From NCBI RefSeq assembly GCF_900115715.1, contig NZ_FOXM01000001.1, forward strand, positions 372,001-436,000: a stretch of 64,000 bases of DNA. Direction: 5' to 3'. Below, piece after piece: positions 1 through 64,000 of the stretch (the first letter of the stretch is position 1; each line of letters begins with the position of its first letter). Source of the DNA: Geopseudomonas sagittaria. Lineage in GTDB: Bacteria; Pseudomonadota; Gammaproteobacteria; Pseudomonadales; Pseudomonadaceae. The notes under the pieces were generated by a model. It saw only the letters and a program-made list of their open reading frames with translations, was not told the origin of the DNA and ran no database searches. The position numbers were made by a program, and so were the translations under genes.

Positions 1-733
1 CGTCGGCGAACTCCAGACGGCGCAGGGTCGGGTCGAGGGTGGCGAACAGCTGGTTGGCGGCGAACACATCCGCCTCGGTCAGCGCGTTGAACAGCGTCGA
101 CTTGCCGGCGTTGGTATAGCCAACCAGCGAGACCACCGGCACTTCCGCTCGCTTGCGCCCGCGGCGTGCCAGCTCGCGCTGGCCGCGCACCTTCTCCAGG
201 CGCTGCTTGATCTGGCGAATGCGCACGCGCAACAGGCGGCGGTCGGTTTCCAGCTGGGTCTCGCCCGGACCGCGCAGGCCGATACCACCCTTCTGCCGCT
301 CCAGGTGGGTCCAGCCACGCACCAGGCGCGTGCTCAGGTGATCCAGCTGGGCCAGCTCGACCTGCAGCTTGCCTTCGTGGGTGCGCGCGCGCTGGGCGAA
401 GATGTCGAGAATCAGACCGGTACGGTCCAGCACGCGACACTCGAAAACCCGCTCGAGATTGCGCTCCTGACTGGGCGTAAGGGTGTGATTGAAGATGACC
501 AGGTCGGCAGCGTCGCGCTTGACCTGCTCGCAGATCTCCTCGACCTTGCCGCTGCCGATCAGGAAGCGGGCGCTCGGCTGGTGCCGCGGAATGTTGACGA
601 AGCCAACCACCTCGGCGCCTGCCGAACGAGCCAACTCGAGGAACTCGTCGGGATCTTCACGCGCCTCGGGCGCCTGACCTTCCAGATGAACCAGAATGGC
701 CCGGTCACCGCCCTCATGGCGCTCAAAGAACAA
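1..733 (-). CDS. hflX: GTPase HflX, 3' end cut off by the window edge
   Basis: HflX is a ribosome-associated GTPase that splits or rescues stalled 70S ribosomes. The visible part gives about 244 residues: the N-terminal HflX domain, the linker with the [17 protein letters not shown] motif, and the G1 loop GYTNAGKST near the window edge; the rest of the G domain lies outside. I place the start at a TTG at 733, because translation from it begins FFERHEGG, as in Pseudomonas HflX, and no ATG gives a better fit. A CGGAG lies about 10 bases upstream. It follows hfq with a 15-base gap, so the two are probably co-transcribed. The family is certain; the start codon is inferred. Confidence 0.93.
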
Positions 734-748
734 GACTGGCGACTCCGC

Positions 749-997
749 TTATTCGTCGTTGCCCGACTCGCCCTGCTCGCTGCTAGGCAGACGCACCGGA
801 CGGCTCGGAACAACGGTGGAAATGGCGTGCTTGTAGACCATCTGGCTGACGGTGTTCTTCAGCAGGATGACGAACTGGTCGAACGATTCGATCTGACCCT
901 GCAGCTTGATGCCGTTGACCAGATAGATGGAAACCGGAACGCGCTCTTTGCGCAGGGTGTTCAGGTAAGGGTCTTGTAGCGAATGCCCTTTTGACAT
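749..997 (-). CDS. hfq: RNA chaperone Hfq
   Basis: Hfq is a hexameric Sm-like RNA chaperone that pairs small RNAs with mRNAs and, in pseudomonads, acts with Crc in catabolite repression. The 82-residue protein has the Sm1 region ([22 protein letters not shown]) and the Sm2 motif YKHAIST followed by a short acidic tail, the usual length for Pseudomonas. The ATG at 997 is preceded by AAGGAG with a 7-base spacer; an ATG three codons earlier lacks a comparable site. It sits between miaA and hflX on the same strand, the classical order. Confidence 0.98.
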
Positions 998-1110
998 TGT
1001 CCACACTCCTTCAGGGGATAAGTAATTGTATGTAGTAGGTCGGAATCGACAAAGTAAGTAATGGCTTGCTGCTGCGCTTCCCCACAGGATAGCCGGCTGC
1101 GGGCCGAAAC

Positions 1111-2082
1111 TCAGCCTTTAATGGAGACCGCGTGCAGGTATTTCAAGGTGCGTGCCAGATTGTCGCAGGCCAGACTGTCCAGCCAGTGCAACTGCGACCA
1201 ACTGCGCAACCAGGTGAATTGTCGTTTGGCCAGCTGGCGGGTAGCGATGATGCCGCGCTCGGCCATCTCCTCTCGACTCAGAAGTCCTTCGATATATTCC
1301 CATACCTGCCGGTAACCCACCGAACGAATCGAGGGCAATCCGGCATGCAGGTCGCCGCGGGCGTGCAGTGCTTCGACTTCGGCAATGAAACCTTGTTCCA
1401 GCATCAGCTGAAACCGCCGAGCGATGCGCTCATGGAGCAGCTGACGCTGCCCCGGAGCGATAGCCAAGTGGGCGACAGTATAGGGCAAAGCCTGTCCCTG
1501 CGGCGTACCCGCGTGCAGATTTTGCAACACCTGCCGGCGGCGGTGCTCGCTCATGCTCAAGCCGCTGACCCGGTACACCTCCAGCGCCCGCACCAGGCGC
1601 TGCGGATCGTTGGGATGGATGCGCGCGGCCGACTCCGGATCGACCCGCGCCAGCTCCGCATGCAGGACCGCCAGCCCTTCGGCGGCGGCCTGCGCCTCGA
1701 GCTGGGCGCGCACCGCGGGATCGGCCGCGGGCATGTCGGCCAGCCCTTCGAGCAGCGCCTTGAAGTACAGCATGGTGCCGCCGACCAGCAGCGGAATCCG
1801 CCCGGCGGCGGTGATTTCGGCCATCGCCGCCAGCGCATCGCTGCGAAACTCCGCCGCCGAATAGCTCTCGGCCGGGTCGCGGATGTCGATCAGGCGGTGG
1901 GGAAATTCGTCCAGCAGCTCGCGCGAGGGCTTGGCCGTGCCGATGTCCATGCCGCGATAGACCAGCGCCGAGTCGACACTGACGATCTCGCAGGGCAGCA
2001 CCCGCGCCAGCTCGATGGCCAGGTCGGTCTTGCCCGAGGCAGTCGGACCCATGAGGAAGATGGCAGGAGGCAGCGCGGACAT
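1111..2082 (-). CDS. miaA: tRNA dimethylallyltransferase MiaA
   Basis: MiaA transfers the dimethylallyl group from dimethylallyl diphosphate to N6 of A37 in tRNAs that read codons starting with U; MiaB then thiomethylates it. The 323-residue protein starts [12 protein letters not shown] and has the P-loop GPTASGKT at residues 12-19, the [19 protein letters not shown] substrate region, and the [15 protein letters not shown] motif. An in-frame TTG two codons upstream (2088) could also start the protein, but the ATG at 2082 matches the family. It lies 36 bases downstream of mutL and upstream of hfq on the same strand. Confidence 0.97.
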
Positions 2083-2118
2083 CGGCAAACTCTGTGATCG
2101 GGGAAGGAAACGGGGCGC

Positions 2119-4023
2119 TCAGCGCCCGCGCAGGAACAGCTTGTCGAGATCGTCCATGCCCAGCTGGGTCCAGGTCGGCCGGCCGTGGTTGCACTGGCCA
2201 CTGCGCTCGGTCTGCTCCATGTCGCGCAGCAGGGCGTTCATCTCAGGCACGGTCAGGCGCCGATTGGCACGCACCGCGCCATGGCAGGCCATGGTCGCCA
2301 GCAGCTCGTTGAGATGGGCCTGGATGCGATCGCTGGAGCCGTACTCGAGCAGATCGCTGAGCACGTCGCGCACCAGCTGGCTGGCTTCGGCCTGCTTGAG
2401 CAGGGCGGGGATCTGGCGAATCGCCAGGGTTTCCGGGCCAAGGCGCTGCAACTCGAAGCCGAGCCGGGCGAACCAGTCGGCATGCTCCTCGGCGCAGTCG
2501 GCCTCGCGCTGGCTGAGGGCGATGGATTCGGGCACCAGCAGCGGTTGGCCGCGCAGGCCCTCGCTGGCCATCGCGCTCTTCAGCCGCTCGTAGGTGATCC
2601 GCTCGTGGGCCGCATGCATGTCCACCAGCACCAGCCCCTGCGCATTCTCGGCGAGGATGTACACACCCTTGAGCTGCGCCAGCGCATAGCCCAGCGGCGG
2701 CACGTCGCCCTGGCCCTGCGGCAACGCCTGCGCGCCCGCCTCGCCCAGCGGGGCGAAGAACTCGCGGTAGGCGCCCTGCAGCTCGGCCTGTGGCTGGCCG
2801 CTCGGCGCCGGAGAGGGACGATAGCCGCCCGCACCGCCAGACACACTCTGCCCGCCCGGCGGCGGCTGCCAGCGCGGCGCCTCGAGCGGCGCGGCGGACG
2901 GCACATGCACGGCCAGGCTCATCTCGTTCTGCCCGGCGAACTCGCCGGCCGCCAGGCCGCTGACCTGCGTCTCGCTGCGCAGGGTGGCCGGTGCGGCGAG
3001 CTGATCCTCGGGGCGCACATCGGCCAGCGCCCGATGCAGGGTGCCGTAGAGGAAGTCGTGGACCATGCGGCTGTCGCGGAAGCGCACCTCGTGCTTGGTC
3101 GGGTGCACGTTGACGTCGACCACCGTGGGATCGATCTCGAGAAACAGCACGAAGGCCGGGTGGCGGCCGTTGTAGAGCACGTCGCGATAGGCCTGGCGCA
3201 CCGCATGGGCGACCAGCTTGTCGCGCACCATGCGGCCGTTGACGTAGAAGTACTGCAGGTCGGCCTGGCTGCGCGAGAAGGTCGGCAGGCCGACCCAGCC
3301 CCACAGACGCAGGCCGCCACGCTCGATGTCGATGGGCAGCGCCTGCTCGAGGAACGCCGGGCCGCAGACGCTGGCCACCCGCCGCGCACGGCTGGTCTCG
3401 TCGGCCGCCGGATGCAGGGACAGCACGCTCTTGCCGTTGTGGCGCAGGTGGAAGCCGACCTCGAAGTGGGTCAGCGCCAGGCGCTTGATGACTTCCTGCA
3501 GGTGATCGAACTCGGTCTTCTCGGCGCGCAGGAACTTGCGCCGCGCCGGGGTGTTGAAGAACAGGTCGCGCACCTCGACGGTGGTGCCGTCCGGATGCGC
3601 CGCCGGCTGCACCCGGGGCTGCATGTCGCGCCCTTCGGCCTCGACCTGCCAGGCCTGCGGCGTGCCGCGCCGACGCGAGGTCAGGGTCAAACGGGCGACC
3701 GAACTGATCGAGGCCAGCGCCTCGCCGCGAAAGCCGAGACTCAGCACCCGCTCGAGATCCTCCAGCTCGCGGATCTTGCTGGTGGCATGGCGGGCCAGCG
3801 CCAGCGGCAGGTCGTCCGCCTCGATGCCGGCGCCGTCGTCGCGCACGCGCAGCAGCTTGATGCCGCCCTGCTCGACCTCGACGTCGATGCGCGCGGCGCC
3901 GGCGTCGAGGCTGTTCTCCAGCAGCTCCTTGGCCACCGAAGCCGGCCGCTCGACCACCTCGCCGGCGGCGATCTGGTTGGCCAGCCGCGGCGTCAGCAGC
4001 TGGATCCGCGCCGGCGCACTCAT
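2119..4023 (-). CDS. mutL: DNA mismatch repair protein MutL
   Basis: MutL couples MutS mismatch recognition to downstream excision. The 634-residue protein has the N-terminal GHKL ATPase with [11 protein letters not shown] (E36, N37, D40), DDGAGI and [10 protein letters not shown], a proline-rich variable linker around residues 370-430, and a C-terminal dimerisation domain. That domain contains [12 protein letters not shown], which fits the metal-binding endonuclease motif DQHA-x2-E-x4-E with Q changed to M. This suggests a nicking MutL of the kind found in bacteria without MutH. The start overlaps the amiB stop by 4 bases (ATGA), a sign of translational coupling. Confidence 0.98.
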
Positions 4024-5543
4024 GGCTGCACCGCCAGGGCCTGCGCCGGAATGATCAGCAGCTGACCGGCCTTGAGACTGTCGTTGCCCAGTCGGTTGGC
4101 GCTGCGCAGCGCCGGCAGGCCGACCTGATAGCGCTGGGCGATCAGCGCCAGGCTCTCACCGGGAGCGACCACATGCTCACGCCGGCCGATCTTGATCTTG
4201 CCCTGGTCACGCAGCCAGGCGATGTAGCTGCCCGGCGGCGGGTTCTCGTGGAAGAACTGGCGGATACCGCTGTGGATCGAGTGCGCCAGCGCCTGCTGGT
4301 GGCTCTTGGTGGACAGCTTCTGCGACTCGCCGGGATTGGAAATGAACCCGGTTTCCACCAGGATCGACGGAATGTCCGGCGACTTCAGCACCATGAACCC
4401 GGCCTGCTCGACCCGCCGCTTGTGCAGCGGCGCGATGCGACCCATGTTCGACAGCACCTTGTGGCCGACGTCCAGGCTGGAGGACAGGGTCGCGGTCATC
4501 GACAGATCGAGCAGCACGCCGGCGAGCATGCGGTCCTTGTCGTCGAGGCTGACGCTGCCGACGCCACCGACCAGGTCCGAGCGGTTTTCCTTGTCGGCCA
4601 GCCAGCGCGCGGTCTCCGAGGTGGCGCCACCGTCGGAGAGGGCGAACACCGAGGCCCCGAAGGCCGCCGCCCGCGGCGCTGCGTCGGCATGGATCGAGAC
4701 GAACAGGTCGGCGCCCTTCTTGCGGGCGATCTCGGTACGCTTGCGCAGCGGGATGAAATAGTCGCCGCTGCGTACCAGCTCGGCGCGAAAGCCACGCTCG
4801 CTGTTGATCTGGCGTTGCAGCTCGCGGGAAATCGCCAGTACCACGTCCTTCTCGCGCAGGCCGCGCGGACCGAGGGCCCCCGGATCCTCGCCGCCGTGAC
4901 CGGCGTCGATGGCGATGACGATGTCGCGTTTGCCGCTCGGCACCGGGGGCAGCCGTGCGGGCGGGCTCGGCTCGGCCACGCTGGTTTTCGGCGGCAGGCT
5001 GGCGACCGGCGGCGCGGTCACCAGCGGCTTGTCCGGCAGCGGACGGGCCGGCGCGGCACTCACCGGGCTGCTGGCCGGGCTAGCGGCCGGCTGCGGCGGC
5101 GTGCTGGCCTGGGGCGCGGCCTCGTCCTGATCGAACAGGTCGACCACCAGGCGGTGACCGTACTGCTGGTTGGGCGCCAGGCTGAAACTCTTCGGCGTCA
5201 CCGCGGCCGTCATGTCGAGGACGATGCGCAGTTTCCCGGGCGCACGCTCGGCCACGCGCAGGCTGCTGATCGGCGTCTTCGCGGTGGCCAGCTGCTCGAG
5301 ACGGGTCTTCAGCTGCGCCCCGTCGACGTCGATGACGATACGCTCCGGCGCGCTCAGGGTGAACACGCTGTGCTGCACCGGCCCGCTCAGGTCGAACACC
5401 AGGCGCGTGTTGTCCGGCGCGCGCCACAGGCGCACGCTGCGGATCTCGCTGGCCGCCAGTACCGCCTCGGCCGCCAGCATGGCCAGCGTCGTGCTCAGCA
5501 CGGCAAGCAGTGCCCGGGGGCGAATGGCCCATCGCATGTTCAT
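4020..5543 (-). CDS. amiB: N-acetylmuramoyl-L-alanine amidase with AMIN and LysM domains (AmiB/AmiC family)
   Basis: This periplasmic zinc amidase cuts the amide bond between MurNAc and the stem peptide to separate daughter cells. The 507-residue precursor has a signal peptide (about residues 1-31), an AMIN domain that targets it to the division site (about 32-130), a Pro/Ala-rich linker, an Amidase_3 catalytic domain starting at [14 protein letters not shown] (zinc ligands H and E), and a C-terminal LysM domain ([14 protein letters not shown]). The ATG at 5543 overlaps the tsaE stop; an ATG two codons later is an alternative. A GGGAG lies just upstream. The order tsaE-amiB-mutL is widely conserved. 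Confidence 0.95.
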
Positions 5544-6013
5544 TGAACTCCCACAGTCGTCAGGACGGCGCACCAGGACTCGCCACGCGCGCCGTGGGGC
5601 TGCAGGCGCAACACCCGGCCCTCACCCTGCACGTCGATGGTAATGTCCAGATCCGCCTTTGGCAGAATGCCGGCGCCGCGCTCGGGCCACTCGATCAGGC
5701 ACAGCGCGTCGCCGTCGAAATAGTCGCGGATGCCGAAGAACTCCAGCTCCTCCGGATCGGCCAGGCGATACAGGTCGAAATGATAGACGTAGCGGGCGCC
5801 CAGCTCGTAGGGCTCGACCAAGGTGAAGGTCGGACTCTTCACCGCGCCGGCATGGCCCAGACCGCGCAGGATACCGCGCGACAGGGTGGTCTTGCCCATC
5901 CCCAGGTCGCCGTGCAGGTAGATCACGCCGACGCCGGCGGTCACCTCGGCCAGGCGAGCGCCCAGCGCCAGCATGGCGGCCTCGTCGGCGGCATACAGGG
6001 TCACTTCAGGCAC
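5540..6013 (-). CDS. tsaE: tRNA threonylcarbamoyladenosine biosynthesis ATPase TsaE
   Basis: TsaE is the small ATPase that works with TsaB and TsaD to transfer threonylcarbamoyl to A37 of ANN-decoding tRNAs. The 157-residue protein has the P-loop GDLGMGKTT at residues 35-43, the [11 protein letters not shown] segment, and the [17 protein letters not shown] and LIEWPERG motifs typical of the YjeE family. It overlaps the end of nnrD by 13 bases and the start of amiB by 4, so all three genes are probably one transcript. Confidence 0.97.
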
Positions 6014-7518
6014 GGGCTGTGCTCCTCCAGCAGTTCACGTAGGGGTTCAATCAGATCGGCGGCGGCCAGACCCCGCCCGCCGCGGCCCAGACGCTCGCCG
6101 GCGCGGGCATGCAGCCACACGCCGAGACGCGCCGCCGCCGCCACGTCCAGCCCCTGGGCCAGCAGGGCGCCGAGCAGGCCGGCGAGGACATCGCCCAGCC
6201 CGGCTCCGGCCATCGCCGGGTGGCCATGGTCGCACAGATGCAGCTCGCCTGCCGGGGTCGCCACCAGGCTGCCCAGCCCCTTGAGCAGCACCACCGCATT
6301 GAGCCGGCGCGCCAGCGCCAGCGCTGCCGCTGGCCGGTCGGCCTGCACCTCGGCCGTAGTGCAGCCGAGCAGGCGTGCCGCCTCGCCGGGGTGCGGCGTG
6401 ACCAGCCAGTTGCCGCTCGGCGGCGCCAGCCGACCGGCAGCGAGCAGATTGAGCGCATCGGCGTCCCAGACCTGCGGCTTGTCCAGCGCGCCCAACCCGG
6501 CCAGCAGACCGCAGCCCCAGGCGCCCTGCCCGCAGCCCGGGCCGAGCACCAGCACGTCGGCCTGGGCGAGCAGATCCTGCAGCTGGAAGGACGACTGCAC
6601 GCCACGCGCCATCACCTCCGGACGGCGCGCCAGCACGGCCGGCACATGCTCGCCGCGGGTGGCCAGACTGACCAGCCCGGCGCCGCTGCGCAGGCAGCTT
6701 TCCGCCGCGAGCAGCGCCGCTCCGCCGAAACCGAGATCGCCGCCGACCAGCAGCACGTGGCCGAACAGGCCCTTGTGGCCGTTGCGCGGGCGCGGCGCCA
6801 GCCGCGGCAGGCTCGCGCCAGACAGGCGCAGCGCCGCCGGCGCCACGCTGGCGAGCAGCGCCGGATCGCCGCGCAGGTCGTCGAACACCAGCGTGCCGCA
6901 ACAATCCGGCCCGTCGAGACAGAACAGGCCGAGCTTGAGGCCGATGAAGCTCACCGTCAGTTCGGCCTGCAGCGCCACGCCGAGCACCCGTCCGCTATCC
7001 GCGCACAGGCCGGAAGGGATATCCACCGCCAGCCGCGGCAGCCCGCTGGCATTGGCCAGACGAATGGCCTGGGCATAGGGCTCGCGCACCGCGCCGCTGA
7101 GGCCGGTGCCGAGCAGCGCATCGACCAGCACGCCACGCAGCGGCGCGCACTCGCTCCATGGTTCGATGACCACCCCAGCGGCGCGCGCCTCGGCGCAGGC
7201 GGTCGCGGCGTCGCCACCCAGCTGCGCCGGATCGCCGGCCGCCGGATCAGCGACCGCCAGCACGCGCACGCGCCAGCCGGCGCGCTGCGCCAGCACGGCG
7301 AGCAGATAGCCGTCACCGGCATTGTTGCCGCGCCCGGCCAGCACGGTGACCTCCCCGGCCTGCGGCCAGCGCCGGCGCAGGGCGCGCCACACGGCCTGGG
7401 CGGCGCGGCGCATCAGTTCGCAACCGGGCGTGCCGGCGGCGATAAGGCGCGCGTCCAGCTCGCGGACCTGGGCGGCGCGATACAGGGCAAGGGGCAGGGG
7501 ATCGTTGCGGTGCGACAT
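6001..7518 (-). CDS. nnrD: Bifunctional NAD(P)H-hydrate epimerase / ADP-dependent dehydratase
   Basis: This metabolite-repair enzyme restores damaged NAD(P)H hydrates. The N-terminal YjeF_N half (about residues 1-215) epimerises R-NAD(P)HX to the S form and carries [13 protein letters not shown]. The C-terminal ribokinase-like half (about 230-505) dehydrates S-NAD(P)HX using ADP and carries the [10 protein letters not shown] motif near the end. I chose the ATG at 7518 ([18 protein letters not shown]), giving 505 residues. The same frame stays open much further upstream but runs antisense into queG, so that extension is an artefact. It is divergent from queG with 62 bases between. Confidence 0.96.
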
Positions 7519-7580
7519 GGGCCATTCGACTCCGGGCTCTGGCACAATTATACCCACCCTGCCCCGGACCACCGCCAGCC

Positions 7581-8645
7581 ATGTCGACCACCGCCCCCGA
7601 TCTTGTCGCCCTCGCCCAGTCGATCCGCGACTGGAGCCGCGAACTGGGCTTCCAGCAGGTCGGCATAGCCGGCATCGAACTGGACGAACACGAGGCGCAT
7701 CTCCAGCGCTGGCTGGCCGCCGGCCATCACGGCGAGATGGACTACATGGCCGCCCACGGCCACAAGCGCTCGCGCCCGGCCGAACTGCTGCCGGGCACCC
7801 TGCGGGTGATCTCGCTGCGCATGGACTACCTCCCCGGCGACACGCGCATGACCGAGGTGCTGGCCAGCCCGGACAAGGCCTACGTGTCGCGCTACGCGCT
7901 GGGCCGCGACTATCACAAGCTGATCCGCAAGCGCCTGCAGCAACTGGCCGAGCGCATCCAGCAGGCCATCGGTCCGTTCGGCCATCGCGCCTTCGTCGAC
8001 AGCGCACCGGTGTTGGAAAAGGCCCTCGCCCAGCAGGCCGGGCTCGGCTGGATCGGCAAGAACACCCTGCTGCTGAACAGGAAGGCCGGCAGCTGGTTCT
8101 TTCTCGGCGAACTGTACGTCGACCTGCCGCTGCCCGTGGATGCGCCCCACGCCAGTGAACACTGCGGACGCTGCCAGGCCTGCCTGGACATCTGCCCGAC
8201 CGCCGCCTTCGTCGGTCCGCAGCAGCTGGATGCGCGGCGCTGCATCTCCTACCTGACCATCGAGCTCAAGGGGCCGATCCCCGTCGAGCTGCGCCCGCTG
8301 ATCGGCAACCGCGTGTTCGGCTGCGACGACTGCCAGCTGGTCTGCCCGTGGAACCGCTTCGCCCGCCCCACCGCGCAGGGCGACTTCCAGCCGCGCCACA
8401 ACCTCGACAACAGCGAACTGGCCGCACTGTTTCGCTGGAGCGAGGAGGAGTTCCTCGCCCGCACCGAAGGCTCGCCGCTGCGCCGCGCCGGCTACCCGCG
8501 CTGGCTGCGCAACCTGGCGGTGGGCCTGGGCAATGCGCCGAGCAGCATTGCGGTCATCGAGGCCCTGCGCCTGCGCCGCGACGACCCGTCCGAGCTGGTG
8601 CGCGAGCATGTCGAATGGGCGCTGGCGCGCCATGGCGTGGCCTGA
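7581..8645 (+). CDS. queG: Epoxyqueuosine reductase QueG
   Basis: QueG performs the last step of queuosine synthesis in tRNA, reducing epoxyqueuosine with a cobalamin cofactor and two [4Fe-4S] clusters. The 354-residue protein has DUF1730 at the N-terminus, the ferredoxin-like motifs CGRCQACLDICP (from about residue 194) and CDDCQLVCPW (from about 247), and a HEAT-like C-terminus ending REHVEWALARHG. It is the only plus-strand gene in this block. In P. aeruginosa the gene after queG is orn, whereas here an elyC-like gene follows. Confidence 0.97.
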   Translation: MSTTAPDLVALAQSIRDWSRELGFQQVGIAGIELDEHEAHLQRWLAAGHHGEMDYMAAHGHKRSRPAELLPGTLRVISLRMDYLPGDTRMTEVLASPDKAYVSRYALGRDYHKLIRKRLQQLAERIQQAIGPFGHRAFVDSAPVLEKALAQQAGLGWIGKNTLLLNRKAGSWFFLGELYVDLPLPVDAPHASEHCGRCQACLDICPTAAFVGPQQLDARRCISYLTIELKGPIPVELRPLIGNRVFGCDDCQLVCPWNRFARPTAQGDFQPRHNLDNSELAALFRWSEEEFLARTEGSPLRRAGYPRWLRNLAVGLGNAPSSIAVIEALRLRRDDPSELVREHVEWALARHGVA

Positions 8646-8653
8646 GCCGTCGC

Positions 8654-9415
8654 TCAACGATGGAGCAGCGGATAGACCAGCAACCCCGCCGCCTCGTGGA
8701 GCAGCAGGCCGCTCTGCCACAGCGCCTTGCTCTCCGGCAGCCAGCCGCCCAGCGGCCGGCCGTTGGGCACGCCGAGAAAGCCCAGCGGCGCCGGCACCAC
8801 CTCGAAGCCGTGGCGCTCGAAGCACCAGCGCGCCCGCGGCATGTGCCAGGCCTGGGTGACCAGCACGATGCGCCGCACCCCGGCGTCGCGCAGCAGCGGC
8901 GCACTCAGCGCGGCGTTTTCCCAGGTGTTGCGGCTGCGCCCTTCCTGCCAGCGCGCCACCACGCTGAAGTCCTCCTGCAGCACCTGGGCGAACAGCTCGG
9001 CTTCGCTGGGCGGCGCGCCGAAGTGCAGCCCGCCGCTGGCCAGGATCGGCAGGCCGCTGGCCCAGTGCAGCCGCGCCGCCAGACGGGCGCGCTCCAGCGC
9101 CAGCAGACTCGGCTGATCGCCGCCCCAGCCCGGGTCGCCACGCTCGCGGCCGCCGCCGAGCAGCACGATGGCGTCGGCGCGCCGCGACAGCGTCGGCCAC
9201 TCGCTCGTCGCCAGCGCCGGCTCGCGCTCCAGCAGCCGCGCGCCCAGCTCGACCACCACGGGCAGGCTCATCAGCCACAGGCCGCCGAGGCCCAGCACCC
9301 CGCAGGCCAGCGCCAGCCGCGGGCGGCGCAGTCGCCACCACCAGACCAGCAGCAACAGCAGGAACAGGCCGCCCGGCGGCAGCAGCAGTTGCTTGAACAG
9401 ATAACCCAGTGGCAC
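8654..9415 (-). CDS. YdcF/ElyC-family membrane protein (DUF218)
   Basis: DUF218 proteins are inner-membrane proteins with a large soluble domain; E. coli ElyC and SanA act in cell-envelope integrity and in the lipid-carrier or peptidoglycan pathway. From a GTG at 9415 the protein is 253 residues, with two N-terminal transmembrane segments (about 6-30 and 38-55) and the family motifs ADAIVLLGGG, SRNTWENA and VLVTQAWHMPRA. The GTG is preceded by GGGGGAGG at good spacing, while an ATG at 9433 six codons upstream has no ribosome site. The substrate of this family is unsettled. It is divergent from leuS. Confidence 0.85.
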   Translation of the reverse strand: MPLGYLFKQLLLPPGGLFLLLLLVWWWRLRRPRLALACGVLGLGGLWLMSLPVVVELGARLLEREPALATSEWPTLSRRADAIVLLGGGRERGDPGWGGDQPSLLALERARLAARLHWASGLPILASGGLHFGAPPSEAELFAQVLQEDFSVVARWQEGRSRNTWENAALSAPLLRDAGVRRIVLVTQAWHMPRARWCFERHGFEVVPAPLGFLGVPNGRPLGGWLPESKALWQSGLLLHEAAGLLVYPLLHR

Positions 9416-9630
9416 GGCGATCCTCCCCCGCATGGGCCGCGACGATCGCCCCGGCAGCCGACGGTGCACGCCCGCCATCCCATAGCTTAGCGGTGCAACC
9501 CGTGTAGCACGCTACACCGGGCCACAGCGTGGCCGCCAAGTCCCCGCAGGCGCCGCCGACGCACGCCCTGCCACCCGCCAATCAGGGTTTCCCCAGATCC
9601 GCGGGGGTCATGTATGCTTGGAAGCTTTGA

Positions 9631-12267
<2,637 letters not shown>

Positions 12268-12284
12268 CCGACATCGTCCAATCT

Positions 12285-12311
12285 GCCGCCCGCCGCGTGC
12301 GGGCGGCGTTT
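12285..12311 (+). terminator. Hairpin after leuS, possible weak terminator or attenuator
   Basis: GCCGCCCGC and GCGGGCGGC pair in a 9-bp stem with a 5-base loop, followed by only GTTT. The short U-run makes it a weak terminator, more likely an attenuator or mRNA 3' end in the leuS-lptE gap. Confidence 0.4.
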
Positions 12312-12328
12312 CACATGAGGGAAGCCTG

Positions 12329-12916
12329 ATGAAACGTAGCCTGTCCGGCCTGCTGCTGGTAATGCTGGCCACCCTGCTCGGCGCCTGCGGCTTTCAGCTG
12401 CGCGGCACCGGCAGCAACGATTTTGCCCTGACCGAACTGGATCTCGCCGCACGCAACGCCTACGGCGATACGGTCAAGGATGTGCGGCGCATGCTGGAAA
12501 ACAGCGGCGTGCGCGTGCACGGCGGCGCTCCGTACCAGCTGGTGCTGGTCAACGAGCGCGAGCAGCAGCGCACCGCCAGCTACACCAGTTCGGCGCGCAG
12601 CGCCGAGTACGCACTGAGCAGCAGCCTCGACTACGAGATCCGCAGCGGCGACCTGCGTCTGCTCGGCGACAAACTGGAAGTGCAGAAGGTCTACGTGCAC
12701 GACTCCAACAACCTGATCGGCTCCGACCAGGAAGCCCAGCAACTGCGCACGGAAATCCGCCGCGAGCTGGTGCAGCAACTGGGCATGCGCCTGCAACAGC
12801 TGAGCCCGACCCGCCTGGCCGCGCTGCAGGAAACCGCCCAGGCCAAGGCCGACGCCGAGGCCCGCGCCGCCGAAGAAGCCGCGCGTCAGCCGGTTCCGGC
12901 CGTGCCGGCACGCTGA
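12329..12916 (+). CDS. lptE: LPS-assembly lipoprotein LptE
   Basis: LptE plugs the LptD barrel in the outer membrane and is needed for lipopolysaccharide insertion. The 195-residue precursor has a lipoprotein signal with lipobox LLGAC and the acylated cysteine at residue 20, followed by GFQLRGTG, the family hallmark, and a basic-acidic Ala-rich tail. GAGGGAAG lies 6-8 bases before the ATG. It sits between leuS and holA, the conserved order in gamma-proteobacteria. Confidence 0.96.
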
Positions 12917-12922
12917 TCGAGT

Positions 12923-12945
12923 ACGGGGCCTGCGGGCCCCGTTTT
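12923..12945 (+). terminator. Intrinsic terminator between lptE and holA
   Basis: ACGGGGCC and GGCCCCGT form an 8-bp stem with a TGCG loop, followed directly by TTTTCCC. It lies only 9 bases before the holA start codon, so it separates lptE from holA or attenuates holA. Confidence 0.7.
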
Positions 12946-12953
12946 CCCTGCCG

Positions 12954-13991
12954 ATGAAACTCAATCCCGCACAACTGGCCAAGCACCTGCAGGGCCCGCT
13001 GGCTCCGCTGTACGTGGTCAGCGGCGACGACCCGCTGCTATGCCAGGAAGCCTGCGACGCCATCCGCGCCGCCTGCCGCGCCCGCGAGTTCAGCGAGCGC
13101 CAGGTCTTCCACGTCGACGCCAGTTTCGACTGGAACCTGCTGCGCGAGGCCGGCGCCAGCCTGTCGCTGTTCGCCGACAAGCGCCTGCTGGAGCTGCGCA
13201 TCCCCGGCGGCAAGCCCGGCGACGACGGCACCCGCGCGCTGCTCGACTACCTGGCGCGCCCGGCCGAGGACACCGTGCTGCTGCTCAGCCTGCCGCGGCT
13301 CGACGGCAAGACGCAGAAGACCAAGTGGGCCAAGGCGCTGATCGACGGCGACAACTGCCAGTTCGTGCAGATCTGGCCTGTGGACGCCGCGCAGCTGCCG
13401 CAGTGGATCCGCCAGCGCCTGGCCCAGGCCGGGCTTTCCGCCAGCGCCGAGGCCGTCGACCTGCTGGTGGCGCGCATCGAGGGCAACCTGCTGGCCGCGG
13501 TGCAGGAAATCGAGAAGCTCAAGCTGCTGGTCGAGGGCAACCAGCTGGATGCGGCCACCGTGCAGGCCAGCGTCGCCGACAGCGCACGCTTCGACCTGTT
13601 CGGCCTGCTCGATGCGGCACTGGCCGGCGATGCCGCACACGCCCTGCGCATGCTCGAGGGCCTGCGCGGCGAAGGCGTGGAAGCGCCGGTGATCCTCTGG
13701 GGCCTGGCTCGCGAGCTGCGCCTGCTCGCCACCCTCGCCCAGCAGCACGCCCAGGGCCAGCCGCTGGAGCGCCTGATCGCCCAGGCCAAACCGCCGATCT
13801 TCGGCAAGCGCCAGGCCCTGGTCGGCCGCGCCGTGCAGCGCCATCCGGCAAGTCGCTGGAACCAGCTGCTGCGCGACGCCCAGTTGATCGACGCCCAGAT
13901 CAAGGGCCAGGCGCCCGGCAATGTGTGGAATGCCCTGGCGCAACTGACCCTGCAGATCGCCGGCACGCGCCTCAATCTGCCCACCGAGTAG
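12954..13991 (+). CDS. holA: DNA polymerase III delta subunit HolA
   Basis: HolA is the delta subunit of the clamp loader; it opens the beta sliding clamp. The 345-residue protein shows the expected N-terminal fold (LYVVSGDDPLLCQEACDAIR), the KLLVEGNQLD region and the C-terminal collar domain (ILWGLARELRLLATLAQ). Length is normal. No convincing Shine-Dalgarno precedes the ATG, because the lptE terminator hairpin occupies that space, so initiation may depend on the hairpin or on a short leader. Confidence 0.95.
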   Translation: MKLNPAQLAKHLQGPLAPLYVVSGDDPLLCQEACDAIRAACRAREFSERQVFHVDASFDWNLLREAGASLSLFADKRLLELRIPGGKPGDDGTRALLDYLARPAEDTVLLLSLPRLDGKTQKTKWAKALIDGDNCQFVQIWPVDAAQLPQWIRQRLAQAGLSASAEAVDLLVARIEGNLLAAVQEIEKLKLLVEGNQLDAATVQASVADSARFDLFGLLDAALAGDAAHALRMLEGLRGEGVEAPVILWGLARELRLLATLAQQHAQGQPLERLIAQAKPPIFGKRQALVGRAVQRHPASRWNQLLRDAQLIDAQIKGQAPGNVWNALAQLTLQIAGTRLNLPTE

Positions 13992-14087
13992 GCCTGCGCG
14001 CCTTTTGCACAACCCGCTGGACATTTTTCGTACAGCCGCCGATGATGCGCGCGCCTGCAGCCCGCAGGCTCCTCGCGAGGAACGGTC

Positions 14088-14264
14088 ATGGCCAAGCAAC
14101 GCAAATCCGGCCCGAACAAGGCCAAATCCCTGGTAGCGCAACCGCTGTTTCGCTGTCGCCAGGAAAAACCCGCCAAAGGCAAGGGCAGCTACCGCCGCGA
14201 AGCCTTCCGGTCCACCGACCGGGAGGCTTCTTCCTTTGCGGGCGCGGAAAAACTCGCCGCCTGA
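14088..14264 (+). CDS. arfA: Alternative ribosome-rescue factor ArfA
   Basis: ArfA rescues ribosomes stalled on mRNAs without a stop codon by recruiting RF2, as a backup to tmRNA. This 58-codon ORF carries the family core PLFRCRQEKPAKGKGSYRR (residues 20-38), matching the PLFR...KGKGSY signature of E. coli ArfA. GAGGA lies 6-8 bases upstream of the ATG at 14088. The 3' part of the gene contains a strong 14-bp hairpin (see the terminator entry), so much of the mRNA should end before the stop codon and the full protein should be made mainly when tmRNA is limiting. This is the known arfA control logic. It is convergent with the gene at 14271. Confidence 0.93.
   Translation: MAKQRKSGPNKAKSLVAQPLFRCRQEKPAKGKGSYRREAFRSTDREASSFAGAEKLAA
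14199..14237 (+). terminator. Terminator-like hairpin inside the arfA coding sequence
   Basis: Arms at 14199-14212 and 14217-14230 pair over 14 bp with one G-U pair and a CACC loop, followed by TTCCTTT. It lies at codons 38-48 of arfA. It should stop transcription or be cut by RNase III, giving a non-stop mRNA that is tagged by tmRNA; this is known for proteobacterial arfA genes and inferred here. Confidence 0.85.
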
Positions 14265-14270
14265 GCCGTC

Positions 14271-14981
14271 TCAGCGCCCCTCCCCGTCATTACCGCCCTC
14301 CTTGTCCTCCTCCTTCCACGGCGCCTGCAGGTAGCGGGTGCGGTTGAAGGTCTCCAGCCACTCCGGGTAGTAGACCACCAGCGCGGTGACCACGGTGCCG
14401 TTGATGAAGGCCTCGGGGAACATGATCAGCCACATGAAGCCGGCGAAGTCGTCGAGCCAGGGCGGCATCTGGTAGATGCCGTCGACCAGCAGCACGCCCA
14501 GACCGGCCAGCAGCACCAGCAAGGCGATCAGCGCGGCCGGGAAGAAACCACTGAAGAAGATGTAGACGAACAGGTTGCGCGGCTGCCGACGCTCGACCCA
14601 GCGCGCGCAGGCCTCGGTGACCAGCACCGGGATGAGGATCAGCAGCACCGCGTTCACCCCCAGCGCCGACCAGTCCTGGCGGCCGAGGACCGCCAGCCCC
14701 AGCTGCGCGGCGAAGGCCGACAGCACCGCCAGCGGCCAGTCGAGCAGCAGGGTTACCGCGGTCATGCCGATGAAGTGGAAGGACAGCCCGGAGGCGAAGT
14801 CGCGGCGCACCAGCCACAGCAGGAACAGCGCCAGCACGGTGCCGAACAGCAGGTGCTGGCGACGGAAGTCGCTGAACAGCTCGACCCAGGGCGCCTGCCA
14901 GAGGGCGGCGAGCAGCAGCGGCAGAAACAGCGCGGAGCCCAGCCACAGGCTGGTCTCGCTGAGCAGGGCCGCAGCGATCAC
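14271..14981 (-). CDS. Multi-pass membrane protein related to energy-coupling-factor transporter permeases (CbiM-like)
   Basis: The 236-residue protein has six or seven hydrophobic segments, a loop with RRDFASGLSFHFIGMTAVTLL, and MPPWLDDFAGFMWLIMFPEAFINGT near the end, a pattern seen in pseudomonad proteins annotated as CbiM-like ECF permeases. A transported substrate cannot be named. It starts with a GTG at 14981 that overlaps the previous stop by 4 bases (GTGA), so its translation is coupled to the upstream gene. The last 20 residues are highly charged (KEEDKEGG). Confidence 0.7.
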   Translation of the reverse strand: MIAAALLSETSLWLGSALFLPLLLAALWQAPWVELFSDFRRQHLLFGTVLALFLLWLVRRDFASGLSFHFIGMTAVTLLLDWPLAVLSAFAAQLGLAVLGRQDWSALGVNAVLLILIPVLVTEACARWVERRQPRNLFVYIFFSGFFPAALIALLVLLAGLGVLLVDGIYQMPPWLDDFAGFMWLIMFPEAFINGTVVTALVVYYPEWLETFNRTRYLQAPWKEEDKEGGNDGEGR

Positions 14982-15445
14982 GGCGCGGCCTGCTCCAGGG
15001 CGGCCCGCAGCGCTGCGGCATCGCCGAACACCCGGCGCTCCTGCAGCATGCCGCGCTCCAGCTGCAGCCAGAGCACACCCTCTTCAGGTGCGGCGTACTG
15101 CGGTACCACCTGCGCCTCGCGATCGAGCAGCACGCGGTAGCGGTAGTCGCGCATCGCCGGAATGGCAAACAGCTGGCCGATCAGGCCGGGCATGCCACTG
15201 ATGTCGGCAACGAACAGCGCCTGGCGCGCTTCCAGATAACCCTCGGCCTGCCCCTCCAGCGCGGCATCCAGCAGCTTGGCGCCCTCCATGCTGCGCGCCA
15301 CCAGCAGGATGCGCAGATCGTCGTCGAGCGTGTAGGGCTGCTCGAACTGGTCGCTCAGCGTCCAGGGCGCCAGGCGCTCGCCCGGCTCGACGGCCTGTAC
15401 GCCTGCCGCCAGCAGGGCCAGGCCCAGCAATATCCAGCGTTTCAT
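14978..15445 (-). CDS. Small exported protein, thioredoxin-fold-like, function unknown
   Basis: The 155-residue precursor begins with a signal peptide ([18 protein letters not shown]) and continues [34 protein letters not shown], which resembles the start of a thioredoxin-like or AhpC/TSA fold but has no CxxC pair. It is probably periplasmic. It overlaps both neighbours by 4 bases (ATGA upstream, GTGA downstream), so it is made together with the GNAT protein and the CbiM-like membrane protein. The link to that transporter suggests an accessory role, but this is only context. Confidence 0.7.
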
Positions 15446-15867
15446 CGTATTTGCTCCACAGTGGAAAAGACCCGGATATCCCCGCGCTCGCTCCAGTCAT
15501 CGCGAGCGCGCCAGAACGCCAGCGCCTCGGGGGCGGCGTCGAGGACGAAGACGTGACTCTTGGCGATACCCTGCACTGCCAGGCGCTGCAGCACCGCCGC
15601 GATCAGCGCACTGGCGATGCCGCGCCGCCGATAGCCGCAAGCCACCGCCAGATGCTGCAGGTAGCCGCGCCGGCCATCATGGCCGGCCAGCAGGCAGCCG
15701 ACAATGCGGCCGTCCGTCTCGGCGACCAGGCTGAGGCCGGGGTTGCGCGCCAGATAGGCGCAGAACGGCGCACAGGCGTCCTCGTCGCGCAGCTGGATGC
15801 CCGGGGTCCCGGCCCAGAGCGCATGGAGGGCGGCATGGTCGGCAGGGGTGGCTTCGCGCAGGTGCAT
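15442..15867 (-). CDS. GNAT-family N-acetyltransferase
   Basis: The 141-residue protein has the GNAT acetyl-CoA site: [20 protein letters not shown] (motif A with the R/Q-x-x-G-x-G/A pattern, here RRRGIA) and a C-terminal [20 protein letters not shown] start it at the ATG at 15867, which has GGAG 6-9 bases upstream, instead of seven codons earlier. The substrate is unknown; it resembles RimI-like and small-molecule acetyltransferases equally. It is the first gene of a three-gene overlapping set and is divergent from the DUF1780 gene. Confidence 0.85.
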
Positions 15868-15967
15868 GGCTACTCCGAGGGTCGGCACGCATCAGTCTAC
15901 ACCGCCGGTACGCATCCCAGAGCGACCGGCACTGCCGAAGAGGAGAGGCGCCGACTACACTTGGGGC

Positions 15968-16597
15968 ATGGACGAGCGCGACTTCCTGCACCATCTGGTG
16001 CGCCAGGCCGAGGCGGCCACCGACTTTCTCTCCAACGGCCGCAAGTGGGAACGCGAGCGCTGGGTCTGTCAGCGCCTGTTGCAGGCGCTGAACATCACCC
16101 ATCGCCAGGAGGACTTCACCAGCCCGGCGCAGCAGCCGCCTGACGTGCTGTACCGCGACGCCAGCTTCGAGGTGTTCTTCGTCATCGACGAGGGCCGCCG
16201 CCTGAACGACGAGTGGCGCGAGGAGCTGGAGCGCCGCCGCGCCGCCCGCAGCCTTGCCCAGTTGCAGCGTCGCGAGCCGAAGCCGCGACGCATACCCTTG
16301 GCCGAAGTGCAGCAGCGCCTTGGCGCGACCCTGCGCAAGAAGGCGCACAACTACAACGAGCGCGGCATCGACCTCGGCGAGCTGGACCTGCTGGCCTACG
16401 TCAGTTTCAAGCGCGAGGTCCCCGACTTCAACAGCACCTTCCCGCCGCCCAGCGAGTACCTGCGCCAGGGCTGGCGCTCGCTGTCGATCGTCGGCCCCAA
16501 CTATGCCCGCGTGCTGTTCGCCCATGCCGACGCGCCGGCCTTCCTGCGTGACAACCAGGCGCGAACCCTGCTGTTCGACGTGGAAATGGGCTTCTGA
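15968..16597 (+). CDS. DUF1780 family protein
   Basis: The 209-residue protein matches the pseudomonad DUF1780 family; it starts MDERDFLHHLVRQAEAA and ends TLLFDVEMGF. It has FEVFFVIDEGRRLNDEWREELERRR in the middle and no signal or membrane segment, so it is cytoplasmic. Its biochemical role is not known to me. A longer reading of the frame from 15797 is open but runs into the divergent GNAT gene. It is followed by DUF3094 and ndh on the same strand, an order familiar from other pseudomonads. Confidence 0.85.
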   Translation: MDERDFLHHLVRQAEAATDFLSNGRKWERERWVCQRLLQALNITHRQEDFTSPAQQPPDVLYRDASFEVFFVIDEGRRLNDEWREELERRRAARSLAQLQRREPKPRRIPLAEVQQRLGATLRKKAHNYNERGIDLGELDLLAYVSFKREVPDFNSTFPPPSEYLRQGWRSLSIVGPNYARVLFAHADAPAFLRDNQARTLLFDVEMGF

Positions 16598-16674
16598 GCG
16601 CCTTGCGCCCCTGCGGCATTGAGCCGCAGGGGGAGCCGAGCATAGAATGGCCCACTCCTTATTCCGAGACTGCC

Positions 16675-16848
16675 ATGTCCAGCCGTCTGAACCCCGAAGA
16701 CCAGCGCCGGGTCGAGCACTACCTCAGCTCCCCGCAGCATCAGGTCAAGCGCCAGCCGTTCCGGCCGTGGCGGCTGATGCTCGCCCTGCTGGCCGTGGTC
16801 ATCGGCCTGGGCCTGCTGAGCCGCCTGCTGAGTTCGCTGGTCACATGA
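16675..16848 (+). CDS. DUF3094 family small membrane protein
   Basis: This 57-residue protein starts MSSRLNPEDQRRVEHYLSS and ends with one transmembrane helix (about residues 34-54, LMLALLAVVIGLGLLSRLL). The basic stretch before the helix suggests the N-terminus stays in the cytoplasm. It lies 60 bases upstream of ndh on the same strand and is regularly found there in Pseudomonas, so a link to the membrane-bound NADH dehydrogenase is possible but unproven. Confidence 0.85.
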   Translation: MSSRLNPEDQRRVEHYLSSPQHQVKRQPFRPWRLMLALLAVVIGLGLLSRLLSSLVT

Positions 16849-16908
16849 TCGCACCCGTACGCCGCCGCCAGTCTCCCCCGGTTTTTCCAAGCCTTGAGAG
16901 ACATCCTC

Positions 16909-18207
16909 ATGACCCACCACATCGTGATTGTCGGCGGCGGCGCCGGCGGGATCGAACTGGCCACCCGCCTGGGCCGCAACCTGGGCAAGCGTGGCCAGGC
17001 ACGCATCACCCTGGTTGACGCCAACCTCACCCACATCTGGAAACCGCTGCTGCACGAGGTGGCCGCCGGCTCGCTGAACTCCTCGGAGGACGAGCTGAAC
17101 TATGTCGCCCAGGCCAAGTGGAACCACTTCAAGTTCCAGCCCGGACGCATGTGCGGCCTCGATCGCGCGCGCAAGACCATCCAGCTGGAGGCCAAGCTCG
17201 ACGCCGCCGGCGTCGAGTTGGTCCCCCCGCGCGAGATCGCCTACGACACCCTGGTGCTGGCCGTCGGCAGCAAGACCAACGACTTCGGCACCCAGGGCGC
17301 CGCCGAGCACTGCCTGTTCCTCGATTCGCGCGACCAGGCCGAGCGCTTCCACAACCTGCTGCTCGACCAGTACCTGTGCGCCCACGCCCATCCGCAGCAG
17401 GAGGGCGCCGGACAGATCAACGTGGCCATCGTCGGTGCCGGCGCCACCGGCGTCGAACTGGCCGCCGAACTGCACCATGCCGCACTGCTGCTGGCGGCCT
17501 ACGGTCTCGACGGCATCCGCCCGGAAAATCTCAACCTGACCCTGATCGAGGCCGGCCCACGGGTGGTCCCCGCCCTGCCCGAGCGCATCAGCCGTCCGGT
17601 ACACAGCACCCTGGAGAAGCTGGGCATCAAGGTCCTGGTCGGCTCGCCGGTCCAGGAGGTCACCGCCGAGGGCCTGCGCACCGCCGACGGCAACTTCATC
17701 CCGGCCAGCCTCAAGGTCTGGGCCGCCGGCATTCGCGCCCCCGACTTCCTGCGCGAGCTGGACGGCCTGGAAACCAACCGGATCAATCAACTGGTGGTAC
17801 TGCCGACCCTGCAGTCGAGCCGCGACGAGCACATCTTCGTGCTCGGCGACTGCGCCGCCTGCCCGATGGGCGACGGCAAGAACGTGCCGCCGCGCGCGCA
17901 GGCCGCCCACCAGCAGGCCTCGCTGCTGGCCAAGTCGCTGGCGCGTCGCCTGGAGGGCAAGCCGCTGCTGGAATATCGCTACCGCGACTATGGTTCGCTG
18001 ATCTCGCTGTCGAGCTTCAGTGCGGTGGGCAACCTGATGGGCAACCTGACCGGCGACGTGATGCTGGAGGGGCGTCTGGCACGCTGGTTCTACGTGTCGC
18101 TCTACCGCCTGCACCAGATGGCGCTGTACGGCACCTTCCGCACCCTGCTGCTGATGCTCAGCGACCGCCTCGGCCGCAGCACCGAGCCGCGCCTGAAGCT
18201 GCACTGA
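16909..18207 (+). CDS. ndh: Type II NADH:quinone oxidoreductase Ndh
   Basis: Ndh is the non-proton-pumping, single-subunit FAD enzyme that passes electrons from NADH to ubiquinone at the inner face of the membrane. The 432-residue protein has the FAD Rossmann motif GGGAGGIELA near residue 8, the NADH-binding motif GAGATGVELAAEL near 175, the second FAD motif FVLGDCAACPMGDGK, and a C-terminal amphipathic anchor ending TLLLMLSDRLGRSTEPRLKLH. I start it at the ATG at 16909 (MTHHIVIVGGG), not at an earlier ATG, because the Rossmann strand follows at once. Confidence 0.96.
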   Translation: MTHHIVIVGGGAGGIELATRLGRNLGKRGQARITLVDANLTHIWKPLLHEVAAGSLNSSEDELNYVAQAKWNHFKFQPGRMCGLDRARKTIQLEAKLDAAGVELVPPREIAYDTLVLAVGSKTNDFGTQGAAEHCLFLDSRDQAERFHNLLLDQYLCAHAHPQQEGAGQINVAIVGAGATGVELAAELHHAALLLAAYGLDGIRPENLNLTLIEAGPRVVPALPERISRPVHSTLEKLGIKVLVGSPVQEVTAEGLRTADGNFIPASLKVWAAGIRAPDFLRELDGLETNRINQLVVLPTLQSSRDEHIFVLGDCAACPMGDGKNVPPRAQAAHQQASLLAKSLARRLEGKPLLEYRYRDYGSLISLSSFSAVGNLMGNLTGDVMLEGRLARWFYVSLYRLHQMALYGTFRTLLLMLSDRLGRSTEPRLKLH

Positions 18208-18217
18208 CGGCAGAGTC

Positions 18218-18264
18218 CCGGCTTGGGTGGATGGCGCCGCTGGCGGCGTAACCACCCAAGCCGG
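18218..18264. repeat. REP-like palindrome after ndh
   Basis: CCGGCTTGGGTGG and CCACCCAAGCCGG form a perfect 13-bp stem around a GC-rich 21-base loop that contains GGCGGCGTAA. It resembles the elements at 34851 and 27002 (same layout with GGGTGG/CCACCC arms) but has no U-run, so it is a palindromic repeat more than a terminator. It may still protect the ndh mRNA end. Confidence 0.6.
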
Positions 18265-18313
18265 CGCAGCGCCAGGAGAGCGACCGCGGCGCGAACACAA
18301 AACGCGGACAAAC

Positions 18314-18352
18314 AAAAAAGCTGGAAGGCCTTGCGGCACTTCCAGCTTTTCA
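18314..18352 (-). terminator. Terminator of the tRNA operon
   Basis: On the minus strand AAAAGCTGGAAG and CTTCCAGCTTTT form a 12-bp stem around an 11-base loop, ending in TTTTTTGTTTG. It lies about 20 bases after the tRNA-Lys 3' end. Confidence 0.85.
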
Positions 18353-18373
18353 GTCCTTCCGAAGAAGGCAAGA

Positions 18374-18448
18374 TGGTGGGTCGTGTGGGATTCGAACCTA
18401 CGACCAATTGGTTAAAAGCCAACTGCTCTACCACTGAGCTAACGACCC
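18374..18448 (-). tRNA. tRNA-Lys (anticodon TTT)
   Basis: The minus strand folds into a complete cloverleaf of 75 bases including encoded CCA: acceptor GGGTCGT/ACGACCC, D-arm AGCTCAG...GAGC, anticodon loop CTTTTAA with TTT at 18414-18416, and T-arm GTAGGTTCGAATCCCAC with minor mismatching. It is the last gene of the three-tRNA operon. Confidence 0.97.
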
Positions 18449-18453
18449 AAAAC

Positions 18454-18530
18454 TGGTCGGGGTAGGGGGATTCGAACTCCCGACATCCTGCTCCCAAAGC
18501 AGGCGCGCTACCGGACTGCGCTATACCCCG
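18454..18530 (-). tRNA. tRNA-Pro (anticodon TGG)
   Basis: A 77-base cloverleaf on the minus strand with encoded CCA: acceptor CGGGGTA/TACCCCG, anticodon loop TTTGGGA with TGG at 18494-18496, and T-loop GTTCGAATC. The C1-G72 acceptor pair followed by A73 is typical of proline tRNA. Confidence 0.97.
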
Positions 18531-18539
18531 TCTGGAAGT

Positions 18540-18615
18540 TGGCTCCGCGACCTGGACTCGAACCAGGGACCCAATGATTAACAGTCATTTGCTCTACCGA
18601 CTGAGCTATCGCGGA
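18540..18615 (-). tRNA. tRNA-Asn (anticodon GTT)
   Basis: A 76-base cloverleaf on the minus strand with encoded CCA: acceptor TCCGCGA/TCGCGGA, anticodon loop CTGTTAA with GTT at 18580-18582, and T-arm CCTGGTTCGAGTCCAGG. It is the first tRNA after the promoter at 18681-18708. Confidence 0.97.
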
Positions 18616-18680
18616 ACGGTAATACTTCCAACCCCTCTACAGGTTTCGGCGTTGCCGATTTCCCGTATCAGTGGCGCGGC

Positions 18681-18708
18681 ATTCTACGCACTTAAAATTG
18701 TCCGTCAA
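18681..18708 (-). promoter_or_regulatory. Sigma-70 promoter of the tRNA operon
   Basis: On the minus strand TTGACG (18703-18708) and TAGAAT (18681-18686) are 16 bp apart. A G+C-rich discriminator (GCCGCGCC) follows, the usual mark of stringent, growth-rate control of stable RNA promoters. An A-tract at 18721-18730 upstream may act as an UP element. Confidence 0.8.
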
Positions 18709-18808
18709 CCCTGCGGCGAGGTTTTTTTTCAGTGCTTGGCATAACCCCCTCCACTTGCTATATGTGCACCACTTCCGAAAGTGCAGGGCGCTGGCCCGCC
18801 AGACCATC

Positions 18809-21178
18809 ATGAGCCATACGCCACCGCCAGATCTCCCCACCCCCACCGCCCTCGCCGGCCGCAGCATCCAGCCACGCTTCGGCCAGCTTGAGCAGGCGTG
18901 CCGCCAGCAGGTGATGAACCACCTCGACCAGCACCTGACGCGCACCTTCGAACAGGTCGACGATGCCCTGTTCAGCCTGGCCGACAGGGCCGCCAACAAT
19001 CACCAGCAGGTGCTGTTCTTCGACGGCATGCGCGAGGTCCGCAAACAGCGCACCGCCATCGTCCGCCATTTCCATCAGCAGCTTTCCAGCGACTTCGCCG
19101 CCTACCTCGCCGGCCGCAGTGCCGCGCGCGCGGCCCCCCCCCCCAGTGCACGCGACCAGCTGTCGCTGGTCGCCCACGAGGAGCACGAGGAAGACCTGCT
19201 GCTGGACAAACTGGTCAAGCGCTGCCACAGCCGCTGTGTGGCGCTGCTGCGCACGCTGGAGCAACGCCTGGCGCAGCTGAGTCCCGCGCCGGAGACGGCC
19301 CTGCAGCAGGAGCTGCCCTTCGGTCCACGCGCCATCGCCGCGGCCTTTCGCCAGGCACTGGCCGGCGAGCCGTTGCCATTGCCGCTGCCGATCCGCCGCA
19401 TCCTCTATGAGCTGTTCGAGCAGCAGGTCATGGGCTCGCTCGACACCCTGTACGACGCACTCAACCAGCAGCTGATCGAGGCGGGCATCCTGCCCAAGCT
19501 CAGCGACACGCCGGCGCGTGCGCACAAGCCGGCAGCACCCGCCAACGCTCCGGGCAGCCCGCGTCCAGCCGTCGCGAGCCGCCAGCGCTCCGGCGGCAGT
19601 TGGCCGGAAGCGACCGGCAGCAGCAGCGAGCAGCTGTTCCATGGCGTCACCCGACTGCTCAGCCGGCGCCACACTGGCACTGGCACTGGCACTGACACTG
19701 GCACTGGCACTGGCACTGGCACTGGCACTGGCACTGGCACTGGCACTGGCACTGGCACTGGCACTGGCGACAGCGTGGGCGAGCACCACGCCCCGGTAAA
19801 CCTCGGCGCTCCGCCCGCCGCGACCGGCACCTACAGCGCCACCGAGCTGATGGCCGCCCTGACCCGCCTGCAGCAGGTCAGCGCCCGCGAGATCACCCAC
19901 CAGCTGCAACAACCGCAGGATGCCGGGCAGATCAAGGCGCGCCTGTACGCCGAACTGGAAGCCGCCTGCACCCTGCCCGAGCGGCCGCAGCTGAGCGACG
20001 AGGATGCGGACATCATCGATCTGGTGGGCATGCTGTTCGCCTTCATCCTCGACGACCCCGCCCTGCCCGATCGCTGCAAGACCGTACTCTCGCACCTGCA
20101 CACGCCCTACCTGAAGCTCGCCCTGCGTGATCGCCGCCTGTTCACCCACGGCGACCACCCGGCGCGCCAACTGCTCGACAGCATGGCCAAGGCCGGCACC
20201 CGCTTCGTCGAGGACAGCGATGCCAGCGGCCTGCTGGCGAAGATGCAGGAAATCGTCGAGCGCATCATTCAGGACTTCAGCGAGGATCGCACGCGCTTCT
20301 CCCATCTGCTCGAGGACTTCGAGGCGCATCTGCGCCGCCTGCAGCGACGCATCGAGCTGCGGGAGCGGCGCACGCTGGACACCGCTCGCGGCCGCGACCG
20401 CCTGCATGTCGCCCGCCAGCGGGCCGCCGCACAGATCCGCCAGGTGCTGCGCGGCCGCGCGCTGCCGCGCCTGATGCAGGAGCTGCTGGAAAACGGCTGG
20501 CGCGACGTGCTGACCCTGATCCATCTGCGCGCGGGCGAGCAGAGCGAGGACTGGCAGAGCGCCTGCCAGGTCGCCGAACAACTGGCCTGGAGCTGCACAC
20601 CGCTGAGCCGCAGCGAGCGCGAACGCATGCAGCGGGCGCGCCTGGCCCTGCTGGAACAGCTGCGCGAAGGGCTGCAGCAGCTGGGCAGCCTGCCCGAAGC
20701 CGACATCCGCGGCCTGCTGCAGGACGTAGTCGCCTGCCAGCACGCCGTACAGGCCCGGCAGCCCGAGCTGGTCGACGGCCTGCAGGCCAGACTGCCGAAG
20801 AACCTGCTGGGCGCCCAGCTGCAGCCCCCGCCGGAAGACGATCGGCCCGCCAGCGCGGTGCCGTCCGAGGCGCTGGAAGCCCAGCTGCAACGACTGCAGG
20901 CCCTGCCGTTCGGCAGCCTGTTCGGCTTCCACGAGGATGGCCAGGTTCGCCGCCTGCGCCTGTCCTGGGTCAGCCCGGCCACCCGCCACTACCTGTTCAT
21001 CGACCCCAGCGGCGAGCACAACCGCACCTGGCCGGCCCCACGCCTGGCGCAGGCGCTGCACGATGGCAGCGTGCAACTGCTCGGCGAGCCGAGCGACACG
21101 CCGCTGATGGAACGCGCCCTGCAGGCGATCTACCGGGTCCTGCAGCGCCTGGAAGAAGACCAGCAAGCCGACGCCTGA
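18809..21178 (+). CDS. DUF1631 family protein with an internal Thr-Gly repeat
   Basis: This 789-residue cytoplasmic protein matches the DUF1631 family found in Pseudomonas and relatives; its function is not established. I start it at the ATG at 18809 (MSHTPPPDLPTP) because the open frame further upstream crosses the tRNA promoter. It is rich in Gln, Leu, Arg and Ala with long helical stretches (for example residues 520-700) and has no membrane segments. Around residues 289-320 there is a low-complexity tract of 16 Thr-Gly/Asp dipeptides coded by a hexanucleotide repeat. It lies alone on the plus strand, convergent with clpB, and the region upstream is shared with the tRNA promoter. Confidence 0.85.
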   Translation: MSHTPPPDLPTPTALAGRSIQPRFGQLEQACRQQVMNHLDQHLTRTFEQVDDALFSLADRAANNHQQVLFFDGMREVRKQRTAIVRHFHQQLSSDFAAYLAGRSAARAAPPPSARDQLSLVAHEEHEEDLLLDKLVKRCHSRCVALLRTLEQRLAQLSPAPETALQQELPFGPRAIAAAFRQALAGEPLPLPLPIRRILYELFEQQVMGSLDTLYDALNQQLIEAGILPKLSDTPARAHKPAAPANAPGSPRPAVASRQRSGGSWPEATGSSSEQLFHGVTRLLSRRHTGTGTGTDTGTGTGTGTGTGTGTGTGTGTGTGDSVGEHHAPVNLGAPPAATGTYSATELMAALTRLQQVSAREITHQLQQPQDAGQIKARLYAELEAACTLPERPQLSDEDADIIDLVGMLFAFILDDPALPDRCKTVLSHLHTPYLKLALRDRRLFTHGDHPARQLLDSMAKAGTRFVEDSDASGLLAKMQEIVERIIQDFSEDRTRFSHLLEDFEAHLRRLQRRIELRERRTLDTARGRDRLHVARQRAAAQIRQVLRGRALPRLMQELLENGWRDVLTLIHLRAGEQSEDWQSACQVAEQLAWSCTPLSRSERERMQRARLALLEQLREGLQQLGSLPEADIRGLLQDVVACQHAVQARQPELVDGLQARLPKNLLGAQLQPPPEDDRPASAVPSEALEAQLQRLQALPFGSLFGFHEDGQVRRLRLSWVSPATRHYLFIDPSGEHNRTWPAPRLAQALHDGSVQLLGEPSDTPLMERALQAIYRVLQRLEEDQQADA
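19673..19768 (+). repeat. Hexanucleotide tandem repeat (ACTGGC) x16 within the DUF1631 gene
   Basis: Sixteen in-frame copies of ACTGGC run without interruption for 96 bases; only the fourth is changed, to ACTGAC. They code for (Thr-Gly)n. Twelve identical units in a row should be prone to slipped-strand length change, but each step adds or removes two residues without a frameshift. Confidence 0.98.
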
Positions 21179-21207
21179 GCCGTCTCCAGCCCCATCGACA
21201 AGAAAAA

Positions 21208-21242
21208 AGAAAGGCACGGCCCTCGCGGCGCCGTGCCCTTTG
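21208..21242 (-). terminator. Terminator of clpB
   Basis: On the minus strand GGGCACGGC and GCCGTGCC pair around a 9-base loop and are followed by TTTCTTTTTTCTT, a good U-run. It serves clpB and may also end the convergent DUF1631 transcript. Confidence 0.8.
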
Positions 21243-21250
21243 CTCATCCG

Positions 21251-21275
21251 GGTGGCCGGGGCTTCCCCGGCCACC
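21251..21275. repeat. Perfect 11-bp hairpin at the 3' side of clpB
   Basis: GGTGGCCGGGG and CCCCGGCCACC pair fully around a CTT loop, 12 bases after the clpB stop. There is no U-run; it may block exonucleases ahead of the main terminator. Confidence 0.6.
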
Positions 21276-21286
21276 TCGCCCCCCCT

Positions 21287-23851
<2,565 letters not shown>

Positions 23852-23936
23852 GGTTTCGTCCTTCGTAAGCAACGGCGGACCGGGCAACAGGCACCCGACA
23901 GCACAGCGAGTCCGCCAGGGGATTCGGTTGCAGGAT

Positions 23937-23967
23937 AGATGAGGACGATTGGCGGCGATTCAAGGGG
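23937..23967 (-). promoter_or_regulatory. Sigma-32 (heat-shock) promoter of clpB
   Basis: On the minus strand CCCCTTGAA (23959-23967) and CCTCATCT (23937-23944) are 14 bp apart, close to the RpoH consensus CTTGAA and CCCCATNT. The start of transcription would fall near 23930, leaving a leader of about 80 bases before clpB. Confidence 0.85.
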
Positions 23968-24013
23968 CGGGAACTTGACCGGAGTCAAGCGGGACGCAGG
24001 GCGTCCGCGGATG

Positions 24014-24039
24014 CGTTCCCACGCAGGAGCGTGGGAACG
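24014..24039. repeat. REP-type hairpin (GTTCCCACGC family)
   Basis: CGTTCCCACGC and GCGTGGGAACG pair perfectly over 11 bp around an AGGA loop. This palindrome is of a kind repeated many times in Pseudomonas genomes. It lies between the pgeF stop and the clpB promoter and may act as the pgeF mRNA end. Confidence 0.7.
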
Positions 24040-24061
24040 ATCGGCACACCACAAAGCGCCC

Positions 24062-24811
24062 TCAGTGCGAGGATGGCTCCAGCCAGATCAGGCTGGCCAG
24101 GCGCCCGGTACGCGGTTCGCGGCGGTAGGAGTAGAAGCGTTCGGCATCGCTGAAGGTGCACAGCCCGCCGCCGTACACCGCGGTGACGCCGATGGCCGCC
24201 AGGCGGATGCGCGCCAGCCGGTAGAGGTCGGCCATGAAGCGCTCGGGATTGACGCTGGGCACGAAGGCCTCGGCCGCCTCGGCATGCTGCGCGACGAAGG
24301 CCTCGCGCACCTCGGCGCCGACCTCGAAGGCCCGCGGGCCAATGGCCGGACCCAGCCAGACCAGCACCTCGGACTGCGGACAGCCCAGCGCGGCAACGCT
24401 GGCCTCCAGCACCCCGGCGGCCAGGCCGCGCCAGCCGGCATGCGCCGCCGCCACGCGGCTGCCGGCGCGGTCGCAGAACAGCACCGGCAGGCAGTCGGCG
24501 GTCATGATGGTGCAGGCGACGCCCGGGGTGGCGCTCCAGCTGGCGTCGGCCTCGGCGACCCGCGCCGGGTCGGCCTCGACCACCGCCACGCCGTGCACCT
24601 GACTGAGCCAGGCCGGCCGGCAGCCGAGCAGCGCCTGCAGGCGCCGGCGATTTTCGGCGACGGCGGCGGGATCGTCACCGACGTGATCGCCAAGATTGCA
24701 GCTGTCGAACGGCGCCTGGCTGACGCCGCCGGCGCGGCTGGTCACGCAGGCGCGCACCTTGGCCGGCGCCGGCCAGTCGGGCACCAGCAGATCCGACCAG
24801 GCGAGACTCAT
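24062..24811 (-). CDS. pgeF: Peptidoglycan editing factor PgeF (YfiH, laccase-domain family)
   Basis: PgeF-family proteins remove misincorporated residues from peptidoglycan precursors; homologues also act on purine nucleosides, and older annotations call them polyphenol oxidases. The 249-residue protein has the metal-site motifs NLGDHVGDDP, TADCLPVLF and AAHAGWRGLAAGV, with the conserved His and Cys residues of the family. It overlaps the rluD stop by 4 bases (ATGA), and rluD-pgeF is a common operon. Confidence 0.93.
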   Translation of the reverse strand: MSLAWSDLLVPDWPAPAKVRACVTSRAGGVSQAPFDSCNLGDHVGDDPAAVAENRRRLQALLGCRPAWLSQVHGVAVVEADPARVAEADASWSATPGVACTIMTADCLPVLFCDRAGSRVAAAHAGWRGLAAGVLEASVAALGCPQSEVLVWLGPAIGPRAFEVGAEVREAFVAQHAEAAEAFVPSVNPERFMADLYRLARIRLAAIGVTAVYGGGLCTFSDAERFYSYRREPRTGRLASLIWLEPSSH

Positions 24812-25770
24812 CCGATAAACGCCTCGCGGTCGCCGCGCAGCAGATTGAGCAGCTCGACCAGGTCGTCCGGCAGCGGCGACTCCCAGCCCATGCGCTCGCC
24901 GCTCACCGGGTGATCCAACTCGAGGAAGCGCGCATGCAGCGCCTGGCGCGGATACTCGCGCAGGGCCTGGACCAGCACCGGGTTGGTGGCTGGCGGAATG
25001 CGGAAGCGCCCGCCGTAGATCGGGTCACCGACCAGCGGGAAATTGACGTGGGCCATGTGCACGCGAATCTGGTGGGTGCGCCCGGTCTCCAGCTTGACCC
25101 GCACATGGGTATGCGCGCGGAAGCGCTCGAGCACGCGGTAGTGGCTGACCGCCGGCTTGCCGGTACTGGTCACCGCCATCTTCTGGCGCTGCTGCGAGTG
25201 GCGACCGATGGGCGCATCGACCTTGCCGCCGGCAGTGACCACGCCTTGCACGATGGCCTCGTAGACGCGGCTGACGCTGCGCGCCTGCAGCTGGGTGACC
25301 AGCTTGGTGTGCGCCTCGAGGGTCTTGGCCACCACCATCAGGCCGGTGGTGTCCTTGTCCAGACGGTGGACGATGCCGCCGCGCGGCACGCTGGCCAGCT
25401 CGGGCCAGTGATGCAGCAGGGCGTTGAGCAGGGTGCCGTCGGCGTGCCCGGCGGCCGGATGCACCACCAGCCCGGCGGGCTTGTCCAGTACCAGCAGGTG
25501 GTCGTCCTCGTAGACGATGTTCAGGGCGATATCCTGCGCCCGGTACTCGACCTGCGCGTCGCGCTCGGCCTCCAGCTGCAGCACAGCACCGCCGTGGACG
25601 ACGTCGCGCGGGCGCAGCACGGCGCCGTCCACGGTCAGCCGGCCATCCTTGATCCAGCCGGCCAGGCGCGAGCGCGAATGATCGGGAAAGACCTGGGCGG
25701 CGATCTGGTCAAGACGTTGCCCGCCCAGCTCGGACGGCACCTCGGCACGCAATTGAATGATTTCGGACAT
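24808..25770 (-). CDS. rluD: 23S rRNA pseudouridine synthase RluD
   Basis: RluD makes pseudouridines 1911, 1915 and 1917 in helix 69 of 23S rRNA. The 320-residue protein has an N-terminal S4 RNA-binding domain (GGQRLDQIAAQVFPDHSRSRL) and the catalytic motif HRLDKDTTG with the essential Asp near residue 137. Of three nearby ATGs, 25770 (MSEIIQLRAEVPSEL) best matches Pseudomonas RluD; 25779 and 25812 are less likely. It is divergent from bamD, as usual. Confidence 0.96.
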   Translation of the reverse strand: MSEIIQLRAEVPSELGGQRLDQIAAQVFPDHSRSRLAGWIKDGRLTVDGAVLRPRDVVHGGAVLQLEAERDAQVEYRAQDIALNIVYEDDHLLVLDKPAGLVVHPAAGHADGTLLNALLHHWPELASVPRGGIVHRLDKDTTGLMVVAKTLEAHTKLVTQLQARSVSRVYEAIVQGVVTAGGKVDAPIGRHSQQRQKMAVTSTGKPAVSHYRVLERFRAHTHVRVKLETGRTHQIRVHMAHVNFPLVGDPIYGGRFRIPPATNPVLVQALREYPRQALHARFLELDHPVSGERMGWESPLPDDLVELLNLLRGDREAFIG

Positions 25771-25916
25771 GGCGGACATCGGGGAGGGCCGTGCGGCTTT
25801 GGTTTCAGCCACAGGCTTGTGGTTAAATACGACGAATTTCCCCCAGAGGATTCTGGGGTGCCAATCATATCAGGCCGGCCCCCGTCACGCACCCGGCCCC
25901 AGGGAACCCAAGCGCC

Positions 25917-26930
25917 ATGCAAGTGAAACACCTGCTGCTGATCGCCACCCTCGCCCTCACCGCCGCCTGCTCATCGAAGCAGGTGATCGACGAAAACCTC
26001 AACGAGGCCGAACTGTACCAGCAGGCGCAGGAGCACCTGGACAACGACAGCTATACCAGTGCCACGGACACCTTCAAGGCCCTGGAGTCGCGCTACCCGT
26101 TCGGCCGCTACGCCGAGCAGGCCCAGCTCGAGCTGATCTACGCGCACTACAAGAACCAGGAACCGGAAGCCGCCAAGGCTGCCGCCGAGCGCTTCATCCG
26201 CCTGCACCCGCAGCATCCCAACGTCGACTACGCCTGGTACCTCAAGGGCCTGTCCTCCTTCGACCAGGACCGCGGCCTGCTGGCGCGCTTCCTGCCGCTG
26301 GACATGACCAAGCGCGACCCCGGCGCCGCGCGCGACTCGTTCAACGAGTTCGCCCAGCTGGTCGCCCGCTACCCGAACAGCCGCTACGCCCCGGATGCCA
26401 AGGCGCGCATGATCTACCTGCGCAACCTGCTGGCCGCCTATGAAATGCACGTGGCGCACTACTACCTCAAGCGCCAGGCCTATGTCGCCGCCGCCAACCG
26501 CGGCCGCTACGTGGTGGAGAACTTCCAGGAGACCCCGGCGGTCGGCGACGGCCTGGCGGTGATGACCGAAGCCTACCAGCGCCTCGGCCTCGACGATCTC
26601 GCCGCCACCAGCCTGGCCACCCTCGAACTCAACTACCCGGAGCACCCAACCCTGGAGAGCGGCGCGTTCGTGCCCAGCGAGAAGGAAGCCGACACCCGCT
26701 CCTGGCTGAGCAAGGCCACCCTCGGCCTGATCGAGAGCGAAGCGCCGCTGCCGCCGGGACAGACCCGCGCCAGCCAGGACGTGCAGCGTCAGTACGAGGA
26801 AGCCCTGGAAGCCATTCCCGAGGAGCTGCAGCCGGAGAACGCCAGCGACCACGCCCCGGTCGCCGAAGACGACGATGCGCCGCGCAAGCGCTCCTGGTGG
26901 AGCCGCCTGAGCTTCGGCCTGTTCGACTGA
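25917..26930 (+). CDS. bamD: Outer-membrane assembly lipoprotein BamD
   Basis: BamD is the essential lipoprotein of the BAM complex that inserts beta-barrel proteins into the outer membrane. The 337-residue precursor has a lipobox (LTAAC, Cys18) followed by TPR repeats: [35 protein letters not shown] is the first. The C-terminal extension past residue 250, acidic and ending with [15 protein letters not shown], makes it longer than E. coli BamD but normal for Pseudomonas. A terminator follows at once. Confidence 0.97.
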
Positions 26931-26948
26931 GCCGCAACGCCGGAATAC

Positions 26949-26976
26949 AAAAGGGAGGCCACTGGCCTCCCTTTTT
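26949..26976 (+). terminator. Terminator of bamD
   Basis: AAAAGGGAGGCC and GGCCTCCCTTTTT pair around an ACT loop and end in a T-run. The A-run on the other side makes it usable in both directions. Confidence 0.9.
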
Positions 26977-27001
26977 GCTTTTACGCGCCGCCCCGCCGAG
27001 C

Positions 27002-27114
27002 GCGTCGGGTCAGGCCGCAGGCCATAACCCGACACCCGGCCGCCAGGCCGGCAAGGCGGGACTCCTGTCGGCATCCTTGTCGGGTTACTCCGCCTCGCGG
27101 CTAACCCGACCTAC
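27002..27114. repeat. REPIN: two inverted REP hairpins between bamD and nadE
   Basis: Two hairpins face each other: GTCGGGT/ACCCGAC (27004-27010 with 27027-27033) and GTCGGGTTA/TAACCCGAC (27079-27087 with 27102-27110). Read on the minus strand, the second begins GTAGGTCGGGTTAGCCGC, close to the GTAGGGTGGGTTAGCCGC of the element at 34851. The TAG in that end is the nadE stop codon. Confidence 0.75.
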
Positions 27115-28745
27115 TCGCCCAGCCGCCAGCCCGAGGTGATCGGGTAACGGCGGTCGCGGCCGAAGCCGCGCTGGGTGATGCGCGGGCCGATGGCCGCCTG
27201 GCGGCGCTTGTACTCGTTGAGATCGACCAGACGCAGGATCCGGCGCACGGTATCGGCGGCGAAGCCGCGGGCGATGATGGCATCGGCCGACTGGTCCTCC
27301 TCGACGTACAGGCGCAGGATCTCGTCGAGTACCGGATAGGGCGCCAGCGAGTCCTCGTCCTTCTGGTCGGGCGCCAGCTCGGCCGACGGCGGCCGGTCGA
27401 TGACCCGCTGCGGAATCACCTCGCCGTTCAGGCGGTTGCGATACTCGCAGAGGCGGAACACCAGGGTCTTGGGCACGTCCTTGAGCACGTCGAAGCCACC
27501 GGCCATGTCGCCGTACAGCGTGCAATAGCCGACCGCCACCTCGCTCTTGTTGCCGGTGGTCAACACCAGGTAGCCCTTCTTGTTGGAGATCGCCATCAGC
27601 AGGGTGCCGCGGCAGCGCGCCTGCAGATTCTCCTCGGTGGTGTCGCGCGCCAGACCGGCGAACACCGGCGCCAGGGTGCCCATGAACGCCTCGACCATCG
27701 GCGCAATCGGCAGCACGCTGTAGGCCACCCCCAGGGTGCGCGCCTCGGCCTCGGCATCCTCGAGGCTGATCTGCGCGGTGTAGCGGTAGGGCATCATCAC
27801 CGCCTCCACCTTATCGGCGCCGAGGGCGTCCACCGCCACCGCCAGGGTCAGCGCCGAGTCGACGCCGCCGGACAGGCCGAGCACCACGCCCTTGAAGCCG
27901 TTCTTCTGCACGTAGTCACGCACGCCGAGCACCAGCGCGCCGTACACGCTGGCCTCCTCGCCGGCCAGCGCCACGCAGGCGCCGGGCTGCGGCTGCACCA
28001 GTTCCTCGTCGATCTGCAGTTCGGCGAGGAACAGGCCTTCCTCGTAGGCCGGGGCGCGCTGCAGCACATGGCCGCTGGCTGCCACCACGCAGGAGCCGCC
28101 ATCGAACACCAGCTCGTCCTGGCCACCGACTTGGTTGACGTAGACGATCGGCATGCCGCCCTCGCGCGCCCGCGTCGCCAGGGTCGCCTCGCGCACCACC
28201 TGCTTGCCGAGGTGGAACGGCGAGGCATTGAGGTTGAGCATCAGCCGCGCGCCGGCGTCACGCGCCGCGGCCATCGGCTCGGCATGCCAGATGTCCTCGC
28301 AGATGGTCAGCGCCACCGGCACGCCGGCGATCTCCACCACGCACGGCTGGTCGCCGGCGTCGAAATAGCGCTTCTCGTCGAACACCTGGTAGTTGGGCAG
28401 CTTCTGCTTGTAGTAGCGGGCCACCAGCTGGCCATCATCGAGCAGCGCGCAGGCGTTGTAGCGCCGCGCGCCCTCCACCCAGGGGAAGCCGAGCAGCACG
28501 CGGATGCCGCGCACCTCGCGGGCCAGACGCTCCAGCGCGGCTTCGATGCGCAGCTGCATGCTGCCTCTGAGCAGCAGGTCTTCCGGCGGATAGCCGCACA
28601 GCGACAGCTCGGGAAACACGATCACATCGGCCTGCCACTGTTCGCGGGCGCGCCCGGCCGCCTCGATGATGCGCTCGACGTTGCCGTGAATGTCGCCGAC
28701 GCGCAGGTTGAGCTGGGCCATCGCGACCCGCAGGACTTGACTCAT
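27111..28745 (-). CDS. nadE: Glutamine-hydrolysing NAD+ synthase NadE
   Basis: NadE amidates nicotinic acid adenine dinucleotide to NAD+, using glutamine as nitrogen donor. The 544-residue protein has an N-terminal nitrilase domain with the Glu-Lys-Cys triad (VFPELSLCGYPPED, YYKQKLPNY, LTICEDIWHAEP) and a C-terminal synthetase domain with the PP-loop LSGGVDSAL. The ATG at 28745 is preceded by GGAG at good spacing. The stop codon is provided by the end of a REP element. It is divergent from the zinc-ribbon-like gene. Confidence 0.96.
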   Translation of the reverse strand: MSQVLRVAMAQLNLRVGDIHGNVERIIEAAGRAREQWQADVIVFPELSLCGYPPEDLLLRGSMQLRIEAALERLAREVRGIRVLLGFPWVEGARRYNACALLDDGQLVARYYKQKLPNYQVFDEKRYFDAGDQPCVVEIAGVPVALTICEDIWHAEPMAAARDAGARLMLNLNASPFHLGKQVVREATLATRAREGGMPIVYVNQVGGQDELVFDGGSCVVAASGHVLQRAPAYEEGLFLAELQIDEELVQPQPGACVALAGEEASVYGALVLGVRDYVQKNGFKGVVLGLSGGVDSALTLAVAVDALGADKVEAVMMPYRYTAQISLEDAEAEARTLGVAYSVLPIAPMVEAFMGTLAPVFAGLARDTTEENLQARCRGTLLMAISNKKGYLVLTTGNKSEVAVGYCTLYGDMAGGFDVLKDVPKTLVFRLCEYRNRLNGEVIPQRVIDRPPSAELAPDQKDEDSLAPYPVLDEILRLYVEEDQSADAIIARGFAADTVRRILRLVDLNEYKRRQAAIGPRITQRGFGRDRRYPITSGWRLGE

Positions 28746-28930
28746 GCTGCTCTCCAAATGAAGGGGGCAGACGCCGCGGACTGCAAGAGTCCCGCCGCGC
28801 CTGCGGCAAGGGCTGCATTGTCCCGCAACGGCCGCAGCCGACACAACGCACAGTCGCGGCCGGCGGCGCTGGGCTCGCGCCGCCGGCGACGCTACACTGG
28901 CGCCCGATTCCGCTTGCCCACGAGAGCATT

Positions 28931-29161
28931 ATGGCTCGCCTACTGATCCTGCTTGCCCTGTTCGCCCTGGCCTGGTGGCTGTGGCGCAGCTTCACCCGCG
29001 CGAAGAAGGCCCGCCCGCCCGCCGCGCCCAAGGCCCAGCCGATGGTGCGCTGCGCCCACTGCGGGGTACACGTGCCGCAAGCCGAAGCCCTCGCCCACGA
29101 CAACCGCTGGTATTGCAGCCGTGCCCACCTCGAACAGGACAACCCCCCTGGACCGCGCTGA
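28931..29161 (+). CDS. Small PP0621-family protein with a zinc-ribbon-like Cys pattern
   Basis: The 76-residue protein has one N-terminal transmembrane helix (LLILLALFALAWWLWRSF), a basic linker, and CAHCGVHVP...RWYCSRAH, a CxxC-x(17-20)-CxxH pattern that could bind zinc. It belongs to the family named after P. putida PP_0621. Its position just before pilS, with overlap, suggests co-expression with the type IV pilus two-component system, but no role is known. Confidence 0.85.
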   Translation: MARLLILLALFALAWWLWRSFTRAKKARPPAAPKAQPMVRCAHCGVHVPQAEALAHDNRWYCSRAHLEQDNPPGPR

Positions 29162-30740
29162 CTTCTGGTCGCCGAGCACCGAGCAGGGGCAGCGCATCCT
29201 GCGCCTGTACCACCTCTATCGTCTCAGTGTCGGCCTGGCCCTGGTGCTGCTGGTCACCAGCAACATGCACCGCGAACTGCTGGACATGGCCGATCCCCAG
29301 CTGTTCCGTATCGGCAGCTGGGCCTACCTGGCGACCAACGTGGTGCTCGGCGTGCTGCTGCAGCAGACCAATCGCCCCCTGCAACTGTTCGGCCTGGCGC
29401 TGTTCGACGTCAGCCTGCTCAGCGCTCTGTTCTACGCCGCCGGCGGCATCCCCAGCGGCCTGGCGCCGCTGCTGGTGATCTCGGTGGCGATCGCCAACAG
29501 CATCCTGCGCGGGCGCCTCGGCCTGCTGATCGCCGCACTGGCCAGCAGCGGCCTGATCTACCTGACCTTCTATCTCAGCCTCAGCCGCTCGGCGGCCACC
29601 GCCCAGTACGTGCAGGCCGGCGCCCTCGGCACCCTGTGCTTTGCCGCCGCGCTGATCATCCAGGCCCTCGGCCGGCGCCTGCAGCAGAGCGAAACCCTGG
29701 CCCGCAGGCATGCCGCCGACGTCGCCGACCTGCAGGCCCTCAACGCGCTGATCCTGCAGCGCATGCGCACCGGCATCCTGGTCCTCGACCCGCAGCTGCG
29801 GGTGCTGCTGGCCAACCCCAGCAGCCAGACCCTGCTCGGCCAGAGCCAGCTGGCCACCCAGCGCCTCGACGCACACTGCCCCGCCCTGCTCGAGCGCCTG
29901 CAGCAATGGCAGGAAAATCCGGCCCTGCGCCCGCAGAGCCTGCAGGCCTTCGCCGAAGGCCCGGTGCTGCAGCCCAGCTTCGTGCCGCTGCGCCGCAAGG
30001 GCGAGCGCGACATCCTGGTGTTCCTCGAGGACGTCTCGCAGATCGCCCAGCAGGCGCAGCAGCTCAAGCTGGCCTCGCTCGGCCGCCTGACCGCCGGCAT
30101 CGCCCACGAAATCCGCAACCCGCTCGGCGCCATCAGTCACGCCGCCCAACTGCTGCAGGAAGCCGAGGACCTCAGCGCGCCGGACCGCCGCCTGACCCAG
30201 ATCATCCTCGACCACTCGCGGCGGATGAACCTGGTGGTGGAGAACGTCCTGCAACTGTCGCGCCGCCGCCAGGCCGAACCGCAGCTGCTCGACCTGCGCT
30301 ACTGGCTGCACCGCTTCGCCGGCGAACTGCGCGAAACCCAGCGCGGCGACTCCGCGGTCAACCTGCAATGCGTGTCCGGCTCGATCCAGACCCGCATGGA
30401 CCCGCAGCAGCTGACCCAGATCCTCACCAACCTGGTACAGAACGGCCTGCGCCACAGCGCTCGCAAGCACGGCAAGGGCCAGGTCTGGCTGCACCTGTTT
30501 CGCGACAGCGCCACGCAGCTGCCGGTGCTGGAGATCAGCGACGACGGCGACGGCATTCCCGCCGACCAGCTGGGCAACCTGTTCGAGCCGTTCTTCACCA
30601 CCGAAAACAAGGGCACGGGCCTTGGCCTGTACATCTCCCGCGAGCTGTGCGAAAGCAACCGCGCCCGCCTCGACCACGTTCCCCGTGAAGGCGGCGCCTG
30701 TTTCCGCATCACCTTCGCCCACCCGAAAACCGCGAGCTGA
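29121..30740 (+). CDS. pilS: Sensor histidine kinase PilS
   Basis: PilS senses unassembled pilin in the inner membrane and controls PilR to set pilA transcription. The protein has about six N-terminal transmembrane helices (LYHLYRLSVGLALVLLVTS onward), a PAS-like domain (LQRMRTGILVLDPQLRVLLAN), the phospho-acceptor box GIAHEIRNPLGAISHAAQ, an N box (LTQILTNLVQNGLRHSA) and G boxes. No ATG lies at the expected start. The nearest standard start is a GTG at 29121 (539 residues) without a ribosome site. A CTG at 29148 would give 530 residues and has AGGA 8 bases upstream. Either overlaps the preceding gene. Confidence 0.92.
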   Translation: MPTSNRTTPLDRADFWSPSTEQGQRILRLYHLYRLSVGLALVLLVTSNMHRELLDMADPQLFRIGSWAYLATNVVLGVLLQQTNRPLQLFGLALFDVSLLSALFYAAGGIPSGLAPLLVISVAIANSILRGRLGLLIAALASSGLIYLTFYLSLSRSAATAQYVQAGALGTLCFAAALIIQALGRRLQQSETLARRHAADVADLQALNALILQRMRTGILVLDPQLRVLLANPSSQTLLGQSQLATQRLDAHCPALLERLQQWQENPALRPQSLQAFAEGPVLQPSFVPLRRKGERDILVFLEDVSQIAQQAQQLKLASLGRLTAGIAHEIRNPLGAISHAAQLLQEAEDLSAPDRRLTQIILDHSRRMNLVVENVLQLSRRRQAEPQLLDLRYWLHRFAGELRETQRGDSAVNLQCVSGSIQTRMDPQQLTQILTNLVQNGLRHSARKHGKGQVWLHLFRDSATQLPVLEISDDGDGIPADQLGNLFEPFFTTENKGTGLGLYISRELCESNRARLDHVPREGGACFRITFAHPKTAS

Positions 30741-30742
30741 GC

Positions 30743-32086
<1,344 letters not shown>

Positions 32087-32417
32087 TGCCTGGCCTCAGA
32101 GCAGGCCGCCCCACCGCTCCCCGCCCCTGCCGATATGGCGGCCTGCACTCAGGCCGCCTGCACCTGCGTGCGCGTCCAGCAGCCAGCCGCAACCACACAA
32201 CGCACCTTTTTAACCCACCAGCAAAGCCAAAATGGTGCGCGCGATTGGAATAAAAACCCGCCAGCACCCGCTCAAGACAGCGCTAATTTACAGAAAAGCA
32301 CCAAAAAGATTCATCCAAGCGTCACTTTGCACTACCGTAAAGCACTCTTGACTGTTAAATTTCCCCGCCCGCCGCATACGGCAGACCTCATTCGTAGAAA
32401 ACCTCCGAGGCATCCCC
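32087..32417. other. Intergenic region pilR-gdhA
   Basis: No gene is supported in these 331 bases. GCAGGCCGCC (32101-32110) and GGCGGCCTGC (32137-32146) can form a 10-bp stem with a 26-base loop, perhaps the pilR mRNA end. From about 32200 the sequence is A+T-rich, as expected for a gdhA control region; a TTGACT at 32348 could be a -35 but has no good -10. GAGG lies about 9 bases before the gdhA start. Confidence 0.4.
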
Positions 32418-33755
<1,338 letters not shown>

Positions 33756-33793
33756 GGCCCCCGCCTGGCGACACCGTCTGAGCAGTACAGAAC

Positions 33794-33819
33794 AAGCCGG
33801 CCGCTGTGCCGGCTTTTCT
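33794..33819 (+). terminator. Terminator of gdhA
   Basis: AAGCCGGC and GCCGGCTT form an 8-bp stem with a 6-base loop, followed by TTCTTTG. Confidence 0.85.
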
Positions 33820-33945
33820 TTGTCCGCGCTTTTTTATTCCAAAACAAAAAACTTACACACTCTATTAGATTGATTGGATCTATTTCAGCCACTGCGGATG
33901 ATCTTGAATTGATAGCAGAAGCAAATCAGTCGAGTAATCAGTGGA

Positions 33946-34800
33946 ATGAGTGCCAAGGCCGCGAGCAAGCCCCGTCTGTTGTGGTTCGACCTGAGCAGCG
34001 CGCAGAGCGCCGAGCAGTGCATCGAGCAATTGGCTCCGCCGTGTCAGGTCACCCTTGGCTATGGGCTCGGCAGCCTGCCCGCAGCGGACGAGAAGAACCC
34101 GCCGGACATGATCTGCGTGCAATTCGACCGTCCCGACAGCAGCGGTCTGAACCTGCTGCTGGAGATCAAGCGCCGCGCGCCCTCCATCCCGATCACCATG
34201 CTCACCGTGCAGCACTCCGAGGAACTGGCCGTCTGGGCGTTCCGCTCGGGCGTCTGGGAGTATCTGACGTTGCCCTTGTCCAGCGCCGAGCGCCAGCGCT
34301 ACCTCAAATCCCTGCGCGACCTCCTCGACCTGCGCCGGCGCCCGCCAGGTAGCCAGCGCCTGCGCCCGGTACGTACCGAGCAACTGCCCGACTGCGTGCG
34401 CCTGAACCGCTCACAGCATAGCCACCAGCCGCTCTACGCCGCCCTGGCGCATATCGACAATCACTTCCGGGAGCGGATCGAAGAGAAGGAAATGGCCGAC
34501 CTCTGCGCCATGACCGTGGTGCGCTTCAGCCGCCTGTTCAAGCAGAACTGCGGCATCGGCTTTCAGGAATACGTGATGCGCAAGCGCATGCAGGCCGCCG
34601 AAGAGCTGCTGCTCAACAGCGAGATCCCTGTCTCCAGCGTGGCCTACATGGTTGGTTTCAAGGATCCATCCTACTTCGCCCGCGCCTTCCGCCAGCACTT
34701 CGGCCACAGCCCGAGTGCCCTCCGGCAGGCTCAGCCAGCGGAAACGACAACAGCGCAAGTCGAGCGACTGGATGGCGGGTCAGCGGATCTGCTGCAGTAG
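33946..34800 (+). CDS. AraC-type regulator with a degenerate receiver domain
   Basis: The 284-residue protein has an N-terminal receiver-like domain (about 10-130) and a C-terminal AraC helix-turn-helix pair (about 165-265: MADLCAMTVVRFSRLFKQ and VSSVAYMVGFKDPSYFARAF, ending FGHSPSALR). In the receiver, the phospho-acceptor position before RPD is Q (ICVQFDRPDSSG) and the conserved Lys is Leu (EYLTLPLSS), so phosphorylation is unlikely. The start has only a weak ribosome site. A run of TAG codons ends the gene. It is next to, and convergent with, the Tad pilus operon, which has no other regulator nearby, so control of that operon is a reasonable guess. The upstream region is A+T-rich. Confidence 0.85.
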   Translation: MSAKAASKPRLLWFDLSSAQSAEQCIEQLAPPCQVTLGYGLGSLPAADEKNPPDMICVQFDRPDSSGLNLLLEIKRRAPSIPITMLTVQHSEELAVWAFRSGVWEYLTLPLSSAERQRYLKSLRDLLDLRRRPPGSQRLRPVRTEQLPDCVRLNRSQHSHQPLYAALAHIDNHFRERIEEKEMADLCAMTVVRFSRLFKQNCGIGFQEYVMRKRMQAAEELLLNSEIPVSSVAYMVGFKDPSYFARAFRQHFGHSPSALRQAQPAETTTAQVERLDGGSADLLQ

Positions 34801-34821
34801 TAGTAGTAGTAGTAGTAGTAG
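34798..34821 (+). repeat. (TAG)x8 trinucleotide repeat at the stop of the AraC-type gene
   Basis: Eight consecutive TAG triplets run in the reading frame of the regulator gene. The first is its stop codon, so the protein end is protected by eight tandem stops. Slippage here would not change the protein. Confidence 0.97.
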
Positions 34822-34850
34822 CAGAACGCCGACCCTCGGAGGTAGCACCC

Positions 34851-34976
34851 GTAGGGTGGGTTAGCCGCGCAGCGGCGTAACCCACCAACGCCCCCACCGA
34901 CGATGCCGACAGCAGTGTCCATTGCCGACCTCGCGGCCGGTTGGTGGGTTACGGCCTGAGGCCTAACCCACCCTAC
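34851..34976. repeat. REPIN: pair of inverted REP elements
   Basis: The left element (34851-34886) begins GTAGGGTGGGTTA and closes with TAACCCACC around CGCGCAGCGGCG. The right one (about 34941-34976) is nearly its reverse complement, ending TAACCCACCCTAC. About 55 bases lie between. Such inverted pairs (REPINs) are moved by RAYT transposases elsewhere in the genome. It lies between the AraC-type gene and tadD, two convergent genes. Confidence 0.85.
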
Positions 34977-35007
34977 GTGCTCGAAAAGCCTGGCTCCCGC
35001 TGAACCC

Positions 35008-36072
35008 TCAAGGCATCTCCACCTGCCGCGCTGCCGGCAGGCTGACACTGGAAACCACCGGCGCCAGCGGCACCTGCAACTCGCCCACACTGCCCCCCTC
35101 CTGGCGGATGCGGCGAATCTGCTGCACGCGCTTGAGGTTCTGCGAAGCCACTTCATAGTGGGCCGGCGACAGGTCGATGGCGCTGCGGAAGAAGCGTTCG
35201 GCATCTTCCAGCTTGCCCTCGATCAGGCAGATATAGCCGACATCGTTGCTGGCCTCGGCGCGCGGCTCGACCTGCTCGAAGGCCGACAGCGCCTCCTCGT
35301 ATTGCCCCATGCGCGCCAGCAGCATCCCGTAGTTGCGCCACGCCGGTTTGTAGCTGGCATCAAAGCCCAATGCCTGCCGATACGCCGCGCGGGCGGCCGG
35401 CCAGTCGCCGGCCAGATAGTGCGAATAGCCCTGGCTGTTGGCGACCATGGCCGAACGCGGGCTGATCTGCATCGACAGTCGGTAGTACAGCTGCGCCCGC
35501 TCGAAGTCGTTGCCCAGGTCAGCCAGCACGCCGAGGCCGGTGTACACCCGCAGCGGCGATTTCTCGTCCACCATCAGCCGACTCAGGTCGGTCAGCTCGC
35601 CTGGCGGCACCACGTCACCAAAACGCTGCTGGTCCAAGCGCAGCGCACTGCCGAGCGTCTGCTGCGCCTGCGGATAACGGCGCTGACCGATCTCCAGCGT
35701 GCCGAGCTCGCTCAAAGCCTCGAGATTGGCCGGATCGTTCTTCAGCACATCGCGGAAGGCCAGCTCGGCCAGTTGACTGTTGCCCCGCTCGCGATGGATG
35801 CGCCCCACCCACACCAGCGCATCGTAACGCTTGGCATCCAGTTCGCTGGCGCGCAGGAACTGATACAACGCCTGATCGGTATCGCCGGCCGCATAGGCTG
35901 CGCTCGCCATGCGCATGGCCTGCTCCGCCGTGTCGGCCCCCTTCTGAACCTTGTAGAGCACCGAGCGGCCGCCGTCGTACAGCTCATTGCGGCTCTTGCC
36001 GACACTCTCCCCCGTGGTCTGGCAACCTGCCAGCGTGGCTGCAAGCGCTGCCAAAAGTGCGATCCTGCGCAT
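35008..36072 (-). CDS. tadD: Tad pilus lipoprotein TadD (TPR protein)
   Basis: TadD is a TPR lipoprotein thought to act as a pilotin or assembly factor for the RcpA secretin. The 354-residue precursor has a lipobox (TLAGC, Cys17) and several TPR units, for example ALVWVGRIHRERGNSQLAELAFRDVL and PAWRNYGMLLARMGQYEEALSAFE. It is the last gene of the Tad operon, one base after tadC. The identity rests on the position and the lipoprotein-TPR layout. Confidence 0.88.
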   Translation of the reverse strand: MRRIALLAALAATLAGCQTTGESVGKSRNELYDGGRSVLYKVQKGADTAEQAMRMASAAYAAGDTDQALYQFLRASELDAKRYDALVWVGRIHRERGNSQLAELAFRDVLKNDPANLEALSELGTLEIGQRRYPQAQQTLGSALRLDQQRFGDVVPPGELTDLSRLMVDEKSPLRVYTGLGVLADLGNDFERAQLYYRLSMQISPRSAMVANSQGYSHYLAGDWPAARAAYRQALGFDASYKPAWRNYGMLLARMGQYEEALSAFEQVEPRAEASNDVGYICLIEGKLEDAERFFRSAIDLSPAHYEVASQNLKRVQQIRRIRQEGGSVGELQVPLAPVVSSVSLPAARQVEMP

Positions 36073-36073
36073 A

Positions 36074-37036
36074 TCACAATCTCCCGAATGCCTTGAGAAC
36101 GCCGACGATCACCGGCCCGATGACGACCAGGAAGAAGCTCGGCCACAAGCAGAAGATTAGTGGAAAGATCAGTTTGGTACCGAGTTTTGCCGCTTGCTCT
36201 TCTGCGGCTTGGGTGCGCCGGTCGCGGAACTCCTCGGCATAGATGCGCAGGGTATCGGCCACGCTGGTACCGAAGCGGATGCTCTGCGCCAGCAGGCTGA
36301 CCAGGCCGTTGATGTCCTCCAGCCCGGTGCGGTCGGCCAGATGGCGCAGCGCCTCGGTGCTGGAGATGCCGGCACGGATCTCGGCATTGACCAGCGCCAG
36401 CTCCTCGGCCAGTTCGCCATGGCTAACCGACAGCTCCTCGGCAACCCGCTCGATGGATTGAGGCAGCGCCAGACCGGACTCGACGCAGACCACCAACAGA
36501 TCGAGGGCATCGGGAAAGGCGGCGCGCAGCGAGCGCATCCGCGCCTGCTTTCGTTTGTCCACATAGACAGCCGGCACAATCCAGCCCACCCCCGCCGCGC
36601 CTACCAATAATAGGATGGCCTGCAGGAACGAAGCCCCCTTGATGAACGGCAAGGCCAGCACGGCAATCCCAACCAGCACCAGCATCAGCAGCAGCCGCGC
36701 CGCCCAGTAGGCCTGGGCAGCCGAAGGCTGACGGTAACCGGCGTGCACCAGCAGGGTGCGGGTCGGTGAGTTGTGCCAATCCTGATTGCCGGCAAAACGC
36801 TCTCCCACCTGCTCTAGCATCAGTTGCAGGCTGCTGGGTGCCGCGCGTCCGGCACTGGAATGACCACGCTTGAGGACATTCAGCCTGCGCTGTACTGGGT
36901 TCTGCAACCCAACTACCAGCAATCCCAGGGTCACCAGCGCCAGCACCGCGCTCAGCCCCACCGCACCGACGAATAACACCCGTGCCAACTCAGGGTTGCC
37001 CACCACGCTGTCGAGCAAGCTCAGTAGATAGTCCAT
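36074..37036 (-). CDS. tadC: Tad pilus inner-membrane platform protein TadC
   Basis: TadC and TadB form the inner-membrane platform on which the TadA ATPase acts. The 320-residue protein has a T2SS-F domain (about 155-285: FPDALDLLVVCVESGLALPQSIERVAEEL) between transmembrane segments at both ends. The ATG at 37036 (MDYLLSLLDSVVGN) has GGAGGG 7-8 bases upstream, which rules out the longer reading from 37123. Confidence 0.94.
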   Translation of the reverse strand: MDYLLSLLDSVVGNPELARVLFVGAVGLSAVLALVTLGLLVVGLQNPVQRRLNVLKRGHSSAGRAAPSSLQLMLEQVGERFAGNQDWHNSPTRTLLVHAGYRQPSAAQAYWAARLLLMLVLVGIAVLALPFIKGASFLQAILLLVGAAGVGWIVPAVYVDKRKQARMRSLRAAFPDALDLLVVCVESGLALPQSIERVAEELSVSHGELAEELALVNAEIRAGISSTEALRHLADRTGLEDINGLVSLLAQSIRFGTSVADTLRIYAEEFRDRRTQAAEEQAAKLGTKLIFPLIFCLWPSFFLVVIGPVIVGVLKAFGRL

Positions 37037-37067
37037 TTGCAGTCCCTCCCCACAGTCCGCCCAGGCT

Positions 37068-38054
37068 TCAGACCTCGATGCGGATGATCTTTTTGATCCA
37101 GAAAATCCCCAGCAGCATGGCAAAGAAGGACCCAGCGATCAGCTTGTGCCCAATCGGCTCCTTGAGCAGCATTGGCAGATAGTTTGGCGAGCTAACCATC
37201 AGCGCGATGGTCAACACGAACGGAATAGCGACCAGTACCCACGCAGACATGCGGCCCTCGGCCGAGAGCGTCTTGACCTTGCGCTGAAAGCGGAAGCGGC
37301 CGCGGATCAGCGAACTCAGGCGCTGGAGAATCTCGGTGAGGTTGCCGCCAGTTTCCCGGTGCAGCAGGATCGAGGTCACGAGCATCATCACCGTCATGCT
37401 CGGCATGCGCTCGAGCAGCCCCAACATGGCCCGGCGCACATCGTTGCCGTAGTTGATGTCGGCAAAGGTCAGACCGAACTCGTGGGCTACCACGCCCTTC
37501 TGCTCGTCGGCCACCAGGCGCAGAGTTTCGTTGAACGGATGCCCGGCCTTGAGGGCGCGGACCATGGAGTCCAACGCATCCGGTAGCTGCTCCTCGAACT
37601 CGGCGAAGCGTTTGCTACGGTCGCTGGAGATCTTCAGGATCGGCACCCAGAACAGCACAACCCCGGCTGCCAGTGCCGCCCACCACAGCGGAAACAACAG
37701 CCACACCAGCATGGCACCGCCTGCGGCCAGCGCCAGGCCAAGCAGGATCACCCGGTAGGCCCGCACCTCACGGCCACTCTGGTCGATCATCTCGGCCAGC
37801 TTTTCCATCCCTGGCAGCTGCTCCAGCGCTGCTTCCAGCGGCGACAGGCGTTTGAGGTACTTCTGACGCAGTATTGTCTGCATGTTCGGCACATCGCTGG
37901 CACGCTCGAGCACATGCAGTCGCTCGCGAATGCGCTTGCGCACCTTGCCCGCCTCGCCGAACACCGGCACCGCCAACCCCTGGCTGAGCAGGAAGACCGA
38001 CAGGAAGATCATGCCAAGAAAGATCAGGATGAATTCCGTGGGGATCTGGCTCAT
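37068..38054 (-). CDS. tadB: Tad pilus inner-membrane platform protein TadB
   Basis: TadB is the partner of TadC. The 328-residue protein starts with a transmembrane segment (EFILIFLGMIFLSVFLLSQGL), then a soluble part, two membrane segments (residues 95-140), a T2SS-F domain (FEEQLPDALDSMVRALKAGHPFNETLRLV), and a C-terminal helix pair. I start it at the ATG at 38054, 3 bases after the tadA stop and preceded by GGAGGG. Confidence 0.94.
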   Translation of the reverse strand: MSQIPTEFILIFLGMIFLSVFLLSQGLAVPVFGEAGKVRKRIRERLHVLERASDVPNMQTILRQKYLKRLSPLEAALEQLPGMEKLAEMIDQSGREVRAYRVILLGLALAAGGAMLVWLLFPLWWAALAAGVVLFWVPILKISSDRSKRFAEFEEQLPDALDSMVRALKAGHPFNETLRLVADEQKGVVAHEFGLTFADINYGNDVRRAMLGLLERMPSMTVMMLVTSILLHRETGGNLTEILQRLSSLIRGRFRFQRKVKTLSAEGRMSAWVLVAIPFVLTIALMVSSPNYLPMLLKEPIGHKLIAGSFFAMLLGIFWIKKIIRIEV

Positions 38055-38056
38055 GG

Positions 38057-39487
38057 CTATTGACCCTCCATCCACTCCGGTCGGAACAGGCTGAGCGGCA
38101 GATCGATGCCGCGCTTGGCCAGCACATCGCGGAACGCCGGCACCATGCCGGTGGGCTTGTAGTCGCCCAGCACCTCACCCTGCTCGCTGATGCCGCGGCG
38201 CTCGAAGGTGAAGATCTCGGTCATGGTGATGATCTCGCCTTCCATGCCGTTGATCTCCTGCACGCTGACCAACCGGCGCTTGCCGTCCTCCTGGCGCTCG
38301 AGCTGCACCACCACGTCGATGGCCGAGGCGATCTGCTGGCGCAGCGCCTTGATCGGGAAGGTCGCGCCGGTCATCGCTACCATGTTCTCGATACGCCCCA
38401 AGGCATCGCGCGGGGTATTGGCGTGGATGGTGGTCAGCGAACCGTCGTGGCCGGTGTTCATCGCCGCCAGCATGTCCAATGCCTCGGCACCGCGCACCTC
38501 ACCGATGACAATGCGGTCGGGGCGCATACGCAGACTGTTGCGCACCAGCTCGCGCTGGTTCACCTCGCCACGACCCTCGATATTCGGTGGGCGGGTTTCC
38601 AGACGCACCACATGGGGCTGCTGGAGTTGTAGCTCGGCCGAGTCCTCGATGGTGACGATGCGCTCGTTGTGCGGAATGAAGCTGGACAGCACGTTAAGCA
38701 TGGTGGTCTTACCGGTGCCAGTACCCCCGGACACCAGCACGTTCATCCGGCCGCGGACAATGGCTTTGAGCACCAGGGCAATCGCCGCCGTCAGGGTGCC
38801 GCGCTCGATCAGGCTCTCGGTATTGAGCAGGTCGACGGCGAAGCGGCGGATCGACATGCTCGGCCCGTCGATGGCCAGCGGCGGGATGATGGCGTTGACC
38901 CGCGAGCCGTCCTTGAGCCGTGCATCCACCAGCGGCGAGGACTCGTCGATACGCCGCCCCAGGGCGGAAACGATGCGGTCGATGATGTTGAGCAGATGGG
39001 CGTCGTCGCGAAAGTGCACATCGGTCCGCTGCAACTTACCGAAGCGTTCCACGTAGACCGACTTGGCCCCGTTGATGAGGATGTCCGACACCGTGCTGTC
39101 GGCCAGCAGCGGCTCCAGCGGGCCGAGACCGAGCACCTCGTCGGTGATCTGCTTGATGATCAGCTGGCGACTGGCCACGCTGATCGGCGCCGAGTGATCG
39201 TCCAGCAAGCGCAGGCAGATCTCGCGAATCTGCTTGGTTGCCTCGGCCGGCTCCAAGCTGTCCAGCAGCGACAGGTCCATGACCTTGAGCAACTGCTCGT
39301 AGACCTTCTCGCGCCACTCCACCTCCAGCGGGTTGAGCTGGGTGCGGGTGCTGTAGTTGTTCAGCGGCACGGCCTCTTCCCAGGCCATATGCTCGCGCTC
39401 GTGACTGGTGGTTTCGCTGGTGCTGGCAGTCACCGCCGCAGGTTTCTGCGGCGACTGGCGTAGACGATTGCGCAATTCATTGAGCAT
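38057..39487 (-). CDS. tadA: Tad pilus assembly ATPase TadA (CpaF)
   Basis: TadA is the hexameric VirB11/PulE-type ATPase that drives pilus extension and probably retraction. The 476-residue protein has Walker [17 protein letters not shown], a Walker B and Asp-box region ([23 protein letters not shown]), and the His-box [18 protein letters not shown]. The poorly conserved N-terminus (residues 1-60) is Ser/Thr-rich. It overlaps tadZ by 11 bases. Confidence 0.97.
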
Positions 39488-40715
39488 GGCTGGCTCCCCC
39501 GAACAGGCGACTCACCGCGCGCTTGAACAATCCGCCACGTTGGACTTCCGGGCTGCCCTGCAGATCCTCGGCGATCTGCTTGAGTGCCAGGGTAATGGCG
39601 GCGCGCGGTGCATGGATGGCCAGCGGCACGCCGGCGTTCTGGCTCTCGCTGACCACATTGAAATCGTTGGGCAACAGCAGCAGATCCGGGCAGCGCAAGG
39701 CCTCCTCGATATCCTTGAGACTGACCGCAGCGTTTTTGTTGTAACGATTGACCAGTACCTGCAGGCGGCTGGACTGGATACCCATGTCTTCACGCAGGAT
39801 GCGCAGCAGACGATCGGCATCCTTGAGGTGGCTGATGCTCTGCTGTAAAACCACCAGCACTCTGTCGGCGTTCTCCAGCGTGGTGCCGGTGAGGTGGTCG
39901 ATCTGCCGCGGCAGGTCCACCACCACCCAGTCGTAGGTGCTGCGTGCCAGGTGCAGCAGGGCCTCCAACTGCTCGGCATGGATATCCTGGGGCAGACACA
40001 GCTCACTGCTACGCCCGCCCAGCACATGCAGGTTGGTATCGTAATGGGTGCAGAAGCCGCGCAGCGCCAGGCTGTCCATCTCGCCGATCTGCTGCAGCAC
40101 TTCGACGTGGCTGTGGCTCGGCTGCACATCGAGATAGTGCGCCACGCTGCCGAACTGCAGATCGAGGTCGATCAGCAGCACGCTGGCATGCTGGCTCAAC
40201 TGCTGGGCCAGGTTGCAGGCCACCAGGGTCGCCCCGGAGCCTCCCTTGGCATTCATCACCGCCAGCAACTTGCCGTGGCCGCCGCTGCTGGAACGCTTTT
40301 CCTGAACCATGCGCAGCAGCGCAGCGGTCAACTCCTGCGGGTTGAGCGGTTCGGGGAGAAAGTCCCGCGCCCCGGCCTGCATGGCCAGACGCAGGCCCTC
40401 GGCCTGATCCAATGCACCGCACACCAGCAGCGCCGGGCGCTCGGCGGGCGGACGCTGCATCAAGGCAGCCAGCTCCTCGCGCCACATGGCGCTGACCCGC
40501 AACAGCAGCAGGTCGGGCACATGCTCGAGGCTGTGCAGCGGATCGCAGTGGCCATTGCTGACCAGTCGTGTCGTGACCTGCAGGCACGGTACATGCCGGC
40601 AGATCTCCTGCAGATCCTTGAGCGCCTGGGCATCCCGGCTGCTGATCAGCAATTTCAATCCCTGCCGCGATGAGTTATCCATCATCGCTAACGGCACTTC
40701 CTTTGAGTTCAGCAT
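39477..40715 (-). CDS. tadZ: Tad pilus localisation protein TadZ (CpaE)
   Basis: TadZ is a ParA/MinD-like ATPase that places the Tad machine at the cell pole. The 412-residue protein has an N-terminal atypical receiver domain (about 18-140), where the expected phospho-acceptor is replaced ([10 protein letters not shown]), and a MinD-type ATPase domain with the deviant Walker [20 protein letters not shown] and [17 protein letters not shown]. The ATG at 40715 has GGAG 8 bases upstream and overlaps the previous stop by 7 bases. Confidence 0.92.
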
Positions 40716-41233
40716 GGAGTGATCTCCGGAACGACGCCTTCCTCGGCATGCCTGCCGAGGCTTTCGCGGGGAATAGTCGACCTGAATGCCGGCAGGGTAA
40801 TCGCCCTGTCGAATCCAGGAATAAATAACTCGAGGGGAATCAGCAACTCGAAGGGGAAATTGTCCACCCGTAGCTGCACATAGCGGATGGCACGAAAACC
40901 GTTGGCGCTAGTCAGGTCGTTCGGACTGCCAACGACAGCACCGTTCTCGTCCAGATAGATCAGGTTCAGATCGGCGGTTTCCAGGCTGCCAATCAGCGAG
41001 CTGGCGCCGGCGTTGTCGATGTCGTTGAAGATGGCCCGGCGCAGGATGCGCTCGTCGCGAATGTCACAGACCGCCGCCAGCCGGGCACCCCGCCGTACCA
41101 CTTCATCCAGGGCATTGACGGTGAAGTACAGGCGGCCCATCTCCAGCACTCCGAACAACAGCACAAAGAGCAGCGAACCAATGATGGCGAACTCCACTAC
41201 GTATACACCGCGCATGCGTTTCGCGTTCATCAC
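40709..41233 (-). CDS. tadF: Tad pilus pseudopilin, TadF/TadE-like
   Basis: TadE and TadF are minor pseudopilins needed for pilus formation. The 174-residue precursor has a short leader and a prepilin cleavage site RG/VYVVEFAIIGSLLFVLLF (Glu at +5) followed by a hydrophobic helix and a soluble domain of about 130 residues. The two pseudopilins here overlap by 4 bases; which one is TadE and which TadF is assigned by order and is less certain than the family. Confidence 0.85.
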   Translation of the reverse strand: MMNAKRMRGVYVVEFAIIGSLLFVLLFGVLEMGRLYFTVNALDEVVRRGARLAAVCDIRDERILRRAIFNDIDNAGASSLIGSLETADLNLIYLDENGAVVGSPNDLTSANGFRAIRYVQLRVDNFPFELLIPLELFIPGFDRAITLPAFRSTIPRESLGRHAEEGVVPEITPC

Positions 41234-41697
41234 AGCCCCCTCATCACGGTGGTTGCCACCAGCGGGAAGCTCAGCGGAATGGCGTCACCAAGCAGCGCCG
41301 GCAACCCCTCACCGATAACTGGCCGGAACATATAGCTAATGCGCACCTGCACATGCTCGGTGCCAACCGTGCTGACCTGTACGTCGACCGTGGTCAAACC
41401 GGGTACTACTTCATTGCCCGGCCGCGGCGCGGGCGCACCATAAACGGCGAGGTTCTTGGTGCGGGCCTCCAGTACAGGGCCGATTTCCACCTGTCCGAGA
41501 TTGCTGTTCCAGGCCTTGCCGGCGAGGTAGCGCACTGCATCGCGGTTGGCCTGCAGCAGATTGTTGTAGTGGTAGAGCATGCGTCCGAACTCGGCGATGG
41601 CGAGCAGCAGCAACAGTAGCAGCGGCAGGGCAATGGCAAACTCGACCATGGCCACACCTCGCTGGCTCTGGCTGTGCTTGTCTGTACGACCTTGCAT
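41230..41697 (-). CDS. tadE: Tad pilus pseudopilin TadE
   Basis: The 155-residue precursor begins MQGRTDKHSQSQRG, with cleavage predicted before VAMVEFAIALPLLLLLLLAI (Glu at +5), the TadE signature, and a C-terminal part with a tyrosine-rich stretch (RMLYHYNNLLQANRDAVRYLAG). The ATG at 41697 is chosen because the longer frame upstream crosses tadG. It is probably processed by the TadV peptidase in this operon. Confidence 0.9.
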   Translation of the reverse strand: MQGRTDKHSQSQRGVAMVEFAIALPLLLLLLLAIAEFGRMLYHYNNLLQANRDAVRYLAGKAWNSNLGQVEIGPVLEARTKNLAVYGAPAPRPGNEVVPGLTTVDVQVSTVGTEHVQVRISYMFRPVIGEGLPALLGDAIPLSFPLVATTVMRGL

Positions 41698-41749
41698 AAT
41701 CACCTTCCCTTGCCAAGACAGGCTCGGCAGGCTTGCGTTCAACCACCGA

Positions 41750-43105
41750 TCAGGAGTCGGTACTCGGCGTACTACTGTCGTCGACATAGGTTTTATACAG
41801 CTGGATGATCGCCGGACCGGTATCCTCGGTCGGCACCGGTCCTGCAACGCCATCGCCTTCGCATTCCTTGACGAACTGGCCGAACACTTGGGCCGAGACG
41901 CCCTGCTGGGCAACCGTCTGCAACATGAAGAAACACCCAAAATCCAGCACAGGCACATCGACCTGACCTCCCGACGCCCCATCGCAGTTGCCGATCACGA
42001 TATTGAGCATGCGTCGCTCGTAGGCCCCTGCGCAGGAGCCGGACGCGGCACAGGCCGCGCTGTCCGTCTTCCAGTCATTGAGGTCGTACAGTGGAGTTCC
42101 GCCAGCCGACAGATCCCCACCGCTGGAGGTAACTGGCTGCCCTTGGTACTCCACCTGGGCCGGCGACGTGCTGTCGTTGTAGGTCATCTTCGGGTCGTTG
42201 AACTCGGTGACCCAGTCCGGCGGATAATCGGTAGCATTCATGCCCGGACCGTTGTACACGCCGAAGCGGGTATTCAGACCCTGGGCCACGGGGCCGACCG
42301 TATTGCCGGGCTCGGTGCCGACCTCGTCGCCCACCACGTTGCACTTCTCGATACCGCCAGCCAAGGCGGTGCGCAGGTCGTTGGCGCCGGAAGAGCCATC
42401 CAGGCGCAGCAGTTGGAAGTTACCCGGGCCGATGGCCGGCTCATTGCCAGCCGCGCTCTTGAGCACTTCCAGTTCGCCATATTCATACCCCCAGTAGGAG
42501 GCTCCGCCGTTTTCCGCAGGATCCTCTCCTGGGTCGCCGCAGACCATGATGGGTTCGATCTTGCAGGGGCTGGCCGAAGGGCTCGGCCCTGCGGTGGCAA
42601 TGGCGGCCACCACCTTGTCGCCCACACCGCCAAAGACCTGGGCGACTCCCCACAGGAACCCCGTCAGGGGGTAGTTCGGCACCGATACGCGGACGTACCT
42701 AGCATCGGCCGGCCCCGGAAAGGAGAAGGGGCCGTAGACGCTGTTGGAAAGCGTAACCACGGTATAACCCGCAACCGCTGGCGCTGTTGCCCCAATCGCC
42801 TGGCCCAGCTCACCGTTACCCTCGGCCGCAGCATTGCGGGCCAAAGTATCCAATGCGGCATCGCGAGCCAGGGTAGAGGCATTGCCGCTGCCGAAAGACT
42901 GCTGCAACGTCTTGGCACCGCTCAGCGCAGCAGCATCCACGGCATTCTGCAGGCGTGTCTTGTTCAGCAGCATGTGGCCGCCATCCAAAGCCAAGGCTCC
43001 CATCAGCATTATGGCCACCAAGGCAATGACCACCAGCACTATTACGGCCCCCTGCTGCCTGACCGGCCAGTGCTGTTTGAGGTTTCGTTTCGTCAGGGGG
43101 CTCAT
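41750..43105 (-). CDS. tadG: Tad pilus protein TadG
   Basis: TadG is a membrane-anchored Tad protein with a large periplasmic domain. The 451-residue protein has the TadG N-terminal motif (RQQGAVIVLVVIALVAIMLMGALALDGG...LQNAVDAAALSGA) and a long Ser/Gly/Asn-rich periplasmic part with scattered cysteines (for example CKIEPIMVCGDPGED, CDGASGG and FGCFFML), which could form disulphides. The periplasmic domain is not conserved enough to say more. Confidence 0.9.
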   Translation of the reverse strand: MSPLTKRNLKQHWPVRQQGAVIVLVVIALVAIMLMGALALDGGHMLLNKTRLQNAVDAAALSGAKTLQQSFGSGNASTLARDAALDTLARNAAAEGNGELGQAIGATAPAVAGYTVVTLSNSVYGPFSFPGPADARYVRVSVPNYPLTGFLWGVAQVFGGVGDKVVAAIATAGPSPSASPCKIEPIMVCGDPGEDPAENGGASYWGYEYGELEVLKSAAGNEPAIGPGNFQLLRLDGSSGANDLRTALAGGIEKCNVVGDEVGTEPGNTVGPVAQGLNTRFGVYNGPGMNATDYPPDWVTEFNDPKMTYNDSTSPAQVEYQGQPVTSSGGDLSAGGTPLYDLNDWKTDSAACAASGSCAGAYERRMLNIVIGNCDGASGGQVDVPVLDFGCFFMLQTVAQQGVSAQVFGQFVKECEGDGVAGPVPTEDTGPAIIQLYKTYVDDSSTPSTDS

Positions 43106-43136
43106 ACCGGGTTCCTCACGAGTAGTTATGTCAACG

Positions 43137-43406
43137 TCAATTGCCTATGTTGATTTGAATCGGCTGCGCTACCTGACCGGCATCACCGGTAACACCGCGA
43201 TAGTTGTCCATCACCTGTTCGGTCAGCGGGCCATCGATGCCCGTTGACGAAACTTCCGTTCCCGGATTGGCAGCCAACTCCTTATCGGCAATTTGCTGGT
43301 AGGTGGTGGCATACACCGTGGACCCCAGGTCGCCGACCCGCCCCTCCTCGTAGGTCATGCACCCCGTCAGGGTGGTCAGCAACATCAGAGGAATCAGTGC
43401 TTTCAT
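43137..43406 (-). CDS. Small lipoprotein in the Tad operon
   Basis: The 89-residue precursor has a signal peptide with lipobox TLTGC (Cys16) and the rest MTYEEGRVGDLGSTVYATTYQQIAD..., ending QPIQINIGN. It lies between rcpA and tadG with small gaps on both sides, so it belongs to the pilus operon. A role in secretin assembly or anchoring is likely from position only. Confidence 0.8.
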   Translation of the reverse strand: MKALIPLMLLTTLTGCMTYEEGRVGDLGSTVYATTYQQIADKELAANPGTEVSSTGIDGPLTEQVMDNYRGVTGDAGQVAQPIQINIGN

Positions 43407-43420
43407 GGTCTGTGCTCCCT

Positions 43421-44932
43421 TCAGTCCAGATCGTGGCCGAAGCGGCCTTCGCTTACGCCCAGTGTCACCGGAATGTTGCGTCCCGGGCCGTTGCCCTTGG
43501 TCTTGCCGAGCAGATAGAAGTCCAGATCATTGGGCTCGACGAAGCGCTCGGTCGGCAGGCGTACCGCCTTGGCATCAATCGGTTTGGCCAAGTACGGTGT
43601 CACCATGATCACCAGCTCAGTTTCGCCGCTCTGGTACTGCTGGCTGCGGAACAGATGCCCCAGTACCGGCACATCGCCCAGACCGGGAAACTTGCTGACG
43701 AAGTCACGCGTGGTTTCGTTGATAAGGCCGGCGATAGCGATGGTCTGCCCGTTGCCAAGCTCCACGGTGGATTGCGCACTGCGCTTGGTGATTGACGGAA
43801 TGACTTGGGCCACGCCCCCCCCCAGTATGCTATCCAGACCAGTATCCAGGGCCAGGGCATTGGCGTTGGAAAGTTCGCTGACCGAGACATTCAGGTTGAG
43901 GTTGATCCGCCCTGAGTCGAGCACCACCGGGAGGAATTTCACTCCCACACCAAACTCTTTGTACTCGATGGTGATGCCGTCATCCTCGGTGACTGGAACA
44001 GGGAACTCGCCACCGGAGATGAACTCTGCCTGCTGCCCAGTCAATGTGGTCAAGGTCGGCTCAGCCAATACCTTCGCTGAACCATTGTCTTTGGCCGCCT
44101 CCAGCACGACGTTGAACAGGAAGTTTTCGGAAAGGAACTGCCCAAGGATTCCCTTGCCATCACCGAACAGGGTCGTCGGGTTGAGGAAGCCATCCTCGTC
44201 GAAACCAAGACCTTGCCCATTATTGAAGCCCCCCGTCGACCAGCGACTAGAAGAGCCAAAGTCCAGGGCGTTGAAGCGCACGCTGAGGTTCTTGAACAGG
44301 CTGCGCTGCATTTCGGCCACCTTGACCTCGAGCATCACCTGCTGGCTGCCGCCGACGGTAAGCAGGTTGATCACCTCCAGCGATTTGGTCGGGGCTGCCT
44401 TGGCGGCTTCACCTTCCCCCTGAACGATGCTTTGGCTCTGTGCCGTATAGGTTTTGGCTACCTTGACCGCGGTATCCATCGCCGCCGCGCTGGACACCTG
44501 GCCACGCAGCACAAGCGCGCCCTGGGCGCTGAACACCGAGATTTTCTCGTTGGGCATCAGTTCGTGGAGCTTGCTCTTCAGCGCGCCGAGATCGTGCACA
44601 ACCTCCAAATCGAGGCTGTCGATCAGCCTGCCCTGGCCATCCCACAGCAGCACGTTGGTGCTGCCCAGCGAACGGCCGAGCAGGTACAGCTCGCGCGGGC
44701 TGGTGACCAGCACATCGGCAATTTCCGGATTGCCGATGGAAACCTTGCGCACCGGCGCACTGGTGGTAAGTACTCGCGACTTGTAGATGGGTACTTCGAC
44801 ATTGGTGATGGCGCCACCCGGAAAGCCGGCGTCCACCGCGTTGGGCTCAGCGGCCTGCACCGCCAGCGACAGCAACAGCCAGGCGCCAACCGTGCACAGC
44901 GCGTGCGCCCCCAGCCTGTGGATCGTGTCCAT
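43421..44932 (-). CDS. rcpA: Tad pilus outer-membrane secretin RcpA (CpaC)
   Basis: RcpA forms the outer-membrane channel for the Flp pilus. The 503-residue precursor has a signal peptide (residues 1-27), an N-terminal BON/secretin-N region (PVRKVSIGNPEIADVLVTSPRELYLLGRSLGSTNVLLWD), and the secretin core (VLAEPTLTTLTGQQAEFISGGEFPVPV and VELGNGQTIAIAGLINE). I start it at the ATG at 44932, which has AAGGAG 6 bases upstream; the earlier frame start is 17 codons longer without such a site. Confidence 0.96.
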   Translation of the reverse strand: MDTIHRLGAHALCTVGAWLLLSLAVQAAEPNAVDAGFPGGAITNVEVPIYKSRVLTTSAPVRKVSIGNPEIADVLVTSPRELYLLGRSLGSTNVLLWDGQGRLIDSLDLEVVHDLGALKSKLHELMPNEKISVFSAQGALVLRGQVSSAAAMDTAVKVAKTYTAQSQSIVQGEGEAAKAAPTKSLEVINLLTVGGSQQVMLEVKVAEMQRSLFKNLSVRFNALDFGSSSRWSTGGFNNGQGLGFDEDGFLNPTTLFGDGKGILGQFLSENFLFNVVLEAAKDNGSAKVLAEPTLTTLTGQQAEFISGGEFPVPVTEDDGITIEYKEFGVGVKFLPVVLDSGRINLNLNVSVSELSNANALALDTGLDSILGGGVAQVIPSITKRSAQSTVELGNGQTIAIAGLINETTRDFVSKFPGLGDVPVLGHLFRSQQYQSGETELVIMVTPYLAKPIDAKAVRLPTERFVEPNDLDFYLLGKTKGNGPGRNIPVTLGVSEGRFGHDLD

Positions 44933-45014
44933 GTCCTGCTCCTTAGTCTTTATCAACGCTTGCCTGCATTCTTCGGGCGCCACACCCCAGGCACCCTGCT
45001 GTCGAGCAACCCCG

Positions 45015-45824
45015 CTAACGCTGTACGTTCACCCGCTCCACCTCGGTGCCACGAATGATGGTGACCTGTCCCATGCCATCCCCACTGCTGCGGCGCACAA
45101 TCACCCGCTTCGGCGCAGGCGGCGGCGCTACAGCCACCACCGGCTCAGGCTTGGCCTCGGGCTTCTTCTGCTCATCCAGCGGATTGCGCAAAGCCAGTTG
45201 CAGCTTTCCTTCGGTTTGCGCCTTGACCAGCACCTCGGCCTCTTCGGAGGTCATTTCCAGCGTCACAGCGCGCACCACCACCGGTTGGGTCTTATCGGTG
45301 CTGGCTGTCTGGTCCACCGCCAGCACGCGCAGATCCTCAAGAATGGTTTCCGACTTGGCCTCGTTGCTACCGCCTGAAGTCTTCTTGGTGGCCAGCACGT
45401 CCACCCGGTTGCCGGGCAGGAGGAAGCCGCCAACACCCACCACATCGTCAACCCGCACCGAGATTGCCCGCTTGTTGGGCGCAATCAGGGAGGCCAGGGT
45501 GCTGCCCCCCAGATGTTCGGCCAGCCGCGCCGCACGGAGGATGTCGCCCTGCAGCAGGGTGAAGGTGGCGATCCGGCCAGTGGCCTTCTCCACCGTGTCG
45601 AAGGCATCGCTGGGAGCCGAGCCCTTGGGCATGGCCACCAGTTTGACGTGCTGTGGCTCGACCATCTGGCCGAAGGGAATCTCCACCGCAGCCACTACCA
45701 CGTTCTCCATGTTGGAGTCGGTGGTGATATTCATTCGAGCGGTCAGCCAGGTATTGGCCATCCAGGCTGCGCCAAGCCCGAGCAGTACCGACAGCGCGAT
45801 CAACGACAATGTGCGAGAGCTCAT
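45015..45824 (-). CDS. rcpC: Tad pilus periplasmic protein RcpC (CpaB)
   Basis: RcpC/CpaB is a periplasmic protein with a SAF domain that stabilises the secretin or modifies the pilin. The 269-residue protein has an N-terminal transmembrane helix, the SAF domain (VVVAAVEIPFGQMVEPQHVKLVAMPKG...), the CpaB motif (AISVRVDDVVGVGGFLLPGNRVDVLAT), and a Pro/Ala-rich C-terminal tail. It overlaps the ATPase gene by 4 bases and is followed by an 82-base gap to rcpA. Confidence 0.93.
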   Translation of the reverse strand: MSSRTLSLIALSVLLGLGAAWMANTWLTARMNITTDSNMENVVVAAVEIPFGQMVEPQHVKLVAMPKGSAPSDAFDTVEKATGRIATFTLLQGDILRAARLAEHLGGSTLASLIAPNKRAISVRVDDVVGVGGFLLPGNRVDVLATKKTSGGSNEAKSETILEDLRVLAVDQTASTDKTQPVVVRAVTLEMTSEEAEVLVKAQTEGKLQLALRNPLDEQKKPEAKPEPVVAVAPPPAPKRVIVRRSSGDGMGQVTIIRGTEVERVNVQR

Positions 45825-47173
45825 GGTGTGTCTCCTTGCTCAGCGCCCCCGAGCCTGACGAAGTAGTTGTGCCAGGCCCATTCCAGCTCCTGTGGCGTCA
45901 GCGCACCGGAGCTCCCCTGATAACGCTGCCGGTCGCGTGCCATACCGAGCAGGTCGCGCGGGTGGCAGGGTGCCAGCGGCACCTTTTCCGGCTGGTGCAG
46001 CCCTTCGATCACGTAACGCAATAGCAGCGGATCGAAGGGGATGCCGAGTTTTTCAACTTCCTGGCGCCAGATCCGCTCGTACTCGTCGCGGTTCAGGTGG
46101 TCGAAATGCAGCTTGTAGCCAATGCGACGCAGGAAGGCCTCCTCTGCCAGTTCCAGCGGGTTGAGGTTGGTGGAAAACACCAGGATCAGGTCAAAAGGTA
46201 GTTCACAGTGGCGACCGCCGCCGAGGTTGAGAAAATCTTTTTTCTCCTCCATCGGCACAATCCAGCGGTTGAGCAGCTGGGCCGGCGCCATGCGCTGGCG
46301 ACCCATATCGTCGATGATGAACATACCGTTGCTGGCCTTGAGCTGCAGCGGCGCCTGGTACTGGCGGGTATAGGGGTCGTAGCGGATATCCAGCTGATCC
46401 ATGGTCAGCTCGCCGCCAGTGATCACCACCGGGCGCTTGCAGCGCAGCAGTCGGCGATCGTGCCCCTGGTCCAGGCGCAGGCTCGGACGGGGCAGATCGT
46501 CCACCCGTTCGTGCACCTGCGGATCGAAAACTTCGATGATCGCCTCGCCGATGGCGATGGCCTGGGGAATCCAGATCGCTTCGTCGAACAGGCGGATCAG
46601 CTTGCTGCTGATGTAGGTTTTGCCGGTGCCGGCAGGGCCGTAGATCATGATCGCCCGCCCGGAATTCAGCGCCGCGCCGAGTTGGTCAAGCAGGCCGTTG
46701 TGCAGCACCACCCCCTGGAAGGCGGCCTGCATGGCCTTAGCGTTGACACCGCCATGGTGGATGGTTTGCGCCAGGAGCAACTCCCGATAGCGCTCCACCG
46801 GATAGGGCGCTGGGCCGATATAGCCGCTGCGCGCCAGCGCATCGCGGGCTGCGCCGCGGCCACGCTCGGTAAGCCCGTACCGCAGACCACCGCCCACGCC
46901 GTTGTTCTGGCCGAGCACCTCGATCCGGCCATCCTTGCGCAGGAAGGCCAGCAACTCGTCTAGTACCGGTCCGGCCAGCGCCAGGCGCTCCATCAGTTTG
47001 GCCGTATCCAGGCTGCCGGCGTCATACAGATGTTTGCAGAGCAGATCGATCAACAGCGGCTCGGAAAGACCGGTTTCCGCCACCGTGCGTGGCTGTGTCA
47101 CGTTGAAAGTATTGTTCTTACCGGGACCACTCAGCCCGGCCTCCTCGATCCTGGCAATCCCCGGCAAGTTCAT
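45821..47173 (-). CDS. AAA ATPase inside the Tad pilus operon, function unknown
   Basis: The 450-residue cytoplasmic protein has an N-terminal winged-helix-like part (about 30-130: LIDLLCKHLYDAGSLDTAKLMERL and IEVLGQNNGVGGGLRYGLTERG), a AAA+ domain with Walker A MIYGPAGTGKTYISSKLI (about residue 175), Walker B MFIIDDMGRQRM, sensor VFSTNLNP and a candidate arginine finger FLRRIGYKLHF. It is not one of the standard tad/rcp genes and is absent from the P. aeruginosa PAO1 locus as I know it, yet it overlaps rcpC by 4 bases and sits 37 bases after tadV. It may be a second motor or a regulatory or assembly ATPase; no function is assigned. Confidence 0.85.
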   Translation of the reverse strand: MNLPGIARIEEAGLSGPGKNNTFNVTQPRTVAETGLSEPLLIDLLCKHLYDAGSLDTAKLMERLALAGPVLDELLAFLRKDGRIEVLGQNNGVGGGLRYGLTERGRGAARDALARSGYIGPAPYPVERYRELLLAQTIHHGGVNAKAMQAAFQGVVLHNGLLDQLGAALNSGRAIMIYGPAGTGKTYISSKLIRLFDEAIWIPQAIAIGEAIIEVFDPQVHERVDDLPRPSLRLDQGHDRRLLRCKRPVVITGGELTMDQLDIRYDPYTRQYQAPLQLKASNGMFIIDDMGRQRMAPAQLLNRWIVPMEEKKDFLNLGGGRHCELPFDLILVFSTNLNPLELAEEAFLRRIGYKLHFDHLNRDEYERIWRQEVEKLGIPFDPLLLRYVIEGLHQPEKVPLAPCHPRDLLGMARDRQRYQGSSGALTPQELEWAWHNYFVRLGGAEQGDTP

Positions 47174-47210
47174 GGCCTGCTCCCTGGTATTTATTGATTT
47201 TTTTACATGA

Positions 47211-47705
47211 TCAGATCGGTGTCCAATACAGACTCAGCAAGGTTCCGGTTGCGATGGCGATGGCATAAGGGAATCGATGCCTGGAAGCATCGTCAATTCC
47301 CGGTGGAATATTGCTTCGCACAACAATCATGGCCAAGTATCGCGATCCAAATCTTCCAAGCTGCCCTTTATAAAGCAGATACAACACCCCCATCACCCCA
47401 CCAGCAACCAAACTGTATGATGCAGCCCACGCAGCACTACCACCATCTAAAAAGCTACCAACCACAGCCATTAACTTGACATCTCCAGCAGACATTCCAC
47501 CAAAAATGTAGAGCGGCAAAAACATAAAAAACCCGACTAGAAAGCCCTCCCCAGCTATCCGCAAGCCGAACCATCCAACCATAGCGAATTGTAAATAAAC
47601 CCCTGCCAGCAGCCCCAGAAAGAGATAATAATTGGGGAGCCGGTGACTTACAAAGTCATAAATCACGGCCCCCAGAAGGAGCGCTGATACCATAATAATC
47701 AGCAT
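47211..47705 (-). CDS. tadV: Tad prepilin peptidase TadV (type IV leader peptidase family)
   Basis: TadV is the aspartic peptidase that cuts Flp and the TadE/F pseudopilins. The 164-residue inner-membrane protein has about five helices and both catalytic aspartates: YDFVSHRLPNYYL near residue 17 and the GxGD-type motif GMSAGDVKLMA near 74. G+C is low compared with neighbours (58 of 120 bases at 47461-47580, my count). It lies between flp and the ATPase. Confidence 0.9.
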   Translation of the reverse strand: MLIIMVSALLLGAVIYDFVSHRLPNYYLFLGLLAGVYLQFAMVGWFGLRIAGEGFLVGFFMFLPLYIFGGMSAGDVKLMAVVGSFLDGGSAAWAASYSLVAGGVMGVLYLLYKGQLGRFGSRYLAMIVVRSNIPPGIDDASRHRFPYAIAIATGTLLSLYWTPI

Positions 47706-47764
47706 CGCGCCTCACCATTTAAAGTTAATATCTAATTTATAGCCACCAAACACATAATTACAAA

Positions 47765-47956
47765 TCAGCATGTAGTACCATTCACTGCCTTGTCCAAGCA
47801 ATCGATTGCTGTAGAAACGCTCGTACCGAGGGCCACAAACGCAGCAACAGCTCCCAAGGTAATCAGCCCCCCTGCTACCGCATATTCAACAATAGTCAAA
47901 CCCTCTTCATCCTTGATAAACTTGATCACTGCCTGCTTGATTGTTTGAAGTTCCAT
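47765..47956 (-). CDS. flp: Flp pilin
   Basis: Flp is the major pilin of the Tad pilus. The 63-residue precursor has a 19-residue leader ending in Gly and the class IVb signature G/LTIVEYAVAGGLITLGAVAA (Glu +5, Tyr +6), followed by a short tail with two cysteines (C52 and C63), which might form a disulphide. It is the first gene of the operon and has AAGGGG and GGG upstream as a ribosome site. Confidence 0.95.
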   Translation of the reverse strand: MELQTIKQAVIKFIKDEEGLTIVEYAVAGGLITLGAVAAFVALGTSVSTAIDCLDKAVNGTTC

Positions 47957-47987
47957 TTTTCCCTACCCCTTCAGTTCGTCAATTTGG

Positions 47988-48010
47988 TCACGGCAGTTCG
48001 TTTGCCGTGA
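47988..48010 (-). promoter_or_regulatory. Hairpin in the flp leader
   Basis: TCACGGCA and TGCCGTGA pair over 8 bp around GTTCGTT, 32-54 bases before the flp start codon. It could be an operator or an mRNA stabiliser in the flp leader; the promoter itself could not be placed. Confidence 0.4.
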
Positions 48011-48308
48011 TTTGAAGTTAGTCGGGGCAACCGGGAGGGGTTAGGAGTTTTTTGCCAATCGCAGGTACTTTTTTGCGGTGCGGCGTGCCAGGCGGAGGAA
48101 ACGCGACGCAGCCGGGTCAGGTGTAGGCCCCGTCTTTCTGCGGCAAGTGCTTGAATTGGGGCAGGAAAAAGCGGGACAGCGCATGGCTGGTGTCGATCCT
48201 GGGCTGGTGAAAGAGTGCGCCCGCCGCGGGCAATCCTGTGATGCTCATCACATTCTTTCGAGTGCTCCGCCTTGGGCGATACAGGGCGAAGGACTGCCAG
48301 AGCATCAA
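48011..48308. other. Intergenic region between flp and the REP element before cueR
   Basis: No gene is supported here. Short open frames exist on both strands but have no ribosome site or family likeness. The flp promoter must lie near its left end; no clear -35/-10 pair or sigma-54 site was found. Confidence 0.4.
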
Positions 48309-48339
48309 GAGCTTCGCCCCGAGGTCGGGCCTCCCACAA
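48309..48339. repeat. REP-type element, second family
   Basis: AGAGCTTCGCCCCGAGGTCGGGCCTCCCAC resembles the GCATCGCC..GAGGTCG.GCCTCCTAC elements at 50439 and 62654 and belongs to the same family. It lies upstream of the cueR promoter. Confidence 0.5.
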
Positions 48340-48368
48340 GGGCAGGCGTCGCGTACCGGCCAAGGCAC

Positions 48369-48399
48369 TTGACCCTGCCCCCATGGCAAGCTCGATCAT
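48369..48399 (+). promoter_or_regulatory. MerR-type promoter of cueR (19-bp spacer)
   Basis: TTGACC (48369-48374) and GATCAT (48394-48399) are 19 bp apart, the stretched spacing that MerR-family activators correct. The spacer holds an imperfect dyad, CCCTGCC and GGCAAGC. Transcription would start near 48406, 38 bases before cueR, which suggests CueR regulates its own gene. Confidence 0.6.
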
Positions 48400-48443
48400 G
48401 GTCATCGATTGCCAACCTATCCCGATCCTGCGGAGAGACCGCC

Positions 48444-48857
48444 ATGAACATCGGCCAAGCCGCCAGCCAGTCCGGCCTCAGCGCCAAGATGATCCGCCAC
48501 TACGAAAGCATCGGCCTGCTGCAGCCGGCCGGACGCGGCGACAACGGTTATCGCCGCTATGCCGAGCAGGATCTGCATCGCCTGACCTTCATCAAGCGCG
48601 CCCGCGATCTGGGCTTCTCGCTGGAGGAGATCGGCCGGCTGCTGCAGCTGTGGCAGGATCGCCAACGCGCCAGTGCCGATGTGAAGGCGCTGGCGCTGCA
48701 ACATATCGCCACGCTCGAGGGCAAGATCGCCGAGCTGGTCAGCCTGCGCGACACCCTCGGCGAACTGGTCGAGCACTGCCAGGGGGACGAGCGTCCGGAC
48801 TGCCCGATCCTGAAAAGTCTGGAGTGCGGAGCCCATCGCGGCGCACGATGTGACTGA
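48444..48857 (+). CDS. cueR: Copper-responsive MerR-family regulator CueR
   Basis: CueR activates copper-export genes when it binds Cu(I), Ag(I) or Au(I). The 137-residue protein has a winged helix-turn-helix ([25 protein letters not shown]), a long dimerisation helix, and the metal-binding loop [13 protein letters not shown], in which two cysteines are separated by seven residues as in E. coli CueR. The start at 48444 has GGAGAGA upstream; a much longer frame from 48078 is open but not used. No copper ATPase or chaperone gene is near, so its targets lie outside the window, apart from its own promoter. Confidence 0.9.
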
Positions 48858-48996
48858 GCCATTGCCGGCGCAACGCCAGCATATAAAGGCCCTGCGAACC
48901 GACGGATGCCCGCCGGCTGCGGCATGTCGGCCGACGCAAAGCCCTCTTGCACATGTTAAGGTTGGCCCCTGTTCAGCTTTGCCGTGGAACCTGTCC

Positions 48997-50319
48997 ATGC
49001 CGAATCCCATCGCCGGGCGTCAGCCGCGCCATCGTCTGCTCGGCAGCTGTGCGCTGTTGCTGACTCTGGTACAGCTCAGTGCCTGTGCCGAGCCCCCCGC
49101 CAACCGCATCGAGCTGGCGGCGCCCAAGGTCGCCACCGCGGCGCCTGCGCTGTCGCAGACCATCGCTGCGCCGGCTGCTCCCGTGGTGCAGTTGAGTTTC
49201 AGCGAATGGCGTGATGCCTTCCGCCGCGAGGCCCTGGCTGCCGGCATCCAGGCCGGCACCTTCGAGCGCGCCTTTGCCGGCGTGGTCCCCGATCCGGCGG
49301 TGATCCGCGCCGACCAGAGCCAGCCGGAGTTTGCCCGGCCGGTGTGGGAATACCTCGACAGTGCCGTTTCCGCCCTGCGCGTGCACCGCGGCCAGCGCCT
49401 GCTCGCCGAGCATGCCGCGACCCTGCACGCCATCGAGCAGCGCTATGGCGTGGATCGTCACACCCTGGTGGCGATCTGGGGCATGGAGAGCAACTTCGGC
49501 AGCAACATGGGCAACATGAACGTGATCCGCTCGCTGGCCACCCTCGCTCACGAGGGCCGCCGGCCGCAGTTCGCCCACGACCAACTGCTCGCCGCCCTGA
49601 CGATCCTCGAGCAGGGCGACGTGCAGGCGCGCAACATGCTGGGCTCCTGGGCCGGGGCGATGGGCCAGACCCAGTTCATCCCGACCACCTACCAGAGCTA
49701 CGCGGTCGACTTCGACGGCGACGGCCGCCGCGACATCTGGGAGTCCACGCCCGACGCGCTGGCCTCCACCGCCAACTACCTGAGCGCCTCCGGCTGGAAG
49801 AGCGGGCAGCGCTGGGGCATGGAAGTACGTCTGCCGAAGGACTTCGACTACGCACTGGCCGACCCGGATCAGCGCAAGTCGCTGGGCGAATGGCTGCGCC
49901 TCGGCGTGCGCCCGCAGCATCCTTACAACACCGTGCGCGACGACAGCCAGATGGCCGCGCTGCTGCTGCCGGCCGGGCATCGCGGCCCGGCGTTCCTGGT
50001 CATGGACAACTTCCGCAGCATCCTCAAGTACAACAACTCGACCGCCTACGCGCTGGCCATCAGCCTGCTCGGCGAGCGCTTCCACGGTGGCGGGCAGGTG
50101 CTGGCCAACTGGCCGCGCAACGAACGGCCGCTGTCGCGCAGCGAGCGCATCGAGCTGCAGGAGCGCCTGGTCCAGCGCGGCTTCGATCCGGGCGTGCCGG
50201 ACGGCATCATCGGCGCCAACACCCGCCGCGCGGTACGCGCCAGCCAGCAGCAGCTCGGCTGGCCGGCCGATGGCCATCCGAGCTATCGCTTGCTGGAGCA
50301 GTTGCGCCAGCTGCCGTGA
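48997..50319 (+). CDS. MltB-family lytic murein transglycosylase
   Basis: This periplasmic enzyme cuts glycan strands of peptidoglycan with formation of 1,6-anhydroMurNAc. The 440-residue precursor has a lipobox (LVQLSAC, Cys29 or 30) and so is probably outer-membrane anchored, an SLT_2 catalytic domain with WGMESNFGSNMGNMNV (catalytic Glu) and GAMGQTQFIPTTYQSYAVDFDGDGRRDIW, and a C-terminal PG_binding_1 domain (ERLVQRGFDPGVPDGIIGANTRRAVRAFQ-like). The ATG at 48997 is chosen because the signal peptide follows at once. It is similar to MltB and the SltB paralogues of Pseudomonas; I do not assign one. Confidence 0.9.
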   Translation: MPNPIAGRQPRHRLLGSCALLLTLVQLSACAEPPANRIELAAPKVATAAPALSQTIAAPAAPVVQLSFSEWRDAFRREALAAGIQAGTFERAFAGVVPDPAVIRADQSQPEFARPVWEYLDSAVSALRVHRGQRLLAEHAATLHAIEQRYGVDRHTLVAIWGMESNFGSNMGNMNVIRSLATLAHEGRRPQFAHDQLLAALTILEQGDVQARNMLGSWAGAMGQTQFIPTTYQSYAVDFDGDGRRDIWESTPDALASTANYLSASGWKSGQRWGMEVRLPKDFDYALADPDQRKSLGEWLRLGVRPQHPYNTVRDDSQMAALLLPAGHRGPAFLVMDNFRSILKYNNSTAYALAISLLGERFHGGGQVLANWPRNERPLSRSERIELQERLVQRGFDPGVPDGIIGANTRRAVRASQQQLGWPADGHPSYRLLEQLRQLP

Positions 50320-50334
50320 ACGGCACGCAGCAAC

Positions 50335-50367
50335 AAGAAGGGCGACCCGCGGGTCGCCCTTCTTGTT
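50335..50367 (+). terminator. Terminator after the lytic transglycosylase gene
   Basis: AAGAAGGGCGACC and GGTCGCCCTTCTT pair over 13 bp around CGCG and are followed by GTTT. Confidence 0.9.
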
Positions 50368-50438
50368 TACGGCCAGCGCCTCACACCTCAAGCACTTTGG
50401 CAGAAGGCCCGCCCCCGGGGCGATGCTCTTTGCCCCGG

Positions 50439-50480
50439 GCGGTCCTGCGGCCCGCATCGCCGCGAGGTCGCGCCTCCTAC
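50439..50480. repeat. REP-type element near hemH
   Basis: GCGGTCCTGCGGCCCGCATCGCCGCGAGGTCGCGCCTCCTAC closely matches the copy at 62654-62696, and a looser copy is at 48309. An adjoining GCCCCCGGGGC...GCCCCGGGCGG palindrome (50411-50442) extends it. It lies between two convergent genes. Confidence 0.7.
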
Positions 50481-50499
50481 AGACGTGGGCTTTACCCCC

Positions 50500-51525
50500 T
50501 CACAACGCCCTGGGCGTGCGCTCGCACAACTTGACCAGCGCCGTCACCCACTGCGGATGGTCGTTGAGGCACGGCACCAGCACCAGCTCCTCGCCGCCGG
50601 CCTCGCGGAACTGCTCGCGGCCGCGGTCGCCGATTTCCTCGAGGGTTTCGATGCAGTCGGCGACGAAGGCCGGGCACATCACCAGCAGCTTCTTCACCCC
50701 GCGCCTGGCCAGCGCCTCGAGGGTCTCTTCGGTGTAGGGCTCGATCCACTTGGCGCGGCCCAGGCGCGACTGGAAGGACAGCGACCACTGGTCGTCGGTC
50801 AAGCCAGCCTGCTCGGCAAAGCCGCTGCTGGTGCGCAGGCACTGGGCGCGGTAGCAGCTGTCGAGCACCGTGCCGGTGGCATGCAGGCAGCAGTCTTCGG
50901 CCTTCAGGCAGTGCGCGCCGGTCGGGTCGCTCTTGTGCAGATGACGCTCGGGCAGGCCGTGGTAGCTGAGCAGCAGGTGGTCGAAGCCCTCCTGCAGATA
51001 CGGCCGCGCACTCTCGGCCAGCGCCGCGAGGTATTCGGGCTGGTCGTAGAACGGCGGCAGCACGTCGATCGCGAAGGGCAGGTCGCGGGCACGCTGCACG
51101 CGCCGGGCCTCCTCCACCACGGTGGTCACCGTGCTGTCGGCGAACTGCGGGTACAGCGGCGCAAGAGTCACCCGGCTGACGCCGGACTTGGCCAGACGCT
51201 GCAGGACCGTGTCGATGGACGGCTCGCCGTAGCGCATCGCCAGTTCCACCGGCCCCCGGCTCCACTGCTCGGCGACCTTCTGCTGCAGGCGCTGGCTGAG
51301 CACCACCAGCGGCGAGCCGTCTTCCCACCAGATCGAACGATAGGCCTCGGCCGAGGCGGCCGGGCGCTTGATCAGGATCATCGCCACGATCAGCCGGCGC
51401 AGCGGCCAGGGCAGGTCGATGACGTAGGGGTCCATGAGGAACTGGTTGAGGTAGCGGCGCACGTCGGCCACTTCGGTGGAGGCTGGCGAGCCCAGGTTGA
51501 CCAGCAGCAGCGCGTGATCGGTCAT
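50500..51525 (-). CDS. hemH: Ferrochelatase HemH
   Basis: HemH inserts Fe2+ into protoporphyrin IX, the last step of haem synthesis. The 341-residue protein has the family motifs LLVNLGSP at the start, [14 protein letters not shown], and [17 protein letters not shown] with the catalytic His, plus C-terminal [14 protein letters not shown]. It is the second gene of a short minus-strand pair, 12 bases after the TIGR01777 gene, whose control region carries a LitR-type operator. Light control of a step that consumes the photosensitiser protoporphyrin would make sense but is inference. Confidence 0.97.
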
Positions 51526-51537
51526 GCAATGTCCTTG

Positions 51538-52440
51538 TCAGTGACGACCCAGCAGATCGGCCAGCGCCGCCTCCAGGTCGGGAAAACGAAATTGGTAGCC
51601 GGCATCCAGGGTGCGTCGGGGCTGCAGGTGCTGGCCGCCGAGCAGCAGATCGGACATCTCGCCGAGCGCCAGGCGCAGCACGCAGGCCGGCGCCGGCAGC
51701 AGTGCCGGGCGGCGCAGCACGCGCCCCAGGGTACGGGCGAACTCGGCGTTGCGCACCGCATTCGGCGCGCAGGCATTATAGGGACCGCGGCATTCCTCGT
51801 GCTGCAGCAGGAAGTCGATCAGGTGGACCTCGTCCTCTATATGGATCCACGGCATCCACTGCCGGCCGCTGCCCATGCGTCCGCCGAGGCCGAGGCGGAA
51901 CGGCGGCAGCAGGCGCGCCAGCATGCCGGCATCGCGCGCCAGCACCGGGGCGGTGCGCACCAGCACCACGCGGATGCCCAGCTCCTCGGCGCGCAGCGCG
52001 GCCTCCTCCCAGGCGAAGCACAGTTCGCTGGCGAAATCCTCGCTGCCCGCGGGGCTGTCCTCGTCGAGACGACGCTCGCCGCCGTCGCCGTACCAGCCCA
52101 CCGCCGAGCCGGACACCAGCACCCGCGGCTTGAGCGGGCGGCTGGCCAGCCAGTCGACCAGCTGGCGGGTCAGATCGATGCGGCTGTCCCAGAGCAACTG
52201 GCGCCGCTTGGTGGTCCACGGCCGGTCGGCGATCGGCGCGCCGGCCAGGTTGACCACCGCGTCCAGCGCCTCGCCGGCCTCCAGCTCGTCGAGGCGGCCG
52301 ATACCCCGCGCCCCGCTGCACAGCTTCGCCACCTTCTCGGGGCTGCGACTCCAGACCACCAGTTGATGTCCTTGCGCCGCCCACAGGCGACACAGCGCGC
52401 GGCCAATCAGGCCAGTGCCGCCGGTCAGCAGAATCCGCAT
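51538..52440 (-). CDS. TIGR01777-family SDR epimerase-like protein
   Basis: The 300-residue protein has an N-terminal Rossmann fold with GGTGLIGRAL and belongs to the extended SDR family TIGR01777 (E. coli YfcH type). It also has VNLAGAPIADRPWT, VSGSAVGWYGDGGERRLDE and a C-terminal DUF1731-like segment (ALLPAPACVLRLALGEMSDLLL). The substrate is unknown. The ATG at 52440 has GGAGAT upstream. In P. putida a relative of this gene sits in the light-induced cluster next to hemH. Confidence 0.88.
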   Translation of the reverse strand: MRILLTGGTGLIGRALCRLWAAQGHQLVVWSRSPEKVAKLCSGARGIGRLDELEAGEALDAVVNLAGAPIADRPWTTKRRQLLWDSRIDLTRQLVDWLASRPLKPRVLVSGSAVGWYGDGGERRLDEDSPAGSEDFASELCFAWEEAALRAEELGIRVVLVRTAPVLARDAGMLARLLPPFRLGLGGRMGSGRQWMPWIHIEDEVHLIDFLLQHEECRGPYNACAPNAVRNAEFARTLGRVLRRPALLPAPACVLRLALGEMSDLLLGGQHLQPRRTLDAGYQFRFPDLEAALADLLGRH

Positions 52441-52563
52441 CGAGGTATCTCCGGGTCGTTGGGCATGCGTCAGTTCACAGTCTGGTCCACACTGCAATTA
52501 CCGGCCAGGCCAACGTGGCCTGTGAACAATCCGGGTTCATGGCTGGATTGGACCAGAAGATTC

Positions 52564-52587
52564 TGTACAATTCAATGATGATGTATA
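52564..52587. promoter_or_regulatory. LitR/PplR-type operator in the divergent region 52441-52635
   Basis: TGTACA (52564-52569), 12 bases, and TGTATA (52582-52587) fit the PplR1 consensus from P. putida, TGTACA-N12-TGTA(C/T)A. The site is flanked by an outer dyad TTGGACC (52549-52555) and GGTCCAA (52593-52599). It lies between the TIGR01777-hemH pair and the FAD oxidoreductase-Trp-rich pair and could control both directions. Confidence 0.85.
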
Positions 52588-52626
52588 AGTTTGGTCCAAG
52601 GATTAGCCTGTAGTCTCAGCATTTGA

Positions 52627-53631
<1,005 letters not shown>

Positions 53632-53638
53632 GCCGGCC

Positions 53639-53854
53639 ATGCAGCGGATCAACCCCGCCAAGCTGCACCTCTCCAAGTGGACGGCAGTGCAGCCGGTCAA
53701 TCGCGAGAAGCACTTCCTGGTCACCGAACTGTACCGTGACGAGGAAGGCGTGGTGCTGGCCATCGAACTGCAGGCGGTGCTCACCGGCCGCAGCCAACGC
53801 TGCGACTGGCGCACTTTGAAGGACGCCAGCCACTGGCGGATGGGCTGGCACTGA
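53639..53854 (+). CDS. TIGR02450-family Trp-rich small protein
   Basis: The 71-residue protein fits the TIGR02450 family: KLHLSKWTAVQPVNREKHFLVT, then a central part, and RCDWRTLKDASHWRMGWH at the end. Its function is unknown. It lies 7 bases after the FAD oxidoreductase gene and is often found in light- or photolyase-linked clusters. Confidence 0.85.
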   Translation: MQRINPAKLHLSKWTAVQPVNREKHFLVTELYRDEEGVVLAIELQAVLTGRSQRCDWRTLKDASHWRMGWH

Positions 53855-53897
53855 CCGCGCCGTCGCGCCCTTGATCGCCACAAATCATTACAAAAGC

Positions 53898-53921
53898 TGT
53901 ACAAAGTATTTGACCTGTACA
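53898..53921. promoter_or_regulatory. LitR/PplR-type operator 1 of the litR-phr operon
   Basis: TGTACA (53898-53903), a 12-base spacer and TGTACA (53916-53921) match the PplR1 consensus perfectly. The spacer contains the -35 TTGACC (53910-53915), so a bound repressor would block the promoter. Confidence 0.88.
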
Positions 53922-53937
53922 ACACATGCCCTATGAT
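53910..53937 (+). promoter_or_regulatory. Promoter of the litR-phr-cfa operon
   Basis: TTGACC (53910-53915) and TATGAT (53932-53937) are 16 bp apart, a good sigma-70 type promoter. It is framed by operator 1 (over the -35) and operator 2 (just after the start, about 53945), so it looks built to be repressed. Confidence 0.8.
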
Positions 53938-53947
53938 GAGGCTGTGT

Positions 53948-53971
53948 TGTACAGAAATCACTGCTTGTACA
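53948..53971. promoter_or_regulatory. LitR/PplR-type operator 2 of the litR-phr operon
   Basis: TGTACA (53948-53953), a 12-base spacer and TGTACA (53966-53971) make a second perfect site. It lies 50 bp from operator 1, centre to centre, about five helical turns. A further single TGTACA at 53989-53994 has no partner at 12 bp. Confidence 0.88.
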
Positions 53972-54016
53972 GGTTGCGCCCGCGCTGCTGTACAAGCCGC
54001 AGCCCAGGTGCCCGCC

Positions 54017-54976
54017 ATGACCGCCGCCCAGCCACCCCGCCTCAAACTCGCCATCAGCGCCTGCCTGCTCGGCAACGAGGTGCGCTACAACGGCGGCCAC
54101 AAGCAGTCGCAGCTGTGCAGCCAGACCCTGGCGCGCTACTTCGACTTCCAGCCACTCTGCCCGGAAATGGCCATCGGCCTGGGCGCCCCGCGCGAGCCGA
54201 TCCGCCTGGTCGGCGATGCCCAGGCGCCGCGCGCGGTCGGCACCGTCACCCGCACCCTCGACGTCACCGAGGCGCTGGTCGGCTACGGCGAGCGCATGGC
54301 CAGCCAGCTTGCCGACATCAGCGGGCTGATCGTCATGCAGAAGTCGCCGTCCTGCGGCATGGAACGGGTCAAGGTCTACCAGGACGACGGCCGCCCGGCC
54401 GAGAAGGGCCAGGGCCTGTTCACCGCGACCATCGCCCGCCTGCGCCCGGAGTTGCCGATCGAGGAAGACGGCCGCCTCAACGATCCGGTGCTGCGCGAGA
54501 ACTTCATCGCCCGCGTCTATGCCTACGGCGACTGGCAGCGCCTGTGCGCCGAGGGCCTGACCCGCAAGGCGATCATCGCCTTCCACTCGCGGCACAAGTA
54601 CCTGCTGATGGCCCACAACCCGCTCAAGTACCGCGAGCTGGGTCGCCTGCTGGCCGGCATCGGCGAGCACGATCCCGCCGAGCTGGGCCCGCGCTACTTC
54701 AGCGCGCTGATGGCGGCGCTGCAGAAGTGCGCCACCCGCGGCACCCACGCCAACGTCCTGCAGCACCTGTCCGGCTACCTGCGCCGCGCCCTGCCCAGCG
54801 AGGAGCGCCGCGAGATCCAGCAGCTGATCGAGCAGTACCGCGCAGGCACGGTGCCGCTGGTGGTGCCGCTGACCCTGCTCAAGTACCACTTCCGCCGCCA
54901 CCCGGACCGCTACATCGCGCTGCAGGCGTACATGCAGCCGCACCCGCATGAACTCGGCCTGCGCAACGCGATATGA
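54017..54976 (+). CDS. DUF523-DUF1722 (YbgA-like) protein
   Basis: The 319-residue protein joins DUF523 (about 10-155, ISACLLGNEVRYNGGHK and MQKSPSCGMERVK) to a C-terminal DUF1722 domain (about 190-315, FHSRHKYLLMAHNPLKYRELG). The conserved Cys and Asn/His residues suggest metal or nucleotide binding, but no reaction is known. The ATG at 54017 is used; an earlier ATG in the same frame falls in the operator region. The next gene begins at its stop codon. It is a regular neighbour of photolyase genes in proteobacteria. Confidence 0.88.
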   Translation: MTAAQPPRLKLAISACLLGNEVRYNGGHKQSQLCSQTLARYFDFQPLCPEMAIGLGAPREPIRLVGDAQAPRAVGTVTRTLDVTEALVGYGERMASQLADISGLIVMQKSPSCGMERVKVYQDDGRPAEKGQGLFTATIARLRPELPIEEDGRLNDPVLRENFIARVYAYGDWQRLCAEGLTRKAIIAFHSRHKYLLMAHNPLKYRELGRLLAGIGEHDPAELGPRYFSALMAALQKCATRGTHANVLQHLSGYLRRALPSEERREIQQLIEQYRAGTVPLVVPLTLLKYHFRRHPDRYIALQAYMQPHPHELGLRNAI

Positions 54977-54990
54977 ACGGAGCACCGGCC

Positions 54991-55956
54991 ATGCACGACC
55001 ACTCGCCCCAGCCCCTCCCTGAAGGCCCACTCGCCGAGGACGCCGCGCTGACGCCCGAGCAGCAGGCCGAAGGCTGGCTGCCGATCCGCGAGGTGGCGCG
55101 GCAGACCGGGGTCAACCCGGTGACCCTGCGCGCCTGGGAGCGCCGCTACGGCCTGATCGTGCCGCAGCGCACCAGCAAGGGCCACCGCCTGTATGGTCAG
55201 GCGCACGTCGAGCGCATCCAGGCGATCCTCACCTGGCTCAACCGCGGCGTGGCGGTCAGCCAGATCCGCGACCTGCTCGACCACGACGCGCCGCCCGCCG
55301 GCAGCGCCGACGGGCCTTGGGACGCCCTGCGCGGCGAGCTGCTCGAGGCCGTCGCCACGCTGGCCGAGCGCCGCCTCGACGATGCCTACAACCGCGCCCT
55401 GGCGCTGTATCCGCCGCAGCCGCTGTGCCGCCACCTGCTGCTGCCGCTGCTCGCCGAGCTGGAGCAGCGCTGGCAGGGTCAGTTCGGCGCGGCGCTGGAG
55501 CGGGTGTTCGTCCGCTCCTGGCTGCGCAGCCGGCTCGGCGCACGGGTCTACCACAACAACCGCCAGCTGCAGGGCGCCCCGCTGCTGCTCGCCAACCTGT
55601 CGGAACTGCCGATGGAACCCGGCCTGTGGCTGTGCGCCTGGCTGCTCAGCGACAGCCAGTGCCCGGTCGAGGTGCTCGACTGGACGGTGCCGGCGGGCGA
55701 GCTGAGCCTGGCCGTCGAGCGCCTGCAGCCACGCGCCGTGCTGCTGTATTCCAGCCAGGCGCTGGACAGCCAGCAGCTGCGCCGCCAGCTGCCGCGCCTG
55801 CATGCCGGCTGTGGCGTGCCGCTGCTGCTGGCCGGACCAGCCGCGCAGATCCACCGCGACGAGCTGGCCGCCCTCGAGCGCCTGGCGCTGGTCGACTCGC
55901 CGCTCGACGCCCACCACTACCTGCACCAGCGCGGCCTGTTCGCCGCCGCCTCCTGA
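54991..55956 (+). CDS. litR: LitR/PplR-type MerR-family light-response regulator (class II)
   Basis: LitR/CarH proteins repress light-response genes in the dark; class II members such as P. putida PplR act with LOV proteins and do not bind B12. The protein has a MerR winged helix-turn-helix (IREVARQTGVNPVTLRAWERRYG) and a C-terminal domain of the CarH type. The B12 motif DxHxxG is absent, and the W-x9-EH motif appears as W177-x9-Y187-H188, so B12 sensing is unlikely. The start at 54991 has GGAG 8 bases upstream; an ATG at 54973 overlapping the previous stop is an alternative. It probably represses its own operon through the operators at 53898-53971. No LOV gene is in the window. Confidence 0.9.
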   Translation: MHDHSPQPLPEGPLAEDAALTPEQQAEGWLPIREVARQTGVNPVTLRAWERRYGLIVPQRTSKGHRLYGQAHVERIQAILTWLNRGVAVSQIRDLLDHDAPPAGSADGPWDALRGELLEAVATLAERRLDDAYNRALALYPPQPLCRHLLLPLLAELEQRWQGQFGAALERVFVRSWLRSRLGARVYHNNRQLQGAPLLLANLSELPMEPGLWLCAWLLSDSQCPVEVLDWTVPAGELSLAVERLQPRAVLLYSSQALDSQQLRRQLPRLHAGCGVPLLLAGPAAQIHRDELAALERLALVDSPLDAHHYLHQRGLFAAAS

Positions 55957-55968
55957 GGATCGAAGCCC

Positions 55969-57405
55969 ATGACCCGCCTCGTCTGGCTGCGCAGCGACCT
56001 GCGCGTGCGCGACAACACCGCTCTGGCCGCCGCGGCCGCCGCCGGCAACGGCCCGCTGCTGGCGGTCTGGCTGATCACGCCGGCGCAGTGGCGAGCCCAC
56101 GACGACGCGCCGTGCAAGGTCGACTTCTGGCTGCGCAATCTCGCCGAACTCTCGCGCAATCTCGCGGCGCTGAACATCCCGCTGCTGCTGCGCAGCGCCG
56201 AGCGCTGGGACGACGCGCCCGCCGTGCTGCTGCAACTGTGCCGCGAGCACGCCATCGAGGCGGTGCACGCCAACGCCGAATACGGCGTGCACGAACAGCG
56301 CCGCGACCAGGCGGTGGCCGCCGCCCTGCAGGCTGCCGGCATCGCCTGGCACAGCCATCTCGACCAGCTGCTGTTCGCCCCCGGCAGCGTGCTGACCAAG
56401 AGCGGCGGCTACTTCCAGGTGTTCAGCCAGTTCCGCAAGGTCTGCTATGCGCGCCTGGCGCAAAGCCTGCCGGCGCTGCAGGCGTTGCCGCGCATCCAGG
56501 CGCCGAACGGCATCGCCGGCGATCCCGTGCCGACCGCCATCGACGGCTTCCCCACGCCCAGCCAGAGCCTGCGCCAGCTGTGGCCGGCCGGCGAGGCGGC
56601 GGCGCACCGCCAGCTGGCGACCTTCGCCGACCAGCACCTGCAGTGGTACCACAACGAGCGCGACTTCCCCGCCAAGCCCGGCACCAGCGGCCTGTCGCCC
56701 TACCTGGCCGCTGGCGTGCTGTCGCCGCGCCAGTGCCTGCACGCGGCGCTGGCGGTCAACGGCGGCGAGTTCGCCGACGGCAATCCCGGGGTGGTCACCT
56801 GGATCAGCGAGCTGCTGTGGCGCGAGTTCTACAAGCACATCCTGGTCGGCTACCCGCGCGTTTCGATGGGCCGCGCCTTCCGCCGCGAGACCGAAGCGCT
56901 GGCCTGGCGCGATGCGCCGGAAGATCTGGAGGCCTGGCAGCAGGGCCGCACCGGCATTCCCATCGTCGATGCGGCGATGCGCCAGCTGCTGGCCACCGGC
57001 TGGATGCACAACCGCCTGCGCATGGTCGTCGCCATGTTCCTGACCAAGAACCTGTTGATCGACTGGCGGCACGGCGAGCGCTGGTTCATGCGGCAGCTGA
57101 TCGACGGCGACCTGGCCGCCAACAACGGCGGCTGGCAGTGGAGCGCCTCCACCGGCACCGACGCGGCGCCCTACTTCCGCATCTTCAATCCGCTGACCCA
57201 AGCGGAGCGCTTCGACCCGGACGGCACCTTCGTCCGCCAGTGGCTGCCCGAGCTGGCCGGCGTGGACAAGCGCGACATCCACAACCCGGCGGCGCTGGGC
57301 GGGCTGTTCGGTCTGCCCAACTACCCGCGGCCGATCGTCGACCTGGCCCGTTCGCGCGAGCGCGCCCTGGCGGCGTTCAAGGCGCTGGATACGCAGCCCG
57401 CCTGA
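55969..57405 (+). CDS. phr: Deoxyribodipyrimidine photolyase
   Basis: The photolyase repairs UV-made cyclobutane pyrimidine dimers with blue light. The 478-residue protein has the N-terminal antenna domain (LVWLRSDLRVRDNTAL), and the C-terminal FAD domain with GTSGLSPYLAAG, RMVVAMFLTKNLLIDWR and NNGGWQWSASTGTDAAPYFRIFNP, which contain the Trp residues for electron transfer. Its class I CPD type fits these motifs. It starts 12 bases after litR and is the main repair gene of the operon. Confidence 0.97.
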   Translation: MTRLVWLRSDLRVRDNTALAAAAAAGNGPLLAVWLITPAQWRAHDDAPCKVDFWLRNLAELSRNLAALNIPLLLRSAERWDDAPAVLLQLCREHAIEAVHANAEYGVHEQRRDQAVAAALQAAGIAWHSHLDQLLFAPGSVLTKSGGYFQVFSQFRKVCYARLAQSLPALQALPRIQAPNGIAGDPVPTAIDGFPTPSQSLRQLWPAGEAAAHRQLATFADQHLQWYHNERDFPAKPGTSGLSPYLAAGVLSPRQCLHAALAVNGGEFADGNPGVVTWISELLWREFYKHILVGYPRVSMGRAFRRETEALAWRDAPEDLEAWQQGRTGIPIVDAAMRQLLATGWMHNRLRMVVAMFLTKNLLIDWRHGERWFMRQLIDGDLAANNGGWQWSASTGTDAAPYFRIFNPLTQAERFDPDGTFVRQWLPELAGVDKRDIHNPAALGGLFGLPNYPRPIVDLARSRERALAAFKALDTQPA

Positions 57406-57421
57406 GCGGAGGAGCACGACC

Positions 57422-57859
57422 ATGAGCGATTTCCTGCACGCCTTCGCCCGCCGTTTCGCCGCGCTGGACAAGGACAACCTCGCGCACCTCGGCGAGCTGT
57501 ACAGCCTTGATGCGCTGTTCATCGATCCGCTGCACGAGATCCGCGGCCTGGCGGCGCTGCAGCGCTATTTCGCCGAGCTGTACGCCAACGTGCGCGACCT
57601 GCACTTCGAGTTCCACGGTTTCGACACCGTGCGCGAGGGCGGCAACGAGGGCGAAGGCTACCTGCGCTGGACCCTGAGCTACCGCCACCCGCGCCTGGCC
57701 GGCGGCCGGCTGATCCGCGTCGCCGGCTGCTCGCACCTGCTGTGGAACGACGGCAAGGTCTACCGCCACCACGACTATTTCGACGCCGGCGCGCTGCTCT
57801 ACGAGCACCTGCCGGTATTCGGCCGGGTCATCGCCTGGCTGAAGAGGAGGCTGGCATGA
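57422..57859 (+). CDS. NTF2-like (SnoaL-type) protein
   Basis: The 145-residue protein has the cone-shaped NTF2-like fold signature: DALFIDPLHEIRGLAALQRYFAELYANV and HLLWNDGKVYRHHDYFDAGALLYEHLP. Such proteins bind small hydrophobic molecules or act as isomerases. It lies 16 bases after phr and overlaps the SDR gene by 4, and it belongs to the lipid-gene set found with cfa homologues in light- or singlet-oxygen-regulated clusters. Confidence 0.85.
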   Translation: MSDFLHAFARRFAALDKDNLAHLGELYSLDALFIDPLHEIRGLAALQRYFAELYANVRDLHFEFHGFDTVREGGNEGEGYLRWTLSYRHPRLAGGRLIRVAGCSHLLWNDGKVYRHHDYFDAGALLYEHLPVFGRVIAWLKRRLA

Positions 57860-58641
57860 ACACCCCCACCCACGACGGCAAACGCATCTGGCTGACCGGC
57901 GCCAGCAGCGGCATCGGCGCCGCCCTGGCCGAGCAGTTGCTGCAGCGCGGCCAGCGCCTGGCGCTCAGCGCGCGGCGCCGCGAGCCGCTCGACGCCCTCG
58001 CTACGCGCTGGCCCGGGCAGGTGCTGGTGCTGCCGGGCGATCTCACCGATCCCGTGGCGGTCGGCGCCATCGCCGCGCAGATCGACCAGGCCTGGGGAGC
58101 GCTGGACATGGCCATTCTCAACGCCGGCACCTGCGAGTACCTCGACGTGCGCGCCTTCGAGGCGGCGATGGTCGAGCGGGTGGTGAACAGCAACCTGCTG
58201 GCCGCCGCCCACTGCATCGAGGCCGCCCTGCCGCTGCTGCGCCGCGGTCACCAGCCGCTGCTGGCCGGGGTGGCCAGCGCGGTGACCTTCCTGCCGCTGC
58301 CGCGCGCCGAGGCCTACGGCGCCTCCAAGGCGGCGCTGCGCTACCTGCTGCAGTCGCTGCGCATCGACCTGGCCGCCGAGGGCATCGCCGTCACCCTGAT
58401 CAGCCCCGGTTTCGTCGACACCCCGCTGACTCGGCGCAACGACTTCGCCATGCCGATGCGCTGGCCCGCCGAAAAGGCCGCCCGGCATATCGCCGCGCGG
58501 CTGGAACAACGCCCGCTGGAAATCGCCTTCCCCACGCCGTTCATCGCCCTGTTGCTGCTGCTCGCCCACCTGCCCGGGCGCCTGCAACTGGCCCTGACGC
58601 GGCGCATGAGCCGCACTTCGCCCAAGGATGCCACCCGATGA
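57856..58641 (+). CDS. Short-chain dehydrogenase/reductase
   Basis: The 261-residue protein has the SDR cofactor motif GASSGIGAALAEQL, the structural NAG motif (LNAGTCEY) and the catalytic YGASK (Y-x3-K), preceded by the Ser in VASAVTFLPLP. A C-terminal hydrophobic stretch (PFIALLLLLAHLPGRLQLAL) may hold it at the membrane, in keeping with a lipid substrate. It overlaps both neighbours by 4 bases (ATGA). Confidence 0.9.
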   Translation: MNTPTHDGKRIWLTGASSGIGAALAEQLLQRGQRLALSARRREPLDALATRWPGQVLVLPGDLTDPVAVGAIAAQIDQAWGALDMAILNAGTCEYLDVRAFEAAMVERVVNSNLLAAAHCIEAALPLLRRGHQPLLAGVASAVTFLPLPRAEAYGASKAALRYLLQSLRIDLAAEGIAVTLISPGFVDTPLTRRNDFAMPMRWPAEKAARHIAARLEQRPLEIAFPTPFIALLLLLAHLPGRLQLALTRRMSRTSPKDATR

Positions 58642-59885
58642 AAATCGCCATTGTCGGCACCGGCATCGCCGGCCTGACCACCGCCCACCTGCTCGCCCGC
58701 CAGCACCAGCTGAGCGTGTTCGAGGCCGGCGACTGGATCGGCGGGCACACCCATACCGTGGACGTGACGGTGGACGGCCGCAAGCACGCGGTGGATACCG
58801 GCTTCATCGTGTTCAACGATTGGACCTATCCCAACTTCATCCGCCTGCTCGACCGGCTGGGGGTCGCCTCGCAGCCGACCGAGATGAGCTTCTCGGTGCA
58901 CGAACCGAGCAGCGGCCTGGAGTACAACGGCAACACCCTCAACAGCCTGTTCGCCCAGCGCAGCAACCTGCTGTCGCCGCGCTTCTGGGGCATGCTGCGC
59001 GACATCCTGCGCTTCAACCGCGAGGCGCTGGCGGATCTCGGCAGCGGCCGCCTGCCGGCCGACATCACCCTCGGCCGTTACCTGGCCGAGCGCGGCTATG
59101 GCCAGCGCTTCATCGACCACTACATCGTGCCGATGGGCGCGGCGATCTGGTCGATGTCGCTGGCCGGCATGCTGGAGTTCCCGCTGGAGTTCTTCGTGCG
59201 CTTCTTCAAGAACCACGGCCTGCTGTCGGTGAACGACCGGCCGCAGTGGCGGGTGATTCAGGGCGGCTCGCGCAGCTACATCGAGCCGCTGATCGCGGGC
59301 TTTGCTGACGCCATCCGCCTCAACTGCCCGGTGCTGATGGTCGAGCGCGACGCCGACGGGGTGACGGTGCACAGCGCCGCCGGCCGCGAGCGCTTCGACC
59401 GGATCGTCTTCGCCTGCCACAGCGACCAGGCGCTGGCGCTGCTCGCCGCGCCGAGCGCGGCGGAGCGCGAGATCCTCGGCGCCCTGCCCTACGCCGACAA
59501 TGACGTGCTGCTGCACACCGACATCCGCCTGCTGCCGCGTCGTCCGCTTGCCTGGGCGAGCTGGAACTACCGCCTCGGCGGCGACCCGCGCCAGCCGGCG
59601 GCGCTGACCTACAACATGAACATCCTCCAGGGCATCCGGGCGCCACAGACCTTGTGCGTCAGCCTCAACCAGAACGCGGCCATCGACCCGCAGCGGGTGC
59701 TCGGCCGCTTCAACTACGCCCACCCGCAGTACAGCCTGGCCGGCATGGCCGCCCAGGCGCGCTGGCGCGAACTGCACGGCGCCCAGCACAGCTACTACTG
59801 CGGCGCCTACTGGGCCAACGGCTTCCACGAGGACGGCGTGGTCAGCGCCCTGCGCGTCGCCGAAGCCTTCGGGGAACGACTGTGA
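58638..59885 (+). CDS. FAD-dependent oxidoreductase (amine-oxidase superfamily), cfa-linked
   Basis: The 415-residue protein has the N-terminal FAD motif IAIVGTGIAGLTTAHLLA and the segment GGHTHTVDVTVDGRKHAVDTGFIVFND, a hallmark of the family always found with DUF1365 and cfa genes. The conserved C-terminal FAD contact is present (YYCGAYWANGFHEDGVVSALRVA). It probably oxidises or reduces a fatty-acyl or lipid intermediate, but the reaction is not known to me. It is overlapped by 4 bases on each side. Confidence 0.9.
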   Translation: MKIAIVGTGIAGLTTAHLLARQHQLSVFEAGDWIGGHTHTVDVTVDGRKHAVDTGFIVFNDWTYPNFIRLLDRLGVASQPTEMSFSVHEPSSGLEYNGNTLNSLFAQRSNLLSPRFWGMLRDILRFNREALADLGSGRLPADITLGRYLAERGYGQRFIDHYIVPMGAAIWSMSLAGMLEFPLEFFVRFFKNHGLLSVNDRPQWRVIQGGSRSYIEPLIAGFADAIRLNCPVLMVERDADGVTVHSAAGRERFDRIVFACHSDQALALLAAPSAAEREILGALPYADNDVLLHTDIRLLPRRPLAWASWNYRLGGDPRQPAALTYNMNILQGIRAPQTLCVSLNQNAAIDPQRVLGRFNYAHPQYSLAGMAAQARWRELHGAQHSYYCGAYWANGFHEDGVVSALRVAEAFGERL

Positions 59886-60679
59886 ACAGCGCGCTGTACA
59901 GCGGCTGGGTGCGCCATCGCCGCGTGCGGCCGCGGGCGCATGCGTTCCGCTACCGCATCGGCCTGCTGTACCTCGACCTCAGCGAGCAGGACGCGCTGTT
60001 CGGTCTGTCGCCGCTGGTCGGGCCTGGCCGCTTCGCGCCGCTGTCGTTTCGCCAGGGCGACTACCTGCCGCAGCTCACCGGCCAGGGCATGGCGCTGAGC
60101 GATGCGGTGCGCCAGTGCGTCGGCCAGGCGCTGGGCCAGGCGCCGCAGGGGCGCATCTGCCTGCTCACCCAGCCGCGCTGCTGGGGGCTGACCTTCAACC
60201 CGGTGAGTTTCTTCTACTGCTTCGACGAAGGCGGCCAGCTGGCGGCGATCCTCTGCGAGGTCAGCAACACGCCCTGGCGCGAGCGCTACCACTACGTGCT
60301 GCCGGCCGCGGGCAGCGGCAGCCAGCACTTCGCCGTGGCCAAGGCCTTCCACGTCTCGCCGTTCCTGCCGCGCGAGCTGGAGTACCGCATGCATTTCAGC
60401 GCGCCGGGGCGGCGCCTCGGCGTGCACATGGAGGACCACGACGCCGAGGGCCGCCTGTTCGACGCCACCCTCAGCCTCGAACGCAGCCCGCTGGATCGCG
60501 CCGGCCTGCATCGCCACCTGCGCGCCTTCCCGTGGATGAGCGCGAAAACCGTGCTCGGCATCTACTGGCAGGCCCTGCGCCTGGCGCTCAAGCGCGTGCC
60601 GCTGTTCTCCCACCAGCCGGCGGACGGCGACTGCCGCGTCGCCACCCGGATCCAGGAGCAAGCCCATGAAGACCTCTAG
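59882..60679 (+). CDS. DUF1365 family protein
   Basis: The 265-residue protein fits DUF1365: YSGWVRHRRVRPRAHAFRYRIGLLYLDL, RCWGLTFNPVSFFYCFD, KAFHVSPFLPRELEYRMHF and FPWMSAKTVLGIYWQALRLALK. It starts with a GTG at 59882, overlapping the previous stop (GTGA), and ends inside the cfa start region by 14 bases. Members are always found with cfa-like genes and are thought to act on membrane lipids; the function is unproven. Confidence 0.9.
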   Translation: MNSALYSGWVRHRRVRPRAHAFRYRIGLLYLDLSEQDALFGLSPLVGPGRFAPLSFRQGDYLPQLTGQGMALSDAVRQCVGQALGQAPQGRICLLTQPRCWGLTFNPVSFFYCFDEGGQLAAILCEVSNTPWRERYHYVLPAAGSGSQHFAVAKAFHVSPFLPRELEYRMHFSAPGRRLGVHMEDHDAEGRLFDATLSLERSPLDRAGLHRHLRAFPWMSAKTVLGIYWQALRLALKRVPLFSHQPADGDCRVATRIQEQAHEDL

Positions 60680-61940
60680 CCTGACCGCCTCCCGCGCCCG
60701 CCTGGCCGACGGCCTCGCCGCCGGCCTGCTGCGCCGCGCCGTGCTGCGCCAGCTCGGCCAGCTGCGCCGTGGCCGCCTGCTGCTGGTCGAGGGCGACGAG
60801 CGGCACAGCTTCGGCGACCCGCACGCCGCGCTGCACGGCGAGATCCACATCCACGACAGCGCCGCCTGGGGCCTGGTCGCCGGCAACGGTTCGATCGGCG
60901 CCGGCGAGGCCTACATCCACGGCTACTGGAGCAGCCCGGAGCTGACCGCGGTGATCCGCGTGCTGGTCGCCAACCTCGCGGTGCTCGACGCCCTCGAGGG
61001 TGGCCTGGCCGCCCTCGGCCGCCCCGTGCTGCGCGCCCTGCACTGGTTGAACCGCAACTCGCGGGCCGGCGCGCAGAAGAACATCGCCGCCCACTACGAT
61101 CTCGGCAACGAGCTGTTCGAGGCCTTCCTCGACCGCACCATGATGTACTCGGCGGCGATGTTCCTCTCCCCCGCCGACAGCCTCGAGCAGGCGCAGCTCA
61201 ACAAGCTGGAGCGCATCTGCCAGAAGCTCGACCTCCAGCCCAGCGACCACCTGCTGGAGATCGGCACCGGCTGGGGCAGCATGGCGCTGTACGCGGCCAG
61301 CCACTACGGCTGCCGGGTGACCACCACCACCCTGTCGCGCGAGCAGCACGCCTACACCGCGCGGCGCATCGCCGAGATGGGCCTGGAAGGTCGCGTCACC
61401 CTGCTGCTCAAGGACTACCGCGAGCTCGACGGCCAGTTCGACAAGCTGGTGTCGATCGAGATGATCGAGGCGGTCGGCCACCGCTACCTGCCCGAGTACT
61501 TCCGCCAGTGCGCGCAGCTGCTCAAGGCGGACGGGCTGATGCTGCTGCAGGCGATCACCATCCGCGACCAGCGCTACCGCCAGGCGTGCAACAGCGTCGA
61601 CTTCATCCAGCGCTACATCTTCCCCGGCGGCGCGCTGCCGTCGATCGAGGCGATGCTGACCAGCGTCAGCCGCGACACCGACATGAACCTGCTGCACCTC
61701 GAGGACTTCGGCGCCCACTACGCACGCACCCTGCGCCACTGGCACGACAACCTGCGCCAGGTGCGCGGCCACCTCGAGCAGCTCGGCTACGACGAGCACT
61801 TCTACCGGCTGTGGGAGTTCTACCTGTGCTACTGCGAGGGCGGCTTTCTCGAGCGCAGCATCGGCACGGTGCAGATGCTGCTGGCCAGACCCGAGGCGCG
61901 GCCGGCGCCGCTGCTGGGCCAGCTGGAGCGCAGCGGCTGA
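60666..61940 (+). CDS. Cyclopropane-fatty-acid-synthase-family methyltransferase
   Basis: CFA synthases add a methylene group from S-adenosylmethionine across the double bond of unsaturated acyl chains in phospholipids. The 424-residue protein has an N-terminal lipid-binding domain (EIHIHDSAAWGLVAGNGSIGAGEAYIHGYW), AHYDLGNELFEAFLDRTMMYSAAMF, the SAM site LLEIGTGWGSMAL, and the C-terminal CEGGFLERSIGTVQMLLARP. The same family contains enzymes of furan fatty-acid synthesis in light- or singlet-oxygen-induced clusters, so the product here could be a cyclopropane or furan fatty acid. It ends the tight lipid operon. Confidence 0.93.
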   Translation: MKTSSLTASRARLADGLAAGLLRRAVLRQLGQLRRGRLLLVEGDERHSFGDPHAALHGEIHIHDSAAWGLVAGNGSIGAGEAYIHGYWSSPELTAVIRVLVANLAVLDALEGGLAALGRPVLRALHWLNRNSRAGAQKNIAAHYDLGNELFEAFLDRTMMYSAAMFLSPADSLEQAQLNKLERICQKLDLQPSDHLLEIGTGWGSMALYAASHYGCRVTTTTLSREQHAYTARRIAEMGLEGRVTLLLKDYRELDGQFDKLVSIEMIEAVGHRYLPEYFRQCAQLLKADGLMLLQAITIRDQRYRQACNSVDFIQRYIFPGGALPSIEAMLTSVSRDTDMNLLHLEDFGAHYARTLRHWHDNLRQVRGHLEQLGYDEHFYRLWEFYLCYCEGGFLERSIGTVQMLLARPEARPAPLLGQLERSG

Positions 61941-61970
61941 GGCACCAGTCGTGCAGGCTGCGCTGTGCAG

Positions 61971-62021
61971 GGTGGGTCAGCCGCGCAGCGGCGTGCCCCA
62001 CCAAGGATGCCGCAGGCATCC
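61971..62021. repeat. REP-like palindromes between cfa and the DUF2878 gene
   Basis: GGTGGGTCAGCCGCGCAGCGG and its partner GTGCCCCACC form one hairpin of the family at 34851, and GGATGCC/GGCATCC (62005-62021) a second one. They break the tight spacing of the operon before the last gene. Confidence 0.6.
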
Positions 62022-62096
62022 CCTTGCCGCCCTGCGCGGCTGGCCCCGACCAGCCGAGGCAGCGACAATGCCGCCCCCATTCGCAAGGTCGTGACC

Positions 62097-62618
62097 ATGA
62101 ACCGCAAACTGCTGCTCAACGCCCTGCTGTTCCAGGCCGGCTGGTTCGCCTGTGTGTTCTCCACCCAGCAGCCGTTGCTGCTCGGCGTGCCGGTCATCGT
62201 GCTGCTGGCGCATTTCCTGTGGGTCGCCGATTGGCGCTCGGAAGGCCGCCTGGTGGCCAGCGTGCTGCTCGCCGGCAGCGCTCTGGACAGTCTGCTGCTG
62301 CAGTTCGGCGTGTTCGACTTCGGCGACGACCCGGCGCGGCGGCTGGTGCCGCTGTGGCTGGCGCTGCTCTGGGCCCTGTTCGCCACCACGCTGAACCACT
62401 GCCTGGCCTGGACCGCGCGGCCCTGGTGGCTGGGCAGCCTGCTCGGCGCCGTGGCCGGGCCGCTGTCCTACTGGGCAGGCGCCAGCATCGCCGGGGTCGG
62501 GTTGCCGCTGGGCAGCGCGCCGACCCTGCTGCTGCTCGCCGGCCTGTGGGCGCTGCTGATGCCGGTGCTGCACGGCTTTGCCGCGCTGTACCGCGAGCAG
62601 GCGCGGCTGCGCGGCTGA
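62097..62618 (+). CDS. DUF2878 family membrane protein
   Basis: The 173-residue protein has about five transmembrane helices (LLLNALLFQAGWFACVF, LLGVPVIVLLAHFLWVA, VASVLLAGSALDSLLLQFGVF and two more) and matches DUF2878, a family regularly found at the end of cfa-DUF1365 clusters. The longer open frame upstream runs through the REP region; the ATG at 62097 has AAGGTCGTG upstream. It is probably part of the lipid-modification unit, perhaps a membrane partner of the other enzymes. Confidence 0.88.
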   Translation: MNRKLLLNALLFQAGWFACVFSTQQPLLLGVPVIVLLAHFLWVADWRSEGRLVASVLLAGSALDSLLLQFGVFDFGDDPARRLVPLWLALLWALFATTLNHCLAWTARPWWLGSLLGAVAGPLSYWAGASIAGVGLPLGSAPTLLLLAGLWALLMPVLHGFAALYREQARLRG

Positions 62619-62653
62619 AGCACTCAGACCTCGGGGTGGTGCTTTGCCTGTTT

Positions 62654-62696
62654 GGCGGACCTGCGGCCCGCATCGCCCCGGGGTCGGGCCTCCTAC
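62654..62696. repeat. REP-type element before pagL
   Basis: GGCGGACCTGCGGCCCGCATCGCCCCGGGGTCGGGCCTCCTAC is nearly the same as the element at 50439-50480. It separates the convergent DUF2878 and pagL genes. Confidence 0.75.
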
Positions 62697-62708
62697 CGAT
62701 ACAGCGCC

Positions 62709-63224
62709 TCAGAACGAGGTGCGGTAGTGCAGGGTGTAGGTCTCGGCGCCGTCGTTGGGCTTCTTGATTCCGGCGTTGGAGTAGTGGATGGCGCGCACGC
62801 CGATCTCCTGGCCGGCGAAGCGCAGGCCGAAGCCGATGCGGTCCTCGAACTGGAAGGAGGTGCTCAGGTCGTGGCTTTCGTGCTCGGTGCTGTCGAAGAA
62901 GGCCGCGCCGATGCCGGCCTCGACGTAGGGGCGCACGCTATCGCCGGCGAACTCGTAGACGAACACCGGGGCGAACGACAGGCTGTGGTTGCTGGCCGAC
63001 TCGTCGCCGGACCAGTAGGTGTAGCCGGCGTCCCAGTAACCGGTCAGGCGGCCGGTGGAGCTCTGCCACCAGCTGCGCTCAAAGTCGCGCTGCAGGCCCA
63101 GGCGCACCACCTCGGTGGACTCGCGGGTCACCCCGCCGGCCAGGGTCACGTCCCAGGCACTGGCCGGCGCACTCGCGCCCAGGGCCAGGGCCACGACGGC
63201 ACCGATGCTCAGCAATCGCTTCAT
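62709..63224 (-). CDS. pagL: Lipid A 3-O-deacylase PagL
   Basis: PagL is an outer-membrane beta-barrel that removes the 3-O acyl chain from lipid A, weakening its endotoxic signal. The 171-residue precursor has a signal peptide ending ASA (about residue 23) and alternating barrel strands with aromatic girdles (WWQSSTGRLTGYWDAGYTYW), and ends in Phe. The catalytic residues are visible in HYSNAGIKKPNDGAE: His, Ser two residues on, and Glu fourteen residues on, the spacing of P. aeruginosa PagL. AAGGAAG lies before the ATG. It lies between the light locus and murI, as in P. aeruginosa. Confidence 0.93.
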   Translation of the reverse strand: MKRLLSIGAVVALALGASAPASAWDVTLAGGVTRESTEVVRLGLQRDFERSWWQSSTGRLTGYWDAGYTYWSGDESASNHSLSFAPVFVYEFAGDSVRPYVEAGIGAAFFDSTEHESHDLSTSFQFEDRIGFGLRFAGQEIGVRAIHYSNAGIKKPNDGAETYTLHYRTSF

Positions 63225-63355
63225 GGTCGGAACTTCCTTATTTTCGTTGTTGTGGAGGCGAATCCTCTGACCGCCGGTGCACCGCGCGCAGTGCCCGGCA
63301 GTGGCAATCTGCTTGCAGTATAGGAGCCGTTCGTCGGAACGAAAATGGCGCGGCG

Positions 63356-64000
63356 TCAGCGCTCCAGCGCGCCAACCGTCGCCGCCGCACCCCACAGCAC
63401 CGGCAGCACGCGCGCCAGAGCGGCCGGCTCGCCGCTCGACCAGAAGCGCGCCGGCTGCGCCGGGCCGCTGGCCAGCAGGCCACGCTCGGCCAGCAGACGC
63501 TCGAGCTGGCGCGCCACTGCGGCGCCGGTGTCGATCAGCTCCACCCCGGCCGGCACCAGCTCGCGCAGCAGCGGCTTGAGGAAGGGGTAGTGGGTGCAGC
63601 CGAGAATCAGCGTGTCGCAGCCGGCCGCCAGCAGCGGCTGCACGTAGGAGGCGAGCAGCGCGCGGGTCTGCGCCGCCTGCAGGGCGCCCTGCTCGACGCA
63701 TTCCACCAGCCCCGGGCAGGGTTGGGTGACCACCTGCAAGTCGTGGGCGAAGCGATCCAGCAGGGCGGCGAAGCGCGCACTCTTCAGGGTGCCGGTGGTG
63801 GCCAGCACGCCGACCACGCCGCTGCGGGTGGCCGCCGCGGCCGGCTTGACCGCCGGCTCCATGCCGACGATGGGCAGCCCGGGGTGGCGCTCGCGCAGCT
63901 CGGCCACCGCCGCCACGGTGGCGGTGTTGCAGGCCACCACCAGCGCCTTGGCGCCCGCGCCGAGGAGGAAGTCGGCGATCAGCCGGCAGCGCTCGCGGAT
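63356..64000 (-). CDS. murI: Glutamate racemase MurI, 5' end cut off by the window edge
   Basis: MurI makes D-glutamate for peptidoglycan from L-glutamate without a cofactor. The visible 214 residues include both catalytic cysteine motifs, VVACNTATV and LGCTHYPF, and the C-terminus TVGALER. The start lies beyond position 64000. It ends 132 bases upstream of the pagL start, on the same strand. Confidence 0.96.

Follow-up and report, generated by a model that had tools for sequence, protein, structure and literature searches.

What controls the nine-gene operon for photolyase, LitR and lipid modification in this stretch of Geopseudomonas sagittaria DNA, and what do the two perfect TGTACA-N12-TGTACA repeats that frame its promoter contribute? 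The window, by which we mean the whole stretch of 64,000 nucleotides that was analysed, holds the following elements at this promoter.

53898..53921, plus strand: candidate operator Site 1, TGTACA-N12-TGTACA, an exact match that overlaps the -35 element
53910..53915, plus strand: -35 element TTGACC, inside Site 1, with the right half-site directly after it
53932..53937, plus strand: -10 element TATGAT, spacer 16 from the -35 element
53948..53971, plus strand: candidate operator Site 2, TGTACA-N12-TGTACA, an exact match just beyond the probable transcription start
53963..53997, plus strand: perfect 10-bp inverted repeat between the right half-site of Site 2 and the third TGTACA
53989..53994, plus strand: isolated third TGTACA, poorly kept among relatives

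Both repeats, which a sequence-only reading of this DNA had put forward as perfect operators, are exact and stand well above chance: 100 dinucleotide shuffles of the window give an expectation of 0 for TGTACA-N12-TGTACA, the whole 4.6-Mb genome contains the exact pattern at Site 1 and Site 2 only, and the reversed pattern, used as a control, returns 0 matches in the same genome. The hexamer TGTACA occurs 13 times in the window against 2.65 expected. By sequence, both sites satisfy the published consensus T(G/A)TACA-N12-TGTA(C/T)A, and their N12 spacing fits the LitR/PplR type, as had been proposed. The TTGACC/TATGAT promoter with Site 1 over its -35 element is likewise present, and transcription probably starts at about 53944, judged from the position of the -10 element and the start mapped in P. 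mendocina. Edge to edge, a gap of 26 bp lies between the sites. The third TGTACA at 53989, described before as unpaired, is real but not unpaired, its surroundings forming with Site 2 an inverted repeat of arms GCTTGTACAG (53963-53972) and CTGTACAAGC (53988-53997) that is perfect over 10 bp. The genome search that the earlier reading had proposed confirms the exact pair, finds 9 one-mismatch operator sites and adds a further consensus site at 52564-52587, which that reading had overlooked.

With 54017 taken as the operon's first start codon, the genes downstream are as follows.

54017..54976, plus strand: ybgA (the label used here), 2-thiouracil desulfurase-like with DUF1722, orthologue of PME6650 by place
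54973..55956, plus strand: litR1, class II LitR, MerR HTH and B12-binding_2, without a B12-binding domain match
55969..57405, plus strand: phrB, deoxyribodipyrimidine photolyase
57422..57859, plus strand: SnoaL-like protein
57853..58641, plus strand: short-chain dehydrogenase
58638..59885, plus strand: the operon's FAD-dependent oxidoreductase
59879..60679, plus strand: DUF1365 protein, start uncertain
60666..61940, plus strand: cyclopropane-synthase-family methyltransferase, UfaM-like by operon position, order as PME6650-PME6610
62094..62618, plus strand: DUF2878 protein, start uncertain

A one-mismatch operator-like sequence lies within the SnoaL-like gene (57498-57521; C37:429498).

The second gene indeed encodes a class II LitR, with a MerR HTH and a B12-binding_2-like region. 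Its closest solved relative is CarH, and this relationship, together with the B12-binding_2 match, would be in keeping with LitR1 being a B12 photosensor that senses light itself. We reject B12 sensing by LitR1 and hold such a role to be next to impossible: a domain search gave no match in LitR1 to the B12-binding domain, and in an alignment with positions counted by hand His177 of CarH is aligned with Met and His132 with a gap, both residues having cobalt roles in CarH (PMC10442372). B12 is stated to be unneeded in P. putida (PMC9758184). Against NCBIfam TransRegCarH, LitR1 scores 82.1 bits, below the 400-bit cut-off. The class I proteins (CarH/LitR of Thermus and Myxococcus) resemble the present system in their MerR HTH with a helical domain and in acting as dark repressors of light-induced genes, whereas they differ in carrying adenosyl-B12. 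On these sequence features, LitR1 would fall into class II of the LitR proteins and not into class I with CarH.

An orthologous promoter, P6650 of the pmlR1 operon, has been characterised in Pseudomonas mendocina NBRC 14162 (PMC9758184; what we take from this paper comes from selected passages of it, one of which names 'P6655', possibly a slip for P6650). The P. mendocina start was mapped by 5' RACE and CAGE, two TGTACA-N12-TGTACA sites lie over the -35 element and between the transcription start and the ATG, respectively, and the footprint is a single unbroken stretch from -54 to +37 (PMC9758184). PmlR2, a class II LitR, represses P6650 in vitro, illuminated PmSB-LOV relieves the repression, and light raises the pmlR1, phrB and ufaM transcripts 5.7- to 33-fold (PMC9758184). 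The purified repressor tested was the LOV-linked paralogue PmlR2 and not the LitR1 orthologue, and in gel shifts the illuminated PmlR2-LOV complex stayed on the DNA, a result that the authors discount, preferring BIAcore (PMC9758184). P6650 and the window share the nine-gene order PME6650-PME6610, the same two sites in the same placement and a TTGACY-N16-TATGAT promoter. Because genes, sites and placement agree, the window promoter is the orthologue of the characterised one, and the basic biology of the double operator is already known from this close relative. The window differs from P6650 in species, in its longer leader and in the extra TGTACA that forms the inverted repeat with Site 2. A further known system, that of PplR1-3 and PpSB-LOV in Pseudomonas putida KT2440 (Sumi et al. 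2020, via PMC9758184), shares the consensus given above and likewise has photolyase, UfaM and FolE in its regulon; it comprises three PplR and two short LOV proteins, whereas the genome of the window has a single short LOV protein and two long matches to LitR.

That short LOV protein, absent from the earlier reading, is the probable light sensor, separate from LitR. Its gene stands beside a litR paralogue in a cluster on contig C20 (L097:2385-6681) made up of short LOV, LitR2, a DCC1-like protein, folM, folE and folX, a gene set similar to the surroundings of pmlR2 in P. mendocina (PMC9758184). The short LOV protein is 151 aa long, carries a DCRFLQ motif and scores 239.6 bits to the solved 'Sensory box protein' chain. 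LitR2 and LitR1 are 39% identical over 292 positions, with 32 of 38 residues identical in their HTH segments (PIREV to GHRLY). A possible operator of folM, TGTACA-N12-GATATA, ends 91 bp upstream of the gene and is two mismatches from the consensus; the P. mendocina counterpart is TGTACA-N12-GGTATA, 95 bp upstream of folM (PMC9758184). With these parts, the genome of the window has a complete LOV-LitR light switch gene set, in another Pseudomonas lineage.

We thus read Sites 1 and 2, with a probability of roughly 93%, as the operators of a blue-light-switched promoter that is repressed in the dark by class II LitR and relieved by short LOV. In the dark, LitR2, LitR1 or both would bind Site 1, over the -35 element, and Site 2, past the start, and the bound LitR would cover the promoter and exclude RNA polymerase. 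Under blue light, the separate short LOV-FMN protein would bind the HTH region of LitR and free it from the DNA, after which sigma-70 RNA polymerase would transcribe the nine genes, among them those for photolyase, LitR1 and lipid modification, while the third operator, discussed below, would extend this control to the neighbouring FAD-oxidoreductase gene. Binding, repression, LOV relief and light induction are taken from P. mendocina, and what the present genome contributes is sequence, gene content and conservation; from these we infer the same behaviour in this species, the acting LitR and the function of the third operator. Autoregulation is likely but not obligatory. With litR1 second in the operon, binding by LitR1 should bring it about, and the sites can persist with or without a LitR gene in the operon, as two genomes of the window's genus (G025 and G061) retain the double operator before ybgA with no litR match adjoining. 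In these two genomes, and in G009 and G077 of the same genus, the LitR1 homologue lies near the short LOV and LitR2 homologues, away from the photolyase operon (L203-L209, L213-L216). Light is maybe not the sole input either, since PP_0738-PP_0742, the homologous cluster of P. putida, rose together in co-culture while illumination stayed unchanged (PMC11014904).

Conservation of the operator pair was followed in several sets of relatives. Among 80 loci chosen by LitR similarity alone (L017-L096, picked regardless of operator pattern), 78 carry the pair with at most 2 mismatches per site; the exceptions are L056, whose Site 1 has a spacer of 13 bp, and L093, whose Site 2 is degenerate. Counting the window, the spacing in this LitR-fetched set is 50 bp in 62 loci, 49 in 8, 51 in 8 and 52 in 1. 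The strict pair pattern matches 122 of 298 family genomes and fails to match 176 (reversed control, 0), and it matches six of the eight genomes of the window's genus, G009 and G077 being the two others. For a closer comparison, 122 of 131 loci were placed. Left out were L140 and L141 and seven loci without the pair in the narrower search stretch, five of which do show it in the LitR-fetched survey; 50 loci (L101-L110 and L131-L170) had been picked by operator match, 40 of them hand-chosen among the matches listed. The spacing in the 122 placed loci is 50 bp in 85, 51 in 15, 49 in 14 and 52 in 3, with shorter spacings of 46 (three loci), 45 (one) and 44 (one). TTGAC plus any base occupies the -35 register in 117 of the 122, and 16 bp on, the -10 register reads TATGAT in 89 and TATGCT in 18. 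In 115 of the 122, TTGAC is combined with a spacing of 49-52 bp, and in such loci Site 2 begins 9-12 bp beyond the -10 register. TGTACA recurs within 60 bp downstream of Site 2 in 3 of the 122 placed loci, at the same offset in the window and in its nearest relative, P. linyingensis (L017), and at a different offset in L066. Two loci, L140 and L141, carry double operators built in the same way, and the 2.7 kb retrieved there gave no match to ybgA or litR.

The sharp peak in these spacings (50 bp in 85 of 122, 49-52 bp in 117 of 122) is what would be seen if LitR oligomers at both sites touched and looped out the promoter, with helical phase setting the 50-bp distance, and from gel filtration the C-terminus of PmlR2 has been read by its authors as an oligomerisation domain (PMC9758184). 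Looping and blocking from both sides had been suggested as alternatives for this promoter. The published P. mendocina orthologue supports blocking (PMC9758184), whereas looping as the main mechanism is rejected and appears to us improbable. The 26 bp between the sites is very short for a loop, the published footprint runs continuously across this gap (PMC9758184), and spacings range over 44-52 bp, those of 44, 45 and 46 bp (5 of 122, 3 of these 5 also being without TTGAC in Site 1) lying about half a helical turn off. Furthermore, the sites are locked to the promoter, TTGAC in Site 1 going with a 49-52 bp spacing in almost every placed locus, so the constant distance is explained by promoter geometry without looping. 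Blocking of the promoter by LitR at both sites is the best-supported reading.

To the published system, the window brings two testable additions, a conserved third operator and covariation within Site 2. The third operator lies 1.3 kb upstream of the operon promoter, among these features.

51538..52440, minus strand: TIGR01777 oxidoreductase, divergent from the gene at 52636, alternative target of the third operator
52564..52587, unstranded: candidate third operator TGTACA-N12-TGTATA, in agreement with the published consensus, 48 bp before the start codon of the gene at 52636
52581..52609, plus strand: putative promoter of the gene at 52636, ATGTAT (52581-52586) N17 TAGCCT (52604-52609), a weak sigma-70 match
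52636..53631, plus strand: FAD-dependent amine-oxidase-like protein, presumed target of the third operator
53639..53854, plus strand: TIGR02450 Trp-rich protein

The putative -35 element ATGTAT overlaps the right half of the third operator, which, by its sequence and place, may bring the neighbouring flavoprotein gene into the light regulon. The site is added here relative to the main text of PMC9758184, in which a term search gave no hit for hemH, TIGR02450 or amine oxidase and met FAD-dependent solely in connection with PME6625, a gene within the operon. Among 95 loci with the FAD gene, 93 have the site at a corresponding offset, 12 of them exactly and 81 with one mismatch, the usual mismatch in relatives being TATACC in the left half. 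Of these 95 loci, LitR similarity supplied 80, the operator pair 7, and resemblance to the intergenic DNA itself the remaining 8; the window (L111) and two repeated entries (L112 and L117, which repeat L017 and L018) are among them. All 80 LitR-fetched loci carry the site, 2 exactly and 78 with one mismatch; the exceptions, G061 and G025 of the window's genus, have a 13-bp spacer. One identical 24-mer is shared by 47 of the 88 fluorescens-type rows; because the spacer is much alike there too, conservation by itself does not set the hexamers apart, whereas across eight genomes of the window's genus the spacer drifts and the hexamers stay. The third operator is also present in G009 and G077, even though their LitR1 homologue has another location. 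Another set, selected with an operator pattern (as were L171-L199), reaches genomes whose FAD protein is only 52-56% identical; here, the site lies within 160 bp in 10 of the 16 loci with the gene, 6 of the 16 being without it, and some sites are at other offsets. In the P. putida co-culture study, PP_0739 is named photolyase and PP_0740 PplR1 (PMC11014904). Judged by the order of the genes, PP_0742 should correspond either to the FAD-oxidoreductase gene or to the small gene next to it, and the joint rise of the cluster would then lend the third operator indirect support.

The third operator stands between both divergent genes and could instead, or in addition, control the TIGR01777-hemH genes. 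On the minus strand, the window and its nearest relative (L112/L017) have TTGAAT in the register of the -35 element of Site 1, which is compatible with such control, but TTGAAT is absent from L113-L118. Towards the FAD gene, by contrast, TAGCCT follows the right half after 17 bp and recurs in 8 of the 10 rows of the alignment with the window (L111 is the window, L112/L017 are one sequence, and L117/L018 are one sequence, both without TAGCCT). We consider control of the TIGR01777-hemH genes rather doubtful and take the FAD-oxidoreductase gene as the presumed target.

The second addition concerns the spacer of Site 2, which drifts among the relatives (L017-L170), yet positions 7/18, 8/17, 9/16 and 10/15 tend to complementarity. 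At 9/16, G-C (15), C-G (14), A-T (9) and T-A (7) are all represented in 81 distinct copies, that is, 45 of 81 are paired against 20.2 in shuffles, and 0 of 2000 shuffles reach this count. As a null, independent-site simulations were run on a LitR tree of 120 tips (120 of the 122 placed loci), which is approximate in using one rate per column and the LitR gene tree. The four pairs are paired in 289 of 480 cases against 174.3 (sd 24.0) in this null, with a largest simulation of 256 and 0 of 2000 reaching the observed value; taken singly, 32 (7/18), 11 (8/17), 0 (9/16) and 104 (10/15) of 2000 simulations do so. On the 120-tip tree, neither slid pairings nor the two adjacent positions further in exceed the null, and Site 1, a weak control whose right half hardly varies, gives 196 against 190.6 expected. 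Restriction to the 71 fluorescens-type tips leaves 198 of 284 paired against 121.4 (sd 18.7), with a largest simulation of 177 and again 0 of 2000 reaching the observed value. The signal in this subset is carried by 8/17 and 9/16 (0 of 2000 each), and 7/18 (395 of 2000) and 10/15 (162 of 2000) are unremarkable alone. Column composition and relatedness were rejected as sources of the covariation, the observed pairing exceeding the independent-site simulation. Drift in LitR specificity is an unlikely source, because the signal persists in the 71 tips, in which 37 of 44 HTH columns are at least 93% identical.

A hairpin at the 5' end of the mRNA is a natural reading, since Site 2 alone of the three operators is, by our placement of the start, transcribed from the promoter that it serves. 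In many pseudomonads Site 2 would then be dual, a LitR operator as DNA and a 5'-end stem-loop as RNA, with the covarying pairs lengthening the stem of the half-sites to at most 10 bp, closed by a 4-nt loop. Such an element would set both light repression and transcript stability or translation, and the lineage of the window would retain no more than the operator function and a short stem of the hexamers. We offer this reading tentatively, as possible rather than probable. On the transcribed strand, G-U is not favoured over A-C (G-U 36, null 58.4; A-C 62, null 77.1), and 5 of the double changes between sister tips left both sides paired, against 12 that did not. Site 2 of the window itself has G-U at 7/18, mismatches at 8/17 and 9/16 and A-T at 10/15. 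The leader RNA of the window folds with ordinary stability (z -0.10), and its predicted fold pairs both halves of Site 2 together and not the 10-bp inverted repeat. DNA template switching (quasipalindrome correction), which perfects inverted repeats, is another possible cause of the covariation. What speaks against it is the third operator, whose spacer is the same and whose hexamers are similar, yet whose inner cells pair at shuffle level (44 of 152, shuffles about 47, in a smaller sample with many rows of imperfect arms). If the RNA hairpin of Site 2 is true, a single DNA word is under selection at two levels; if template switching is true, the site is a natural example of a mutational process mimicking RNA structure.

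Elsewhere in the genome, a one-mismatch site, TGTACT-N12-TGTACA, is found on C29 (C29:103002; L099:4003-4026), 23 bp before the start of a DUF6482 gene that is followed by a PF04244 photolyase-related gene, labelled cryB-like here. An additional TGTACA lies just upstream of the C29 operator (L099). The LOV motif pattern NCRFLQG, which bypasses the short LOV protein with its DCRFLQ motif, finds a response-regulator/LOV-like PAS/GGDEF/EAL protein that carries it (L098:3223-5367), possibly a light-gated c-di-GMP enzyme.
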